From Ligilactobacillus cholophilus (lineage in GTDB: Bacteria > Bacillota > Bacilli > Lactobacillales > Lactobacillaceae), in contig NZ_CP127832.1 of NCBI RefSeq assembly GCF_030389495.1, positions 620,001 to 684,000 of the forward strand: a stretch of 64,000 bases of DNA. Direction: 5' to 3'. The first letter of the stretch is position 1, and each line of letters begins with the position of its first letter. The position numbers and the translations under genes were made by a program. Of this stretch, positions 1-64,000 are shown piece after piece. A model generated the notes under the pieces. That model worked only from the letters and a program-made list of their open reading frames with translations, made no database searches and had not been told where the DNA came from.

Positions 1-918
1 ACGAACAACATCTTTTGCATCAAAATGAACAAAGCCAATGTGTGGCAAATTCTGTAACAGACGTTCTGCATCAACTAATCCACTTTGCTGATGTCCTTTA
101 GGTAAATCAATTTGAGATTTATCGCCATTGACAATCATCTTAGAGCCGAAACCTAATCGGGTCAAGAACATTTTCATTTGAGCACGTGTGGTATTTTGAG
201 CTTCATCAAGAATTACAAATGCTTTTTCCAAAGTTCTACCACGCATATATGCCAATGGAGCAATTTCAATCACACCTCGTTCGATTAAACGCTCAGTATG
301 TTCAGTACCTAGAATTGCATACAATGCATCATATATTGGTCGTAAATATGGATCAACTTTTTCTTTTAGATCTCCAGGAAGGAAGCCTAAAGATTCTCCT
401 GCTTCAACTGCTGGACGTGTTAGAATTAACTTCTCAACTTCCTTTTTCTTAAGAGCTGCTACTGCCATTACAACCGCTAAGTATGTTTTACCTGTTCCAG
501 CAGGCCCTATGCCAAATGTTAAATCATTACATTTTATATTTTGAACATATTGACGCTGACTAAAATTTTTAGGGCGAATTGGTTTTCCCATACGATCACG
601 TAAAAGTGTTGTTGTATATAAATCAGGTAAATATTTTAATGTACCCTTTTCTTCCATTTTTACAGCAGAAACAATATCTGCCTCGCTAATTGAAACCCCA
701 GATTTTAATAAACCAATTAACTCTTCAATAATTTTGATAGTTGCCTTAACAGATTCTTCTTGTCCAATTATTTTCAAATTATCCCCGAATGGACGTATTT
801 CAACATTTTTACTCTCTTCTAATAAGTGTAAATATCCATCATTAATGCCAAATAAAGCTGGCTCCAAATTAGATTCTGTAATTCGATACTCTAATTCAAC
901 ATTTTTTAATTCTGTCAA
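1..918 (-). CDS. PhoH-like ATPase, C-terminus cut by window edge
   Basis: Reading the minus strand from a TTG at 918 gives about 306 residues that run off the left edge. AGGAGG lies 8 nt upstream and an in-frame stop sits just before it, so the TTG is the best start. A Walker A motif GPAGTGKT near residue 135 and a Walker B-like ILDEAQN near residue 237 identify the PhoH P-loop ATPase/helicase family, preceded by the usual N-terminal KH-like region. PhoH proteins are around 320 residues, so only a short tail is missing. The family is linked to RNA metabolism and ribosome-associated stress functions, but the exact reaction is not settled. Family call is firm; cellular role is inferred. Confidence 0.93.
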   Translation of the reverse strand, partial: MTELKNVELEYRITESNLEPALFGINDGYLHLLEESKNVEIRPFGDNLKIIGQEESVKATIKIIEELIGLLKSGVSISEADIVSAVKMEEKGTLKYLPDLYTTTLLRDRMGKPIRPKNFSQRQYVQNIKCNDLTFGIGPAGTGKTYLAVVMAVAALKKKEVEKLILTRPAVEAGESLGFLPGDLKEKVDPYLRPIYDALYAILGTEHTERLIERGVIEIAPLAYMRGRTLEKAFVILDEAQNTTRAQMKMFLTRLGFGSKMIVNGDKSQIDLPKGHQQSGLVDAERLLQNLPHIGFVHFDAKDVVR

Positions 919-1002
919 CCAACTAACCTCCTAATTATTAATAATAAATCATTTATACCTAATATTATATAAATATTACATTTAAAAATCATCTAATCAG
1001 GT

Positions 1003-2049
1003 TTATTCATTAAAATCCATATGTTGATTCGTCTTATATAATTTAATTAATTCAATTAATTCATTTGTTTCACTTATAATAATAGTTAAATCTTCTTTTG
1101 ACAATTCACCTGTTTTATTTAAGAATTCATATAATTCCTTAATTGCATCTACTACAAATTCTTCTTCTTTATTTTTTTGATATCGAATTATTGCTAAACT
1201 AATAAAAAATGATTGGATAGCAGTTAAATCATATACAACTGTTTGATGTAATGATTCTAATAAGTAATAAAAAACATAATCAATTACATATGTCATCTTT
1301 TGCTTTATTTCACTAGGGCTGTTCTTACATTCATTAGTTAAATAATCAGAAAATTGTAAAAACATTTTTGAGTTATTTTCTAAAACACCACTCATAAATT
1401 CTTTTTCTTCTGATTTATTCATAGATTTTTTTCCATCTAACTCATGCCATTTTGAAAAAGGTTCCCATTGAGCTTTTATTTCAGCATTTGAAAAGTCTTC
1501 ATGTGCATGTACTACAAACGAGTTTGATAATTTGTAACAATATGAACTTACAGCATTATCTTTACATAAAAAATCTTTAAATCTCGTATCATTTCTACGA
1601 ATTGACGAACATGCAAATAATGCATTCAAAGCCGTGAATTCATCATTTTTAAATATTTCATCAATATCAGGCATATGCTCAATATTAGCTTCTAACATTG
1701 CAAATACATCTGAAAAATCCGTATCATCTCTAAATACTTCAATAGTTGAATTACGAATAAATTTAACATATTCACTTGATTTAAACTTTTCAACACACAA
1801 AGTATTATTAATTTGATTGATAATTGTTGCAAATTCATCAATAAATTCATCTTTAGTATATGTTTCAACATTAAAAATTATAAAAGGTAAAAGTGATGCA
1901 CGATTTATAAAAATCCAAGCTTTATGTCCATTTGAAGCTGTGTATTCTTCAAAACTCCAACTTGTAATATCGAAAGTATTTTTAGAAACACTTTCATTTA
2001 ATTTAACTCCCGGTATTTTATCCGTATCATTTCTAGCATAAAAATACAA
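1003..2049 (-). CDS. Unassigned protein with possible N-terminal DUF6933-like domain
   Basis: A 348-residue soluble protein with a TTG start preceded by GGAGAG about 10 nt upstream. The first about 110 residues (HKAWIFINRASLLPF followed by an acidic helix) look like the small DUF6933-type domain, a resemblance from memory and not a search. The remainder is helical and acidic with no catalytic motif I recognise and no signal peptide or membrane segment. It lies 15 nt downstream of the membrane protein at 2065-2667, suggesting co-transcription, and 84 nt before PhoH. I cannot assign a function. Confidence 0.7.
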   Translation of the reverse strand: MYFYARNDTDKIPGVKLNESVSKNTFDITSWSFEEYTASNGHKAWIFINRASLLPFIIFNVETYTKDEFIDEFATIINQINNTLCVEKFKSSEYVKFIRNSTIEVFRDDTDFSDVFAMLEANIEHMPDIDEIFKNDEFTALNALFACSSIRRNDTRFKDFLCKDNAVSSYCYKLSNSFVVHAHEDFSNAEIKAQWEPFSKWHELDGKKSMNKSEEKEFMSGVLENNSKMFLQFSDYLTNECKNSPSEIKQKMTYVIDYVFYYLLESLHQTVVYDLTAIQSFFISLAIIRYQKNKEEEFVVDAIKELYEFLNKTGELSKEDLTIIISETNELIELIKLYKTNQHMDFNE

Positions 2050-2064
2050 AATTAATTTTCTCTC

Positions 2065-2667
2065 CTATTTGACTACGTTAATTAAAACCTTTCCATCTTG
2101 TGCAGAATAAATTATTTCATCACTATTAGGTTTAAGTAACGATAAAGTATATCCTTTGCCAATTTCGTTTTGAATTTGAGTTGATGTTTCTAAAATACTA
2201 TTTGTTAACTCCGTATATCCACATTCTTCAGCTTTATTATGATTTTCTAATACATAATTGATTGCTTCTATATTTTGTGATGAAGTAGGTGTTATGAAAT
2301 AAGTTTTATTTTCCTTATTAAAACTAATAGTACCAACATTTTCAAAACTTTTTTGCAAATTTTTTAATGCTAATTGTTGATTGTTTTCAACTTTACTTCC
2401 CTCATCAATTCTTTGTAAGCCATTTTTTATTTTCACATTAGAAGAACTTGTTCTTACAACAGTATTTTCCTTAAGTTGATCATTAGTATTTTGCATTGAT
2501 AATTTATAAATTTTAATTCCACCTATAATTCCAATAAGTAAACATATAATAATCATCAAAACTGGTGTAATCCATTTTCCGTATCTGTGAACAGAATTAA
2601 CTAAATAGAAAATTGCCAATACAAAGATAATTATTGCCATTGCTACAATTGCAATCCAAACTGCCAC
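2065..2667 (-). CDS. Unassigned membrane-anchored protein, two N-terminal membrane segments
   Basis: 200 residues from a GTG start with GAGGAGAG about 8 nt upstream. Two hydrophobic helices occupy roughly residues 3-24 and 33-53, separated by a short basic stretch (HRYGK); the rest is soluble, polar and rich in Asn and Gln. No enzyme motif is visible. It follows the cyclo-ligase gene by 19 nt and precedes the gene at 1003-2049 by 15 nt, so the three probably share a transcript. The architecture would suit a membrane-tethered accessory protein, but I do not recognise the family. Confidence 0.7.
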   Translation of the reverse strand: MAVWIAIVAMAIIIFVLAIFYLVNSVHRYGKWITPVLMIIICLLIGIIGGIKIYKLSMQNTNDQLKENTVVRTSSSNVKIKNGLQRIDEGSKVENNQQLALKNLQKSFENVGTISFNKENKTYFITPTSSQNIEAINYVLENHNKAEECGYTELTNSILETSTQIQNEIGKGYTLSLLKPNSDEIIYSAQDGKVLINVVK

Positions 2668-2686
2668 CTAAATTTCTCTCCTCACA

Positions 2687-3241
2687 TTAGTAAATTATTT
2701 TATCTAAAGGAATATCAGTCTTTTCAATTAGCCATTTATCATTATAAATAATTTGCTCATGTAATGCTAATGAAATTTTTTTACCGTAAAATGAGTGCAA
2801 AAAGCGGTCATAATAACCGCCTCCAAAACCAATGCGCTGATTATTGTCTAATGAAAAGCCTACGCCAGGAACAATAATCACATCAGGTTGATTATTAATT
2901 TTTGATTCTTGCCATACTGGTTCACAAATACCAAATTTATTTGTTTTAAACTGAGTATGCTCATCTAATCTAACAAAGTCCATTCGATGACCTAATCTCA
3001 TTACAGGTGCATAAAGCTCTTTTCCTAAATTCCATAGCATACTAATCAAATTATGCGTATCGACTTCAGGATACTTGCTTAATGTGATTCCAATTGTAAC
3101 AGAGTCTATTATTTCTTCTGAATTTAGCGTTTTTGAAATTAGTAAATCTGTTTCTAGTTTACGTTTTTTTCTATCTAAATTATTTAATTTAGATAGAATT
3201 TCTTTTCTAATCTCATTTTTAGATTTATTTACTTGTTCCAT
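2687..3241 (-). CDS. 5-formyltetrahydrofolate cyclo-ligase
   Basis: ATP-dependent conversion of 5-formyl-THF to 5,10-methenyl-THF in one-carbon metabolism. Evidence is the C-terminal signature GFGGGYYDRFL, the N-terminal helix with conserved basic residues (KNEIRKEIL), and PDVIIVPGVGFS in the middle. I choose the ATG at 3241, giving 184 residues, the usual family length; a longer frame exists to 3325 but would add an atypical N-terminus. The start overlaps the end of the upstream permease gene by 17 nt, so translational coupling is likely; the Shine-Dalgarno (AAGGGA) is weak and rather distant. Confidence 0.92.
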   Translation of the reverse strand: MEQVNKSKNEIRKEILSKLNNLDRKKRKLETDLLISKTLNSEEIIDSVTIGITLSKYPEVDTHNLISMLWNLGKELYAPVMRLGHRMDFVRLDEHTQFKTNKFGICEPVWQESKINNQPDVIIVPGVGFSLDNNQRIGFGGGYYDRFLHSFYGKKISLALHEQIIYNDKWLIEKTDIPLDKIIY

Positions 3242-4556
3242 TTTTTTGAACTGCATCCCTTTTTGAAATATGTTTTTCAATACTCTTATCAACAAAGTAT
3301 AATACAATTCCACAAAGTAATGCAATTCCTCCTAAAAGAATTGCTTTTAATTTTAAATTTAACAGAATATACAAGCAAATTAAAATTGAAATTGATGGAA
3401 CTAAAATACCACCACGCAAATTAAATGATCCTGCATTCTCTTTTTCTGGATGTTTGTGTTTTTCCCATTGCTTTTTAAACATTACAATTGAAGTAGAAAA
3501 ATATTGAACAAGAGAAATAATAATTGTAACAGGTACTAAAAATAGATAACTTCCACTTAAGACTAGCAACATACACAAAGTTGTAGTAATAATGATTGCA
3601 ACATATGGCGACCCGTCTTTTGATTTTTTACCAAAAAATCTTGGTAGTAAATGATGCTCATTTGCTAATGAAGATGCAACATATGGCGTACTAAATGATA
3701 ATGATATTGCAACACCAAGAACAGAGCCAACAGTCCCAATTGTTATTAAAATTTTCCCCCATGTACCAAAATGTTTACCAAAAGCAATTGCTAAAGGAAC
3801 ACTACTATGTGCTATTGATGGCCCTAATATTCCAATTGCAACAAAAACTGTAGCAATATAAATTAAACTCACTGAAACAATAACCGCTACTAATTCTCTT
3901 GGTAAATTTTTTTTAGGATTTTTCATTTGAGCAGCTGCAACTGGTAAAAAAGCAAATCCCATATACATGTAAAATGCATTACTAAAAGCATTATTCATTG
4001 AGCTCAATGAGTAGTGTGTATCTGAAACAAAGTTTACTTTATGGATAAACCAAATTCCGACAAAAATAAAAATTAATAATACGCCAATTTTCAAAAACGT
4101 TGCTATGTTATCTGCGATACTTGAAGCTTTATCTCCTAATAGCCCAATAATTGCAATAATTAAAATTATCGATAATCCACTTAAATTGTATACTAATTTA
4201 TTTGAAAGTGCAGGAACCAATAATCGCATAGAGGTTAAGAATGCTGCAGTTTCAGTAGAAATAGTTGCTACACCTTGTAACCATGTAAAAAATCCAACTT
4301 CAAAGCCAGCAAAACGTCCAAACTCTTTATAAGCATATAACCAAGCAGCTCCATTTTGTTTTGTTTCACTTGATAACGCTGCATAACATAATGCTAAAAA
4401 TAGTGCTGAAATACCTGATAAAACCAATAACCAAATTAAACCATTTCCAGCCTTAGAATATAAACTTCCTGGTAGCAAAAAAATTGCCGAACCTACCATT
4501 CCATCAACACCTAATAAAAATGCTGAGAATGGGCTAATCTTATGATCTTTTGTCAT
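3225..4556 (-). CDS. APC-superfamily amino acid permease
   Basis: A 443-residue polytopic protein with about twelve predicted membrane helices. The N-terminal segment GVDGMVGSAIFLLPG is the typical first unwound helix of APC transporters (GxxG(S/T)xIF). Substrate cannot be read from the sequence; neutral amino acids are typical for this group. The charged C-terminal tail (KSIEKHISKRD) is cytoplasmic. Its 3' end overlaps the cyclo-ligase gene by 17 nt. The short AT-rich gap to the divergent ThrE-like gene (4557-4703) probably holds promoters for both. Confidence 0.88.
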   Translation of the reverse strand: MTKDHKISPFSAFLLGVDGMVGSAIFLLPGSLYSKAGNGLIWLLVLSGISALFLALCYAALSSETKQNGAAWLYAYKEFGRFAGFEVGFFTWLQGVATISTETAAFLTSMRLLVPALSNKLVYNLSGLSIILIIAIIGLLGDKASSIADNIATFLKIGVLLIFIFVGIWFIHKVNFVSDTHYSLSSMNNAFSNAFYMYMGFAFLPVAAAQMKNPKKNLPRELVAVIVSVSLIYIATVFVAIGILGPSIAHSSVPLAIAFGKHFGTWGKILITIGTVGSVLGVAISLSFSTPYVASSLANEHHLLPRFFGKKSKDGSPYVAIIITTTLCMLLVLSGSYLFLVPVTIIISLVQYFSTSIVMFKKQWEKHKHPEKENAGSFNLRGGILVPSISILICLYILLNLKLKAILLGGIALLCGIVLYFVDKSIEKHISKRDAVQKNGTSK

Positions 4557-4703
4557 ATATTGTCATCCCCTAAAAAATCAAATATCTCTCATTTTTAGTT
4601 TAGCATCATGGTCATAATTTTAAATAAATTAGTTCTCCCATATATTTTGTAATCTTATGTTATAATTTATAAATTAATTAAAATAATTAAGGAAGTTTTT
4701 TAA

Positions 4704-6005
4704 TTGGTTAAAGATTATTTAATACAACCAAATGTATCAAATAAAACATTGATTACAAATGCTGGTTTAAAATATAAAACAAATTTTATCGGAAAAATTG
4801 GAATTATGATGCTCTCTTGTGGAACAGGTGCATGGAGAGTTCGAGAATCAATGAATTCTATTGCAAAAGTATTAAATATTCGCTGTTTTGCAGATATTGG
4901 ATTAGTTTCTATTAATTACACTTGTTATGAAAAATGTAATTCTTGCTCACAAACACTTACACTATCTGAAACAGGCATTAACATGGTTAAATTACATGAT
5001 TTGGAAGATTTTGTTAACTTTTTTCAATTACATGGAACTGACTTAACTGTAGCAGAAGTATGTTCATTATTAAAAAAAATAAATCGTTCTTCTAATAATT
5101 ATTCAAAATTTACTTTATCTTTAGCTGCAGGACTAGCTTGTAGTGCCTTCGTTTTTTTGCTTGGAGGTGGAATTATTGAGATGTTTTGCAGTTTAATTGC
5201 TGCAACTTTAGGAAACTACATTAGACAAATAATTGGTAAACATAATTTGATTAGTTTGTTAGGTATTATTTATAGTGTTGCTACTGCATGCATTTCATAC
5301 GCAATCGTTTTCTATTTGTTAGAAATTTCTTTTCACTTATCTATCCAACACGAAGCCGGATATATTGGTGCAATGCTATTTGTTGTACCAGGATTTCCTT
5401 TCATTACTAGTGGATTAGATATTGCCAAATTAGATATGCATTCTGGACTAGAAAGAGCCGCATATGCATTAATGGTTATATCAATAGCATCATTAGTTGC
5501 ATGGATTATTGCTTTTTATATTAATTTAAAACCATCAAATTTTACTCCATTAAATTTAACACCATTTATCACTTTTATTCTACGTATTCCAGCAAGTTTC
5601 ATTGGCGTTTTTGGCTTCTCATTAATGTTTAATAGCACTCCTAAAATGGCATTTTTAGCAAGTATTGTTGGAGCATTTGCAAATACATTCCGGTTAGAAT
5701 TAATTGACTTTACTTCTATGCCTCCTGCTGCGGCTTCATTTGTTGGTGCTTTGTGTGCTGGAATTCTTGCATCAATTATTCAATTAAAGAATGGTGATCC
5801 AAGAATTTCTATTACAGTACCATCAATTGTAATTATGGTACCAGGTTTATATATGTATCGAGCAATCTATGATATTGGAAATTTATCACTTATTTCCGGA
5901 ATCAGCTGGTTAGTTAAATCTATTATGATAATAATTTTTTTACAATTAGGATTAGTTGTTGCACGTGCAATTTCTGATTACAAATGGCGTCACACTATAT
6001 CATAA
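4704..6005 (+). CDS. ThrE-family threonine/serine exporter, single-chain form
   Basis: 433 residues from a TTG start with AAGGAAG about 8 nt upstream. The N-terminal about 130 residues form the cytoplasmic DUF1212-type region (GAWRVRESMNSIAKVLNI, corresponding to the family's conserved 'S-G-A-x-x-x-R-V-E' helix). About ten hydrophobic helices follow, the last block (from about residue 290, ITFILRIPASFIG to the end) matching the ThrE_2/DUF3815 half. Both halves are fused here, whereas many Firmicutes encode them separately. The family exports threonine and serine; the substrate here is inferred. Divergent from the APC permease gene and followed by a strong bidirectional terminator. Confidence 0.87.
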   Translation: MVKDYLIQPNVSNKTLITNAGLKYKTNFIGKIGIMMLSCGTGAWRVRESMNSIAKVLNIRCFADIGLVSINYTCYEKCNSCSQTLTLSETGINMVKLHDLEDFVNFFQLHGTDLTVAEVCSLLKKINRSSNNYSKFTLSLAAGLACSAFVFLLGGGIIEMFCSLIAATLGNYIRQIIGKHNLISLLGIIYSVATACISYAIVFYLLEISFHLSIQHEAGYIGAMLFVVPGFPFITSGLDIAKLDMHSGLERAAYALMVISIASLVAWIIAFYINLKPSNFTPLNLTPFITFILRIPASFIGVFGFSLMFNSTPKMAFLASIVGAFANTFRLELIDFTSMPPAAASFVGALCAGILASIIQLKNGDPRISITVPSIVIMVPGLYMYRAIYDIGNLSLISGISWLVKSIMIIIFLQLGLVVARAISDYKWRHTIS

Positions 6006-6008
6006 ATT

Positions 6009-6032
6009 AAAGGAGACCATTTGGTCTCCTTT
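6009..6032. terminator. Bidirectional intrinsic terminator between thrE-like gene and OsmC gene
   Basis: Perfect 11-bp inverted repeat AAAGGAGACCA / TGGTCTCCTTT with flanking A and T runs. It sits exactly between two convergent genes and can serve both. Confidence 0.88.
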
Positions 6033-6455
6033 TTAGTAATCCCATTCAATATTTGTAGGATTTTCAACAACTGAATGTACAGGACATGCAGTTAAGCATT
6101 TTTGTAAAAATTGTTCTTGTTTAGAAACGGGAATATTACTTTGCATATCAAATTTAATTTTCATATTATAAAATCCATCTTTTATTTGTTCATTTATAAC
6201 TCCTTTTGTCTCAACATCAGTTGAAATTATTACCTTTAAAGAATCTATTTTATATCCTTCTCTTTCCGCTATTGAACAAATAGTTACATTCAAACATGAA
6301 CCTAATGCTCCTAAAAGTAATTCAGTTGGCCTAGGATATTTACCATTCCCTCCAGCAGATTTTGGCTCACTACTATCAAAAATCATTTTTCCAGAATCAT
6401 TTTTAACTTCAAACTTTTGATTCGTTTTTGATGAAATCATTTTCATGTGCCTCAT
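6033..6455 (-). CDS. OsmC/Ohr-family peroxide-reducing protein
   Basis: 140 residues. Two conserved redox cysteines are visible: C54 in the GALGSCLNV helix and C124 in CLTACPVHSVVEN, the arrangement of OsmC-like thiol peroxidases that detoxify organic hydroperoxides. The central SAGGNGKYPRPTELLLGALGSC block is the YhfA/OsmC subfamily hallmark. The ATG at 6455 has AAGAAGG about 8 nt upstream; an internal Met4 is a less likely start. Monocistronic, convergent with the exporter gene and divergent from the MATE gene. Confidence 0.9.
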   Translation of the reverse strand: MRHMKMISSKTNQKFEVKNDSGKMIFDSSEPKSAGGNGKYPRPTELLLGALGSCLNVTICSIAEREGYKIDSLKVIISTDVETKGVINEQIKDGFYNMKIKFDMQSNIPVSKQEQFLQKCLTACPVHSVVENPTNIEWDY

Positions 6456-6543
6456 AAAAATTACCTTCTTTCATATTTCTATTGTCCTTTTTGTTACAAT
6501 AATAGTAAAGAACAATTTCTTTGATAGGAGGAGTAAAAATAAA

Positions 6544-7878
6544 ATGGGGATAGAAAAATCTTTATCTAATGAACTATCTAAATACGTATTTAGAGGAATT
6601 TTAAGTACAGTTGGTGCATCAATTTATGTACTTGCTGATAGTTATTTTGTTGCTAAAAGTATTGGCGTATTAGGTGTTGCTGTTATGAATCTTAGCATGC
6701 CACTTTTTAATATAATGGAAGGTTTAGGACTTTTACTCGGAATGGGCGGTGGCACACTTTTTACGTTTTATTATTTAAAAAATAAAAAAAAGGCACAGGA
6801 AATCTATACACAAATTTTTATTATTGGAATTATTTTAGGCTTATTTTTTATGCTTTGTGGTGTTTTGTTTCCTGAAAAAATTGCTTATTTACTTGGCGCA
6901 GATCAATCAACGTTTAGATATACATTAGAATATATTAAAATTATTTTATTATTTGGTCCATTTTTTGTTTTTAACAATTTAATATTAAGTTTCATAAGAA
7001 ATGACTTTGGAACTAAAATAGCTATGTTTGCAATGATTATTTCTAGTCTTTCAAATATTTTTTTAGATTGGCTTTTAATTATCAAATTAAATTACGGTAT
7101 GTATGGTGCAGGTTTTGCTACAAGTTTTTCGCCTATAATTAGTATACTCATAACATTACCTCATTTTAAATCCAAAAATAATAATTTAAAATTCATTAAA
7201 ACAAATTTGAACATAAAAAGGTTATTTAAAGTATTTAATATAGGATTACCTTCTTTTTTAACTGAATTAAGTACTGGTGTTGGTATATTTATTTATAATT
7301 GGGTATTTTTAACAGTGAGTGGAAATGATGCTGTAGCTGCATATGGAATTGCAGCAAATGTACTTTTAGTAGCACTAGCTTTATTTACAGGAGTTGCTCA
7401 AGGAATTCAACCTATTGTAAGTCATCAATATGCCAAACGTAATTTTATAAATATAAGATTTGGATTACGCTTTGGATTGATAATTGCAGAATTTTTAGGA
7501 ATTATCTGTTTACTATTTGTAATATTTAATACAAATATAATTATTGATTTTTTTAATGCCGCTTCAAATAATACGGTAGTTACTATGGCTACACAAGGAA
7601 TTAAAATTCTATTAATTAGTTTATTATTTTCTAGCTTAAATGTAGTATTTAATATTTTTTTCTCAGCGATTAATAATTCACGAATCTCTATTTTTATGGT
7701 AATTATTCGAGGTTATATTTTACCATTATTAGTAATATTACCAATGGCACATATTGGCGGAATTATAGGTGTTTGGTCTAGTTTACTAATTATTGAAATA
7801 ATTTCATTTATAATTGAAATATTAATGTGGAAAAAAATTCAAATCAAACTTAAATATGATAATTTTAAATTTAATTAA
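6544..7878 (+). CDS. MATE-family multidrug/metabolite efflux transporter
   Basis: 444 residues starting at the ATG at 6544, with GGAGGAG about 9 nt upstream; the longer open frame back to 6445 has no ribosome site and enters the promoter region. About twelve hydrophobic helices in two six-helix halves; the start of the first (SLSNELSKYVFRGILSTVGASIYVLADSYFVAK) and second (LKRLFKVFNIGLPSFLTEL-type) repeats are visible. This matches Na+/H+-coupled MATE exporters of the MepA group. Substrate unknown. Ends at its own terminator, convergent with the arc antiporter gene. Confidence 0.88.
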   Translation: MGIEKSLSNELSKYVFRGILSTVGASIYVLADSYFVAKSIGVLGVAVMNLSMPLFNIMEGLGLLLGMGGGTLFTFYYLKNKKKAQEIYTQIFIIGIILGLFFMLCGVLFPEKIAYLLGADQSTFRYTLEYIKIILLFGPFFVFNNLILSFIRNDFGTKIAMFAMIISSLSNIFLDWLLIIKLNYGMYGAGFATSFSPIISILITLPHFKSKNNNLKFIKTNLNIKRLFKVFNIGLPSFLTELSTGVGIFIYNWVFLTVSGNDAVAAYGIAANVLLVALALFTGVAQGIQPIVSHQYAKRNFINIRFGLRFGLIIAEFLGIICLLFVIFNTNIIIDFFNAASNNTVVTMATQGIKILLISLLFSSLNVVFNIFFSAINNSRISIFMVIIRGYILPLLVILPMAHIGGIIGVWSSLLIIEIISFIIEILMWKKIQIKLKYDNFKFN

Positions 7879-7908
7879 AAAAGATGACCAATATTTGGTC
7901 ATCTTTTT
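7878..7908. terminator. Bidirectional terminator between MATE gene and arc antiporter gene
   Basis: 14-bp inverted repeat AAAAAGATGACCAA / TTGGTCATCTTTTT with a 3-nt loop, bounded by A and T tracts; serves two converging transcripts. Confidence 0.88.
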
Positions 7909-9373
7909 AATCAAAAATAATAGAACCTGTAAATAATCCTATTAAACCACTTATAGCCATAATAAAAATTAAAATCCAAACGATTAATTCTATCTTATTC
8001 CACTTCTCGTGTTTTTCTATTTTTCCTTTCCAATAAAGAGGAAAACCTGAGATCCAAACCACTGCGGCTAATAATAAGTATTTTAAACCTGCACCATAAA
8101 TCATAAAAGCAGTAAATAACGTAGAGATAAGTGCCCAAATTCCTGAGCTAAAACGCTCTTTAAATGAACTATTATTAAAACCTATCCCACAAATGACGCT
8201 TTTTAATGCATAAAGCGAAACCATTAAATATGGAACAATAGAAAGAGATGTAGAAAATTTCAACAAAACATCATATCCTGCAGAATAAACACCAGCGACA
8301 ATCATTAGAACCTGTGTAATTCCTGCAGTTATATAAATAGCATGAACAGGAGCTTCATTTTTATTTAATCCATTCAGCCATTTTGTACTTGAACCTCCTC
8401 TTCCCGCTAAACGAACCTCTTCAGCACTTAAATTTACCCATGCAATTAGAGCACCTAAAACTGAAATTATTAAACAGATATTTATTAACCAACTTCCCCA
8501 ATTGCCAACCATATGCTCCATTAATCCCGCCATAGATGGGGCATGCAAAGTTGTAATCTCTTTCGGAGACATTAATCCTAAAGATAAAATACTTGTTCCA
8601 ACTAAGAGGATTATAACTATTAGTGAACCAATTGAAGTTGCTTTTGCCACATCAGATAACTTTTTTGCTCGTGTTGCAAAGATTGTTCCTGATTCAATTC
8701 CAATAAGCGTCCACATTGCAGCCAATAAAACATTTTTACTTTGATCAAAAATCGAAATATTTTGATAATGCCCAATTTTAATATTAAATACTGCTTCACT
8801 TGCAAAATGTGACATGAAAATATGAGGTCTAAAATTTAATACTGCTAAAATTAAAAACATTGCAATTGGGATGACTTTTGCAATTGTAGTAATATTATTT
8901 AACCATGTTTCCGTATGAACTCCCTTTAATACTAAAAAAACAATTGTCCATAACAAAATGGATGCTACAATTATCGCAGGCCAACTTGTTCCATTCCCAA
9001 AAAAACTAAAAATTGTAAAACTACCAAATGCTGAAAATAAAACCGTTAAGTAACTAGCATTGCCAATTGCATCACCAGCACCATGACCATATGCTGCAAT
9101 AAAGCCACCAACATTACCAAAAATATGTTTACTCCAACCGTATATCCCATCATCTATTTCTGGTTGTTGCAAAGTCAAATTTCGATATACTGTTGCTAAA
9201 GAAAACATTCCTAATGCAACTATCGCCCATCCAATTAGAATTCCTGCAGGATTAGCTCCTTCAGTCATTGTAGATGGTAAAGCAAATATACCTGATCCAA
9301 TTGTTCCACCAACAATTAGTCCAACTAAACCGCCTAAATTAACTTTATGTTTTATCTTTTCTTTTTCTCCCAT
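7907..9373 (-). CDS. APC antiporter of the ArcD (arginine-ornithine) family, second copy
   Basis: 488 residues with about twelve or thirteen hydrophobic helices. The first helix GLIVGGTIGSGIFALPS carries the APC glycine motif; length and overall pattern match the basic amino acid/polyamine antiporter subfamily that includes ArcD. It lies 20 nt after the other antiporter, at the end of the arc locus. In Lactococcus a second ArcD-type protein exchanges arginine for alanine, so the two copies here may differ in exchange substrate; sequence alone does not tell. ATG at 9373 has AAAGAAG upstream. Confidence 0.86.
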   Translation of the reverse strand: MGEKEKIKHKVNLGGLVGLIVGGTIGSGIFALPSTMTEGANPAGILIGWAIVALGMFSLATVYRNLTLQQPEIDDGIYGWSKHIFGNVGGFIAAYGHGAGDAIGNASYLTVLFSAFGSFTIFSFFGNGTSWPAIIVASILLWTIVFLVLKGVHTETWLNNITTIAKVIPIAMFLILAVLNFRPHIFMSHFASEAVFNIKIGHYQNISIFDQSKNVLLAAMWTLIGIESGTIFATRAKKLSDVAKATSIGSLIVIILLVGTSILSLGLMSPKEITTLHAPSMAGLMEHMVGNWGSWLINICLIISVLGALIAWVNLSAEEVRLAGRGGSSTKWLNGLNKNEAPVHAIYITAGITQVLMIVAGVYSAGYDVLLKFSTSLSIVPYLMVSLYALKSVICGIGFNNSSFKERFSSGIWALISTLFTAFMIYGAGLKYLLLAAVVWISGFPLYWKGKIEKHEKWNKIELIVWILIFIMAISGLIGLFTGSIIFD

Positions 9374-9393
9374 AAAATTAACTTCTTTCTTAA

Positions 9394-10818
9394 TTAACCA
9401 ATCTTTATTTGACCTGTAAATACAAATATAATTGCTATTACTGCTAAAATACTTGTAATCAAAATAACAAATTTTTCACGTTTTGTAACTTCCCTATTAT
9501 CTTCTTTAGCAGCTTTATAATATAAAATAAATCCTGGTAAAAATGAAACTGTTAGCAAAAGTAAATCTTGCCAACCTGAAAGAATAGCAGCACATAATTC
9601 AAAACCAGCACAAATTATGCCAATAATAAATTGACCCCATTCCTGATGTTGGTATGAATATTTCATTTGATAAATACCAACAAGCATATATGAAACTAAA
9701 ATTGCTGCTGCAGCTAAGGTTGAGGCAAAATTATATGCCGATTGAGTAAAGAGCATTGAAAATAAGAAAATAGTTTGTAAAATTGCAGTAATAATCAATG
9801 AAATTTGAGGAGCATTTTTATGATTCAATTTTCCCCATGATGCAGGTAATGTTTTATCTTTTGCCATTAATCGTGTAGTTTCTGCTGGAAGCATTGTCCA
9901 AGATAACCATGATCCAACTGTTGAAATAATAACTCCAATATTGATTACTGTTGCTGCCCATTTACCTACGGCAAGCTTTAAAATACTTCCCATTGCTGGT
10001 TGTGCAGCGGTTGCTAATTCATGTTGCGACATAACCCCATATGGTAGAATTGTTGAAAATACATAAATTACAACTAATGAAATAAATCCAATAATAGTAG
10101 CTTGACTAGCTGCTGTTTGAGATTTTGCACGACTAGATAAAACTGATGCACCCTCAATTCCAATAAATACCCACATAATTGACATTAGACTGTTTTTAAC
10201 TTGACCAAAAATAGTTCCATCTACGCCAGTTGCTTGGATATTATTTGCAAAATTTTCCCAAAAATGAAGTGTAAATACACCAAATTTAAAACACATTGCA
10301 ATCAAAATAATAAACATGAATAATGGAATAACTTTGCAGATCGTAACAATTGTATTGACAAAATTAGCACTTTCAACGCCATTATTTACAAAGAAAGTTA
10401 ATACCCATAAGAATACAATTGCAGCAATTATAGATGGCAAATTCTGTCCACCTTTAAAAACACCAATAAAGTTTCCAATTGCTGACATCAAAAAAGTTGC
10501 GAATGCTAAATTTCCAATCCATGCAGAAATCCAGTATGTCCATCCACTCATAAACTCACCTAAAGGACCACATGCTGCATTTGCATATCCAAATAATCCA
10601 GATTCAATATCTGGCCTTTTTTTTGCTAAGTTATTTAACGACAAAACTAATGCTAATACCCCAATTCCACATACTAACCATGCAATCAAAGCAGGTCCTG
10701 GACCAGTAACCTGAGCTAATTGTGATGGTAATCCAAATATTCCAGTTCCAATGGCAGAACTAACAATTAATGCTGCTAATCCAAATGTATTAATTCCATT
10801 CTTATTTTCGTTTTCCAT
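9394..10818 (-). CDS. arcD: ArcD-family arginine/ornithine antiporter
   Basis: 474 residues starting at the ATG at 10818, with GAGG 8 nt upstream; an in-frame GTG at 10827 overlaps that ribosome site and is rejected. About twelve helices; GLAALIVSSAIGTGIFGLPS is the APC first-helix motif and the chain resembles GadC/ArcD antiporters throughout. It should import arginine in exchange for ornithine to feed arcABC. It begins 53 nt after arcC, across the internal hairpin at 10834-10865, which would lower its expression relative to the enzymes. Confidence 0.87.
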   Translation of the reverse strand: MENENKNGINTFGLAALIVSSAIGTGIFGLPSQLAQVTGPGPALIAWLVCGIGVLALVLSLNNLAKKRPDIESGLFGYANAACGPLGEFMSGWTYWISAWIGNLAFATFLMSAIGNFIGVFKGGQNLPSIIAAIVFLWVLTFFVNNGVESANFVNTIVTICKVIPLFMFIILIAMCFKFGVFTLHFWENFANNIQATGVDGTIFGQVKNSLMSIMWVFIGIEGASVLSSRAKSQTAASQATIIGFISLVVIYVFSTILPYGVMSQHELATAAQPAMGSILKLAVGKWAATVINIGVIISTVGSWLSWTMLPAETTRLMAKDKTLPASWGKLNHKNAPQISLIITAILQTIFLFSMLFTQSAYNFASTLAAAAILVSYMLVGIYQMKYSYQHQEWGQFIIGIICAGFELCAAILSGWQDLLLLTVSFLPGFILYYKAAKEDNREVTKREKFVILITSILAVIAIIFVFTGQIKIG

Positions 10819-10833
10819 TTCTTTCACCTCATT

Positions 10834-10865
10834 AAAAAATCGCCAGTTTTTAAACTGACGATTTT
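10834..10865 (-). terminator. Internal hairpin/terminator between arcC and arcD
   Basis: Stem AAAATCG-x-CAGTTT paired with AAACTG-x-CGATTTT, one mismatch, small loop, followed on the minus strand by a T run. It occupies the whole arcC-arcD gap and could act as a partial terminator or an mRNA processing/stability element. Confidence 0.75.
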
Positions 10866-10870
10866 CTTAA

Positions 10871-11815
10871 TTATTTAGTAATAACTGTACCTACTCCGCC
10901 AGTAATCAATTTTTCTACATTATTAAGTGATGTAATTACTGCTTTTTTACCAGTTTTCTCTACAAAATTAATTACGGCTTGAACTTTTGGTAGCATACTA
11001 CCCGCTGCAAATTGATTTTCTTTAATATACTCTTTTAATTCTTTAACAGAAACGTTTGTTAATGCTTTTTGTTTTGGAGTATTGTAATTTACAAATACAT
11101 TATCTACAGCAGTTAAAATAATTAGTTCATCAGCATTAATGCTTTCAGCTAATTTTGCTGCACTAAAGTCCTTATCAATTACAGCTTCTACACCTTTCAA
11201 ATTGTTATTATTATCTTCGCGAATAACTGGCACACCGCCGCCACCAACTGCAATAGGAATTACATTTTCTGAAAGTAAATCATCTATAATTGGTGCTTCA
11301 ATAATATTCATTGGTTTTGGTGATGGAACAACTCTCCGATATCCTCGACCAGCATCTTCTTTGAAAGTATATTCTGGATGCTCTTTCTTCTTTTGAATAA
11401 TTTCATTCTCTGAATAAAAAGGTCCAATTGGTTTGCTAGGATTTTCAAAAGCCGTATCATTTGCATTAACTTCGACTTGTGTCACTAATGTTGCAATCTT
11501 TGAGTTTAAATGCTTTTCTTTAATAACTTCATCCATACTCTTTTGCATCCAATATCCAATGCTTCCTTGTGTCATTGCAACAGTTGTGTCTAATGGCATT
11601 GCAGGATTATCAACTGTACTACCATTCGTTTCTTGTAATAGTAAGTCACCTACTTGAGGCCCATTACCATGTGTAATTACAATTTGATCCTTATTTTCAA
11701 TAAATTTTATAAGGGTTTCCATTGTTTTCTTTATTGAACGAATTTGTGATTCTGCAGTACCATCTTTAGTGACAATAGCGTTTCCTCCTAGAGCAACTAC
11801 AATTCTTTTACTCAT
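10871..11815 (-). CDS. arcC: Carbamate kinase
   Basis: Final step of the arginine deiminase pathway: carbamoyl phosphate + ADP to ATP, CO2 and ammonia. 314 residues, normal for the family. The N-terminal VVALGGNAI and ITHGNGPQVG are the amino acid kinase nucleotide and carbamate motifs; PIAVGGGGVPVI and the DKDFSAAKLAESINAD segment are also characteristic. ATG at 11815 with GGGGA about 9 nt upstream. Follows arcB by 27 nt. Confidence 0.97.
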   Translation of the reverse strand: MSKRIVVALGGNAIVTKDGTAESQIRSIKKTMETLIKFIENKDQIVITHGNGPQVGDLLLQETNGSTVDNPAMPLDTTVAMTQGSIGYWMQKSMDEVIKEKHLNSKIATLVTQVEVNANDTAFENPSKPIGPFYSENEIIQKKKEHPEYTFKEDAGRGYRRVVPSPKPMNIIEAPIIDDLLSENVIPIAVGGGGVPVIREDNNNNLKGVEAVIDKDFSAAKLAESINADELIILTAVDNVFVNYNTPKQKALTNVSVKELKEYIKENQFAAGSMLPKVQAVINFVEKTGKKAVITSLNNVEKLITGGVGTVITK

Positions 11816-11842
11816 TGTAATCGTCCCCTTAAACTATAATCC

Positions 11843-12880
11843 TTATTTGTTAATTTTTACGGTTGGAATATATAAGTTTCCTAATGTTGCGGCCATAATA
11901 GCCTTAATTGAGTGCATCCGATTTTCTGCTTCTGTAAATTGCCAAGCATATTTAGAATTAAAGACTTCATCAGTTACTTCCATACATGACAAGCCATATT
12001 TTTCATGAATTTCTTTACCATATTTTGTATTTGTATTATGAAATGCTGGTAAACAATGCATAAATATAATTTGGTCATCAGGTGTACCACTCTTCTTAAA
12101 CATGTCCATATTAACTTGATATGGTTTCAATAATTTAACACGTTCTTCCCAATCGTTTTCACCCATTGATACCCATACATCTGTATAAATTACATTTGTT
12201 CCTTTTACAGCTTCATCAATGTCATCTGTAATAATATATTTAGCACCTGATTCCTTAGCAAACTTATCAGCAATATCAAGAATTTCTTGTGCAGGATGTA
12301 ATTCTTTTGGTGCTAAAATTCTTACATTAACACCTAACATTAAGCCAGTAACTAATAAACTATTTGCCATATTATTACGGCCATCACCAACAAATGTTAA
12401 TGTTAAGCCTTTAATATGACCAAATTTTTCTTTAATTGTCATAAAATCAGCAATCATTTGTGTTGGATGCCATTCATCTGTTAAACCATTCCATACAGGA
12501 ACACCAGAATATTTTGCTAATTCTTCAACATTCTTTTGAGCAAATCCACGGTATTCAATTCCATCAAACATACTACCTAAAACTTTTCCTGTATCTTCAA
12601 TAGATTCCTTTTTACCAAGTTGTAAATCATTTTTGCCCATAAATTCAGCATTTGCTCCTAAATCGTGTGCTGCAACAACGAATGATGAACGAGTTCTTGT
12701 TGAAGTCTTTTCAAATAATAGTGCAATATTTTTACCTTCCAAATAGTGATGAGGAATATTTCTTTCCTTTAAATCCTTCAAATGTAATGAAAAATCAATC
12801 AAATAATTAATTTCATCTGGTGTAAAATCTTTACATGCTAAAAAACTACGTCCTTGAAATACATTTGTAAATTTACTCAT
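11843..12880 (-). CDS. arcB: Ornithine carbamoyltransferase (catabolic)
   Basis: Converts citrulline and phosphate to ornithine and carbamoyl phosphate in the arginine deiminase pathway. 345 residues. STRTRSSF (carbamoyl phosphate site), [10 protein letters not shown] with the catalytic Cys, and the ornithine-side DVWVSMGE loop are present. Position between arcA and arcC marks it as the catabolic rather than the biosynthetic form. ATG at 12880 has AAAGGGAG upstream; 27 nt after arcA. Confidence 0.97.
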
Positions 12881-12907
12881 TTTAAATTTCTCCCTTTCAA
12901 ATCCTTA

Positions 12908-14146
12908 TTATTTTAAATCTTCACGAACAATTGGCATTGACATACAACGTGGACCACCACGACCGCGTGCTAATTCACTTGAACGCACCTCGTGAACTAA
13001 AATTCCATGCTTACGTAATAATTCATTTGATACATAATTACGATCGTATGTGACTACTTCACCTGGAGCAATTGCTAGTGTATTAGAACCATCATTCCAT
13101 TGTTCTCTTGCTGCAATGACAGGATCTCCATTCCCAGTTGGAATAAGATCTAAATCATTTAATCCTAATGCATTCTTTAATACTTTCTTTAAGTCATTAT
13201 CATAAGTAATTTCTAATTCACCATTTTCTTTTCCAGGGTGAATAGTATATGTATCAACTTTTTCACCTTTTGTCAAAATTGCTGGATGAACTGTAAACTT
13301 ATCATAATCTATCATTGTTAAAACAGTATCCAAATGCATCATTGCATGATTATGAGGAATTTTTATTGCAATCACGGTATCGAAATCAGACTTATTTCCT
13401 TCAAATAAATGTTTTGCAATATCTTCAATGGCGTTTGCTGTTGTTCGTTGTGAAATTCCAATAGCAAATACATGATTGCTAAGAACTAATTCATCTCCAC
13501 CTTCAATATGTGATTGATGGTTACGACTACGCCATACATGTAATCCTTTATTAGCAAAACGAGGATGATAGTTAATAATATATTGCATAAACATTGATTC
13601 ACGTTGACGTGCTTTAAATGTCATCTTATTTATTGATAATCCATCCCCAATAGAAGCTGCTGGATCTCGTGTAAAATACAAATTAGGCATTGGATCCATA
13701 TAAAATGGATAATTCGAATCTTCTGCCATTTCTTGAAGACTTCGATATGTAAGGTTAATTTCATTTTTACGAACCCCTGCCATAATCTTTTCAACCATTT
13801 CTAATGTATTAAATGAAAGTAGATATTCTTTTAATGCATCATGTATTGGCCCACTGAGATATCCTGATTCAGAAATCATTTGTTCAAGAAATTTTTCTTT
13901 AACTTCAGGATTTTCAATTGCTTCAGCTGCCAGTTTCTCAAGATAAAGAACTTCAATATTATTTTCACGTAAAGTATCTGCAAAATAATCATGCTCTTCT
14001 TGAGCGATTGGCAAATATGGAATATCATCGAAAAGCAATCTCTTCATTGTATCTGGAGTGATATTTTCAACTTCATGTCCAGGTCGTTTTAAAATCACTG
14101 ATTTAAGCTTCCCAATTTCAGATGTAATATGAATTGGACTTGTCAT
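12908..14146 (-). CDS. arcA: Arginine deiminase
   Basis: Hydrolyses arginine to citrulline and ammonia, the entry step of the pathway. 412 residues. [24 protein letters not shown] and the C-terminal [10 protein letters not shown] with the nucleophilic cysteine are diagnostic. First gene of the arcA-arcB-arcC-arcD-(arcD-like) locus. AGGAG lies about 6 nt before the ATG at 14146. Transcribed from the promoter/cre at 14185-14213, so expression should fall when glucose is plentiful. No argR or crp/fnr-type regulator gene is adjacent. Confidence 0.97.
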
Positions 14147-14184
14147 AAAATCATCTCCTATTTTTATTATCCCTTACACCCATA

Positions 14185-14213
14185 TTTATAACACTCGTTG
14201 TAATCGGTTGCAA
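14185..14213 (-). promoter_or_regulatory. arcA promoter (-35 TTGCAA, 17 nt, -10 TATAAA)
   Basis: On the minus strand TTGCAA at 14213-14208 and TATAAA at 14190-14185 are separated by exactly 17 nt. Transcription would begin near 14178, giving a leader of about 30 nt containing the AGGAG site. Confidence 0.8.
14199..14212. promoter_or_regulatory. cre (CcpA operator) overlapping the arcA -35 box
   Basis: TGTAATCGGTTGCA matches the catabolite-responsive element consensus TGWAANCGNTNWCA at 13 of 14 positions (one W is G). It covers most of the -35 box, the position expected for CcpA repression. Confidence 0.8.
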
Positions 14214-14262
14214 CAAATTACATCAATAATTCAATATAAAATAGCATTAATGTACTTTTTTA

Positions 14263-14298
14263 TTCTTAAAAATATTGATACACCAATATTTTTAAGAA
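14263..14298. repeat. Perfect 15-bp dyad upstream of the arcA promoter
   Basis: TTCTTAAAAATATTG and CAATATTTTTAAGAA are perfect inverted repeats separated by 6 nt. It lies between the dsdA terminator (14330-14357) and the arcA promoter, about 50 bp upstream of the -35 box. It lacks a GC-rich stem, so an operator is at least as likely as a terminator. Confidence 0.8.
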
Positions 14299-14329
14299 AT
14301 GCAAAGATTTTTTGCTTGTTTTTAAATAA

Positions 14330-14357
14330 AAAAAAGAGACCAATTGGTCTCTTTTTT
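14330..14357 (-). terminator. Intrinsic terminator downstream of dsdA
   Basis: Perfect palindrome AAAAAAGAGACCAA / TTGGTCTCTTTTTT, 8 nt beyond the dsdA stop, ending in a T run on the minus strand. Confidence 0.9.
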
Positions 14358-14365
14358 ATTATAAA

Positions 14366-15694
14366 TTAAAGGAATGTTTTTAAATTTTGTTCATTAATTT
14401 CTTCAGGTACCATACTACCACCTGTAGCCCATGTTAGATGAATAATATTGTCTTGAATTTTATCTAAATTATTTTCTTTCATATATTCTTTAGCAAATGG
14501 ATCTTCAAATAATTTAATTGGGCCTTCAAAGCTAGCGCATGATGAAGGTTCAATTGTAAATCCTTCAGAAGAATGTAAATCACGTAAATAATTAAATAAA
14601 TCTGCATCATCTACTGTAAACATACCATCTAACATTGGTTTCATATAATCACCTGAAAATACAGATGGACTTGGACAAGCTAAACCATCAGCTTCTGTCT
14701 TACCATCAATCCCAATATCCTGCACAGAAACATCATTATTCATTCCTGTAACCATTCCTAATGGAATACTTGGACAATGAGTTGGTTGAATTAAAAATAC
14801 ATGTGCTGCTTCTCCAAATACTGCTTTCATACCAAATGCAGTTCCACCAGATGAGCCACCAACTCCTGCTGGGCTATAAACAAAAATTGGATGATCTTTA
14901 TCAATTGTTATCCCGCGATTTTCAAATTGTTTCTTTACACGAATTGCAGATGTTGCATAGCCTAAGAATAGAGTTGTTGATTTAACATCATCAACAAAAT
15001 AACTCTTAGGATCAGCATCAGACTCTGCTCTTCCTTTTTTCAATGCAATATTGAAGTTTGTATCGTATTCTTTTACTTCAGCACCTTTTTTACGAAGCAA
15101 TTCTTTTTTCCATTCTTTTGCATCATAACTCATATGAACGATTGCTTCAAAACCTAATGCAGCAGCTGTAATTCCAATTGAAATACCTAAGTTTCCAGTT
15201 GATCCAACTTGTACTTTATATTGTGAAAATAATTCTTTAGCTTCTTTAGTTGCTAACTTAGTATAATCATCTTCTTTTGATTTCAACAATCCTGTTTCTA
15301 ATGCAATATCTTCTGCATGTTTTAATACTTCATAGATTCCTCCACGAGCTTTAATAGAACCAGCAACTGGAAGGTCTGAATCCATCTTCATAAATAACTC
15401 ACCATGGAATTCATGATTTTTTTCGATTAATTCTTGCATTTTATCTAATTTTTCCAATTTTGATTCAATAATTCCATCTGTTGAAGCTGTTTCAGGAAAT
15501 ATCTTAGCAATCAAAGGAGCATAACGTTCTAAATCAGCTTCTGCTGCTTCAATATCTTTTAATCCGAACTCTTCATGATCCCAAATTTCATTTTCAGGAA
15601 CTCTATCTGGATTTGGCCAAAAAGTTGGCTTTTGTTCCTTAATATTAGCTAATGCTGGTTGTTGCGCAATATACTTATCAATATCGATTTTCAT
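14366..15694 (-). CDS. dsdA: D-serine ammonia-lyase (D-serine dehydratase)
   Basis: PLP-dependent deamination of D-serine to pyruvate and ammonia. Starting at the ATG at 15694 (GGAAAGG 8 nt upstream) gives 442 residues, the length of E. coli DsdA; an in-frame GTG at 15703 overlaps the ribosome site. GSIKARGGIYEV carries the PLP lysine, and SPAGVGGSSGGTAFG is the phosphate-binding loop. FWPNPDRVPENEIWDHEEFG near the N-terminus is also typical. No DsdC regulator or D-serine permease is adjacent. It ends before the arc locus with its own terminator, so it looks monocistronic. Confidence 0.95.
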   Translation of the reverse strand: MKIDIDKYIAQQPALANIKEQKPTFWPNPDRVPENEIWDHEEFGLKDIEAAEADLERYAPLIAKIFPETASTDGIIESKLEKLDKMQELIEKNHEFHGELFMKMDSDLPVAGSIKARGGIYEVLKHAEDIALETGLLKSKEDDYTKLATKEAKELFSQYKVQVGSTGNLGISIGITAAALGFEAIVHMSYDAKEWKKELLRKKGAEVKEYDTNFNIALKKGRAESDADPKSYFVDDVKSTTLFLGYATSAIRVKKQFENRGITIDKDHPIFVYSPAGVGGSSGGTAFGMKAVFGEAAHVFLIQPTHCPSIPLGMVTGMNNDVSVQDIGIDGKTEADGLACPSPSVFSGDYMKPMLDGMFTVDDADLFNYLRDLHSSEGFTIEPSSCASFEGPIKLFEDPFAKEYMKENNLDKIQDNIIHLTWATGGSMVPEEINEQNLKTFL

Positions 15695-15817
15695 TAATTT
15701 CACCTTTCCACATCAGTTAACTAAATTGTTTTTACATTCCTAAATTATAATAACATAAACACAAAAAATTAGCCTTATAATTTTAATGAAATAATAGATA
15801 ATATTTACTCAATAACT

Positions 15818-16735
15818 TTAATATTTTACCCATTTAACTACAACATTTTTCCAAGACTTTGGGTCAATCATTGTTCTTGGTAATGGTTGAGAAAGATCTT
15901 GTCCACTAACGATGATGCCATTCTGTAACGAAAAAGTATACATCCCATGTTTTGCTAGATATCTTTGTTCTCGAGGTGTTCCTGCTCCATATGGATATGC
16001 AAAATAAGGACTAGTTTTACCCGTATGCTTTTTAATTACTTTTTCAGATTTTTTATAATCTCTGACAAATTTATTATAATTTTTCTTATATAATAAAACT
16101 GGTTTATTGTTAGATAAATAATGCATATTATTTGTATGAACACCTAAAGTTACATTAGAGTTATGAATAATTTTTTTTAATTCTTTCCAAGTTGCTAATT
16201 CCGTTCCGTTATCATATCTTCCTGTGTTACCTGTAACAATAAAAACTGTATAGGGCAAGTCTCCCATTTCTTTAAATAAAGGATCTACATTGTCAAGAAT
16301 TGTACGATCAACATCATCAAACGTAAAAACCACATACTTATGCGTTAATTTTTTATTACTTTTAATTAACTGTATGGCTTTTTGAATAGAAATAATTCTT
16401 ACATGGTTTTTTTGGAAAAACTTTATTTGATTTTTTAACTGATTTTTTGTCACTGTATATTCATGCAACTGTTCATTATTAGATAAATCAAGTGCTAACC
16501 GCGTTGAAAAATTTTTATTTGATTGCGAAACACGATGATAACATAAAACTAAAATACCATTTTTATGAAGTTCTCTCTTAGTTAAATTCCCACTACTTAT
16601 CTCTTTTTGAGCTTGCTCATAATTTACATGTGAGTTATATTCAGAAACTCCAGTACAAATAATAATTATTAAACAAAACAAAATAAAAATTAAATGCCAG
16701 TAACGTTCAAAAATATATTTAATTTTTTGTAACAT
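15818..16735 (-). CDS. IcaB/PgaB-like polysaccharide N-deacetylase
   Basis: 305 residues with one N-terminal membrane anchor (about residues 14-30) and an extracellular NodB-type deacetylase domain. Motif 1 is VVFTFDDVDRTI (catalytic and metal Asp), motif 2 is LGVHTNNMHYLS (metal His pair), and FAYPYGAGTPREQ is motif 3; ILVLCYHRVS is the start of the IcaB-type domain. It should partially de-N-acetylate the glucosamine polymer made by the upstream synthase. Overlaps the IcaD-like gene by 17 nt. No GAS-type lipobox is seen, so it is membrane anchored rather than a lipoprotein. Confidence 0.87.
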   Translation of the reverse strand: MLQKIKYIFERYWHLIFILFCLIIIICTGVSEYNSHVNYEQAQKEISSGNLTKRELHKNGILVLCYHRVSQSNKNFSTRLALDLSNNEQLHEYTVTKNQLKNQIKFFQKNHVRIISIQKAIQLIKSNKKLTHKYVVFTFDDVDRTILDNVDPLFKEMGDLPYTVFIVTGNTGRYDNGTELATWKELKKIIHNSNVTLGVHTNNMHYLSNNKPVLLYKKNYNKFVRDYKKSEKVIKKHTGKTSPYFAYPYGAGTPREQRYLAKHGMYTFSLQNGIIVSGQDLSQPLPRTMIDPKSWKNVVVKWVKY

Positions 16736-17030
16736 GATTTTTTCTTACTCCTCGTTCTCCTCGTTGATTTGAAATTCGCTTTAAGTAACGTTTTATAAAC
16801 CAAATATATCTGGATAGTGCAATAAATAATACTGTTACAAGCGAAATGATGAGAAGCAGGAACATATCATAAAATGAATTATAATTACAATTTGTCAAAA
16901 CATAAAAATCGACTAGCCATTCATTAAACTTTCTACATAAAAAATCTACAAAAACCAAAACAATAAAAACTTGTATAATATTTCCCAAAATTAACCATAA
17001 GAAACTAAACCATTTTTTTAATGTTTTCAT
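16719..17030 (-). CDS. IcaD/PgaD-like small membrane subunit of the polysaccharide synthase
   Basis: 103 residues with two hydrophobic helices (about residues 10-32 and 52-74) and a very basic tail (RYLKRISNQRGERGVRKNH). Sequence resemblance to IcaD is weak; the call rests on size, topology and its place directly after the IcaA-like glycosyltransferase, overlapping its stop by ATGA (17027-17030), and overlapping the deacetylase start. IcaD-type subunits are needed for full activity of the synthase. Confidence 0.7.
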   Translation of the reverse strand: MKTLKKWFSFLWLILGNIIQVFIVLVFVDFLCRKFNEWLVDFYVLTNCNYNSFYDMFLLLIISLVTVLFIALSRYIWFIKRYLKRISNQRGERGVRKNHVTKN

Positions 17031-18232
17031 TTACTGTTCCCCCTATCTGATGCACCCCATGCAGCATATTTAACTGCATCAAATAGATGATAAAACGATG
17101 AAAATACAACTACAATATTATTTAACCAGTATGCATAGAAAAAGAAAGGCAAATACAGCCAATAATGCCTGTAATTAATATATTCAACTTTAAAATTGAT
17201 AAATTTTGAATACCAATAAAATAGTAATGTTACAACATAATAAAGCACTAATGCTCCTAGGTTTATTCGTAAATTTTTCATATAAATAAACTCAAAAAAT
17301 AATTTGGCAATTGCAAATGAAACAGCGAATACCCATAAATAGCTGCAACACATATCTATTGCTAATAATTTTTGACCAAATGATAATGACATGATTTTTT
17401 TTAAATGTTTTTTTAATACTTCTAGTCCGCCACGGCCCCATCTAACTCTTTGTCGTACAAATCCTTTGATTGTTCCAGGAACATAAATTTTACATAGTGC
17501 ACGTGGCTGATATGTACAATAATAACCATTATCATATAGTTTCCATGTTACATCTATATCTTCAGTCATCGCTTCAGTACTCCATCCATTCACATCAATT
17601 AAAGCTGAGCGTCTAAATAACGTCAATACACCGGAAACAGTTAAAATATGTCCCAAGAAGAAAGATTGTGCCCTTTTAATCATGTCAATATTCATAATGT
17701 ATTCTAAAAATTGCAGCTTTCCAATTAAAGTATTAGTATTTTTTACAATTGGTCTTCCAGTAACTGCAGCAATTTTTTCATCTGCATCAATTGAAGCAAC
17801 CAAATAGCTCAAAGAATCTTTTTCAAATTCAGTATCTGCATCCACACACAAAATGTAATCAGCTTTACTTTCCTTAAGTGCACAATTTAAAGCCATCGCT
17901 TTTCCCATGTTCTCTTTTTGAGCTTTAATTTTAATATTAGGATATTTCTTTGCTAGTTTTTTCATTACCTTCAAAGTATTATCCGTACTTTTATCATCAA
18001 TCAATATAATCTTATAATTTTGATATTCAATTTTCTCTAAAGATTCAATTGATGATGGAAGCATTTCTTCCTCGTTATAACATGACATAAAAATTTCAAC
18101 AGAAGGACCATCGTTTACTTTATGTGTTCTTTTTTTTACAAATTGTTTTTCACACATATTAAAAAAAATAGACCCTATTATCCAAACAAACGACATTATT
18201 ACAGGATAATAAAGTTCAAATCCTCCTAACAT
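17027..18232 (-). CDS. IcaA/PgaC-like poly-N-acetylglucosamine synthase (GT2)
   Basis: 401 residues: one N-terminal membrane helix, a cytoplasmic GT2 domain, and several C-terminal helices. The GT2 motifs are all present: IDDKSTDNT, CVDADTEFE, MTEDIDVTWKLY and QRVRWGRGG (QxxRW), the set found in processive beta-glycan synthases; similarity to IcaA/PgaC from UDP-GlcNAc is the best reading. First of a three-gene cluster with overlapping genes. No icaC or icaR is seen. GGGGGG lies about 8 nt before the ATG. Confidence 0.88.
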   Translation of the reverse strand: MLGGFELYYPVIMSFVWIIGSIFFNMCEKQFVKKRTHKVNDGPSVEIFMSCYNEEEMLPSSIESLEKIEYQNYKIILIDDKSTDNTLKVMKKLAKKYPNIKIKAQKENMGKAMALNCALKESKADYILCVDADTEFEKDSLSYLVASIDADEKIAAVTGRPIVKNTNTLIGKLQFLEYIMNIDMIKRAQSFFLGHILTVSGVLTLFRRSALIDVNGWSTEAMTEDIDVTWKLYDNGYYCTYQPRALCKIYVPGTIKGFVRQRVRWGRGGLEVLKKHLKKIMSLSFGQKLLAIDMCCSYLWVFAVSFAIAKLFFEFIYMKNLRINLGALVLYYVVTLLFYWYSKFINFKVEYINYRHYWLYLPFFFYAYWLNNIVVVFSSFYHLFDAVKYAAWGASDRGNSK

Positions 18233-18264
18233 CCAAATCCCCCCAATTTTATATTAATTGTAAT

Positions 18265-18292
18265 TCTATACCATATTTCAATTTAATGTAAA
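18265..18292 (-). promoter_or_regulatory. Probable promoter of the icaA/D/B-like cluster
   Basis: TTTACA at 18292-18287, 16-nt spacer, TATAGA at 18270-18265 preceded by TGG (extended -10). It is the best match in the 171-bp gap upstream of the synthase gene. Confidence 0.55.
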
Positions 18293-18353
18293 GTTAATTA
18301 TTTAAACTTCATAATATTTAACCAAATTGATGACTTGAAAAATAAACAATTAA

Positions 18354-18381
18354 AAAAAGACTGTATAAAATCAGTCTTTTT
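18354..18381 (-). terminator. Terminator after nfo (end of the tag/glycosyltransferase operon)
   Basis: AAAAAGACTG / CAGTCTTTTT inverted repeat with an 8-nt loop and a T run on the minus strand, 22 nt beyond the nfo stop. Confidence 0.82.
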
Positions 18382-18403
18382 AAATAACTATCGAACAAAA
18401 AAT

Positions 18404-19309
18404 CTAAACTAACTTTCCCTTATTTTTAAGAATTTCATCTAACATGTCTGAATTAAATTCTTGTTTCTTCAGCATTTGAATTTCATATGCATATGGAGCA
18501 TATTTATGTTTTTTATCAGGTCCAACATATGGTGTTTCTAAAATTTTTGAAATATTTTGTAATTGTTCATGATGTGCAACATAATTTAAAGCATCAAAGC
18601 CAATCGTTCCAAATCCAATATTTGCATGTCTGTCCTTGTGACTTCCCATAGGATTTTTTGAATCATTTAAATGAATAACTTTAAGTCGATCAAGTCCAAT
18701 TACATGGTCAAAGTCATTTAAAACACCATCAAAATCATTTTTTATATCATAACCAGCATCATTTGCATGGCATGTATCTAAGGTTACAGAGACTTTGTCA
18801 TCTAATTTAATTTTTTCAATCATCTGTGCAATTTGCTCAAATGTTTTACCAACTTCTGTTCCTTTTCCTGCCATTGTTTCAATTGCAATTTGAACCGTTT
18901 GATCTTTTGTTAATACTTCATTTAGTCCCTTAGCAATATTTTCAATTGCTGCTTCAGAACCTGCACCAACGTGTGCACCTGGATGCAAGGTCATTTGATG
19001 AGCTCCTAATGCTTGAGCACGTACAATTTCATCATGTAAAAATTGAACTGCAAATTCGAATTTATCAGGTTTTTTTGTATTTCCTAAATTTATAATATAA
19101 GGTGCATGCACTACAATATGTGATAAATCATGATCTTGCATATATGCTTGGCCGGCAGGAATATTCATTTCATCTATTGGTTTTCTTTTTGTATTTTGAG
19201 GTGCACCTGTATAAATCATAAATGTATTTTCACCAAAACTAAAAGCTTCTTCTGCAGAACCTAATAGCATTTTTTTACCACTCATACTTACATGCGATCC
19301 AAGTAACAT
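18404..19309 (-). CDS. nfo: Endonuclease IV (AP endonuclease)
   Basis: Base-excision repair enzyme that incises DNA at abasic sites with three zinc ions. 301 residues starting at the ATG at 19309 (AAGGGA 6 nt upstream); an earlier in-frame ATG at 19324 lies before that site and inside tag[12 protein letters not shown] at the N-terminus, [21 protein letters not shown] and [11 protein letters not shown] supply the family's metal ligands. It starts 1 nt after the tagD stop, so this repair gene is carried on the surface-polymer transcript. Confidence 0.95.
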
Positions 19310-19310
19310 A

Positions 19311-19721
19311 TTATTTCCCTTCATTCTTTTTAATATTTAAGTCTTCTTTTATTTGAGTTGTACTTATTTCTGGAGTTCGTGGAAGATAAACTACTTTTAC
19401 ACCTTCGTCTTTTAAATAATCGAATTTTCCTTTCCAGTCATCTCCAATTACAAAGGTGTCTATATCAAATTTATGTACATCTGATTTTTTTTGATCCCAA
19501 CTTTTTTCAGGAATAACTTTATCTACATAACGAATTGCCTCTAATAGTTGTTTTCGTTGAGCATAATCAAAATAAGATTTCTTGTGTTTTTGACGATAAT
19601 TAAATTCATCAGTTGATAAACCAACAATTAAATAATCGCCATATTCTTTAGCACGACGCAAAAGATTTACATGTCCATAATGAAGTAAATCAAATGTGCC
19701 ATATGTAATAACTCGTTTAAT
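19311..19721 (-). CDS. tagD: Glycerol-3-phosphate cytidylyltransferase, apparent ATT start
   Basis: Makes CDP-glycerol from CTP and glycerol-3-phosphate. The nucleotidyltransferase signature [18 protein letters not shown] (HxGH) and the C-terminal [11 protein letters not shown] (the ISTT motif) are both present, so the gene is intact. No ATG, GTG or TTG lies in frame before the HxGH motif: the frame is open upstream, and an ATT at 19721 sits exactly 8 nt after AGGAG, giving a product beginning (I/M)[10 protein letters not shown], as TagD/TarD proteins do, of 136 residues. The first ordinary start (TTG at 19661) would delete the active site. Feeds the glycerophosphotransferase at 23178-24353. 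Confidence 0.88.
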
Positions 19722-19766
19722 AATATCAACTCCTAAAAAAGATTATAACTGATTTGACAATAAAAG

Positions 19767-20786
19767 TTATTTATTTGAAATAATATTAATTGCAGTACTT
19801 ATTGCATTCTTTATCATCAAACCATTTCGTAGTTTCTTTGCGATAATTTTTGTATTATTTTGCATTTGTAAATACTGAGTTTCAGTAATTTTATATAACT
19901 CTGTATCTAAATTGTTTAAACTATCTACTGCAATTCCTATTTTATTATCAATTACAAAATCACTAATTGCAGCTTTTTTAGAAACAATAACTGGCATTCC
20001 TGAACTAACATATAACGAAGCTTTATGAGGTGCATTAAATCTTTGATAATCAGCATAAATTCCTCCATCACCATTTAATGTTGTTCCATCCCAAACTAAT
20101 CCAAAGTCCCCTTTTAAGTGTTTGGGTAATTCTTCAGCCTGATAGAGGCCCTCATAACTAATATTTTGGGGATAATTCGATGCTGGATCCATTCCAAATA
20201 AATATGCATGAGAATCTTTTAAAGTCAATTTAGTTAAAAATGAAGACTTTTCTAAATTACCAGCAAAACAAATAGAATGATCATAATTTGAATGGCTAAT
20301 TAGTGGTTGAGGATTATAGTAATCAAACAATCCTAATATAACCATTTTGGTTTTAATTCCATTTTTTCTCATCTCATTTTTCATTGCCACACTATGCACA
20401 ATTAAACAATCTACAGAATTAAATATTTCCACTTCATTTTTAAAAAATGTTGTGTCACCCTTATATTTACGGATTGATTCATAATCATGGATTACAAAAA
20501 TGATATTAGCATTTGTTTGTCTTCTGATCTCTTTAATAATTGATTTAGTCAAAAATACAGAGTACATAGGATATTGAAAAATAATATTTTGAATATCTTT
20601 TCCTTTAAACAATTTAGGTAATTTTGAGAACCGATATATTAATTTAGGAATTCTTTTTATAGGTAAATCCAAATCCAATATTTTCCAACCATCATCTGCT
20701 AAAAATTTATTAATATCAGCTTTTGCTTTGGGCCCAGCATGCTTATATCCCTTATAAATATCTGATGTAAGTACATAATTAACCAT
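19767..20786 (-). CDS. Glycosyltransferase of the Gtf3/galactofuranosyltransferase-like group
   Basis: 339 residues, soluble. ICFAGNLEKSSFL and FNAPHKASLYVSSGMPVIVSKKAAISDFV are typical of the Gtf3-type (GT-B fold) sugar transferases involved in glycosylation of surface adhesins and polysaccharides; the donor is not evident. KGYKHAGPKAKADINKFL at the N-terminus also fits. Lies 14 nt after the upstream glycosyltransferase and 45 nt before tagD. The most cautious description is a nucleotide-sugar-dependent transferase of the surface polymer operon. Confidence 0.8.
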   Translation of the reverse strand: MVNYVLTSDIYKGYKHAGPKAKADINKFLADDGWKILDLDLPIKRIPKLIYRFSKLPKLFKGKDIQNIIFQYPMYSVFLTKSIIKEIRRQTNANIIFVIHDYESIRKYKGDTTFFKNEVEIFNSVDCLIVHSVAMKNEMRKNGIKTKMVILGLFDYYNPQPLISHSNYDHSICFAGNLEKSSFLTKLTLKDSHAYLFGMDPASNYPQNISYEGLYQAEELPKHLKGDFGLVWDGTTLNGDGGIYADYQRFNAPHKASLYVSSGMPVIVSKKAAISDFVIDNKIGIAVDSLNNLDTELYKITETQYLQMQNNTKIIAKKLRNGLMIKNAISTAINIISNK

Positions 20787-20800
20787 AAAAAACTTCTTTC

Positions 20801-22003
20801 TTATTTTTTAATAATATTTTTTAACTTTATAATCAAATTCCCAAATAACTTATTTTGCATAAGATAATGATAAATTTTTATAACTAAATTTGCATTTAAT
20901 GGTCCTAACTCTTCTTGAATTTGTTTTTTTATTTTTTGAATTTCTTTTTGATCTACATTTATTGAATTTACTGATAAGTTTTTTAACTCAAGTAAGAATT
21001 TATTAAACTCATCATTATAGTTTTCGCCATATGTTAATTTATCAAAATATTTTTTATCTTGTCGATATTCGTTCAATGTAAGTTTAGTTTGTGATGCCTT
21101 TATTAAACATTTAGCATCTGATAAAATATTTTCCTTTTTTATCCAAAATACAGAAGGAAAATCATTATATATATCTTTAATTGAAAAGTCATCACCAACA
21201 TAAGCAATTACTAAGTGTCCCTTAGCAATTGTTTCCATAATTGAATAACCAAAAGTTTCATATTTAGCAGTAGATAAATAGATATAATTTTCAGGAATTT
21301 TTTTCGTAAATGTGATCATATCTTGTAAATGATTTTCTTTTATATAATGTTGATATATTCTTTTATCTGGACCTGTTCCCATTAAATATAAATGAAATTT
21401 ATTATATCCTTGTTTTTTTAAATTACAAAAGATTTTCAAAGCATATATTATATCTTTTTGATCTTCTGAAAAACGACTAGAAATTAAAAAGTTATTCGTT
21501 TTTTTAAATTGAAATTTTTCATTACTCCAACAGATATGATTAGCATTTACTGTTTTCACAAAAACATTTTGATAATGATACTTTGATTCAAATTCTTTTT
21601 TTATTTTCTTAGTTGCTACTCGAATTGCAGTAAAATATTTTAAGCCATATATTTTTTTTAGTAATGCTAAAGGAGTATGAATTTCTCCTAAAATAACTGC
21701 GTCAGAATAAAATGAACGCAATAATTCACTTAATGGAAATAAACTTTCGCGACTAATTATTATTATATCTAAATCTCGTGGTTGTTGATTTTCAAAAAAA
21801 TCATTAATTTCCCTAAAATGAACTTTTTTTAAAGTTGGTTCACTAACTAATAAATTCCTTATATCAGTTTGATTAAAAAAAGTAAAATTAAAATAAAATA
21901 CATCAAAGTTATTTTCAACAAAATTTTTTAATTGATTTATATTATTACGTGTAGTTCCACCAATAGAAAAAAGATTATATCCAATGATTGCAATTTTTTT
22001 CAT
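20801..22003 (-). CDS. GT4-family glycosyltransferase
   Basis: 400 residues from the ATG at 22003, with GGGAGG about 7 nt upstream; the earlier in-frame start at 22018 precedes the ribosome site. N-terminal IAIIGYNLFSIGGTTRNN is the acceptor-side Rossmann loop; ISSRFSEDQKD followed by YLMGTGPDKR and the acidic KYETFGYSIMETIAKG (E-x7-E motif) are GT4 features. Acceptor and donor are unknown. It begins 2 nt after the previous gene's stop, showing tight coupling. Confidence 0.82.
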   Translation of the reverse strand: MKKIAIIGYNLFSIGGTTRNNINQLKNFVENNFDVFYFNFTFFNQTDIRNLLVSEPTLKKVHFREINDFFENQQPRDLDIIIISRESLFPLSELLRSFYSDAVILGEIHTPLALLKKIYGLKYFTAIRVATKKIKKEFESKYHYQNVFVKTVNANHICWSNEKFQFKKTNNFLISSRFSEDQKDIIYALKIFCNLKKQGYNKFHLYLMGTGPDKRIYQHYIKENHLQDMITFTKKIPENYIYLSTAKYETFGYSIMETIAKGHLVIAYVGDDFSIKDIYNDFPSVFWIKKENILSDAKCLIKASQTKLTLNEYRQDKKYFDKLTYGENYNDEFNKFLLELKNLSVNSINVDQKEIQKIKKQIQEELGPLNANLVIKIYHYLMQNKLFGNLIIKLKNIIKK

Positions 22004-22005
22004 TT

Positions 22006-23163
22006 TTAATCCTCCCATTGTGGTCTACCATATAATTTTTTTAATTGTCGTGATACAGTGGAAATTGTAAAACCATGTTGAATAAGTTCTGACATTATTT
22101 TTTCACTTTGTATGCTTCGATTATATCTACGTTGATTTAATCGATAAAATTCATCTGCCCATAATTGAGCATTATCAATTGGCAATGACACAATTCCATC
22201 TAATTCTTTCAATTGTTGTGATTGTGTATTTGAAACTACAGCCATTGCACCATTGGCAATACTATGTAATAACGATAGTGATAATCCATCACTAATTGCT
22301 GGGTATGCAAAAACATTAAATATATTTTGCACTTCTTCAGTATTTTCTAAATAACCTGTAAAAATGACCTTACTTTCTAGATTAAGTTGATATACTCTTT
22401 GGCGAACATCCTCAATCATTGGCCCATCACCAATAAATACTAACTTAGCATTAGGATATATCTTTTGAAATAAATCAAAGCATTCAACTAAAAAAACTTG
22501 ATTCTTTGAATTGATAAATCTTCCAACATTCCCAATAACAAAAGTTTTACTATCTATTCCATATCTTTTACGATAATATAAATTTTGCTCTTCATGATAT
22601 CTTTGTTTTTTTACAGCAATTCCATTTTGAATAATACTAAATTTAGGACTTCTCTGTAATTTTTTAGAATAAAAGAAGTTTGCAGCTTCAGGTGTTACAG
22701 CAATGTAATCAGTTGCATATTTTTCCACCATTTTGCGTCCGACATATTGTAATTGTTTTTCAGCAATATTAAAAATATTGGTATAATCAGCATAAGCATG
22801 AGTAATTATGCGATTAAAATTTGCCTTATGTGCCAATATTATAGAAATTGGATCACATAATGTATTGAGATATAAATGTATTGTTTGGCTTGTATTGCGG
22901 CATTCTTCAAGTATATCCTTTAATTCACGAATAAAATTTTTCCTCTTTTGAAAAAAATTACGTCCATTAATATCTGAAAAATAAAATGGAACTTCATAAT
23001 ATGTACCAAGTCTTTTTAGTTCTCTTGCAGGACGATAATTAGCAGTGTTAATAATGTTAAAATCATAACCTTCTGCTACTAATGCATGATAATTTGTTTT
23101 AATAAAACATGTTAAACCGCTGTCTTCACTAAAAAAACCAAAAATCGTAATTTTTCGCCGCAT
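22006..23163 (-). CDS. GT4-family glycosyltransferase
   Basis: 385 residues. GT4 landmarks: ENGLTCF-like N-terminal loop (SEDSGLTCFIKTN), IQNGIAVKK, GNVGRFINSKNQ, LVFIGDGPMIEDVR, VIFTGYLENTEEV and SDGLSLSLLHSIANGAMAVVSN, which resembles the capsule/EPS transferases of the EpsF/CapM type. The usual glutamate pair of the E-x7-E motif is partly replaced (SDGLSLSLLHS), which may reflect subfamily variation. Located 14 nt after the glycerophosphotransferase gene. Confidence 0.83.
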   Translation of the reverse strand: MRRKITIFGFFSEDSGLTCFIKTNYHALVAEGYDFNIINTANYRPARELKRLGTYYEVPFYFSDINGRNFFQKRKNFIRELKDILEECRNTSQTIHLYLNTLCDPISIILAHKANFNRIITHAYADYTNIFNIAEKQLQYVGRKMVEKYATDYIAVTPEAANFFYSKKLQRSPKFSIIQNGIAVKKQRYHEEQNLYYRKRYGIDSKTFVIGNVGRFINSKNQVFLVECFDLFQKIYPNAKLVFIGDGPMIEDVRQRVYQLNLESKVIFTGYLENTEEVQNIFNVFAYPAISDGLSLSLLHSIANGAMAVVSNTQSQQLKELDGIVSLPIDNAQLWADEFYRLNQRRYNRSIQSEKIMSELIQHGFTISTVSRQLKKLYGRPQWED

Positions 23164-23177
23164 AATTATCTCCCTCT

Positions 23178-24353
23178 TTACGAATGTAAATAATTTTCTT
23201 CATGTTTAATGACACGTTCAGTTGCATTGCCGTCATTGAACGTATTCCATTTTATATTAAATTTATCAAAATTAGCCCTTTTTAAAGGTTTCTTTATAAT
23301 TGAATTAAGTTCTGCCTCAGAAGTAACAATGGGGCCAGGTGCCCATTCTTGAAAATCTTTTTGAATTCCAATATTTTCTTTATATTCTTTAAAATCATAA
23401 CAATAAAGTATTATTTGTTTAGCATTTGGTAATAGAGTATAATCGAAAATCACAGATGAATAATCAGTTATTAGTCTATCAGTAATTAAAAGTAAATCAT
23501 TAGTAGAAAAATCATCTATCCAAATTAAATGTTCATCTTGAAATCTTTGTTTTAAATTTTTCTCCTCTTTTATTAAATGAGGATGTAGTTTAATAATTAA
23601 TTTCTGATTTTTATTTAGTTGCTTTAAGATCAAATCTAAATCAATTGGTAATTCTAATTTCACTTTATGATTTTCATCTTCTCTATATGTTGGTGCATAT
23701 AGAAGAATTTCTTTTCCCTTTAATTCTGGATGCCTATAGTAAATTTTATCCAAAGTTTTAGATTGCCATTTGCAATTAAATAAATTATCAGTCCTTGGAT
23801 ATCCTAATAAACTAATTTTTTCTTTTGAAATATGATAACTTCGTTGAAAAACTTCTCCCATCATAGTTGATCCGACAATAAACTCATCAAATTGATTATA
23901 TACTCTTTGAAATCTTTTTTTATCACTTTTAGAACGTTTTAAAGTTTGTGGTTCATCCCAACCAAAGGATTTTACTGCACCATTCGCATGCCAAATTTGT
24001 ACAACATGCGTTTTATCATGATCAAAACCAATTCCACTTAAAAAAGCATAATAATTATCACAAATTAACAACTGAGCGTTTAAAATAAAAGGTAATTTAT
24101 GTATTAAAAAATCAATATTATTTTGAAATTTAACTGTTTTTATTCCTATTTTGTTTAATTTATTAGCATCATTTTGACATTGTGGTAAATAGAGTACAGT
24201 TAATGAATGTTTGTTATCTGCTAATTTACTTAGTTCTTTAATAAAATTTACGTTTCCATTAAAGCTCATTAAATATACAATATTTTCAGGCTTTTTTTCA
24301 TGCTTTAATTTTGAAATTAGCTTAACAAGCCAAATATAAATAATTTTTTTCAT
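23178..24353 (-). CDS. CDP-glycerol glycerophosphotransferase (TagB/TagF family)
   Basis: 391 residues. Transfers glycerol-phosphate from CDP-glycerol to a lipid-linked or sugar acceptor at the cytoplasmic face. Hallmarks: QIWHANGAVKSFGWD, GYPRTDNLF, LLYAPTYRED, LIIKLHPHL and LITDYSSVIFDY. The length fits a TagB-like primase or a single-addition transferase better than the larger TagF polymerase. TagD, its substrate supplier, is four genes downstream in the same operon. No TagA, TagO or TagGH gene is in the window. Confidence 0.92.
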   Translation of the reverse strand: MKKIIYIWLVKLISKLKHEKKPENIVYLMSFNGNVNFIKELSKLADNKHSLTVLYLPQCQNDANKLNKIGIKTVKFQNNIDFLIHKLPFILNAQLLICDNYYAFLSGIGFDHDKTHVVQIWHANGAVKSFGWDEPQTLKRSKSDKKRFQRVYNQFDEFIVGSTMMGEVFQRSYHISKEKISLLGYPRTDNLFNCKWQSKTLDKIYYRHPELKGKEILLYAPTYREDENHKVKLELPIDLDLILKQLNKNQKLIIKLHPHLIKEEKNLKQRFQDEHLIWIDDFSTNDLLLITDRLITDYSSVIFDYTLLPNAKQIILYCYDFKEYKENIGIQKDFQEWAPGPIVTSEAELNSIIKKPLKRANFDKFNIKWNTFNDGNATERVIKHEENYLHS

Positions 24354-24370
24354 TCTTATTCACCTTAAAA

Positions 24371-25243
24371 TTATGGTTCTGGTTCATAGAAATGACCAAT
24401 TGTATGGACATTTTCTGTAATACTTACAAAGGCATGTGGGTCTGATTCATTTAATGCAGCATGTAATTCTGGAATCTCATATCTGGAAATTACTGTAAAT
24501 AAAATTGCCTTTGCATCGTGTCGATATGCCCCTTCTGCACCATGAACAATTGTAATGCCTCGTCTCATATGTGTTTGAATACAATCAACTACACTATTTG
24601 GTTTTGTTGTAATAATCATCACTAACATTTTCTGTTGTCTTGTATAAATAGCATCCATTACCTGTGCATTAATAAATAATCCAATTGCTGAATAAAAAGC
24701 ATATGGCCAACCATAAACAAGACCAGCCGCTAAAACGATAAATGCATTAAATATCATATTAACTGTACCAACAGATTTCCCAGTTAATTTTCTTACGATT
24801 AAACTTATAATATCTAATCCTCCAGTTGAAATCCCACTTTTTAGTGCATAACCTGTCCCATATCCATTTAAAATAGCACCAAAAATTGCACATACCATGG
24901 GATCTTTTGTTAAAACTGTTGGATGTAATAACTTAATCATTACACTAGAACATACAACTGCAATTACTGTAAAAATTGTAAATCTATGACCTATTTGTTT
25001 CCAAGCTAATATAATTAATGGCAAATTTAATAGGAAAATTAATAACGCAGTTGATAATGGAAAAACAGTGTGCTTTAATAATGAATTTAGTAATTGTGCT
25101 AATCCAGTTATTCCTGAAGAATAAATATGACCTGGATCCCAAAAGAAATTCATCGCTACAGAAACTAATAATCCATATATAAATGCGGCTGAAGCACGAG
25201 AAAGATAAATATGTTTTTTCCATCTTTTTTGTAATTCATTCAT
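24371..25243 (-). CDS. YitT-family membrane protein (DUF161/DUF2179)
   Basis: 290 residues. Five or six hydrophobic helices in the first about 200 residues with the repeated glycine motifs SSGITGLAQLL and KSGISTGGLDIIS, followed by a soluble C-terminal DUF2179 domain (MLVMIITTKPNSVVDCIQ ... GITIVHGAEGAY). Function of the family is unknown. It sits 17 nt upstream of the glycerophosphotransferase gene and may be the first gene of that operon, although functional linkage is not implied. Confidence 0.9.
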   Translation of the reverse strand: MNELQKRWKKHIYLSRASAAFIYGLLVSVAMNFFWDPGHIYSSGITGLAQLLNSLLKHTVFPLSTALLIFLLNLPLIILAWKQIGHRFTIFTVIAVVCSSVMIKLLHPTVLTKDPMVCAIFGAILNGYGTGYALKSGISTGGLDIISLIVRKLTGKSVGTVNMIFNAFIVLAAGLVYGWPYAFYSAIGLFINAQVMDAIYTRQQKMLVMIITTKPNSVVDCIQTHMRRGITIVHGAEGAYRHDAKAILFTVISRYEIPELHAALNESDPHAFVSITENVHTIGHFYEPEP

Positions 25244-25357
25244 CTTTAAATGACCACTTTTCTATCATTTTCCAAATAATTTATTTTATTATACTACCTC
25301 ATATAATTTTATCAATGTTTTATCCAGCGATAAAGAAATAAATTAAATTTTCCATAT

Positions 25358-25388
25358 AAAAAAGCCCTTATTAACTAAGAGCTTTTTT
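25358..25388 (-). terminator. Terminator of the hisS-aspS operon
   Basis: AAAAAAGC-x-CTTA / TAAG-x-GCTTTTTT hairpin with one mismatch, 3 nt after the aspS stop, ending in T6 on the minus strand. Confidence 0.8.
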
Positions 25389-25391
25389 ATA

Positions 25392-27164
25392 TTATTCATC
25401 GTCCTTTACATCTTCCACATCAATATGCAAATCTTCAAGTTGTTTTTCAGCAACAATACTTGGTGCATGTGTCAAAGGTTCAGTAGCTTTTGAATTTTTA
25501 GGAAATGCAATTACTTCACGAATGTTATCTTTCTTTGATAAAAGCATTGCAAAACGATCTAATCCAAGTGCCAAACCACCATGTGGTGGGAATCCATAAT
25601 CTAATGCATCCATAAACCAACCAAATTGTTCTTCTGCTTTTTCTTTAGTAAAGCCTAATGCCTTAAACATGTCTTCTTGAATATCACGTTGATGGATACG
25701 AATTGATCCACCACCTAATTCATATCCATTTAAAACAATATCATAACTTTGTGCATGACATTTATGTGGGTCTGTCTTCAATAACTCTAAGTCTTCTTCA
25801 TTTGGCATTGTAAATGGATGATGAGCTGCAATATATTGTTGGAATTCTTCACTATATTCAAATAATGGCCAGTCTACTACCCAAACAAATGCAAATTGAT
25901 TTTCATCAATCATATTTTGTTCCTTGGCAATTTCTTTTCGCAAATAGCCAAGTGAATCTGCTACTACTTTTCGTGTAGAAGCAACAAACAAAATTAAGTC
26001 ACCAATTTTAGCATTTGCTGCTTCTAAAATTTGTTTTTCACGATCTTTAAAGAATTTTGCAATTGGTCCAGCAAGGCCATCATCTGTAACTTTCATCCAT
26101 GCTAATCCCTTTGCACCAAATCGTTTAATGTACTCTTGTTTTGCATCAATTTGCTTACGAGAATATTTTTCAGCACCATTTGGAACAGTAATCGCCTTAA
26201 CTTGTCCACCATTTTCTAATGTGCTATCGAAAACCTTAAATCCAGATTCTTTAACTGCACTTCCCATATCTTGCAATTCCATATCAAAACGAATGTCTGG
26301 TTTATCTGAACCAAATCGATCCATTGCTTCATCCCATGTGATACGTTGAATTGGTGTTTGAATTTCAATTCCTAAAGTATCCTTCATGACTGCCTTTAAT
26401 AAACCTTCTGTCATTTCAATAATTTCATCTTGATCCATGAATGATGTTTCAATATCAATTTGAGTAAATTCAGGTTGTCGATCTCCTCGCAAATCTTCGT
26501 CACGGAAACAACGAGCAATTTGATAATATCTATCAAAGCCAGCACCCATCAATAGTTGCTTAAATAATTGTGGGGATTGTGGTAATGCATAAAAATGTCC
26601 AGGATATACTCTTGAAGGAACTAAATAATCACGAGCCCCCTCAGGTGTAGACCGTGTCAAATATGGTGTTTCAATATTCATAAAGTGATTTTCATCTAAA
26701 TAACGATGTACTGTCTGCGTTATACGATTTCGAATCATTAATGACTTTTGCATTTCTGGTCGACGTAGATCTAAATAACGATATTTTAATCGCATTTCAT
26801 CAGTTGCATTTGTATTATTTACAATTTCAAAAGGAGTTAATTTAGCCTTATTCAAAATTTTAACATCGCTAACTTCAACTTCAATTTTTCCAGTTTTCAT
26901 ATTTGGGTTAATTGCATTTTCATTACGTGCAACAACTTTTCCTACTACTTCAATAACATATTCACTTCGTAATGAATCTGCAATTTTCAATGCTTCCGGA
27001 CCAAATTCTTGACTAAATACTAATTGAACAATTCCTTCACGATCACGTAAATCAATAAAAATTAAATTCCCTAAATTTCTGCGCTTTTGAACCCAACCTT
27101 TAAGTACAATCTCTTTTCCTAGATAACTCTCATCTACAAGTCCAGCATATGTTGTTCTTCTCAA
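25392..27164 (-). CDS. aspS: Aspartyl-tRNA synthetase
   Basis: Class II synthetase, 590 residues from a TTG at 27164, 8 nt after GGAGG. An upstream in-frame TTG at 27179 overlaps that ribosome site. The chosen start gives [12 protein letters not shown], matching other bacterial AspRS N-termini. Visible parts: N-terminal OB anticodon-binding domain ([11 protein letters not shown]), motif 2 [18 protein letters not shown], the bacterial insertion domain, and motif 3 [12 protein letters not shown]. Whether it is discriminating (no Asn-tRNA activity) cannot be told. Second gene of the T-box-controlled operon, 17 nt after hisS. Confidence 0.97.
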
Positions 27165-27181
27165 CCTATAATCCTCCAAAA

Positions 27182-28459
27182 CTACTTTATAACATTTTCA
27201 AAGTTATTTAATATATCATCTAAGTTTACTGAATTTTCTTGTCCACTTGCCATATCTTTAATATTAGCTTTATTCTCTGCAATTTCACGTTCACCAATAG
27301 TAATTGTATATTTAGCCGCTAAACGACTTGCTGTTTTAAATTGCCCCTTTGGTTTTCGATTTAAATAATCTCGATCAGCAGAGAAGCCTTGTTGGCGTAA
27401 TGCTTGAACAATTTCTAATGATTTAGCGTTTGTTTCATTTCCAATGCCAACAACATAAACATCTAAGTCATCATCAAGTGGTAATTTATCTTTTTCAGTG
27501 TTTAAAATAAGTAATAAGCGTTCAACACCTAATCCAAAGCCTACACCTGGCGTTGCTGGCCCACCTAATTGTTCTACAAGCCCATTGTAGCGTCCTCCAG
27601 CACATACAGTAGTCCATTTCCCACCAAAAGCTTTTGAATCACTCATTATTTCAAAAATAGTATGATTATAATAATCTAATCCACGTACCATATTTGCATC
27701 AATTTCATATTTAATACCTAGATCATCTAATAATGACTTCACAGTTTCAAAATGTTTTTTTGAATTATCTGTTAAGAAATCTAGTATTGATGGTGCATTT
27801 TCTACAATTTTTTGATCGTTTTCATCTTTACTATCTAAAACACGAAGTGGATTCTTATGCATTCTTTCTTTTGAATCTTCTGAAAGCTGATCTTCAAATG
27901 GTTCCAGATAATCAATTAGCGCTTGTCGATAATTTTGACGAGTTTCAATATCTCCTAATGTATTAATCACTAATTTTAAACTATTAATCTCTACGCTTTT
28001 TAGTAAATCAATTGCCATTGCAATTACTTCCACATCTAAAGTAGGATTATCTACGCCAAATGCTTCTACACCAATTTGATGAAATTCACGTAGCCGACCA
28101 GATTGTGGTCTTTCATAACGGAACATTGGTCCCATATAATATACCTTATATGGCTTTTGATATTCAGGCCCATATAATTTATTTTCTACAAATGAACGAA
28201 CAACACCTGCTGTTCCTTCTGGTCTTAATGTAATGTGACGATCTCCCTTATCATGAAAATCATACATTTCTTTTGTAACAATATCTGAGGTTTCTCCTGA
28301 AGTTCTTGAAAACACTTCAAAATTTTCAAAAATTGGAGTACGCATTTCGTGATAACGATACTTCTTAAATAATTCTCGTGCTTTCTCTTCTACATATTGC
28401 CATTTAGTTGATTCATCAGCTAAAATATCTGCTGTTCCCTTTGGTTTTTGATATTTCAA
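27182..28459 (-). CDS. hisS: Histidyl-tRNA synthetase
   Basis: Class II synthetase, 425 residues, from a TTG at 28459 with AAGGGA about 9 nt upstream. Motif 2 region [15 protein letters not shown] and the histidine A/B motifs ([11 protein letters not shown]-type [28 protein letters not shown]) are present, then the C-terminal anticodon domain ([25 protein letters not shown]). First gene after the T-box leader; aspS follows. Confidence 0.97.
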
Positions 28460-28497
28460 AATTTCAATTCCCTTCTATATTTTATAGTTAAATATAA

Positions 28498-28711
28498 AAC
28501 GCCCTTGATTGGAATATTTTTTCCAATTCAAGGGCGCACTTAGTGTGCACGGTACCACCTTAACTTATTGCTTAGGAATAACGCTCCTCACGGTACTAAT
28601 GTACACCTCAAAAGTGTCTTCATTCTAAAAAATTGTAAGATTCCACCAACCTCTTACTCTCTTAAAAATTTTTTTCGAATTACTAGTCTTTCTCATCGGA
28701 TTTATTTAACT
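28498..28711 (-). promoter_or_regulatory. T-box riboswitch leader of hisS-aspS
   Basis: Stem I contains AGAGAGTA and GGTTGGTGGAA (conserved AG bulge and apical loop) and the specifier loop TGAAGACAC at 28622-28614. The T-box sequence AGGTGGTACCG is at 28560-28550. It is followed by an intrinsic terminator (CGCCCTTGA.. / ..TCAAGGGCG, 28536-28500). The primary specifier, in the usual place after TGAA, is GAC (Asp, 28618-28616) followed by a purine. The overlapping CAC (His, 28616-28614) is two bases further on. The UGGU of the T-box would pair with A or, by wobble, G at the discriminator, which suits tRNA-Asp better than tRNA-His. Confidence 0.93.
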
Positions 28712-28717
28712 AGATAA

Positions 28718-28746
28718 AGTTTACAAAGGATTAAAAATTTAGTCAA
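28718..28746 (-). promoter_or_regulatory. hisS-aspS promoter
   Basis: TTGACT at 28746-28741, 17-nt spacer, TAAACT at 28723-28718. Predicted transcription start near 28711, just upstream of stem I of the T-box. Confidence 0.8.
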
Positions 28747-28816
28747 GTTTAATTAGCACTAATTATAAATTTAATCTGAAAAAAATTCTAAAAAATTATT
28801 ATAATCATGAATACAG

Positions 28817-28846
28817 TTGCACGCTTTTAAAAAAATTTGCTAATAT
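28817..28846 (+). promoter_or_regulatory. Amidase promoter
   Basis: TTGCAC at 28817-28822, 18-nt spacer, TAATAT at 28841-28846. The -10 overlaps the ATG at 28845, so that ATG cannot be the translated start and the ATG at 28878 is used. Confidence 0.65.
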
Positions 28847-28877
28847 GAAGTTAATTTATAAACTTTGGAGATTGATT

Positions 28878-29756
28878 ATGCAAGAAAGCGAAAACGAAAA
28901 TAGTTCTTCTTATTTATGGTTAATATTGTTATTATTTATTGCTGTATTAGGTTTTAGAACTTATACATATTTTGAACAAGTTCCAATTGAAACTGAAAAT
29001 GCTGCTTTATACGAAAAACCTGAAATTAGTGCAAAAAAAGAATGCTCTATACAGAAAAATAGCCGTGTAAAGGTTTTAAAACATAAATATAATTGGGTTT
29101 ATGTAAAAACTGATAAAAATAAATATGGATGGATGGGATCATGGATGATAAGTTCTGATTATAAAGTTCCAATCAATTCAATCTCAGAAGCCACAATTGT
29201 TATTGATGCAGGGCATGGTGGTGAAGACTCTGGAGCTCTCTCTATCCAAGGAAAACAAGAGAAAACATATACCCTTAAATATGCAAAACAATTAGCAGAA
29301 AAATTGCGTAAAGAAGGTGCTCGAGTTTATATGACTCGAAGTTCAAATGAAACAGTAAGTTTAAGCAAACGTCCTTTACTAGCTGAACAAGTACATGCTG
29401 ATGCTTTTATTAGTTTTCATTTTGATTCTTCACCGCAAAATAATACTGCAACTGGATTTACAACATATTATTATCATAAAGATAATGGTTCACTTAGATT
29501 AGCAAATGATATTAATAGTCAATTAACTTCTCTCGGAATTGATAATCGAGGAGTAGATTTTGGAAATTTCCTAGTATTAAGAGATAATACTCGACCTGCT
29601 GTTTTATTAGAAAGTGGCTATATTAATTCAGCAAGAGACTTTAGTATGATTACAGATAGTAATTATCAAAATCAAGTTACAAGTGATGTTGTCAAAGGAT
29701 TGAAATTATTCTTTGAAGGCAAAGATGAGAATACAGTAATATCAAACAATTCATAG
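28878..29756 (+). CDS. N-acetylmuramoyl-L-alanine amidase with SH3b domain
   Basis: Peptidoglycan hydrolase of the Amidase_3 (zinc) family, 292 residues from the ATG at 28878 (GGAG 7 nt upstream). Layout: N-terminal membrane anchor or signal (WLILLLFIAVLGF), an SH3b domain at about residues 35-95 (AALYEKPEISAKKECSIQKN ... WVYVKTDKNKYGWM), then the catalytic domain. Catalytic zinc ligands: VIDAGHGGEDSG (His), the Glu of GKQEKTYTL, SFHFDSS (His), and LLESGYI (Glu). Cleaves the MurNAc-L-Ala bond; likely in wall remodelling. Monocistronic with its own terminator. Confidence 0.93.
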   Translation: MQESENENSSSYLWLILLLFIAVLGFRTYTYFEQVPIETENAALYEKPEISAKKECSIQKNSRVKVLKHKYNWVYVKTDKNKYGWMGSWMISSDYKVPINSISEATIVIDAGHGGEDSGALSIQGKQEKTYTLKYAKQLAEKLRKEGARVYMTRSSNETVSLSKRPLLAEQVHADAFISFHFDSSPQNNTATGFTTYYYHKDNGSLRLANDINSQLTSLGIDNRGVDFGNFLVLRDNTRPAVLLESGYINSARDFSMITDSNYQNQVTSDVVKGLKLFFEGKDENTVISNNS

Positions 29757-29761
29757 TAAAT

Positions 29762-29796
29762 AAAAAAGCACAACAATTTGATTGTTGTGCTTTTTT
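29762..29796. terminator. Bidirectional terminator between amidase and HAD phosphatase
   Basis: Perfect 15-bp repeat AAAAAAGCACAACAA / TTGTTGTGCTTTTTT with a 5-nt loop; serves both convergent transcripts. Confidence 0.92.
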
Positions 29797-29797
29797 A

Positions 29798-30427
29798 TTA
29801 ATCAATCCATTTTATAATATCGCTAATTTGATGAATACGGTGTTCTGGTTCCACAGGTTCTACAATTAAATCATCAGGATCAAATAAAATCCCTGACATT
29901 TTTGCATTATGTGCAGCTTCGATATCCAAAACACGATCACCAACCATTACACAATTTTCAGGATTCAATTCATATTTTTCTACTAATGAATTTAATGAAG
30001 CAGGATTTGGTTTTCTTGGAAATGATTTTTCAGCTGTAACTGCATCTTTGAAATATTTTTTCAAATCAAATCCGTCAAGCATTTCTAAAGAACTTTGATT
30101 TCTGTGAGTCATCAAATAATTGTGACCACCTTCGTCTACGACTCTTTCTAGAACATCTTTGACTCCAACAAATGGATGCATATTTTCCTCTAGTTTTTCC
30201 TCAACTGGGTTGTATAACTCACGCATTTTTTTTGGATCTTGAAGTCCATTTTGATCACAGTAGTATTTAAAGGTTTGTCCTAATGATGTTTGGCGCATTC
30301 TTTTATAAACTGCGCTTTCATCTAAATCGATATTTTCATCTTTAAAAACAGTTATAAAAGCTTTTACCATACCTGGATAAGTATCAAACAAAGTACCATC
30401 AAAATCCCAGAAAAATTCTCGATACAC
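29798..30427 (-). CDS. HAD-family hydrolase (phosphoglycolate phosphatase-like)
   Basis: FWDFDGTLFDTYPG (motif I nucleophile DxDGT), LMTHRN (motif II), RKPNPASL (motif III Lys), and VMVGDRVLDIEAAHNAKMSG (motif IV) give a HAD subfamily I phosphatase of about 209 residues. A GTG at 30427 (MYREFFWDFDG) is the likeliest start; a TTG at 30445 immediately after the dtd stop would add six residues but has no ribosome site. Substrate unknown. Co-transcribed with dtd and rel. Confidence 0.85.
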   Translation of the reverse strand: MYREFFWDFDGTLFDTYPGMVKAFITVFKDENIDLDESAVYKRMRQTSLGQTFKYYCDQNGLQDPKKMRELYNPVEEKLEENMHPFVGVKDVLERVVDEGGHNYLMTHRNQSSLEMLDGFDLKKYFKDAVTAEKSFPRKPNPASLNSLVEKYELNPENCVMVGDRVLDIEAAHNAKMSGILFDPDDLIVEPVEPEHRIHQISDIIKWID

Positions 30428-30445
30428 GTTTCTCACTCTTTTCAA

Positions 30446-30892
30446 TTAAATTTCATCAGTGTCATAAATAATTGTAACTGGGCCATCATTTATCAAACTT
30501 ACTTGCATATCTGCACCAAACTTTCCAGTTTCAACTTCGATTCCAAAAGATTGTAATTTATTATTAAAATATCTATAGTTTTCTTTCGCAATCTCCGGTT
30601 CTTGTGCCAACATAAAATTTGGACGATTTCCCTTTTTGGTTGCAGCATATAGAGTAAATTGCGAAACTGATAAAATTTTACCCTCAATTTCTTTTATTGA
30701 CAAATTCATTTTACCATTTTCATCATTAAAAAGCCTAGCATTTACAATTTTACGTGCCAAATAATCAATTTGTTTAGTACTATCATTCTTTCCAAAACCA
30801 ACTAATAATAAAAAACCTTTATTAATCTCTCCGACAATTTCCTTATCAATTTCTACTTTTGCACTTTTTACCCTTTGTAAGACAACGCGCAT
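30446..30892 (-). CDS. dtd: D-aminoacyl-tRNA deacylase
   Basis: 148 residues, normal length. Releases D-amino acids from mischarged t[19 protein letters not shown] at the start, [19 protein letters not shown] in the middle with the SQFTL motif, and [14 protein letters not shown] at the end carry the active-site GP motif. GGAGG precedes the ATG. Lies 25 nt after rel, a conserved rel-dtd pair in Firmicutes. Confidence 0.96.
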
Positions 30893-30917
30893 AACATATC
30901 CTCCATTTTAAATATAA

Positions 30918-33143
30918 TTAATGAATTGGACGTTCTACTAAATAAACGTCTGGAATACGCTTTACATTATCTATCAATCGTTGCAAATGAACTTTGTTAC
31001 GAATTCTAATGACAACTGTAACTGTAGTCATTTGATTATGATCAACATTTCCATTCACAGACTTTAATGTCTTAGTAGTATTATTAATGACTTGTAATAT
31101 GTCACTTAATAAGCCACTTCGATTGTATCCTTGAATTTTTAATTCTGCATCATATAATTTTTGCTCACTTGGCAATGTATTCCAGGAGACATTAATTAAT
31201 CTTTGTCCATGTTGTTCCTCAGAATTAACATTTGGACAGTCTACACGGTGAATCGAGACACCTCTTCCTTTGGTAATATAACCAACAATTTTATCTCCAG
31301 GAATAGGATTACAACATCGACTTAATCGAACCATCATATTATCAATTCCAGCAATTAAAATATCACTTTGCTTTTCTTGAATTTTTTCATGATCATTTTT
31401 TACATTTTCAATTTTTTTATGATGTTCTAATAATTCTTTTTCTTGTTTTTTTCGTTCTTCGTCTTCACGCTTTTGTCGAATATCTTTTGTAAGTAAATTT
31501 ACGATTCCTAGTGGTTGAATGCTTCCAAAACCAATTCCAACGTATAACTCTTCCATTGAAGGAAGTTGTTTTTTAGTTAATACTCGTTTAATATTTTTTT
31601 CAACTAAAACATCATGTGGATTAAATCCTTCTTCAGTTAAAGTATTATCTAAAATTTCGCGTCCCTTATCTAGATTTTCTTCTCGATCTCGTTTTTTGAA
31701 AAATTTTCTAATTTTATTCCGTGCCCTATTAGTGTGGACTAACTTTAACCAATCTCTTCCAGGTCCTACAGAATTTGTTGAAGTTAAAATATCTACAATA
31801 TCGCCATTTTTAATTTGATAATTTAATGGTACAATTTTACCATTTACCTTTGCTCCAGTTGTATGATTTCCAATCTCAGTATGAATTGCATACGCCATAT
31901 CAAGTGGTCCAGCGCCTTTAGGCAATTCTGTAACATCTCCCTTAGGAGTAAATGCATACACTCGGTCACTAAAGAGATCACCTTTAACACTGTCCATAAA
32001 ATCCTTTGCATTAACTGATTCATTTTGAAGTTCAATAATTTCTTTAAAGATATTCAGCTTATCTCCAGTTACCGTAGCTTTAACTGGATCAGTTTTTCCT
32101 TCTTTATATGCCCAATGTGCAGCAATACCATATTCAGCAACTCTATGCATCTCTTCAGTTCTTATTTGAACCTCAAATGGTTTTCCTTTTGGTCCAATAA
32201 CTGTTGTATGTAACGACTGATACATATTTGCTTTAGGCATTGCAATATAATCTTTGAATCTACCTGGCATTGGTTTCCATTTAGTATGAATTGCACCTAA
32301 AACTGCATAACAATCTTTAATTGATTTAACAATTACTCTAACAGCTAACAAGTCATAAATCTGACTAAATTGCTTATGTTGGTCACGCATTTTCCTATAA
32401 ATCGAATAAATATGCTTTGGTCGACCGTAAATTTCACATTCAATATTAAGATCTTTAATCGCATCTTTTATATCTTCAATTGCTTCATTAATATACTTAA
32501 TTCGTTCTGTTCTTTTAGAGTCCATTAAATGAACAATTCTATAATATTGTTGTGGATTCAAATATCTTAATGATATATCTTCTAATTCCCATTTTATTGT
32601 ACTAATTCCTAAACGATCTGCTAGTGGAGCATAAATCTCTAACGTTTCATTTGCAATTCTTCTTTGCTTATCAGGTCTTAAATGTCCTAAAGTTCTCATA
32701 TTATGTAAACGATCTGCCAATTTAACAATAATTACACGTAAATCTTTTGCCATTGCAAGTAATAATTTACGATGATTTTCAGCAAGTTGTTCTTGATGAG
32801 ACTTGTATCTAATTTTACCTAATTTTGTGACACCATCAACAATTACTTCAACATCGTGATTAAACAATTCCCCAATATCACCTAATGTAACATTAGTATC
32901 TTCTACTACATCATGTAAAAATCCAGCAGCAACTGTTTCAGGATCCATTTTTAAATTAGCTAAAATTCCAGCTACTTGAATTGGATGAATAATATAAGGT
33001 TCACCAGACTGACGGAATTGCTTACTATGAACATAAGTTGCAAAATCACATGCCTTTTGCACTAACTTTACATGTTCTTTATTCATATATTTTTGGCACA
33101 TTTCTATTACGTCGTCAGCATTCCATATTGTTTCTTTTTCCAT
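30918..33143 (-). CDS. rel: Bifunctional (p)ppGpp synthetase/hydrolase (Rel)
   Basis: 741 residues. Domains in order: HD hydrolase (about 30-200) with FLHDVVEDT intact, so degradation is expected; synthetase (about 230-360) with MYQSLHTTVIGP and VQIRTEEMHRVAEYGIAAHW; TGS (about 400-460, VYAFTPKGDVTELPKGAGPLDMAYAIHTE); helical region; zinc-finger/CC region RLSRCCNPIPGDKIVGYI; C-terminal ACT (LYDAELKIQGYNRSGLLSDILQ). Controls the stringent response on ribosomes with uncharged tRNA. GGAG lies just before the ATG. Confidence 0.97.
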   Translation of the reverse strand: MEKETIWNADDVIEMCQKYMNKEHVKLVQKACDFATYVHSKQFRQSGEPYIIHPIQVAGILANLKMDPETVAAGFLHDVVEDTNVTLGDIGELFNHDVEVIVDGVTKLGKIRYKSHQEQLAENHRKLLLAMAKDLRVIIVKLADRLHNMRTLGHLRPDKQRRIANETLEIYAPLADRLGISTIKWELEDISLRYLNPQQYYRIVHLMDSKRTERIKYINEAIEDIKDAIKDLNIECEIYGRPKHIYSIYRKMRDQHKQFSQIYDLLAVRVIVKSIKDCYAVLGAIHTKWKPMPGRFKDYIAMPKANMYQSLHTTVIGPKGKPFEVQIRTEEMHRVAEYGIAAHWAYKEGKTDPVKATVTGDKLNIFKEIIELQNESVNAKDFMDSVKGDLFSDRVYAFTPKGDVTELPKGAGPLDMAYAIHTEIGNHTTGAKVNGKIVPLNYQIKNGDIVDILTSTNSVGPGRDWLKLVHTNRARNKIRKFFKKRDREENLDKGREILDNTLTEEGFNPHDVLVEKNIKRVLTKKQLPSMEELYVGIGFGSIQPLGIVNLLTKDIRQKREDEERKKQEKELLEHHKKIENVKNDHEKIQEKQSDILIAGIDNMMVRLSRCCNPIPGDKIVGYITKGRGVSIHRVDCPNVNSEEQHGQRLINVSWNTLPSEQKLYDAELKIQGYNRSGLLSDILQVINNTTKTLKSVNGNVDHNQMTTVTVVIRIRNKVHLQRLIDNVKRIPDVYLVERPIH

Positions 33144-33190
33144 TATTCTCCTTCACCTTAATTCTAGTAAAAATAAATCAGACATTTTAA

Positions 33191-33511
33191 TTATCTTTTT
33201 ATACCATATGCTAATAAACTAGCTGCTAAAAAAATAAATGCAACAAATTTTAAAGGACTAATAAAGAATGTTTTTGCTGTAATAAAAAACATAACTGGAA
33301 AAATTAATAGTAAAATCCATGAATCTTTATGTTTTCCAGCATACAAACCTACTAAAACTGAAAAAATCATATCAAATCCAAATACAATAAAACCAATTTG
33401 CGTAACATCATCAATTGTAAATAATTCAGAAACCATTGGAATAACCAATGCAAAAATTGCTGAAATCACTATATACCACAGTGTTCTAATTAAATTTATT
33501 TTTTTACTCAT
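33191..33511 (-). CDS. Small unassigned membrane protein
   Basis: 106 residues with four predicted membrane helices (about 10-30, 38-58, 65-82, 85-102) and a basic ending (KR). I recognise no family. AGAGG lies about 9 nt before the ATG. Between rsmE and rel, 48 nt from rel and 39 nt from rsmE, so it is probably part of the same run of genes. Confidence 0.65.
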   Translation of the reverse strand: MSKKINLIRTLWYIVISAIFALVIPMVSELFTIDDVTQIGFIVFGFDMIFSVLVGLYAGKHKDSWILLLIFPVMFFITAKTFFISPLKFVAFIFLAASLLAYGIKR

Positions 33512-33550
33512 TCATTTAATTCCTCTTAATATAAAATATTTACATATATA

Positions 33551-34315
33551 TTACTCTAATTCTAAGCCAAAAGAAAGAGCGCTTAAAAAATAAAGTGGTG
33601 CAGTTTCAGCACGAAGAATGCGTGGTCCTAATGCTGCACAAATAAAATTATTATTACATAATTGTTCAATTTCTTCAGGAGAAATACCTCCTTCTGGGCC
33701 AAAAAATGAAATTATAGAAGAATATCCATGCTTTTTTAATTTAATTACTAAATCAGAAAGTGCATTCTTCTCACCATTTTTTGCTGATTCCTCATATGCT
33801 ACTAAAGAATAGTTACATGATTTACTGATCTCGATCAATTCAGTTAATCCACTAATAAATTTAACATTAGGTATACGCATACGATGTGATTGTTCGGCAG
33901 CATTTTGTGCAATTGTTTGAAGTCGTTGAATTTTTTTTATTTGTTTTTTATTATTCCATCTAGCAACTGAATATTGACTATTAAAAAAAATGAAGTTATT
34001 AGCACCAAGTTGTGTGCCTTTCTTAACAATTTCTTCTGCTTTATCTCCCTTGGATACACCACAAGCAATTGTCACATCGACAGGCAATTCAGAATTACAA
34101 TGTAATTCCGAAACAATTTCAAAATATCCCTTCTTCTTATCAACATCTAATATTTTTGCTATAAATCCATTTTCATTAGTTGTTACAAGTTCAAAGCAAT
34201 CATCTTTTTTCATTCTTAAAACATGAACTAAATGATGAAAAATATCATCTGGTAAAAGTAACTTTTTATTTTTATCTTCAATTGAAAATTCTTTTGTTGT
34301 AAAAAATCGTTGCAT
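33551..34315 (-). CDS. rsmE: 16S rRNA (uracil1498-N3)-methyltransferase
   Basis: 254 residues, SPOUT-fold (knotted) methyltransferase. MQRFF at the start, FFGPEGGISPEEIEQL (SAM-binding knot), and LGPRILRAETAPLYFLSAL at the end are the RsmE hallmarks. Starts 3 nt after prmA, a pairing conserved across Firmicutes. GGAG precedes the ATG. Confidence 0.96.
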   Translation of the reverse strand: MQRFFTTKEFSIEDKNKKLLLPDDIFHHLVHVLRMKKDDCFELVTTNENGFIAKILDVDKKKGYFEIVSELHCNSELPVDVTIACGVSKGDKAEEIVKKGTQLGANNFIFFNSQYSVARWNNKKQIKKIQRLQTIAQNAAEQSHRMRIPNVKFISGLTELIEISKSCNYSLVAYEESAKNGEKNALSDLVIKLKKHGYSSIISFFGPEGGISPEEIEQLCNNNFICAALGPRILRAETAPLYFLSALSFGLELE

Positions 34316-34318
34316 AAA

Positions 34319-35206
34319 TTATTCTCCTGCCATTGGAACGTGTGCAATAATTGAATACCAATCTTTTTCATTTAAAATGTCATCAATTATAAAGCCATTT
34401 GATAATAAATTTTTAATTACAATATCTTTTTTATTGGAAATAATTCCTGATGTTATGAATTTTCCACCCTTCACTAAATTGTTTTTAGCTTGAGGAATTA
34501 ATGGTATTATGATTTCCGCTAAAATATTAGCAACAATTAAGTCTTTTTTTTCATTTATTCCATCTAAAAGATTATTAACTTTAACATTTACATCTTTTGC
34601 AACTAAATTTAAAGCTAAATTTTCTTTTGTTGCTTTAATAGCCTCATTATCAATATCATAAGCATCAACTTTACCAGCACCTAAATATTTTGCTGCAATA
34701 CTTAAAACACCTGATCCAGTACCAACATCTATTATTGACTCATTTCCACGAATGGTCTTTTCTAAAGCTAACAATGCTAAACTAGTTGTTGGATGCTTAC
34801 CTGTACCAAATGCACGTCCTGGATCTAATCTAATGACATTTTCTAACTTATCCTCAGGAACATAATCTTCCCAACTAGGAACAATTGTCAAATAACGTGT
34901 AACTCTAATTGGATGATAATACTTCTTCCAAACATCTCTCCATGATTCATCATCAACATCACTAACCTTAACAACCGCTTTTCCTGGATTTAATCCGTAT
35001 TTTGATAATGATTTAATTTTTTCTTCTAACTCAGGAATTTTTTCAATTATATTAATTTTATCTGGGAAATATGTAATTATTTCTACATCATTTGCTCCAT
35101 TAGTATCATCAATTTGTACTCCACCAGCATTATTTTCCATTAAAATATTTATTACAGCTTCACTCGCTTCGTTTGAAGTTTCAATAACTAATTTAGTCCA
35201 TTCCAT
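34319..35206 (-). CDS. prmA: Ribosomal protein L11 methyltransferase
   Basis: 295 residues. C-terminal Rossmann methyltransferase: FGTGKHPTTSLAL, IDVGTGSGVLSIAAKYLGA (SAM loop), ANILAEIIIPLIP (NIL motif). The N-terminal ferredoxin-like substrate domain (WTKLVIETSNEASEAVINIL) is present. Trimethylates L11 lysines. AGGAGG upstream of the ATG; 11 nt after the DUF3013 gene. Confidence 0.96.
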   Translation of the reverse strand: MEWTKLVIETSNEASEAVINILMENNAGGVQIDDTNGANDVEIITYFPDKINIIEKIPELEEKIKSLSKYGLNPGKAVVKVSDVDDESWRDVWKKYYHPIRVTRYLTIVPSWEDYVPEDKLENVIRLDPGRAFGTGKHPTTSLALLALEKTIRGNESIIDVGTGSGVLSIAAKYLGAGKVDAYDIDNEAIKATKENLALNLVAKDVNVKVNNLLDGINEKKDLIVANILAEIIIPLIPQAKNNLVKGGKFITSGIISNKKDIVIKNLLSNGFIIDDILNEKDWYSIIAHVPMAGE

Positions 35207-35217
35207 TTATATTCCTC

Positions 35218-35700
35218 CTAAAACTTAGGATATGGTAGAATTTCATTATCATCATTATTTTTTTCAAGTTGTTTTTTAAATTCATCCATATTCCAATTTA
35301 AATTGAATGTTTCAATTTTTTCATCATTAATAAAGTCCATTAAATCAGATTCACCATTATCTAATGTATCTTGTAATACATCTAAAAAAGCATCTGCCTC
35401 CCCTTTTGTCCATCCTTTTTTTCCATTAAAGGGTAAACAAACTAAAAAATCGTCTTTATTAAATTTAATTTCCTTAGTTTTATCAAATAATAAAATTTCA
35501 TCATAAAAATCAATTATGGGTTCTACAGATTTCATATCGTTTGAATCTATAATTTCTCGATTACTATTATTCTCAATATAAAATTCCATTCCTAATATAA
35601 ACGACCGATTTTTTTTGTTCCATTTCCATTCTAATGCTCCATCAAAATCAATTTGATCTAAATTCTCATCCAAATAGTCAATCAAAGATTTTTGTTTCAT
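35218..35700 (-). CDS. DUF3013-family protein, function unknown
   Basis: 160 residues, soluble, very acidic. MKQKSLIDYLDENLDQIDFDGALEWKW with later FDGALEWKWNKKNRSF and the FNGKKGWTKGEADAFLDVL motif match the small Lactobacillales DUF3013 family as I remember it. The gene sits immediately before prmA and rsmE, which is a known neighbourhood. No catalytic residues can be pointed to. Confidence 0.78.
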   Translation of the reverse strand: MKQKSLIDYLDENLDQIDFDGALEWKWNKKNRSFILGMEFYIENNSNREIIDSNDMKSVEPIIDFYDEILLFDKTKEIKFNKDDFLVCLPFNGKKGWTKGEADAFLDVLQDTLDNGESDLMDFINDEKIETFNLNWNMDEFKKQLEKNNDDNEILPYPKF

Positions 35701-35771
35701 TTTCCATACCTCAATTTATATTCTCTTGTCAATATTTTATCGTGGTTTAATAAAACTTGCAAAACAATAAA

Positions 35772-35804
35772 AATAAAGACTATGGCATTACCATAGTCTT
35801 TATT
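35772..35804 (-). terminator. Terminator of the ugp operon
   Basis: AATAAAGACTATGG / CCATAGTCTTTATT, 14-bp perfect stem with a 5-nt loop, 19 nt after the ugpB stop. Confidence 0.9.
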
Positions 35805-35822
35805 AAAAACAATAATATTTAA

Positions 35823-37109
35823 TTATTGATTCCATGCATTCTTAAATTGTGATTCACCTTTTTTAATTAATGAATTTACATTACCATCTTTTGCATGGCT
35901 TAAAATATCTTGCATGATAGTATTCATTTCTTGATATGCAGCATTTGAATTCTTTGTTACAGGAACTGAGTATAAATGCTTTGTAGAAGCTTCAACTTGT
36001 GCTGGAACTTTAGAATCTTTATTATCCTTATATTCTTTGCTGTCAATTACACTTTGTGAAACTGGAATATAACCTGTTTGTTGTGCCCAGTATAATTGAG
36101 ATTTCTTACTTGTTAAGAATTTCATATACATAAATGCAGCTGTTCTTTGTTCTTTAGATGCATTTTTAAACATGTAAATATCTGTTCCTTGTTGCATATT
36201 CCATTTTCCTGGACGAGGTGCAACCCCATATTCGAACTTATTATTTACACCCTTCTTTACAAAACTTTCTCCTGCACTTGTACCAACAAACATTGCTACT
36301 TTTTGATTTGAAAAATCACCTGATAAATATCCATTAGAACCAGCTGTTTTGAAGTATCCATCTTTAATTCCATCAGCGTAGTAATTAATTACTTTCTTAG
36401 ATTTCTTTGATGTTAAATTAATCTTTGATGTAAAATCTACGCCTTCATTTCTCATACCTAAAACGTAGTAATTTGATAATGAATCAAATCCAGCACCAAC
36501 AACTTTGTGATCTGATTTTTCATAAATTGTTTTTGCTGCTTCCTTCAATTCTTTCGTTGTAGTTGGAACTTTTACACCATACTTATCTAACAATGTTTTA
36601 TTGTAAACTAATACTTCAACTGATTTGTTAAATGGTAATCCATATTGTTTACCATCAATTTGTGCACCTTCTAATAAATCAGACTTAATTCCACTTTTTG
36701 CAGCACTGCCCCAACCAATTTTTGAATTATTAATATAAGGTTTTAAATTAACTAATAAATCATTTTGAGCTGCTGTATATAGCCATCCAGGATATGCTTG
36801 AGTAATTGTTGGCAAATCCTTTGGTGATTGCAAAGTTGATGTAATCTTAGACTGTAAATCTTTATATTGTCCTTGATTTTCAAGTTTAACAGTAATATTA
36901 GGATTTTCTTTTTCAAAATCTTTTGTTAACTTTTCCAATGCCTTTTGTTGATTTCCTGACATTCCATGCCAAAATGTAATAGTTGTTTTCTTTGTAACTT
37001 TTGTTGGAATACTATCTGCGTTTGCAGTAGCATTAACACTCCCAGCAATTGTTGCAAAAACAGTAGCTGCTGTAGTAACTGCAACTGCTAATTTTTTTAT
37101 GAACTTCAT
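35823..37109 (-). CDS. ugpB: Glycerol-3-phosphate (glycerophosphodiester) ABC transporter, binding protein without lipobox
   Basis: 428 residues. N-terminal signal peptide with AVTTAATVFATIAGSV core and an ANA-D cleavage site (signal peptidase I type). TITFWHGMSGNQQKALEKL, the TITQAYPGWLYTAAQNDLL block and the GTDIYMFKNASKEQ region match UgpB-type family 1 binding proteins. No lipobox cysteine is present; the whole chain contains no cysteine, unusual for a Gram-positive ABC binding protein. Last gene of the ugpC-A-E-hydrolase-B operon. GGAGG before the ATG. Confidence 0.87.
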   Translation of the reverse strand: MKFIKKLAVAVTTAATVFATIAGSVNATANADSIPTKVTKKTTITFWHGMSGNQQKALEKLTKDFEKENPNITVKLENQGQYKDLQSKITSTLQSPKDLPTITQAYPGWLYTAAQNDLLVNLKPYINNSKIGWGSAAKSGIKSDLLEGAQIDGKQYGLPFNKSVEVLVYNKTLLDKYGVKVPTTTKELKEAAKTIYEKSDHKVVGAGFDSLSNYYVLGMRNEGVDFTSKINLTSKKSKKVINYYADGIKDGYFKTAGSNGYLSGDFSNQKVAMFVGTSAGESFVKKGVNNKFEYGVAPRPGKWNMQQGTDIYMFKNASKEQRTAAFMYMKFLTSKKSQLYWAQQTGYIPVSQSVIDSKEYKDNKDSKVPAQVEASTKHLYSVPVTKNSNAAYQEMNTIMQDILSHAKDGNVNSLIKKGESQFKNAWNQ

Positions 37110-37139
37110 AAAAGTTCCTCCTTTATAAAATTTTTTATT

Positions 37140-38420
37140 TTAATACAAAATTAGACGTTGTCCATTTTGCACTAATATACATTTTCCAAAGGGATTTTTT
37201 AATTTTTCAGGATGAAAACTATGTATTGTTGTTAACAATTGCGGCTTTATTCCTGCGATAATCTCATCCAATTCCTGTGCTGTAGCATGTCCCGAGCATG
37301 CAAGAGCAACGAATTCAACTTGATGCTTCTTTAAACAATTTAAAAATTTTTGATACTTAGGATCAAAATCTCCTAATGGTTCCGCATCACTATGAATATA
37401 TAAAGTATAAGGTTGTAACTTATCAAAGTTATCTTCTATTTGCCATACAAATTCTGTTTTATCTTTCAATAATGCTTTATAACTCACCTCCTTAATAGGA
37501 TTAAGTTCCTCAATTTTTTCTTCATTCGGTAAATAATAATATAGAAACTCTTTATTAGTAATCTTTTTAATTAATTGTGCACGTTTAGCTGTTAAAACTA
37601 TTTTTCGTGGACAATAATTACAAAAATTAATTAATCGAGCTATGTTACCTGGGTAAGTATTAAACACAATTGGTCGATTTTTAGCTTGGTTAACTTTATT
37701 AATAAAAGACTGAAGTAATTCTTTTTCAGATATCGCATCCTTTTGGTTATTGTCAGGAAAACTAACTCCTACACCTTCACAAATTAATAGATCACAATTT
37801 TTAGCACTTTTAAGCATTTTTTGTGTAAATTCTGGATTAAATCCATGCATTCTTAAATCTCCTGTATAAACAATAAATTTATCTGGAGTATGAATAAAAA
37901 GTGCAACTGCACCACTCGCATCATGATCAACGGGATAAAGTTCAACAGTGATATCACCAATTTTTATTGGTTCATACATCTTTGCAGCAATTATATTTCG
38001 CATATAATTTTGCGGATGTTTTGCTGCTGGTAATAAAAATGAGCCACTTTGGTTTAATGTTTTCAAAATTTCAATTGTATCAAAGCTACTATAAATTGGA
38101 ATTCTTTGATCAACAAAATTTAACATTTTTGTATGGTCTAAATGCAAATGTGAAATAAATGCAGCAGAATGTTTAAACTTATTTTCCCATTTAGGAGCAC
38201 CATCTAAATTTTCATCATAAAAATCATTTAACTTAGGAATTAGCTTATTTTTTATTAATGTTTTGTAAGTTTCATCTGGTAATTTTAACGTTGGACGAAA
38301 CTCAGTTCCTAAATCAAAAAATATATGTGAGTCATCATATATAATTTCTATATTTGTCCCACCTATTGTATTTACACCCTGATGATAAATTATTTCTGTT
38401 TTTTTATCCTTTAATACCAT
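37140..38420 (-). CDS. MBL-fold beta-CASP-like metallo-hydrolase embedded in the ugp operon
   Basis: 426 residues. ISHLHLDHTKML is the metallo-beta-lactamase HxHxDH signature; PVDHDASGAVAL, YTGDLRMHGFNPEF, and the late SGHATAQELDEII ... TTIHSFHPE supply further metal ligands and beta-CASP-type motifs, as in RNase J or artemis-like nucleases. The target is unknown; RNA or a phosphodiester is plausible. The best start (ATG at 38420, AAAGGAG 9 nt upstream; GTG at 38423 also possible) lies inside ugpE, so the two genes are coupled. Its place between permease and binding protein suggests work linked to glycerophosphodiester uptake, which is inference. Confidence 0.82.
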   Translation of the reverse strand: MVLKDKKTEIIYHQGVNTIGGTNIEIIYDDSHIFFDLGTEFRPTLKLPDETYKTLIKNKLIPKLNDFYDENLDGAPKWENKFKHSAAFISHLHLDHTKMLNFVDQRIPIYSSFDTIEILKTLNQSGSFLLPAAKHPQNYMRNIIAAKMYEPIKIGDITVELYPVDHDASGAVALFIHTPDKFIVYTGDLRMHGFNPEFTQKMLKSAKNCDLLICEGVGVSFPDNNQKDAISEKELLQSFINKVNQAKNRPIVFNTYPGNIARLINFCNYCPRKIVLTAKRAQLIKKITNKEFLYYYLPNEEKIEELNPIKEVSYKALLKDKTEFVWQIEDNFDKLQPYTLYIHSDAEPLGDFDPKYQKFLNCLKKHQVEFVALACSGHATAQELDEIIAGIKPQLLTTIHSFHPEKLKNPFGKCILVQNGQRLILY

Positions 38421-39222
38421 CACGTGTAACTCCTTTAATTATTTGTTTTCTAAAAATAAAGTAGACAATTAAAATAGGAATAACAGTCAGAGTTGCAGCA
38501 GCTAATTGCAATTGTGTTTGTGCTCCACCATCAGAAGTAAAGTTTGCTAATCCATTGTTCAAAAGCCTCATCTTATCATCATTTGTAACTAATAAAGGCC
38601 ATAAGAATGAATTCCATCCAGAAATAAATGATAATAATCCAACAGTTGTTAATGCTGGTTTGGCCATTGGAACCAAAATTTTCCAAATATAATCCCAATT
38701 ACTTGCACCACTTATCTTTGCTGCTTGATAAATACTTCGTGGAATCCCTTGGAAGTAACTATTTAAGTAGTAAATATAAAATACACTCGTAGTGAATGGT
38801 AAAAACAAGCCAATATAAGTATTTAATAATCCCCATTGAGCTATAGTATTATAGTTTGTAAAAATAATAGCTTCCGATGGAATCATTAACAAAGATACTA
38901 AAAGAAATTTTACAAATTTCTTACCCTTAAAATTAAGTGTTGTTAAAGCAAAAGCAGCTAATAATGAAGTTAATAAAACACAAATTGTATCAATTGAAGA
39001 AATAATCAATGTATTTACAAAATAGTTTAAAAATGGCGCTTGTTGAAATACTTGTATATAATTTTCAAAATGCAAATGATGAGGAATTATTGTTGGTGGA
39101 ATACTTGTTGTTTCTGGAAATGACATTAATCCACCTAAAATCATATAAATAAATGGAAAAACTGTAATGATACTTAGTACAATTATAAAAGTCCACGTAA
39201 TTAGACCTGTTATCTTTTTCAT
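38404..39222 (-). CDS. ugpE: Glycerol-3-phosphate ABC transporter permease
   Basis: 272 residues with six hydrophobic helices. The inner-membrane coupling loop IYQAAKISGASNWDYIWKILVPMAKPAL is the EAA motif that contacts UgpC. Its ATG overlaps the ugpA stop as ATGA (39222-39219). Partner of UgpA; imports glycerol-3-phosphate or glycerophosphodiesters delivered by UgpB. Confidence 0.9.
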   Translation of the reverse strand: MKKITGLITWTFIIVLSIITVFPFIYMILGGLMSFPETTSIPPTIIPHHLHFENYIQVFQQAPFLNYFVNTLIISSIDTICVLLTSLLAAFALTTLNFKGKKFVKFLLVSLLMIPSEAIIFTNYNTIAQWGLLNTYIGLFLPFTTSVFYIYYLNSYFQGIPRSIYQAAKISGASNWDYIWKILVPMAKPALTTVGLLSFISGWNSFLWPLLVTNDDKMRLLNNGLANFTSDGGAQTQLQLAAATLTVIPILIVYFIFRKQIIKGVTRDGIKG

Positions 39223-40097
39223 CGATGGTTCACCTTATCTAGTAATTTATTTTGTAAAAATGAAATTATCAAAATAACAAAGAATAATAAAACTGTAGCT
39301 GCCATTGCCACACCTGGAGTACCAACGATTTGGAATTTATTAAATATATAATATACTGCTGTCATTGCACTTCCAGCTATTCCAGGTTGGCCATTAAATA
39401 GCGCATAAATCTGAGTATAAACTTTGAAAGCATTAATCAAATTTACAGTTAATAAAAACGCTAATGTTGGTATTAATTGAGGTAATGTAACTTTAAAAAA
39501 TACTTCTGAATCAGATGCGCCATACATTTTTGCAATTGTATAGTGTTGACTGTCAATACCTCTTAATGCGGACATTAAAATTACAATATTAAAAGCTAAA
39601 CTTAACCATATACCGAAAATTATTGCAGTAATCATATTCATATTTGGATCATCTAACCAGTTTGGTGTTCCTAGGTTGAAAAATTTTAAAATGTAATTTA
39701 ATAATCCATATTGACCATTAAAAATATAACGAAATACTATACCAATGGCGATTGTACTTGTTACATATGGCATAAAAAATAATGTTTCAAAAAACTTAGA
39801 ATGTTTTACTTTATTAAATAAATTCCATGCAATTGCAATTGAAATAATCATTCCAATCGGTACTACAGTAAATGCATATAAAGCTGTATTCTGTAATGCC
39901 TTTGCAAAATATGGATCATGAATAACATATTTATAATTTGATAAACCTGTCCAGTGCATTGAAATTAGAGTACCTGATTGGAAACTCATTATAAATGCTC
40001 TAATTATAGGGAAAATACTAAAAAGTGCAATTCCGATTAATGCAGGTCCTAAAAACCACCATGCACTCCAATCATTTTTTGCTTTATGTTTTTTCAT
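39219..40097 (-). CDS. ugpA: Glycerol-3-phosphate ABC transporter permease
   Basis: About 292 residues with six hydrophobic helices; EAA loop IDSQHYTIAKMYGASDSEVFFKVTLPQLIPTL. I favour the ATG at 40097 (MKKHKAKNDWSAWWF); an ATG at 40118 within ugpC would add seven residues, and neither has a strong ribosome site, so translation is probably coupled to ugpC, whose stop is 4 nt away. Confidence 0.88.
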   Translation of the reverse strand: MKKHKAKNDWSAWWFLGPALIGIALFSIFPIIRAFIMSFQSGTLISMHWTGLSNYKYVIHDPYFAKALQNTALYAFTVVPIGMIISIAIAWNLFNKVKHSKFFETLFFMPYVTSTIAIGIVFRYIFNGQYGLLNYILKFFNLGTPNWLDDPNMNMITAIIFGIWLSLAFNIVILMSALRGIDSQHYTIAKMYGASDSEVFFKVTLPQLIPTLAFLLTVNLINAFKVYTQIYALFNGQPGIAGSAMTAVYYIFNKFQIVGTPGVAMAATVLLFFVILIISFLQNKLLDKVNHR

Positions 40098-40098
40098 C

Positions 40099-41175
40099 TT
40101 AATATACCCGTTCTCCATTTTCTTTAAATATAAATGCTTTATCCATATCGAATCTTAAATTAATAAAGTCACCAATATTAATTAAATCTTCTATATTAAC
40201 TAGAGATCTATATTGTGTTTGATTAATATAAAATTTTAAAATTCTATCTCGTCCGATAAGTTCTATATCATCAACTTTAATTTGAAAATCTGCAGACTTT
40301 TCAGATGAAAGTTGTAAATTTTCTGGACGAATTCCTAAAACATATTTACCTGATTTTAATGGTTCTTTTAATTTTGATTGATTTATTCTATTTAATAAAA
40401 TACTGAATTGTGATGATCTTAACTGATCATCATCAAAACTAACATTAAATAAGTCAATGACTGGATTGCCAATAAAATTAGCAACAAATTGATTTGTTGG
40501 ATTTAAATATAAATTTTGACTTTGATCTGCTTGTTGGACAATCCCATTATTTAATAAAATAATGCGATCTCCAATAGAAAGTGCTTCTTCTTGGTCGTGT
40601 GTTACAAAAATAGTTGTAATACCAACCTCTTTCACTAAAGAACGAATTTCTTCTCGAATTTGTAACCGAAGACGTGCGTCTAAATTACTGAGCGGTTCAT
40701 CCATTAATAGAACCTTAGGTTGTTGAACTAAAGCTCTTGCAATTGCAACACGTTGTTGCTGACCACCAGATAATTGACCTGGCCTTTTTTGAGAAATGTC
40801 TGTTATATGAGTTAATTCCATATATTTTAAAGCAATTTTTTTTGCTTCTTTTTTTGAAATTTTATTTTTTCCTACAGTTAATGGGAACATTACATTTTCT
40901 TCAGCAGTCATATGTGGAAATAAAGCATAATTTTGAAATACGAAACCAATATCGCGATTTTCAGGTGCAATATTCAAAACAGATTTACCATCAAATTTTA
41001 TATCACCAGATGTTGCATCTAATAGCCCAGAAATGATGTTTAATAAAGTCGATTTACCACATCCACTTGGCCCTAATAAACAAACTAATTCGCCTTTTTC
41101 CACTGAAAAATTAACATTTTTCAATGCCTCATAGCCATTTTCATAAGTCTTATTGAGGTTAGAAACTTCAATCAT
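40099..41175 (-). CDS. ugpC: ABC transporter ATP-binding protein (UgpC/MsmK type)
   Basis: 358 residues. Walker A LLGPSGCGKST, signature LSGGQQQRVAIARAL, Walker B LLMDEPLSNLDARLR, and a C-terminal TOBE-type regulatory region (from about residue 240, KYVLGIRPENL) as in UgpC/MalK/MsmK ATPases. Energises the UgpAE permease, and this type often serves more than one sugar transporter. First gene of the operon; AGGAGAG before the ATG. Confidence 0.92.
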   Translation of the reverse strand: MIEVSNLNKTYENGYEALKNVNFSVEKGELVCLLGPSGCGKSTLLNIISGLLDATSGDIKFDGKSVLNIAPENRDIGFVFQNYALFPHMTAEENVMFPLTVGKNKISKKEAKKIALKYMELTHITDISQKRPGQLSGGQQQRVAIARALVQQPKVLLMDEPLSNLDARLRLQIREEIRSLVKEVGITTIFVTHDQEEALSIGDRIILLNNGIVQQADQSQNLYLNPTNQFVANFIGNPVIDLFNVSFDDDQLRSSQFSILLNRINQSKLKEPLKSGKYVLGIRPENLQLSSEKSADFQIKVDDIELIGRDRILKFYINQTQYRSLVNIEDLINIGDFINLRFDMDKAFIFKENGERVY

Positions 41176-41252
41176 CTTGCAATACTCTCCTATTCATTCA
41201 AATAAAGTTATCCACAAAATATTGCGATTTTTCAATTCATATAACACCATAA

Positions 41253-41280
41253 ATTGTATCAGTGATTAAAAAATAATCAA
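41253..41280 (-). promoter_or_regulatory. ugp operon promoter
   Basis: TTGATT at 41280-41275, 16-nt spacer, TACAAT at 41258-41253. Leader of about 70 nt before the ugpC ATG. The 323-bp gap 41176-41498 otherwise holds the nucleoside hydrolase promoter and the palindrome at 41405-41420, and poly-T/poly-A runs. Confidence 0.65.
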
Positions 41281-41404
41281 TAGATTTTTTGAATTTTTTT
41301 TGAATTTTAAGTCATTTTTTTGAAATATTGCCTTTTTTCCAAAAAAATTAAATGTTCGGTTTTTGTGTCATCTTTAATAAATATGGAAACTTATCATTTT
41401 ATCA

Positions 41405-41420
41405 TTTGGAACGTTCCAAA
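41405..41420. promoter_or_regulatory. 16-bp palindrome with central CG, LacI-family operator candidate
   Basis: TTTGGAACGTTCCAAA is a perfect palindrome with the central CG typical of LacI/GalR-family operators. It lies about 80 bp before the nucleoside hydrolase ATG and adjoins a TATAAT at 41424-41429; an alternative -10 (TAAAAT, 41462-41467) lies nearer the gene. It deviates from the cre consensus, so a dedicated regulator is more likely than CcpA. Confidence 0.65.
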
Positions 41421-41498
41421 AAATATAATAAAAAGACACTGCATTTCTATTTTTTTTTTGTTAAAATGATTAACAAGAATAGTAAAGGAGACATTCCC

Positions 41499-42458
41499 AT
41501 GGCAAAATATAAAATGATTCTTGATTTAGATACTGGTATTGATGATGCATTAGCAATTGCATATGCGCTCGCTACTCCCGAATGTGATTTGATTGGTATT
41601 GTATGCTCTTATGGTAACGTAATTACTAAAAAGGCAGCTCAAAATAGTTTAGATCTATTAGAATTACTTGGACATTCAGACATTCCTGTTTTTATAGGAG
41701 CAGAGCATTCATTAACAACAGATCATTTTGATGTAATGCCTATAAGTCAACAAATTCATGGTGTAAATGGTATTGGAGAAGTTGAATTACCTACTGCAAA
41801 ACGTCCAATTGAAAAGCAAGATGGTGTTGATTTTTACATTGAAGCAGCACATAAATACCAAGGTTCTTTAATAATTGTTCCTACTGGTCCATTAACAAAC
41901 CTTGCCCAAGCAATTAAAAAAGATCCAGAGATTGTAGATTTAATCGGTCATGTAACACTTATGGGAGGAGCGTTAACAATTCCTGGGAATGTTAATCCCG
42001 TTACTGAAGCAAATATAAATCAAGATCCGGAAGCTGCAAATCAAGTATTTCAAAGTAATTTACCTCTTACAATGGTTGGATTAGATGTTACTACAAGAAC
42101 ACTATTAACAAAAAATGAAACACAAATTTGGCGCGAATTAGGTACTAAATCTGCTATTGCATTTGCCGATATTGTTGATTATTATATAGATGCATATAAA
42201 ATTACTAGCCCACATCTTGGAGGCTGTGCTTTACATGATCCATTAGCTGTTGCTGCTGCAGTTGATCCTAGTTTATTACAGACAATATACTTAAATATGA
42301 AAGTTGAAACTGAAGGCCCATATGCCGGAAGAACGATTGGTGATGAAAAACGTATCAACGATCCAGCAACTACATGTCAAGCTGCTGTAAATGTTGAAAA
42401 AGACAGATTTGTATCAATGTTTATGGACAAGTTATCAGCCTTATTTAATCAGAATTAA
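41499..42458 (+). CDS. Nucleoside hydrolase (IUNH family)
   Basis: 319 residues from the ATG at 41499 (AAAGGAG 8 nt upstream); the open frame reaching back to 41352 has no ribosome site. Hydrolyses ribonucleosides to base and ribose. DLDTGIDDALAIAYAL is the calcium-binding DxDxGxDD cluster, GGALTIPGNVNPVTEANINQDPEAA the substrate loop, and CALHDPLAVAAAVDP the C-terminal Asp/His motif. Purine versus pyrimidine preference cannot be read. A small membrane protein gene follows by 17 nt. Confidence 0.94.
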   Translation: MAKYKMILDLDTGIDDALAIAYALATPECDLIGIVCSYGNVITKKAAQNSLDLLELLGHSDIPVFIGAEHSLTTDHFDVMPISQQIHGVNGIGEVELPTAKRPIEKQDGVDFYIEAAHKYQGSLIIVPTGPLTNLAQAIKKDPEIVDLIGHVTLMGGALTIPGNVNPVTEANINQDPEAANQVFQSNLPLTMVGLDVTTRTLLTKNETQIWRELGTKSAIAFADIVDYYIDAYKITSPHLGGCALHDPLAVAAAVDPSLLQTIYLNMKVETEGPYAGRTIGDEKRINDPATTCQAAVNVEKDRFVSMFMDKLSALFNQN

Positions 42459-42475
42459 TAAGGAGTTTATCTATT

Positions 42476-42826
42476 TTGGAATATATCGGAGTTCTACTAT
42501 ATGTTCTATGGTTATTAATTACGATGTTTAAATTTGGAAGTTTACCTCGTAATCGTTCATTTTCATATATGTCTGCTGTATTTGGCAAAATAAAGTGGTA
42601 CCATAATGTTCGTACGCTATTATTATTAATATCTATAGCGATTACAGTTTGGTATGCTCCACTTAAAGTAGTATATTTATTAATTTTTATTTCTGCTTTT
42701 ATACTTGGAATTACAGGAATTAAAAATTTCTTTAGATGTATTGGGAATCCCTGGGTTGACTTAGGTATTTTCCTTTCCTGCTTTATTTGCACATTTTTAA
42801 GTGGTACATTTATAATTAAATTATAA
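42476..42826 (+). CDS. Small unassigned membrane protein
   Basis: 116 residues from a TTG at 42476 with AAGGAG about 10 nt upstream. Four hydrophobic helices (about 4-18, 46-60, 64-80, 97-114) with a basic loop after the first (RNRSF). No recognised family. Follows the nucleoside hydrolase gene by 17 nt and ends at a strong terminator, so it belongs to the same transcript; a role in nucleoside handling is only a guess. Confidence 0.65.
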   Translation: MEYIGVLLYVLWLLITMFKFGSLPRNRSFSYMSAVFGKIKWYHNVRTLLLLISIAITVWYAPLKVVYLLIFISAFILGITGIKNFFRCIGNPWVDLGIFLSCFICTFLSGTFIIKL

Positions 42827-42881
42827 AAAAAGCAAATTTCGATTATCTTTTAACCTTAGATAAATCGAAATTTGCTTTTTT
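42825..42881. terminator. Long bidirectional terminator between the 42476 gene and the 42880 gene
   Basis: About 19-bp stem, AAAAAAGCAAATTTCGATT with AATCGAAATTTGCTTTTTT, and an extended loop of partially pairing bases. It faces two converging genes. Confidence 0.88.
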
Positions 42882-43356
42882 ATATGTTCTTTAAAATAAA
42901 CTTCTCTAACTCTTCATCAAAATTATATTTTTTAAAATTTCCCCTATTAAAATGTAAAAACGCTGGAAAATTATCAATTTTTAATTTTTCAATTATATTT
43001 TTTAAAATAGGTCTCGTTTCTTGATTATTTACATCAACATAATAAATATTTGTTCCTAATTTTCTTGCAATATAACTTAAATGAGATACAAACTCTAAAC
43101 ACTGTATATTAGATCGTTTACCAAAATAAACAAAAAAGCGATCTCTATTTATAATTAATTCATCCCAATTATATGACTTTATTTTTATAAAAAAATCAAC
43201 CTTTTTATCATATACTTTTTTTTGCCAAAAAAGCATCCTTTTTTCTTCAAAAGTCAAGCTATTATTTTCATTATATGCGAACTTATGAATCATTATTGGA
43301 ATTGAAATTATAGTAGAACTAATACAAAATATTTTTAATTTACTCTTTAAATTCAT
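42880..43356 (-). CDS. Membrane-anchored thioredoxin-fold protein lacking the CxxC motif
   Basis: 158 residues with an N-terminal signal anchor (about 8-24). The body looks like the small thioredoxin-like proteins related to bacteriocin accessory proteins: RFFVYFGKRSNIQCLEFVSHLSYIARKLGTNIYYVDVNNQE then NFPAFLHFNRG (cis-Pro region). Where CPxC would be, the sequence has SNIQC, leaving only the second cysteine. Redox chemistry is therefore doubtful; a chaperone or docking role is possible. AGGAGG upstream of the ATG. Isolated gene, convergent with the preceding transcript. Confidence 0.65.
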   Translation of the reverse strand: MNLKSKLKIFCISSTIISIPIMIHKFAYNENNSLTFEEKRMLFWQKKVYDKKVDFFIKIKSYNWDELIINRDRFFVYFGKRSNIQCLEFVSHLSYIARKLGTNIYYVDVNNQETRPILKNIIEKLKIDNFPAFLHFNRGNFKKYNFDEELEKFILKNI

Positions 43357-43428
43357 GGGATCGCCTCCTAATATACTACTAAATTAAGTATAACCCATTT
43401 GTCTAAAAAAATTTAATCACAAGAAATA

Positions 43429-43486
43429 TTACAAAATGTTACAAATATTACAAAAAAGTGTCAAAAAGTAATATTTTTGCTATATT
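43429..43486 (+). promoter_or_regulatory. LysM/Apf gene promoter with three phased TTACAA repeats
   Basis: TTACAA begins at 43429, 43439 and 43448, about one helical turn apart, just upstream of a likely promoter: GTGTCA at 43458-43463, 17-nt spacer, extended -10 TGCTATATT (-10 at 43481-43486). The TGTTACA elements resemble half sites of the WalR (YycF) type, but the spacing differs from the published consensus. The predicted leader to the ATG at 43590 is about 97 nt and contains a small hairpin (GTTCT / AGAAC). Confidence 0.5.
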
Positions 43487-43589
43487 AATGTTACTTTATT
43501 TAGATATACTTTTCACTGGTGGTTCTTTTAGAACTAGTTTCGAAATAATAGTAATATATAAATAATTTTTTAGGAGTGAAGTTTCTATA

Positions 43590-44594
43590 ATGAAATTAAA
43601 TAAAGTCTTAGTGTCAGCAGCTGCTGTTACTGGAATTGCTGCAGCTACATCAGTTGCTAATGCAGATAGCATCTCTGTAAAACAAGGTGATACACTTTCT
43701 GAATTAGCTGAAAAATATAATACAACTGTTGAAGCAATTCAAGAAGCAAATAAGATTGAGGATGTCAATTTTATTACAGTTGGGCAACAATTAAACATTC
43801 CAACACAAGCAAACTCAACAGCAGAACAATTCAATAATGTTCAAGTAACTTCAGATCAAGCTGCTGCTCAACAAGCTGCCGCTGAAGCTGAACAACAAAA
43901 ACAAGCTCAAGAAGCTGCTGCTCAACAAGCTGCCGCTGAAGCTGAACAACAAAAACAAGCTCAAGAAGCTGCTGCTCAACAAGCTGCCGCTGAAGCTGAA
44001 CAACAAAAACAAGCTCAAGAAGCCGCTGCTCAACAAGCTGCCGCTGAAGCTGAACAACAAAAACAAGCTCAAGAAGCCGCTGCTCAACAAGCTGCCGCTG
44101 AAGCTGAACAACAAAAGCAAGCTCAAGAAGCTGCTGCTCAACAAGCTGCCGCTGAAGCTGAACAACAAAAACAAGCTCAAGAAGCTGCTGCTCAACAAGC
44201 TGCCGCTGAAGCTGAACAACAAAAGCAAGCTCAAGAAGCTGCTGCTCAACAAGCTGCCGCTGAAGCTGAACAACAAAAGCAAGCTCAAGAAGCTGCTGCT
44301 CAACAAACTCAAACTGAATCAAATTCATCAAACCAACAATCTACTTCACGTTCATCAAGTAATTTATCTTCATCTGAAGAAGAAGCTCGTGCTTGGATTG
44401 TATCCCGTGAATCTGGTGGAGACTATTCAGCTCGTAATGGACAATACATTGGTAAATATCAATTAAGTGAAAGTTACTTAAATGGTGATTATTCTGAAGA
44501 AAACCAAGATTATGTTGCTGGACAATATGTTGCAAGTCGTTATGGTTCTTGGCAAAATGCCAAAGAACATTGGGAAACATTTGGTTGGTACTAA
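43590..44594 (+). CDS. Secreted LysM protein with repeat linker and C-terminal Apf-like domain
   Basis: 334 residues. Signal peptide (residues 1-25, cleavage after ANA), LysM domain at about 26-70 (ISVKQGDTLSELAEKYNTTVEAIQEANKI ... GQQLNIP), a long Ala/Gln/Glu linker made of eight identical 18-residue units plus a partial ninth, a Ser-rich stretch, and a C-terminal domain (EEARAWIVSRESGGDYSARN ... GQYVASRYGSWQNAKEHWETFGWY) like the aggregation-promoting factor / resuscitation-type lysozyme-like domain of lactobacilli. The ESGG segment carries the likely catalytic Glu. Likely a wall-bound, shape or aggregation factor. Monocistronic. Confidence 0.9.
   Translation: MKLNKVLVSAAAVTGIAAATSVANADSISVKQGDTLSELAEKYNTTVEAIQEANKIEDVNFITVGQQLNIPTQANSTAEQFNNVQVTSDQAAAQQAAAEAEQQKQAQEAAAQQAAAEAEQQKQAQEAAAQQAAAEAEQQKQAQEAAAQQAAAEAEQQKQAQEAAAQQAAAEAEQQKQAQEAAAQQAAAEAEQQKQAQEAAAQQAAAEAEQQKQAQEAAAQQAAAEAEQQKQAQEAAAQQTQTESNSSNQQSTSRSSSNLSSSEEEARAWIVSRESGGDYSARNGQYIGKYQLSESYLNGDYSEENQDYVAGQYVASRYGSWQNAKEHWETFGWY
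43860..44306 (+). repeat. Eight 54-bp coding tandem repeats plus a 15-bp partial copy
   Basis: Units start at 43860 and recur every 54 nt to 44291, then 15 nt of a ninth. Units differ only at a few third positions (GCT/GCC, AAA/AAG), so the protein repeat (AAAQQAAAEAEQQKQAQE) is invariant. Long antisense open frames in the same place are a consequence of the repeat composition. Confidence 0.97.
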
Positions 44595-44601
44595 AATATT
44601 T

Positions 44602-44629
44602 AAAAACACAGTTTTGAAACTGTGTTTTT
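44602..44629 (+). terminator. Terminator of the LysM/Apf gene
   Basis: AAAAACACAGTTT / AAACTGTGTTTTT stem, tiny loop, then T run, 8 nt after the stop. Confidence 0.88.
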
Positions 44630-44647
44630 TTTTCATAATAAAAATTA

Positions 44648-44681
44648 AAAAGACTTGATTGTTATAACAATCAAGTCTTTT
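44648..44681 (-). terminator. Terminator of greA operon
   Basis: Perfect 17-bp palindrome centred at 44664/44665 (AAAAGACTTGATTGTTA and its complement) ending in a T run on the minus strand; 17 nt beyond the greA stop. Confidence 0.88.
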
Positions 44682-44697
44682 ATACTGAGATATTAAA

Positions 44698-45171
44698 TTA
44701 TTTAACACTAATAATTTTTACAATCATATCTCCACCAGGTGTTGTAATACTTACCTTTTCACCCTTTTTATGACCTACCAATCCTTGTGCAATTGGTGAT
44801 TCATTTGATATCTTACCGTTAAATGGATCTGCTTCAGCCGCACCAACAATTTGATAAGTTTCAGCTTCTTCACCATCTTCTTGAAATGTAACTGTTTTCC
44901 CTACTGAAACCTCGTCTGAATCTACATTTTCATTATCAATGATTTCAGCATGGTTAAGCATATTAGAAATTTCTTTAATTCTACCCTCTACAAATGATTG
45001 TTCATCTTTTGCAGACTCATATTCAGAATTTTCAGATAAATCACCAAATGATCTTGCAATTTTAATACGTTCAATTATTTCTGCTCTTTTATTTGTTTTT
45101 AATTCTTCTAATTCTTCTTCTAATTTCTTTTTTCCTTCTGCAGTCATCGGAAAAGTTTTTTCTTCTGCCAT
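44698..45171 (-). CDS. greA: Transcription elongation factor GreA
   Basis: 157 residues, normal. N-terminal coiled coil ([21 protein letters not shown]) with the acidic tip [13 protein letters not shown] (catalytic DE of GreA), then the C-terminal FKBP-like domain ([23 protein letters not shown]). Stimulates cleavage of backtracked RNA by RNA polymerase. Last gene of mltG-udk-greA. AGGAGG before the ATG. Confidence 0.97.
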
Positions 45172-45196
45172 TAATTTTCCTCCTAAATATAATTAA

Positions 45197-45844
45197 TTAC
45201 AATTCATTTTTTTGAATAATATCACGAATTTTTGTTACTAATAAATCAATAGCAACTTGATTTTCTCCACCTTCTGGAACAATAATGTCAGCATAACGTT
45301 TTGATGGTTCAATAAATTGATGATACATTGGTTTAACTGTTGCCAAATATTGATCAATTACAGATTGTAATGAGCGGCCACGTTCTTCAATATCACGTTG
45401 AATTCTACGAATAATACGGATGTCATCATCTGTATCAACAAAAATTTTAATATCCATTAAATCACGTAGTCTTGGATCATTTAATACTAAAATACCTTCA
45501 ACCAAGATAACATCTTTTGGTTCTTGATGAATAACTTGGTCGCTACGTGTGTGAATCGTATAATCATAAACTGGGATATCAATTGGTTTCCATTGTAATA
45601 ATTCTTTTAATTGATCAACTAATAAATCTGTATCAAACGCATTAGGATGATCGTAGTTTACTTTTTCACGTTGATCAAATGGAACATCATCTTGTTTTTT
45701 ATAATATGCATCTTCTTGAATCATTGCCAAAGAATGTCCATGTAATTGTTCCAAGATTGCATTTGATACAGTTGTTTTACCACTTCCTGAACCACCAGTT
45801 ACACCAATAATTACAGGACGATGATTTTTTTTATTTTCTGACAT
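45197..45844 (-). CDS. udk: Uridine kinase
   Basis: 215 residues. Phosphorylates uridine and cytidine in the pyrimidine salvage pathway. Walker [24 protein letters not shown] near residue 98, and [23 protein letters not shown] lid region are characteristic. Downstream of mltG and upstream of greA by 25 nt, a conserved Lactobacillales order. Confidence 0.96.
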
Positions 45845-45862
45845 TATAAATTCCTCGGTTCT

Positions 45863-47041
45863 TTATTTTTTGTATTCATTATCTTTTTGAACTTTTTCAA
45901 CATTTTGCTGGTGTTCTTCATATGTTTTCGAATAATAAATTTTACCCGTCTTCATATTTGCAACAAAATATAAGTATCCTTTATCTCGATCTTTAGGATT
46001 AAGAACTGCTTTTAAAGCAGAGATTGGTGGATTATTACATGGACCAGGTCCTAATCCATTATTCTTATAAAGATTATATGGTGAATCCACTTCTAAATCT
46101 TTATAAGAAATGTTTTGTTTATGTTTACCTAATGCATAGGTTACCGCAACGTCTGTTTGAAGTTTCATATTTTTTTGCAATCGATTTTCAAAAATTCCTG
46201 CGATAATATAACGGCTTTCTTGCGTTGTTCCTTCTCCTTCAACAATTGAAGCTAATGTCAATGCTTGTTGGACCGTCATATTTTCTTCTTTAATTTTTTT
46301 ATAATATGGCTTCAATTCTTGATTTTCTTTTTTTACCATATTTTCAACTAATTGCTCTAATGTTTCATGTTTATTTATACCATACGTTGCAGGATATAAA
46401 TATCCTTCAAGTTGATATTTTACATCTTTTGCACCTATTGCAGATGATAATAAATCTGGATATTTATCTTTTAATTTATTCAAAAAATCCTGATTTTTCA
46501 TTAAATTTAAAAAATCACTCTTTTTAAATTTTGTATTTTTTTGAATTTCATCACCAATTTGTTCTATTGTGACGCCTTCTCTAACTACAACTTTTCCAGA
46601 ATCAATAGGCGTACTTGAACCACCCTTCTGTAACGTTTTTGAAATCTGCATTAGAGACATTGAAGGTTTAAAATTATAATATCCGGCTTTAAATGCACCT
46701 AAGCGCTTTGATTTAACATAATAATTAAATACAAAACCGCTGCGTATAACATGTTTCTTTTGTAAAATATCACCAATCTCTTTATTAGTACTTCCAATTG
46801 GAATCTTAACTTCTATTGATTGATTTGAGTTAGGATCTAATGGCTTAAGTGATTTCTGTACAAATCTATATCCCAAAAAGCAAAAGAAAAGAAAAACAAC
46901 TATTAATAGTCCAACTGTCCAATGTATAATTTTTTGAGCAGCTGAATTTTTTGCAACATGAGAACTTTTGCAAGTTGAATTTGTACCTGATGGAGTTGAT
47001 GATACTTTTTTATTTTTTTTATTTTTTTTATTTTGAATCAA
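45863..47041 (-). CDS. mltG: Endolytic peptidoglycan transglycosylase MltG (YceG-like)
   Basis: 392 residues from a TTG at 47041 with GGAGGGG 7 nt upstream; an earlier in-frame TTG at 47059 sits before the ribosome site. Lys/Asn-rich cytoplasmic start (KKNKKNKK), Ser/Thr linker, one membrane helix (about 44-66), LysM-like region, then the YceG domain. ALTLASIVEGEGTTQESRYIIAGIFENRL contains the catalytic Glu, followed by LQTDVAVTYALGKHK and YNLYKNNGLGPGPCNNP. Cuts nascent glycan strands and fixes their length. The N-terminal basic region is longer than in many homologues. Confidence 0.92.
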   Translation of the reverse strand: MIQNKKNKKNKKVSSTPSGTNSTCKSSHVAKNSAAQKIIHWTVGLLIVVFLFFCFLGYRFVQKSLKPLDPNSNQSIEVKIPIGSTNKEIGDILQKKHVIRSGFVFNYYVKSKRLGAFKAGYYNFKPSMSLMQISKTLQKGGSSTPIDSGKVVVREGVTIEQIGDEIQKNTKFKKSDFLNLMKNQDFLNKLKDKYPDLLSSAIGAKDVKYQLEGYLYPATYGINKHETLEQLVENMVKKENQELKPYYKKIKEENMTVQQALTLASIVEGEGTTQESRYIIAGIFENRLQKNMKLQTDVAVTYALGKHKQNISYKDLEVDSPYNLYKNNGLGPGPCNNPPISALKAVLNPKDRDKGYLYFVANMKTGKIYYSKTYEEHQQNVEKVQKDNEYKK

Positions 47042-47149
47042 GAGTATTCCCCTCCCCAAGATTCGTTATTATTTTACTAAATCTCAATAAATATTTCATT
47101 ATAAAATTTAATTTAAAAGAAATATTTATAGAATATTAATATAGTAATT

Positions 47150-49570
47150 TTAACGCACCTTGATATTTAATTCTTCTTTTAATTTATCAGTAACTTTATT
47201 AAAAGCATCATTTACTTTTTCATCATTAAGTGTTCCAGAATTATCTGAATATACTAGTGTATATGCAAGAGATTTGAAACCATCGTCAATGTTCTTACCT
47301 TGATATAAATCAAATAATTTTACATCAACTAAGTATTGACCGCCATTTTTCTTAATTGTTTTTACAATTTGTTCATTTGTGATGTTATTTGGTACTAGTA
47401 ATGCCATATCACGTTTTATTTCAGGATATTTAGAAATTGGAATATAAATTTCATTATCTTTTGGTAATTCAATTATTTTTTGTAAATCCAATTCAAATAT
47501 ATAAGTTGTTTTAATTTTTAATTCTTTTAATAAGTTTGGATGAACTTCACCAATCAATCCAATAAATTCATTATTAATAAATATTTTTGCTGTACGTCCT
47601 GGATGCATTTCTTCAAATTCATCTGTTGCAATGTATGAAATATTTTGAGTAATTCCTAATGAATTTAATAAATGTTGCACAATCCCTTTTACAAGATAAA
47701 AATCAACAACTTTTTTATCATCATGCCAAGTTGCTTCGTGGAATAATCCGCTTAATGCACCTGCAATATATTCAATATCTTCAGGTCGTTCTTGATCTTT
47801 ATTGCGTATAAATACCCTTCCTTGTTCATAAAGTGCTACATTATTCACTTTTCGAGCTTGATTATATGCAACATCATCTAATAATCCGCTAATTAGATTC
47901 ATTCTCAAAGTCGTATGATCTGAACTCATTGGGAAATCTAATTGTGTAGTTTCGGATTCAGCTAACATAAATCGTTTTGCCTTTGTTTCAGTTGTTAATC
48001 CATATGAAATTGCTTGAGTTAATCCTGAACTTTCTAATAACTTTCTAGCTGACCTAATAATTTTTTGAGATTTAGTATAATGTCCTTCTGTTAATGGCAT
48101 TATAGGTAATATAGTAGGTATATTGTCATATCCATAAATCCGAGCTACTTCTTCTATCAAATCTGCTGGAATTTGAATATCCCATCTTCTAGATGGAACA
48201 TTGACAATTAGCGTTCCTAGTTCATCTTTTGATGTTTTAAAACCTAAACGTTCAAAAATATCAATAATTTCTTCATCACATAATGATGTACCTAAAACTT
48301 TATTAATTCGTTCTGATGTAATTTCAATATTTACATTTTTTTCCTGTTCTTGATTTATTTCTAACGTATCAGAAATAATATCCCCTTCACATAAATCTGA
48401 AACTAACATAACGGCATAATCAATTGCTTCTTGAATTGTTTGAATGTTAATACCACGTTCAAATCTTTGTGAAGACTCTGAATGTATATTTTCACGACGA
48501 GCAGTTTTTCTTACAAGTGATGGATTATATTTTGCAGCACATAAAACAACATTTTGAGTCATTTCAGTTACACTAGTTTCTTGTCCACCAATGATACCAG
48601 CTAAAGAAATTGGTTCATCATTAACTGTAACAACTACATCTGATTCTTTAAGCTCTATTTTATCTTCATTTATAGTTGTTAATTTTTCTCCATTTGAAGC
48701 ATATCTAATTTTGATTTCTTTATCTTTTAATTTATCAAAATCATAAGCTTCAATTGGTTGACCATAATCCATTAAAACATAATTAGTAACATCAACAACA
48801 TTATTTACTGGTTTAATTCCAGCATTCCAGAGACGTCTTTGTAGCCATAATGGACTTGGCTTAACTTTAACGTTTTTTACCATTCTAACTTTATATGGTG
48901 ATACCAAATCATTTGATGTAGCATCTAAAGTTAAATAATCTTCAATGTGTAAGTCAGCATCTTCTTGTACTTGTGGAGTTGGAAACTTTACATTACGGTT
49001 GTAAATTGCAGCAACTTCATAAGCTACTCCACGCATACTTAACATATCTCCTCTATTTGGAGTTATATCAATATCAATAACATCTTCATTCATCCCTAAA
49101 TAATCAAAGATTGAATCACCCGGAATTGCAGTCTCTGGTAAAACATAAATTCCATCAGAAAATTCTTCTGGAACAATTTTATCTGGAAAACCAATTTCTT
49201 GTAATCCACAAATCATTCCCATTGAAATTTCGCCACGCATCTTTCCCTTTTTAATTTTCACGTGTCCAGCAATCCATGAATTAGGTAAAGCTACAATTAC
49301 ATTTTGCCCCTTTTTAACATTTGGAGCACCACAAACTATTTGATAAGGTTCTTCTTCTCCAACGTCAACTTGACAAATATGAAGATGATCAGAATTAGGA
49401 TGAGGAACACATTCTAAAATGTGACCAACAACAATTTTCTTTTGCCCATCTTCACGTCGACTAACATCATCAACTTCAACCGCAGTTCTTTCAATTTTTT
49501 CGCCTAAGTCTACTGGTTTAATATCATCAACTTTTACATATTCATTAAGCCATTTTGTTGAAACTTTCAC
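47150..49570 (-). CDS. pheT: Phenylalanyl-tRNA synthetase beta subunit
   Basis: 806 residues. N-terminal EMAP/tRNA-binding OB domain (KIVVGHILECVPHPNSDHLHICQVDVGEE), B3/B4 editing region, B5 (IDITPNRGDMLSMRGVAYEVAA), and the C-terminal FDX-like anticodon domain (PISKYPEIKRDMALLVP). Forms the alpha2-beta2 enzyme with PheS. Starts 13 nt after pheS. Confidence 0.97.
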   Translation of the reverse strand: MKVSTKWLNEYVKVDDIKPVDLGEKIERTAVEVDDVSRREDGQKKIVVGHILECVPHPNSDHLHICQVDVGEEEPYQIVCGAPNVKKGQNVIVALPNSWIAGHVKIKKGKMRGEISMGMICGLQEIGFPDKIVPEEFSDGIYVLPETAIPGDSIFDYLGMNEDVIDIDITPNRGDMLSMRGVAYEVAAIYNRNVKFPTPQVQEDADLHIEDYLTLDATSNDLVSPYKVRMVKNVKVKPSPLWLQRRLWNAGIKPVNNVVDVTNYVLMDYGQPIEAYDFDKLKDKEIKIRYASNGEKLTTINEDKIELKESDVVVTVNDEPISLAGIIGGQETSVTEMTQNVVLCAAKYNPSLVRKTARRENIHSESSQRFERGINIQTIQEAIDYAVMLVSDLCEGDIISDTLEINQEQEKNVNIEITSERINKVLGTSLCDEEIIDIFERLGFKTSKDELGTLIVNVPSRRWDIQIPADLIEEVARIYGYDNIPTILPIMPLTEGHYTKSQKIIRSARKLLESSGLTQAISYGLTTETKAKRFMLAESETTQLDFPMSSDHTTLRMNLISGLLDDVAYNQARKVNNVALYEQGRVFIRNKDQERPEDIEYIAGALSGLFHEATWHDDKKVVDFYLVKGIVQHLLNSLGITQNISYIATDEFEEMHPGRTAKIFINNEFIGLIGEVHPNLLKELKIKTTYIFELDLQKIIELPKDNEIYIPISKYPEIKRDMALLVPNNITNEQIVKTIKKNGGQYLVDVKLFDLYQGKNIDDGFKSLAYTLVYSDNSGTLNDEKVNDAFNKVTDKLKEELNIKVR

Positions 49571-49582
49571 TATAATTACCTC

Positions 49583-50629
49583 CTATCCCTTTTGAGAGAA
49601 TTGATTTAAGAATCTTAAATCATTTAAATAAAATTCACGAATATCATCTACACCATATTTAAGCATTGCAAAACGGTCTGGCCCTAATCCAAAAGCAAAT
49701 CCTCCATATACATCCGGATCAACTCCAGCCATTTGTAATACATTTGGATGAACCATTCCTGCACCTAATACTTCAATCCATCCACTTTGCTTACATACTT
49801 GGCAACCTTTGCCACCACACTTAAAACATGAAACATCTACTTCAGCTGATGGTTCTGTAAATGGAAAATAACTTGGACGCAAACGGATGTCACGATCTTC
49901 ACCAAAAATTGTTTTAGCAACTAATTCTAGAGTACCTTTTAAATCAGCCATAGAAATATTTTCACCAACTACTAAACCTTCTACTTGATGAAATTGATGT
50001 GAATGAGTTGCATCATCTGTATCACGACGATAAACTTTTCCTGGAGAAATCATTTTAAGTGGTCCCTTTGAAAAATCATGTTTTTCTAATGTACGTGCCT
50101 GAACAGGTGATGTCTGCGTTCTCATTAATGTTTTATCTGTAATGTAAAATGTATCTTGCATATCTCTTGCTGGATGATCAGGCGGCAAGTTTAGCATTTC
50201 AAAATTATAGTGATCTTCTTCAACTTCTGGTCCCTCAATTATTTGAAAACCTAATCCCAAAAATAGTTTTTCAATTTCATCAATAATTTGAGCTAAAACA
50301 TGAGCTTGTCCTTCTTTGACTGGTACACCAGGAAGTGTAACATCAATTTTTTCTTTTTCTAATTTCTTGGCAATCTTTTCAGCTTCTATTTCATTTTGAC
50401 GAGTTACAATTGCATTGCTAAGTTCATCACGAATTTTATTTGCTAATGCACCTACTTTAGGACGTTCTTCTTTATCTAATTCACGCATTCCGCGTAATAC
50501 TTCAGTAATAGATCCCTTTTTCCCTAAAAGTTTAACCCGAATGTCATTAATCATTTCTGAGTTTTCTGCACTTTGAATATCTTTTAATCCCTGATCTCGT
50601 AATTCAGTTAGTCGTGTTTGTAAACTCAT
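49583..50629 (-). CDS. pheS: Phenylalanyl-tRNA synthetase alpha subunit
   Basis: 348 residues, class II catalytic subunit. Coiled-coil start, then the catalytic core: [49 protein letters not shown] (motif 2), [16 protein letters not shown] (motif 3), plus a cysteine-rich stretch ([17 protein letters not shown]). Controlled by the T-box leader at 50655-50900. AAGGGAATGAAATAAATG context: GGGA about 8 nt before the ATG. Confidence 0.97.
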
Positions 50630-50654
50630 TTATTTCATTCCCTTCACATTAATT

Positions 50655-50900
50655 AATTGCGTAAAAAAAGACCTCAATCCCAAAAGGGACGAGGTCTTCG
50701 CGGTACCACCCTTATTTTGTTTATAATTACATAAACAACACTTAATTAGATAACGGCCTAATACCGGATTACTTTCGATAATTTCCCAGTAATCACTCAG
50801 GAAGTGAATTCAGTCAATATCAACTAAGCCCTTTTCACTATCAGGCTCTCACTAAAAGTTAATTTCTGACTTACTATTTTCCGTCTACGCTTTTCCTAAT
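50655..50900 (-). promoter_or_regulatory. T-box riboswitch leader of pheS-pheT
   Basis: Stem I has TGAGAGCCTGATAGTGAAAA-like conserved segments and the specifier TGAATTCAC: TTC (Phe, 50808-50806) followed by a purine. T-box AGGGTGGTACCGCG lies at 50712-50699; its UGGU pairs with the A73 discriminator of tRNA-Phe. Terminator AAGACCTC.. / ..GAGGTCTT spans 50697-50663 with a T run. Confidence 0.94.
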
Positions 50901-50905
50901 ATAGA

Positions 50906-50934
50906 ATTTTAACTTTTTAAACAACAAACGTCAA
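50906..50934 (-). promoter_or_regulatory. pheS-pheT promoter
   Basis: TTGACG at 50934-50929, 17-nt spacer, TAAAAT at 50911-50906. The -35 begins only 7 nt after the HxlR stop, and no terminator separates the two. Confidence 0.85.
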
Positions 50935-50940
50935 GTTTAT

Positions 50941-51282
50941 TTATGATTTTGCATTATCTGCATTGCACCATTTATCTGCCCACAAATGAATAGCTTCCAT
51001 CACAATTTTCAAGTCTTTACCTCGTTCAGTCAATTGGTACATATTGTGACAAGAATCAAAAGCTATTTTTTTTACTATATTTTCATTTTCTAATTCTTTT
51101 AAACGTTCTACTAAAACTCTATCACTACATTTAGAAACTTTTAATGCAATATCTTTAAATCGTTGAGGTCCTTCTTTAAGCAAAACTTCAATAATTAAGC
51201 CATTCCACTTTCGTCCTAAAATGCTAAAAGTTTTACTAAATTTAGGACATATTTTAAATTCTTCATTACTGATATTTGTCAT
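50941..51282 (-). CDS. HxlR-family transcriptional regulator
   Basis: 113 residues from the ATG at 51282 with AAAGGGTGA upstream; a frame from 51309 has no ribosome site. Winged-helix core: KICPKFSKTFSILGRKWNGLIIEVLLKEGPQRFKDIA and then the recognition helix KVSKCSDRVLVERLKELENENIV, ending in a wing (YQLTERGKDL). MarR/HxlR type regulators often respond to redox or quinone stress; C11, C47, C81 and C105-range cysteines are present but a sensor pair cannot be assigned. Lies between the HD protein and pheS. Confidence 0.85.
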   Translation of the reverse strand: MTNISNEEFKICPKFSKTFSILGRKWNGLIIEVLLKEGPQRFKDIALKVSKCSDRVLVERLKELENENIVKKIAFDSCHNMYQLTERGKDLKIVMEAIHLWADKWCNADNAKS

Positions 51283-51307
51283 GCTAAAATCACCCTTTAC
51301 ACAAAAC

Positions 51308-51332
51308 AAGACTGTGATTAAATCGCAGTCTT
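51308..51332 (-). terminator. Terminator of the HD-domain gene
   Basis: AAGACTG-T-GAT / ATC-G-CAGTCTT hairpin with one G-T pair, 22 nt past the stop of the 51355 gene. The T run is short. Confidence 0.65.
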
Positions 51333-51354
51333 AAATTAAGATAATTAAATTATT

Positions 51355-51843
51355 TTATTCATGAACATGCATTACTTTTTCTGCCCGATCAAGCAGATGA
51401 TGACTATACTCTTCAACCGCCGAAATTTTATCAACTACTGTTACGATATAACCCTCTGGATATTTAGGAGGAACAATTGTTGCTCCCCACATATGCTTGA
51501 TAATGATGTCTTTTTCTTTAGGGCTCAAAGTCGTTATCTTCTCTGCATTTCTTACAGCAACTCTTGGATGAATCCATGCATGAGTTCCTAAATCAAACTT
51601 TGTATCTCGCCAGTCATAATAAAACAGATCATGCAAAAGTCCAGCTCTTGCAACTGCACGTGCATCAAGATGTAATTTTTTAGCAATCTTATATGAAGTA
51701 TAGGATACATTAATTACATGATCTAATCTGCTTTCATAATGATGCTGCTGATATTCAGACAACTTTTGAACTTCTGGCTTTAATAGTAAATTTCCCACAT
51801 AACTCATGTATTCACAATCATTACGCCATTCATTTTCTTTCAT
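51355..51843 (-). CDS. HD-domain hydrolase
   Basis: 162 residues. HYESRLDHVINVSYTSYKIA (first His), ARAGLLHDLFYYDW (HD pair), HAWIHPRVAVRNA and IIKHMWGATIVPPKYPEGYIVTVVDKISAVEE (terminal Asp) form the HD phosphohydrolase metal centre. Substrate unknown; the family includes small phosphohydrolases. Stands alone, with its own terminator. Confidence 0.85.
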   Translation of the reverse strand: MKENEWRNDCEYMSYVGNLLLKPEVQKLSEYQQHHYESRLDHVINVSYTSYKIAKKLHLDARAVARAGLLHDLFYYDWRDTKFDLGTHAWIHPRVAVRNAEKITTLSPKEKDIIIKHMWGATIVPPKYPEGYIVTVVDKISAVEEYSHHLLDRAEKVMHVHE

Positions 51844-51940
51844 ATAAGCCTCACTGTCTTTTATTAAATTTCTTTCTAGCGTTTATAATATAGAGCTTTA
51901 CATCAAAAATCAAGTAATTCTATCATAAAAAATAATTAAA

Positions 51941-52708
51941 TTAATTTTTTAATTGGAACATTAAAATTCCAGCTGCTACTGCAACATTTAATGATTCTGC
52001 CTTACCAACAATTGGAATATATAAATTCAATGATGTCTTTGAAAGTAAATCTTTTTGCATTCCGTTGCCTTCATTTCCCATGATTAACGCAAAATCAGAA
52101 TGTTTTCCTACTTCATTATATGGACGAGCTTTAGGATTTAGTTCTGTTCCAAATACTGGTTTTTTTTGTTCTTTAAATGCATCAATCCATGGATCTAATG
52201 GAGCTGAAACCATTTTTAAATGAAATTGACTTCCCTGCATTGAACGTACAATCTTTGAATTATATATATCAGTTGTTCCATTCCCAAAAACAATACCAGT
52301 AAATCCGGCAGCATCTGCAGTTCTAACCATTGTTCCAATGTTTCCAGGATCCTGAACATTATCCATAAATAACCATGCTCCAGTAGCATTTTCAGGTTGA
52401 ACATCCTGCTGCATTTCAATACGAACCACCGCAAAAATTCCTTGAGGATGCTTTGTGTCACTTAAATGCTTAACTACATTATCAGTTATTTGAATCATAT
52501 CAGTGCCCTCTGGAACTGTTATCTCTTGCATATGTTTAAAATTAGGATCAACCATAATTGTTTCAATTGAAGCATTTGTTCGAATTGCCTCTTTAACTAA
52601 ATGCCAGCCATCTAATAAATATTTTCCTTGCTTTAATCGGCCCTTTTTGGTATTTAGTTTCGTCCACGCTTTAACCTGTGAATTATTGACAGAAGTAATA
52701 ACTTTCAC
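51941..52708 (-). CDS. TrmH-family RNA 2'-O-methyltransferase
   Basis: 255 residues from a GTG at 52708 with GAGGGGA about 10 nt upstream. N-terminal substrate-binding region (VNNSQVKAWTKLNTKKGRLKQGKYLLDG), then the SpoU core: FMDNVQDPGNIGTMVRTADAAGF, IMGNEGNGMQKDL, and LYIPIVGKAESLNVAVAAGIL. Of the rRNA/tRNA methylase group found upstream of pheS in Bacillus. The modified nucleotide is not certain. Separated from pheS by the HD and HxlR genes here. Confidence 0.9.
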   Translation of the reverse strand: MKVITSVNNSQVKAWTKLNTKKGRLKQGKYLLDGWHLVKEAIRTNASIETIMVDPNFKHMQEITVPEGTDMIQITDNVVKHLSDTKHPQGIFAVVRIEMQQDVQPENATGAWLFMDNVQDPGNIGTMVRTADAAGFTGIVFGNGTTDIYNSKIVRSMQGSQFHLKMVSAPLDPWIDAFKEQKKPVFGTELNPKARPYNEVGKHSDFALIMGNEGNGMQKDLLSKTSLNLYIPIVGKAESLNVAVAAGILMFQLKN

Positions 52709-52807
52709 TTTATGAAAATCCCCTCAATTATAAATTTCTGATTTTAATTATACTATATTGGCAAAATAAAAAGTATCATTATTTAAATTATTTTTTACTC
52801 AATATAA

Positions 52808-53731
52808 TTATTTAACCATAATACCAAGTTGTTTATAAAAATTAAAAACTGTATTTTGATATGTATTCCAATCAGTTAATAAACTTATATCATGAGGAGC
52901 ATCAGGAATTATCAATAATTGTTTATTCTTTGAATTACATTTTTGAAAATTTTCTTTTGCCATCTCACATGGAACATAATGATCACTACCTCCATGGATA
53001 AACAATATTGGCTTATTCGTATGCATAACTGAATCAGATGCTGTTGCTTCTTCAAGATTAAAATGTCCTAAAAGTTTAGCTGCAAATTTTACAAAAGTAT
53101 AGATAAAGTTTGCTGGCAAGTACATTGATTTAATAACCTTTATTATTATCTCTTTAGGTGAAGTATAGGCACTATCTGCAATTATAGCTACTACGTTACT
53201 TGGCAAGTCCAAATTAGAAGCCATTAGTACTGTTGCACCCCCTAATGAACCGCCAATCAATATAATTTTCATTTTAGTTCCAAAGCGTTGATTTATATAA
53301 TTTACCCATGATAAAACATCAAATCTTTCTTTTATTCCAAATGAAATCACAGTCCCATCACTTTTTCCAGTTGCACGTTGATCTACTATCAATATATTAT
53401 GACCTGCTTTTCGTGCTAATTGAAAAATTCCACCTGCATCATGTACCCCAGTTGTTCGATATCCATTAAAAGCAATTTCTATTGGAGCGTTTTCATCTCT
53501 CATATATAATCTTCCTCGCAATGTTAATCCATCTACTGATACAGTAGAAACTGCTTCAAACGGCTCTTGATTTAATTTATCAATTAAACTAATCATCTCA
53601 TTATAATAAGGTTTATACTGATTAGTATTTGGCACATCATGTATATCATCAATTCTATTTGGCTTTGCATAAAAAGCAGTATTAAAACAATAAATTGTTA
53701 ATATTGAAATAAGTAAAATTGCTAATAACAT
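52808..53731 (-). CDS. Alpha/beta hydrolase with N-terminal membrane anchor
   Basis: 307 residues. A single hydrophobic helix at about 2-17 then a globular serine-hydrolase domain: DQRATGKSDG, nucleophile elbow GGSLGGA (GxSxG), ADSAYTSPKE, acid GGSDHYVP and histidine APHDIS. Resembles exported esterase/lipase-like or BAAT/dienelactone-type hydrolases of lactobacilli. Substrate unknown. GAAGGTGAAG before the ATG is a moderate ribosome site. Confidence 0.85.
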   Translation of the reverse strand: MLLAILLISILTIYCFNTAFYAKPNRIDDIHDVPNTNQYKPYYNEMISLIDKLNQEPFEAVSTVSVDGLTLRGRLYMRDENAPIEIAFNGYRTTGVHDAGGIFQLARKAGHNILIVDQRATGKSDGTVISFGIKERFDVLSWVNYINQRFGTKMKIILIGGSLGGATVLMASNLDLPSNVVAIIADSAYTSPKEIIIKVIKSMYLPANFIYTFVKFAAKLLGHFNLEEATASDSVMHTNKPILFIHGGSDHYVPCEMAKENFQKCNSKNKQLLIIPDAPHDISLLTDWNTYQNTVFNFYKQLGIMVK

Positions 53732-53811
53732 ATCTTCACCTTCAAAATATTATATACATTAGACTTATCATAAATAATATAATGAATGTCAAAGAAAAAC
53801 AAAAAATAAAT

Positions 53812-53834
53812 AAGCACTGACAACGTCAGTGCTT
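53812..53834 (-). terminator. Terminator of ppaC
   Basis: AAGCACTGAC / GTCAGTGCTT perfect 10-bp stem with a 3-nt loop, 13 nt after the ppaC stop. The T run is short and mixed. Confidence 0.78.
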
Positions 53835-53846
53835 AAAATAAATAAA

Positions 53847-54773
53847 TTACTTCTTAAATGCTTCTTCTAATGGAGGCACAATTTGTTTCTTTCTTGAAAC
53901 AACACCTGGTAAGTCCATTTTGTTATCTTCAAGTTTTTTACCAAATGCATCTTCAACAACATCTTGTGGTTCACCAATTACCAATAAACGAGTATCAGAA
54001 TTAAGAATATTTGTAACCATTAAAATGAATAGATCATAACCATTTTCTTTGTTTTGCTTTTCAATCGCTGCACGTAATCCATCTTCACGATCGAAAACTT
54101 CCTTCAAATCAACTGTATTAATTTGATCTACACGTACAGTTGTTCCATTCATATCAAATGATTTTGCATCTTGTGAAATTAATACATCATCAGATTTGCT
54201 AGATAAGTTAGTTCCAGCTTTTAACATTTCTAATCCATATTTTTCATAATCAACGTCAGCAATTTCTGCTAATTCTTTAACTGCAGCACGGTCTTCATCT
54301 GTAGTTGTTGGTGACTTTAATAATAAAGTATCTGAAATAATTGCTGACAACATCATCCCTGCAATATTTTTAGGAACATCAATATTGTGTTCTTTATATT
54401 CTTTTAAAATAATTGTACTACTGCATCCAAGTGGTTCTGCATGATAGTATAAAGGTGCTGCTGTTTCAAAGTTTGCAATTCTATGGTGATCAACAACGTG
54501 TGTAACTTGAACCTTATCAATATCATCAACACTTTGTTGTTTTTCGTTATGATCAACTAACATAACAGCTTCTACCTCATTTGATGCTGTTTTAATAACA
54601 CGAGGAGAAGGTTCATTAAAGTAATCTAAAACAAACTTTGTTTCTTCATTAGGTTCACCCAACGCAACTGCTTCTGTATCAGCACCTAATTTATTTTGTA
54701 AATATGAATATTCTTTTGCTGCAACAATTGCATCTGTATCAGGATTTTTATGACCAAAGATTAATTCTTTCAT
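53847..54773 (-). CDS. ppaC: Manganese-dependent inorganic pyrophosphatase (DHH family)
   Basis: 308 residues. Hydrolyses pyrophosphate to drive biosynthesis. [17 protein letters not shown] (metal His/Asp), [13 protein letters not shown] and [10 protein letters not shown] (DHH), then the C-terminal DHHA2 domain including [16 protein letters not shown] (RKK substrate motif). Typical Firmicutes PpaC. AGGAG before the ATG. Confidence 0.96.
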
Positions 54774-54811
54774 TAATAACTCTCCTTTATAAAATTTATC
54801 TAATTAAAAGA

Positions 54812-55777
54812 TTATGCCTTTTCACTAAGCTCTGTCAAGCGTGAAACGTAATCTTTTTTTGCTAAATAGTTATCAAATTCATTTAATAAATTTTCGATAC
54901 GTGGAATTTTTTCTTTTCCTTTTCGATATACAAATGAAAGTTCAAATTGAATTTTGGGATCAAATGAAGCTGTATGCATTTTTTTAATGCCATTATTATT
55001 TGCTTGAACATATGAAGCAGGTAAAGCAGTACTTACACCTACTTCACTTGCAAATCGGTAAATCGAATCCGATTTAGTAAAATGAGCAACTTCATTAGGA
55101 GAATCTATCATTTGTTTCTTATAAAATTCATTTATTATATTACTCAAGTAATAATCTTTAGGGTATGTAACCCAGTCATCTTTAAGTGTTTTCTTTAGTG
55201 AAATTTTAACTGATTTTTTTAAATTATCATTATGATGTAGATATTTTAACTCATCACTTATAATTTTCTTACTTTCATATGGCTTCCAATTCTTAATACT
55301 TGAATCAGGTAAATACATTATTCCTAAATCAATTCGATTATCTTCTAATTTTTGCCAAAGTTCTTTTCTCGTTAAAACATGAAATGAAATATTAACCTCT
55401 GAATGTTTTTGATAATATTTAACTGCAAAATCAGTGAAAACGTCATTTTCAATTGATGAAAGCACTCCTATGTCAATAGATCCCTGGTTCATTTCAGTTG
55501 AACGTTGAATTTGATCTGTAGCGCTACTTACAGTCTCATAAATTTGATGCGTTGCATCAAGCAAAGTATATCCTGCATCAGATAAATGTAACTTTTTCCC
55601 TACATTATAAAATAATGGTGCACCTACACTATGCTCTAACTTTTTTATTTGTTGTGTAAGTGCTGGTTGGGAAATCCCTAAGATTTGAGCAGCTTGCGTA
55701 TAATTCATTGTTTCTGTAAGTTGCAAAAAATAATCAAGGGCTTTAGAAGGTAAAAAACTTCCTTTTGTATTCTTCAT
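54812..55777 (-). CDS. LysR-family transcriptional regulator
   Basis: 321 residues from the ATG at 55777 (AAAGGAATTCGAAT spacing 8); the frame from 55834 overlaps the upstream gene region without a ribosome site. N-terminal wHTH (ALDYFLQLTETMNYTQAAQILGISQPALTQQIKKLEHSVGAPLFYNVGKK) and a LysR substrate domain (IDIGVLSSIENDVF ... IDLGIMYLPDS). Effector and target are unknown. Precedes ppaC; not divergent from a target gene, so an autogenous site cannot be pinned down. Confidence 0.9.
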   Translation of the reverse strand: MKNTKGSFLPSKALDYFLQLTETMNYTQAAQILGISQPALTQQIKKLEHSVGAPLFYNVGKKLHLSDAGYTLLDATHQIYETVSSATDQIQRSTEMNQGSIDIGVLSSIENDVFTDFAVKYYQKHSEVNISFHVLTRKELWQKLEDNRIDLGIMYLPDSSIKNWKPYESKKIISDELKYLHHNDNLKKSVKISLKKTLKDDWVTYPKDYYLSNIINEFYKKQMIDSPNEVAHFTKSDSIYRFASEVGVSTALPASYVQANNNGIKKMHTASFDPKIQFELSFVYRKGKEKIPRIENLLNEFDNYLAKKDYVSRLTELSEKA

Positions 55778-55904
55778 ATTCGAATTCCTTTCAATAAGTT
55801 TATTAACTTTTATACCGGACGTATTTGCATACATATTCTTTTATAACATACTGACAGTTATAAATACATATATAATTCTAAAAATTTTAATTAATAAAAC
55901 AAAA

Positions 55905-55944
55905 AAATAGAAGATCTTAGCATAAAGCTAAGTTTCCCCTATTT
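55905..55944 (-). terminator. Weak terminator after the LCP gene
   Basis: Outer stem AAATAG / CTATTT and inner stem CTTAGC / GCTAAG separated by an internal loop; the outer right arm meets the LCP stop. Modest quality. Confidence 0.5.
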
Positions 55945-56887
55945 ATTTCAACGTTTTTTTAAGTGCTTGTTGAATTTTTGTTAAATTACTTTCTGGGACT
56001 ACTTCATAATCAACTCCATCAATTTCTTGCGTTTGACCTTGCAATTGAAGTTGAGTTATATTCTTTCCTCCACGATAATTAATAAAGATTTTTTGCATAT
56101 CCTCAAATGATAAATTAGTTTTCATATTAGCTGAGAGAACATTTAAAATGCTCTTATATTTAAGAATGCTATTAACAGAAGCCAATTTCTGTAACATTGC
56201 TGTAACTACTTGCCGCTGTCTTAATTGGCGTCCATAATCTCCTCGTGGATCTTCATGACGCATTCGAGTATATGCTAAAATATTATTACTATCAATAGTA
56301 ATTTCACCTTTTTCAAAATGAATTCCATCACTAGTAAAATCTAAATCATTATCCACTTTTACAGGACCAATTGCTGAAGATAATTCTTTTAATCCCTTCA
56401 TATTGATTTCAATATAATAATTAATCGGAATTTTTAAATAATCCTCAACCGTATTAATGGCTCCACTAACACCATCATATGAATAAGCCGCATTAATTTT
56501 ATTATTATCTCCATGACCTGCGATTGATACTTTAGTATCACGTGGAATACTTACCAACGTTGTCTTTTTATTATTTACTGCTGCAACCATAATAGTATCT
56601 GAACGACCACGATATGTTCTACCGAATTCTCCTGTATCAGAACCTAATATCAAAATCGAAAATGGATGTTTACCATCTAACTTTGTAGTCTGTTCATTCT
56701 TGACACTTTGATATGTATTTCCTATTGAATTTTTTGCATCATAGTACATCTTTGCAATCGCTAATGCATCAATTAATAAAAATACACCAATTACTATAGC
56801 TATTTTTTTACCCCAACCCATCTTTTTACCTTTATGGTGATGACGATGGCGATGATGATGGTGGTGCAAATCACCGTGTTCAGTCAT
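55943..56887 (-). CDS. LytR-CpsA-Psr (LCP) family phosphotransferase
   Basis: 314 residues from the ATG at 56887 with GGAGG 7 nt upstream (an open frame from 56914 precedes it). Order: His-rich cytoplasmic tail (HHHHHRHRHHHKGKK), one membrane helix (about 25-45), extracellular LCP domain (ILILGSDTGEFGRTYRGRSDTIMVAAVNNKKTTLVSIPRDTKV with the conserved Arg and Asp of the pyrophosphate site; RMRHEDPRGDYGRQLRQRQVV). LCP proteins ligate teichoic acid or polysaccharide to peptidoglycan. The histidine run is uncommon. Adjacent to pyrE, with its own promoter. Confidence 0.92.
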   Translation of the reverse strand: MTEHGDLHHHHHRHRHHHKGKKMGWGKKIAIVIGVFLLIDALAIAKMYYDAKNSIGNTYQSVKNEQTTKLDGKHPFSILILGSDTGEFGRTYRGRSDTIMVAAVNNKKTTLVSIPRDTKVSIAGHGDNNKINAAYSYDGVSGAINTVEDYLKIPINYYIEINMKGLKELSSAIGPVKVDNDLDFTSDGIHFEKGEITIDSNNILAYTRMRHEDPRGDYGRQLRQRQVVTAMLQKLASVNSILKYKSILNVLSANMKTNLSFEDMQKIFINYRGGKNITQLQLQGQTQEIDGVDYEVVPESNLTKIQQALKKTLK

Positions 56888-56922
56888 ATTCGAACCTCCA
56901 TAAATTAAACTCAAACAAAATA

Positions 56923-56951
56923 ATTATAGCAATATGTCAAACAATGGTAAA
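56923..56951 (-). promoter_or_regulatory. LCP gene promoter
   Basis: TTTACC at 56951-56946, 17-nt spacer, TATAAT at 56928-56923 with TGC before it (extended -10). It lies in the short gap after pyrE, and no clear terminator is seen in that gap. Confidence 0.65.
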
Positions 56952-56963
56952 GTTTAGAAAAAT

Positions 56964-57584
56964 TTAATTAATCCAATCTTCAGGTTCTTCACGCCATTTT
57001 TTTAATATCTCTACTTGAGAATCTGTAATATAATTCATATCTAGTGCCTGATCTATTAATTCCGAATAATTAGTTAATGTTAAGAATTCTAAATTCTTCT
57101 TTTCAAAGTTTTGATATACAGCAGGTAATTCATAACTAAAAATAGCTCCTACACCAATAACATCTGCTCCCTCACCTTTTGCAGCATCAACTGCTTTTAA
57201 TACACTACCTCCAGTAGAAAGCAAATCATCTATTAAAACAGTTTTTGCTCCAGGTTTTAATACACCTTCAATTTGTTTTCCTCGACCATGATCTTTTGGC
57301 TTAGAACGAACATAAATCAATGGTAGACCTAACTTTTCAGCAACCAATGTAGCATGTGGTATTCCAGCGGTTGCAACTCCACCAATAACCTCTACATCTG
57401 GAAATTTTTCAATAATTTTTTTTGCTAAACCATCTGCAATTTGTTTTCTAATTTCTGGATAACTAATAGTTAATCGGTTATCACAATATATTGGACTTTT
57501 AATTCCACTTGCCCAAGTAAATGGATTTTCAGGCGATAATTTTACAGCTTCTATTTTTAATAAATCTTTTGCAATTTTTTTCAT
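56964..57584 (-). CDS. pyrE: Orotate phosphoribosyltransferase
   Basis: 206 residues from the ATG at 57584; its A is shared with the pyrF stop (TAATG), so the two genes are translationally coupled. GGAGGG upstream. VATAGIPHATLVAEKLGLPLIYVRSKPKDHGRG (flexible loop Lys/His) and TVLIDDLLSTGGSVLKAV (PRPP motif) are diagnostic. Converts orotate and PRPP to OMP. Last gene of the pyr operon in this window. Confidence 0.97.
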   Translation of the reverse strand: MKKIAKDLLKIEAVKLSPENPFTWASGIKSPIYCDNRLTISYPEIRKQIADGLAKKIIEKFPDVEVIGGVATAGIPHATLVAEKLGLPLIYVRSKPKDHGRGKQIEGVLKPGAKTVLIDDLLSTGGSVLKAVDAAKGEGADVIGVGAIFSYELPAVYQNFEKKNLEFLTLTNYSELIDQALDMNYITDSQVEILKKWREEPEDWIN

Positions 57585-58300
57585 TATTTTCCCTCCAACC
57601 ATTGTTTCTTTACTGTTTTATAAGCTTCAATCACATTTGAAGCTTGAGTAATTGACCGTCCAACAACCAATCCATTTGAATGTTGTTCAGCTGCTTTCTG
57701 TGGTGTCATAACGCGTTTTTGATCACCTACATCTTCTCCAAGCAAACGAATCCCAGGAGTTATTTTTAAAAAGTCCTCTCCACAATTTTTATAAATTAAA
57801 TTTGCTTCATTTCCAGAACAAACAACACCATCAATACCATTATTTTGTGCTAATTTTGCATAATTTATTACACTCTTTTCTAATGGAACATCAACTAATT
57901 GTTCATTCTTTAACATCTTAGGTGTAATTGAAGTTAATTGTGTCACTGCTAAAATTTTTGTAGGGTTATTAGTGCTACATCCATTTAAAATCCCTTCTTT
58001 TGCAGCTTTCATCATTTCTGACCCACCAGCCGCATGTATTGTTGTTAAATCAACATCAAGTTTGCCAATGACTGTCATTGCTTTTTCTACTGTATGAGGA
58101 ATATCATGGCATTTTAAGTCTAAAAAGATAGAATATCCTCTATCTTTTAATTTTCGAATTAAATCTTGCCCTTCACTAAAAAATAATTCCATGCCAACTT
58201 TTACAAATAAATGTTGGTCTGTAGGAAATTTATTTAAAAATGCAAATGTATCTTCTTTATTTGGAAAATCTAATGCAATTATTGGTTCATTAATTTTCAT
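57584..58300 (-). CDS. pyrF: Orotidine 5'-phosphate decarboxylase
   Basis: 238 residues. Final step to [32 protein letters not shown] (DxKxxDI catalytic Lys/Asp set), and [19 protein letters not shown] carry the active site. I prefer the ATG at 58300 (7 nt after AAGGAG) to an ATG one codon earlier; it overlaps the pyrD stop by 11 nt. Coupled to pyrE by TAATG. Confidence 0.97.
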
Positions 58301-59234
58301 CATTAAACTCCTTTTTAACTTGCTTTCTCAAACTTTCTAAGCTATCAATATTTAATTCGTCCATTCTTGCAATTAAATTTTCAGCAAGATGAGGGATAAT
58401 CTCAGCATCATTAAAATGTGCTGATCCAACTGCCACTGCAGATGCCCCTGCTAAATACATTTCAATAACATCATCAACGGTTTCAACACCACCCATTCCA
58501 ATAATAGGAATATTAACAGCATGTGCAACTTGGTAAATCATTCTAACAGCAATTGGTTTAATTGAACTACCAGAAAATCCTCCCATTTTATTACCAATAA
58601 CTGGCTTACGCGTTTTAACATCTATATGCATTCCTAAAATTGTATTAATCATCGAAATTCCATCTGCGCCACCATTTTCAACTGCTTTAGCAATTTCTAC
58701 TATATCTGTAACATTTGGAGAAAGCTTAACATATACTGGAATTTGACCAGTTACTTGTTTAACTGCTTTTGTAATTTGCTTAGCAATTTCTGAATTTGTA
58801 CCAAATGCCATACCTCCCTGTCTGACATTAGGACAAGAAATATTTAATTCTAATGCATCTAGTTGACCTGTTGATGCCAATTTATCAGCAACTTCCACAT
58901 AATCATCAATAGTTGTTCCACCAATACTTCCCATAATTGGTAAATCAGGATATTTCTCACGTAAAGCAGGAATTTTTTCACTAATCACAACATCAACACC
59001 AGGATTTTTTAACCCTACAGAATTTAAAACTCCATTTGCTAAAACAGCAATTTTTGGATCTGGATTTCCTATTTTTTCATTAAGAGTTGTAGTTTTAATT
59101 ACTAATGCCCCTAACTTATTTAAATCAAATTTTTCTGCTAAAGCCACATCGCCAAATCCAAAGGTCCCACTCGCTGGCATCAATGGATTTTTCATTGAAA
59201 GTCCTGGTATTTTAATTGCTAATCGGTTATTCAT
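58290..59234 (-). CDS. pyrD: Dihydroorotate dehydrogenase, class 1B-like catalytic subunit
   Basis: 314 residues. [26 protein letters not shown] and [18 protein letters not shown] (Cys base, class 1) and [29 protein letters not shown] (FMN phosphate site) match the B-type PyrD. B-type enzymes usually need PyrK, whose gene would lie between carB and pyrD; it is not present (31-nt gap). The same order without pyrK is known in L. plantarum. AAGGAGG before the ATG. Confidence 0.94.
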
Positions 59235-59265
59235 TAAAATTCCTCCTTGATGAAAATTATTTTAT

Positions 59266-62200
59266 CTATAATGCACTTGTACTTAAAGCGCGATTTTCAA
59301 TTGATTTTAACAATGCATCTGCTGTAGATAAAGCAGTAACTAATGGAATATTATGTTGAATTGCACTTTGGCGAATTATAAATCCATCTGAGTTGTGTTC
59401 AATATCATGCCCCATAGTATTAATTACTAAATTAATATCTTGATTTTGAATTTTATCAATCAAGTTTGGATGATCTTCATGAATTTTATTTACTTTAGTA
59501 ACATGAATTTTATTTTCTTCAAAGTATTTAGCGGTACCTGAAGTTGCGATTATTTGATATCCAATTTTTTCAAATCTTTTAGCTAAGAGTAAAGCATCTT
59601 TTTTATCATGATCATCAATTGTAAATAATACTTTTCCATTAAGTGGTAATTTCATATTTGCAGCTTCAAATGCTTTATACAATGCTTTTTCAAATGTTCT
59701 ATCTTGTCCCATTACTTCACCAGTTGATTTCATTTCAGGTCCAAGTAAACTATCTACATCTGTCAACTTATTAAATGAAAATACAGGTGCTTTCACATAA
59801 ACATTCTCTTTAATCGGTGCTAATCCACTAATATATCCTTGATCTTTAAGAGATTCACCCAACATAACTTTTGTTGCTACTTGAGTCATTGGAATATTTG
59901 TAATTTTACTCAAAAATGGAACAGTACGGCTTGCACGTGGATTGACTTCTAAAACATAAACTTGATCATTATGAATAATAAATTGGATATTCATCATTCC
60001 AATACAATTTAATTCCAGTGAAAGTTTTTCTGTAATTTCAACAATTGATTGTTGAATTTCAAATGAAAATGATTGTGGAGGATATACAGCCATTGAATCA
60101 CCAGAATGAATACCTGCTTGTTCAATATGTTCCATAATTCCAGGGATTAAAACATCTTTTCCATCACAAATTGCATCAACTTCACATTCTTTTCCTGTTA
60201 AATATGCATCAACTAAAATTGGATGAGACTGATTAGCTACTTGATGTTCTTTTAAGTATGTATCTAATTCATTTTCAGAATAAATTATTTCCATTGCTCG
60301 TCCACCTAATACGTAACTTGGACGTACTAAAACAGGATAACCAATTTTCTTTGCAATTGACTTAACTTCATCATTAGTCGTTGCCGTTCTACCTTCTGGT
60401 TGTTTCAAATCTAATTTTTGAATTGCTTTATCAAATAATTCACGGTCTTCAGCTCGATTTAAATCTTCTACAGTTGTTCCTAAGACTTTGACGCCATTAT
60501 TACTTAATTTCTCTGCTAAATTAATTGCAGTTTGCCCACCAAATTGTAAAATAACGCCTTCTGGTTTTTCCAAATCAATTACATTTAATACATCTTCAAT
60601 TGTTAGAGGTTCAAAGTATAATTTATCTGAAATTGAGTAATCCGTAGAAACAGTTTCTGGATTAGAGTTCATTACTAATGCTTCGTATCCCATTTTTTGT
60701 AAGGCTTTTACACAGTGTACGGTTGCATAATCAAATTCAACACCTTGCCCGATTCTAATAGGACCTGATCCTATTACTAAAACTGATTTTTTTGAAGTTC
60801 TAATACTTTCATTTTCTTCTTCATATGTGCTATAAAAATATGGTGTTTGTGATTCAAATTCTGCTGCACATGTATCTACCATTTTGTAAACTGGGACAAT
60901 ATGGTTTTTAATTCTAAATTTTCGTACTTCAGATTCTTTCATTTTCCAAAGACGCGCAATTGTATAATCACTAAAACCATATTCTTTTGCATCCTTTAAG
61001 CTTTCAACATTTTTGCAATTATTCAATAAATCTTTCTCAATCTCTACAATATGCTGAATAATACTTAGGAAATATCCATCAATTTGAGTCAATTCATGAA
61101 TTTCTTCAATAGAGTAACCTCTTCTAAATGCTTCAGCTAAATAGAAGATCCGATCATCTTGAATATTGACAAGATGATTTTCCACTTCTTCATCGCTGAT
61201 TGAACTATCATCGAAATCTAACAAATCAGTTTGGTCAATTTCTAGTGAATGTACAGCTTTTTGGATTGATTCTTCTAAATTACGTCCAATTGCCATTACT
61301 TCACCAGTTGCTTTCATTTGACTTCCTAAATTACGATTTGCATCTCTAAATTTATCAAATGGGAAGCGAGGAATTTTAGTTACAACATAATCTAATGCAG
61401 GTTCAAATTCAGCAAAAGTTGTTTTTGTAACAGGATTTTTAATTTCATCAAGTGTCAATCCCACAGCAATCTTAGCAGCTAATTTTGCAATTGGATAACC
61501 AGTAGCTTTAGATGCAAGTGCAGATGAGCGTGAAACACGAGGATTTACTTCAATTACATAATATTGATAACTATTTGGACTCAATGCTAATTGAACATTA
61601 CATCCGCCTTCGATTTTTAATGCTCTGATTAATTTTAGTGAACAATCACGTAACATTTGATATTCACGATCAGATAATGTCTGAGTTGGAGAAACAACAA
61701 TTGAATCTCCTGTATGTGTTCCAACTGGATCAACATTTTCCATTGAACATACAACCATTGCATTATTATTTTTATCACGCATGACTTCAAACTCAATTTC
61801 TTTAAATCCAGCAATAGATTTTTCAATCAAACATTGAGAAACTGGAGATAAATCCAATCCATTACTTGCAATTTTTTCTAATTGTTCTGGATTATCACAC
61901 ATACCTCCACCAGTTCCACCCATTGTAAATGCTGGTCGAACAATTACAGGATAACCAATTTCTTTTGCGAAAGACAATGCCTCTTCAACTGTATTAACTG
62001 TCTTTGAAGGTGGTATTGGTTCGTTAAGATCTTCCATTAATTTTTTAAATTTTTCACGATCTTCTGCTTCATCAATTGCTTTTAAATTTGTTCCAAGTAA
62101 TTCAATATTGAATTCATCTAAAATACCTTTTTTATTTAATTCAACAGCTAAGTTAAGACCAATTTGTCCACCTAAAGTTGGAAGCAATGCATCTGGATAT

Positions 62201-62451
62201 TCTTGTCGAATAATTCTTTCGACTGATTCAACGGTTAAAGGTTCAAGATATACCTTATCTGCAATTTCTTCATCAGTCATAATAGTTGCTGGATTAGAAT
62301 TAACAAGTACAACTTCATATCCTTCTTCTTTAAGAGATAAACATGCTTGTGTACCCGAGTAGTCAAATTCAGCTGCCTGACCAATAATAATAGGGCCAGA
62401 ACCTAAAACCATAATCTTGTGAATATCTGTTTTTTTAGTCACGATTTTCAT
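59266..62451 (-). CDS. carB: Carbamoyl-phosphate synthase large subunit (pyrimidine pathway)
   Basis: 1061 residues, two ATP-grasp halves. First half: [29 protein letters not shown] and [24 protein letters not shown]; second half: [20 protein letters not shown] and [21 protein letters not shown]; then the C-terminal allosteric MGS-like domain ([20 protein letters not shown]). Makes carbamoyl phosphate from glutamine, bicarbonate and 2 ATP with CarA. Starts 17 nt inside the carA 3' end. Confidence 0.97.
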
Positions 62452-63520
62452 CCTTTCTTAAATCAACCATTCGCATAAAATCATCATATAAACTTACCAC
62501 ATCATGAGGTCCAGGAGCGGCATCTGGATGAAATTGCACAGAAAATGCGGGATATTTGCGATGTCTAACGCCTTCAATTGTATGGTCATTTATTTCAATA
62601 TGAGTTGGCATTAAATCTGTATTCTTTAATGAATTTGGATCTACTGCATATCCATGATTTTGTGAAGTAAATGCAATTTCTCCTGTTGCAATTTCTTGAA
62701 CTGGATGATTAAATCCTCTATGACCAAATTTCATCTTAAATGTATCAGCTCCATTTGCTAAACACATTAATTGATGCCCTAAACAAACACCCATAATAGG
62801 TAATTTACCCATCAAATTTTGAATCATTGTAATAGCATTTGGAAGACTCTTAGGATCACCAGGTCCATTTGATAGTAATACTACATCTGGATGTAAACGT
62901 AAAATTTCTTCTGCTTTCACAGTATATGGCATAACAATGGTATTGCAGTCTCTTTGACTTAATTCTCTTAAAATGCTATGTTTTGCTCCAAAATCCACAA
63001 CAACAATATTTCTTTTAGTGCCTGGGTTTGGATATGGCTGTTTAGTTGATACTTGATCTACTAATTGATCTGTCAATACCGTTGCTTTTAACTGCTCAAT
63101 TGTATGATTTTTGTCTTCAATAGAGTTTACTAAACAACCTTTCATTGTCCCGTGATTTCGAATTATTTTAGTTAATTTTCTAGTATCGATTCCACTAATA
63201 CCAGGAATTGAATTTTGTGTTAAGAAATGATCCAGTGTATCTTGCTTACGCCAACTATTGGAATATCTTGCAACTTCACGACAAACTACACCACGACATT
63301 TTGGTTGCAAAGATTCATAATCATCTAAGTTAACACCATAATTTCCAATTAATGGGTTAGTAAATACTAATATTTGATTTGCATATGATTGATCTGTAAT
63401 TGCTTCTTGATATCCTGTCATTCCTGTAGAAAAAACTACTTCTCCAGTTGCAATTTGTTTTGATCCAAATGCTTCTCCTTCAAAAACACTTCCGTCTTCT
63501 AAAACTAAATACCTCTTCAA
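62435..63520 (-). CDS. carA: Carbamoyl-phosphate synthase small subunit
   Basis: 361 residues. N-terminal domain ([15 protein letters not shown] ... [22 protein letters not shown]) and C-terminal glutaminase: [24 protein letters not shown] (nucleophilic Cys), and [14 protein letters not shown] (His/Glu-type end of triad). Supplies ammonia to CarB. Starts 1 nt after the pyrC stop and overlaps carB by 17 nt. Confidence 0.97.
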
Positions 63521-63521
63521 A

Positions 63522-64000
63522 TTATTTAACTCCTTCTTCAGAATATGCTATTTTGCCACTTACAAACGTTAAAACAGTTTTACCAAATAATTTTGTATTT
63601 ACAAAAGGCGTATTCTTACCCTTTGATAAGAAATCATTTTCATTTAATTCAAATGGATGATTTAAATCAAAAACTGCAATATCTGCTTGATCAGAAATTC
63701 TAAGCATCCCTGCATCCTTTAAATTAAATAGACTAGCTGGCTTAATTGCCATCCAATTTACTAGTTGTGTTAATGTAAACACATTATTTTTAACAAATTT
63801 TGTATATAAACTTGCAAATGCAGTTTCGCTTCCGGTAATTCCAAAACATGCATTTTTAAATCCATGCTGTTTTTCTTCTTTGGAATGAGGTGCATGATCT
63901 GTAGCAATCATATCTATTGTTCCATCAAGTAATCCTTCAATTAATGCAGCTTGGTCTTCCTTAGTTCTTAATGGAGGATTCATTTTAAAATATGCATCAT
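63522..64000 (-). CDS. pyrC: Dihydroorotase, N-terminal part beyond the window
   Basis: The open frame continues past 64000; about 158 C-terminal residues are in the window. [20 protein letters not shown] and [16 protein letters not shown] (zinc ligand region and the DHAPH motif) identify type I dihydroorotase, ending in [15 protein letters not shown]. Cyclises carbamoyl aspartate to dihydroorotate. Upstream pyrB and pyrR are outside the window. Confidence 0.95.

Follow-up and report, generated by a model that had tools for sequence, protein, structure and literature searches.

Results

The leader upstream of hisS and aspS in the analysed stretch of Ligilactobacillus cholophilus DNA (the window, 64,000 nucleotides of contig NZ_CP127832.1, positions 620,001 to 684,000) in all likelihood acts as an ordinary transcriptional T-box: uncharged tRNA-Asp is the only tRNA that it senses, and in response it turns the hisS-aspS operon on. 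The His codon that overlaps its Asp specifier is very probably incidental, a by-product of the way in which a T-box is built. We base this reading on the parts of the leader, their conservation in relatives, covariation in a helix and gene linkage, all of which can be read from sequence.

The leader and its parts

On the minus strand, the leader reads AATGAA-GAC-AC-TTTTGAG around the specifier, and the TGAA-GAC-AC motif lies at 28614-28622 of the window sequence, reading TGAAGACAC. The sequence-only reading had placed overlapping Asp and His codons (GACAC) here, in front of genes for those two synthetases. The motif is indeed present, within a match to Rfam RF00230, and both genes were recognized by NCBIfam models above their cut-offs. 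The features, in window positions, are the following:

28527..28705, minus strand: T-box leader, stem I to antiterminator (Rfam RF00230, 102.9 bits, E 1.4e-21, model positions 1-219 of 219)
28616..28618, minus strand: specifier codon GAC (Asp), in the canonical register after TGAA (from the sequence and from conservation in relatives)
28614..28616, minus strand: overlapping CAC register, made of the last specifier base, a generic A and the first helix base; very probably incidental
28688..28692, minus strand: helix below the specifier loop, 5' strand GAAAG (pairs with CUUUU in the minimum-energy fold, where stem I has z +1.1, which is weak support by itself; in relatives, the corresponding pair shows covariation)
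28610..28614, minus strand: helix below the specifier loop, 3' strand CUUUU (minimum-energy fold and covariation)
28554..28557, minus strand: T-box UGGU, predicted from the sequence to meet the tRNA NCCA end; its U can pair with G73 of tRNA-Asp but not with C73 of tRNA-His
28490..28537, minus strand: intrinsic terminator hairpin and U-rich tail (28480-28545 folded, -25.1 kcal/mol, z -6.9)
28718..28746, minus strand: possible leader promoter TTGACT-17-TAAACT (consensus scan, 9/12 matches)
27182..28459, minus strand: hisS, histidine--tRNA ligase (NCBIfam TIGR00442, 516.6 bits)
25392..27179, minus strand: aspS, aspartate--tRNA ligase (NCBIfam TIGR00459, 798 bits)

The leader passes the RF00230 gathering score of 93 and thus belongs to the T-box family. 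Its specifier matches the downstream aspS, UGGU can meet G73 of tRNA-Asp through a U-G wobble, and a strong competing hairpin, which a stricter simple pattern scan did not list as a terminator, stands between the T-box and hisS. G28688 faces C28614 and the minimum-energy fold forms that pair; the entire stem I, however, is no more stable than its shuffles, and energy alone gives it no support. For the promoter, it should be considered that the scan gave 2 sites in the region, where 2.5 would be expected from shuffles, and is thus no evidence when taken alone. The genome (1.59 Mb) yielded 12 T-boxes, and the closest named HisS proteins among the matches listed, at 88-89% identity, are from Ligilactobacillus aviarius and relatives.

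In the proposed mechanism, low aspartyl-tRNA would leave uncharged tRNA-Asp to be bound by the leader, and the hisS-aspS operon would be turned on. The GAC specifier would pair with the GUC anticodon of tRNA-Asp and UGGU would meet its GCCA end, upon which the antiterminator would replace the terminator; tRNA binding and the direction of regulation are what we infer from these parts. The overlapping CAC would be the last specifier base followed by an A and a helix-closing C that are common after T-box specifiers, and hisS would be a passenger of the aspS regulator.

Conservation of the two registers

We considered 198 regions upstream of hisS, from 80 relatives found by a HisS search and, for the rest, mainly from genomes drawn from the order and from the class outside the order. 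A T-box motif was present in 174 of these regions and absent in 24, and 171 leaders were assigned; the three others are L089, L127 (incomplete) and L225 (hisS away from aspS). The assigned set includes the window itself and many close relatives and is redundant; as the leaders are related, counts over them are not independent.

The canonical register holds GAC in 155 leaders and AAC in 16, although the resulting 171 of 171 arises partly by construction, as the assignment script sought GAC or AAC and preferred GAC, and some specifier anchors were placed by hand. A codon-blind helix search, which found no helix in 33 of 174 leaders, returned a codon for 141: GAC for 95 of them, AAC for 8, CGC for 10 and CAC for 3. 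Only 103 of the 141 readings match the assignment. On the background T-boxes described below, the search returned mostly fitting codons (GTA 27, CAC 13, TCC 6, CTC 5; n=70). By the next two bases, the GAC leaders divide into GAC-AC (94), GAC-AT (24), GAC-GC (18), GAC-AA (5), GAC-AG (4) and the rarer GAC-CT (4), GAC-CC (3), GAC-GA (2) and GAC-CA (1), and the AAC leaders into AAC-AC (13), AAC-GC (2) and AAC-AA (1).

Both codons are present in the window and both genes follow, and a T-box of Clostridium acetobutylicum that reportedly binds tRNA-Asn and tRNA-Glu offers a precedent (Saad 2013, as reported in the available text of PMC4052509). One might thus propose a two-codon T-box in which a two-base shift of the loop would let CAC capture tRNA-His, in addition to tRNA-Asp bound at GAC, so that one leader would serve both synthetases. 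We consider this very improbable. In its favor, the second register is CAC in 107 leaders and a His codon (CAC or CAT) in 131 of 171, including CAC in 13 of the 16 AAC leaders; the other 40, however, have an Arg, Gln or Pro codon at this position. The pattern that the sequence-only reading had named as counting against dual sensing, GAC conserved but CAC not, is largely found, yet with Asn codons in place of GAC in 16 leaders, and of the two readings that it had offered, Asp alone with an incidental His register is supported while the sensing of both tRNAs is not.

Divided by subset, a His codon occupies the second register in 54/77 leaders of the HisS-search set, 44/51 of the order draw and 33/43 of the class outside the order. 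Against the 15/23 of the background T-boxes, the order draw may show a slight excess (Fisher p 0.06), which we count neither for nor against dual sensing. With 40 leaders lacking it, this p value and the occurrence of GACAC before a lone aspS (see below), the second codon was not found to be selected beyond the generic loop.

A second alternative is that CAC is the working codon and GAC the incidental one, as the placement before hisS suggests. Indeed, hisS is the first gene, and the hisS-aspS leader of MRSA is labelled a histidine T-box in the accessible part of PMC7927825. Nonetheless, all 11 loci named Lactiplantibacillus in the HisS-search set read GACGC, such that GAC persists where CAC is lost, and together with the linkage and discriminator data below this leaves a His T-box barely credible.

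Some Latilactobacillus leaders are irregular. Two that were counted as GAC-AG (L072, L081) could be read in a different register, and the hisS leader of Latilactobacillus graminis (L089) has neither GAC nor AAC at the specifier site (GAAGCTAC) and no aspS in the flank examined. At L072 4817-6555 (Latilactobacillus fuchuensis), the aspS match is split between frames at residue 420/421, a frameshift or a sequencing error.

The second register and the T-box build

The other T-box of the window, with the Phe specifier TTC, reads TGAA-TTC-AC, with the canonical register and, again, AC after the specifier. Across the genome, CAC is found in the +2 register of the T-boxes of pheS (TTC-AC), leuS (CTC-AC), argS (CGC-AC), tyrS (TAC-AC) and thrS (ACC-AC), and CAT in those of ileS (ATC-AT) and glyQ (GGC-AT); serS (AGC-GA) has neither. 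Thus, 7 of the 8 other T-boxes with a C-ending, non-His specifier carry CAC (5) or CAT (2) in this register, which speaks against the two-codon reading. The remaining T-boxes belong to a second hisS (CAC-GC), valS (probably GTA-GC) and metN (ATG-GG). It should be noted that these specifiers were read by eye, guided by the downstream gene, and that gene names other than hisS and aspS were assigned by inspecting the first residues of the protein encoded downstream, and not by a family search. In other Lactobacillales genomes, 30 of 89 background T-boxes could be assigned with agreement of the gene and 59 were dropped; 23 of the 30 end in C, and it is among these gene-checked specifiers that 15 have CAC or CAT at +2, where two picks of the set (L303, L315) look wrong by eye. 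As an overlapping CAC needs only a C-ending specifier and the common AC, the coincidence of GAC and CAC is a weak one. Annotators should accordingly be cautious, since CAC in this register is nearly automatic when a C-ending specifier precedes AC.

Two of these T-boxes have features of their own. In that of metN (ATG; L002, G000:C1:1398636-1398891), UGGC is followed by AACACG, the usual motif being ACCRCG. The argS match (L006 1427-1673, G000:C1:310595-310841) starts 3 bases past the end of a tRNA-Gly(CCC) gene, and both may thus share one transcript.

The third base of CAC, two positions past the specifier, lies opposite a base immediately 5' to the AGTA motif. In the 152 of 171 leaders in which the helix could be counted, this pair is C-G in 85, T-A in 23 and A-T in 3, and is unpaired in 37. 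Watson-Crick pairs thus amount to 111/152, whereas 2000 shuffles gave 76.6 on average and 95 at most; the partner was chosen from the other pairs only, and the shuffles ignore relatedness. As the third base of CAC covaries with its helix partner, this C is best explained as a helix base, a further point against a second working codon.

Gene linkage

A T-box motif precedes hisS in 170 of 177 regions with an adjoining aspS and in 4 of 21 without, although the latter label depends on how much downstream sequence was examined (L079 stops at a contig end, and in L215, of genome G067, aspS follows 676 bases on). For genomes in which the two genes have parted, we analyzed all 16 of the order draw; four loci of the HisS-search set (L080, L081, L084, L089) were left out. 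In 8 of the 16 (five of genus g18, two of g15, one of g4), with hisS distant or on another contig, aspS has a GAC T-box of its own, reading GAC-AC in 6 and GAC-AT in 2, with UGGU in all 8. In seven of these eight, no T-box motif was found within 650 bases upstream of hisS. The eighth, G064, has both kinds: a CAC T-box with UGGA at hisS, and GACAC with UGGU at aspS. For aspS of the other 8 split genomes, all of genus g8, no T-box motif was found, apart from one distant chance hit in G027. GACAC thus occurs with no hisS downstream, and the T-box goes with aspS, which argues against both alternatives: the two-codon reading would not expect GACAC before aspS in six genomes with hisS far away, nor would a His T-box be expected to stay with aspS once the two genes are separated. 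We rejected both dual sensing and His-only sensing, on conservation, covariation, linkage and the generic AC.

In Lentilactobacillus loci L080 and L084, hisS has neither a T-box motif nor, in the flank examined, an aspS.

Discriminator base

In this genome, tRNA-Asp and tRNA-Asn end in G73 and tRNA-His in C73 (our own reading of the gene ends). The claim of the sequence-only reading that UGGU favors Asp over His thus holds for the genome's own tRNAs, and the mismatch with C73, as well as the U that follows CAC in place of the usual purine, does not fit the two-codon reading. Among the 155 GAC leaders, 140 have T and 15 have C as the variable base of UGGN, and none has A or G. Fifteen CAC-type T-boxes of other genomes differ from the window's leader: CAC sits 0-2 bases past GAA with an A next, and the base is A in 13, G in one and C in one, with no UGGU at all, which disagrees with a His reading of the window's leader. 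As a general rule, however, the pairing argument is weaker than the sequence-only reading assumed, since UGGA, which is unpaired with C73, prevails among these T-boxes; we thus downgraded discriminator pairing as proof, and UGGN is, judging from these sequences, no strict predictor of the sensed tRNA.

The 13 T-boxes with UGGA are L276, L279, L281, L292, L301, L304, L305, L314, L094, L097, L099, L100 and L108, 8 of which precede a metN-ATPase-like gene. tRNA-His has C73 in the three genomes read (G000, G094, G126), even though CAC-type T-boxes mostly have UGGA.

A second hisS with its own T-box

Outside the window, at G000:C1:1533154-1534410, the genome has a second full-length hisS (59% identical). 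Its T-box (L008) scores 82.9 bits, below the RF00230 cut-off, and reads CAC followed by GC, with UGGG. Upstream lie genes for a histidine-histamine antiporter (NF040512, 860 bits) and a pyruvoyl histidine decarboxylase (TIGR00541, 565 bits), and a small ORF of the cluster had no NCBIfam match:

L210 1898-6432 (G000:C1, outside the window): histidine decarboxylase cluster with antiporter, decarboxylase, small ORF, T-box and second hisS

The cluster predicts histamine production. Histidyl-tRNA supply thus appears to have its own sensor here, in the CAC and UGGG T-box of the second hisS. Likewise, the histidine decarboxylase island of Lactobacillus parabuchneri, as described in the available text of PMC5313534, comprises an antiporter, a histidine decarboxylase and a further ORF, and its hisS is preceded by a CAC T-box; the present cluster differs in genus and in gene order.

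Leaders with an Asn codon

The 16 AAC leaders come from 7 families, and CAC is lost in three of them (L143, L252, L260). Six of the 16 have C as the variable base of UGGN, five have T and five have A. Where this base is C, it pairs with G73, which fits Asn and not His. The five UGGA leaders (L157, L158, L162, L249, L253) all belong to family f11 and all read AACAC; in the two f11 genomes read, tRNA-Asn and tRNA-Asp have G73 and tRNA-His C73, and UGGA thus fits none of the three. As UGGA is the prevailing form among CAC-type T-boxes, its union with AACAC would favor a His T-box, and for these five leaders a His reading may apply.

An asnS gene was missing (below cut-off) in 5/16 AAC genomes and in 3/64 GAC genomes (Fisher p 0.007, relatedness ignored). 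In family f5 (n=8), asnS is present in all five GAC genomes and lacking in exactly the three AAC genomes. There are exceptions: G006, G101 and G117 have no asnS yet carry GAC, and asnS is present in 11 AAC genomes. We found asnA in 0/16 AAC and 12/64 GAC genomes, and asnB above cut-off in 57/80 genomes, with no clear link to AAC by eye. According to the accessible part of PMC4206432, a non-discriminating AspRS charges tRNA-Asn in the absence of AsnRS, and in some bacteria does so alongside this enzyme. We tentatively suggest that the hisS-aspS T-box might follow the tRNAs charged by AspRS and not hisS, its specifier having switched from GAC to AAC where a non-discriminating AspRS (with GatCAB) loads tRNA-Asn, so that the aspS leader would sense asparaginyl-tRNA supply. 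The link of AAC to the tRNA range of AspRS is a proposal and tracks asnS loss in part. If confirmed, the AAC leaders would represent a regulatory codon switch tied to this range.

Comparison with known systems

The GACAC motif of hisS-aspS leaders, with Asp as its main reading, has already been published. According to the available text of PMC5313534, hisS-aspS T-boxes are typified by GACAC in the specifier loop, Gutierrez-Preciado 2009 suggested that such leaders respond mainly to aspartyl-tRNA, and the authors themselves argue against a response of a GACAC hisS-aspS leader to tRNA-His. The accessible part of PMC2965389 notes that, in lactobacilli and bacilli, T-boxes precede hisS. In PMC2494555, as far as its text was available, T-boxes before tRNA ligase genes bear the matching codon and second ligases in operons are marked separately; the word hisS is absent from its main text. 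Our literature search, with most subscription journals outside its reach, found no further paper on GACAC and none on an Asn codon in aspS leaders.

The leader described here shares its motif, its operon and the "mainly tRNA-Asp" reading with the bacilli and lactobacilli leaders of Gutierrez-Preciado 2009 (via PMC5313534). Compared with the account in the available text of PMC5313534, nothing of substance differs, although we did not meet the linkage test and the helix covariation there; on the sequences compared here, these tests strengthen the published Asp reading. Gene linkage also helps to settle the annotation of a common T-box that has been labelled both His and Asp in the literature. 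As in the Clostridium acetobutylicum T-box, two overlapping codons share one specifier loop; there, however, both tRNAs are reported to be bound (Saad 2013, via the available text of PMC4052509), whereas in the present case conservation and linkage both speak against the second codon.
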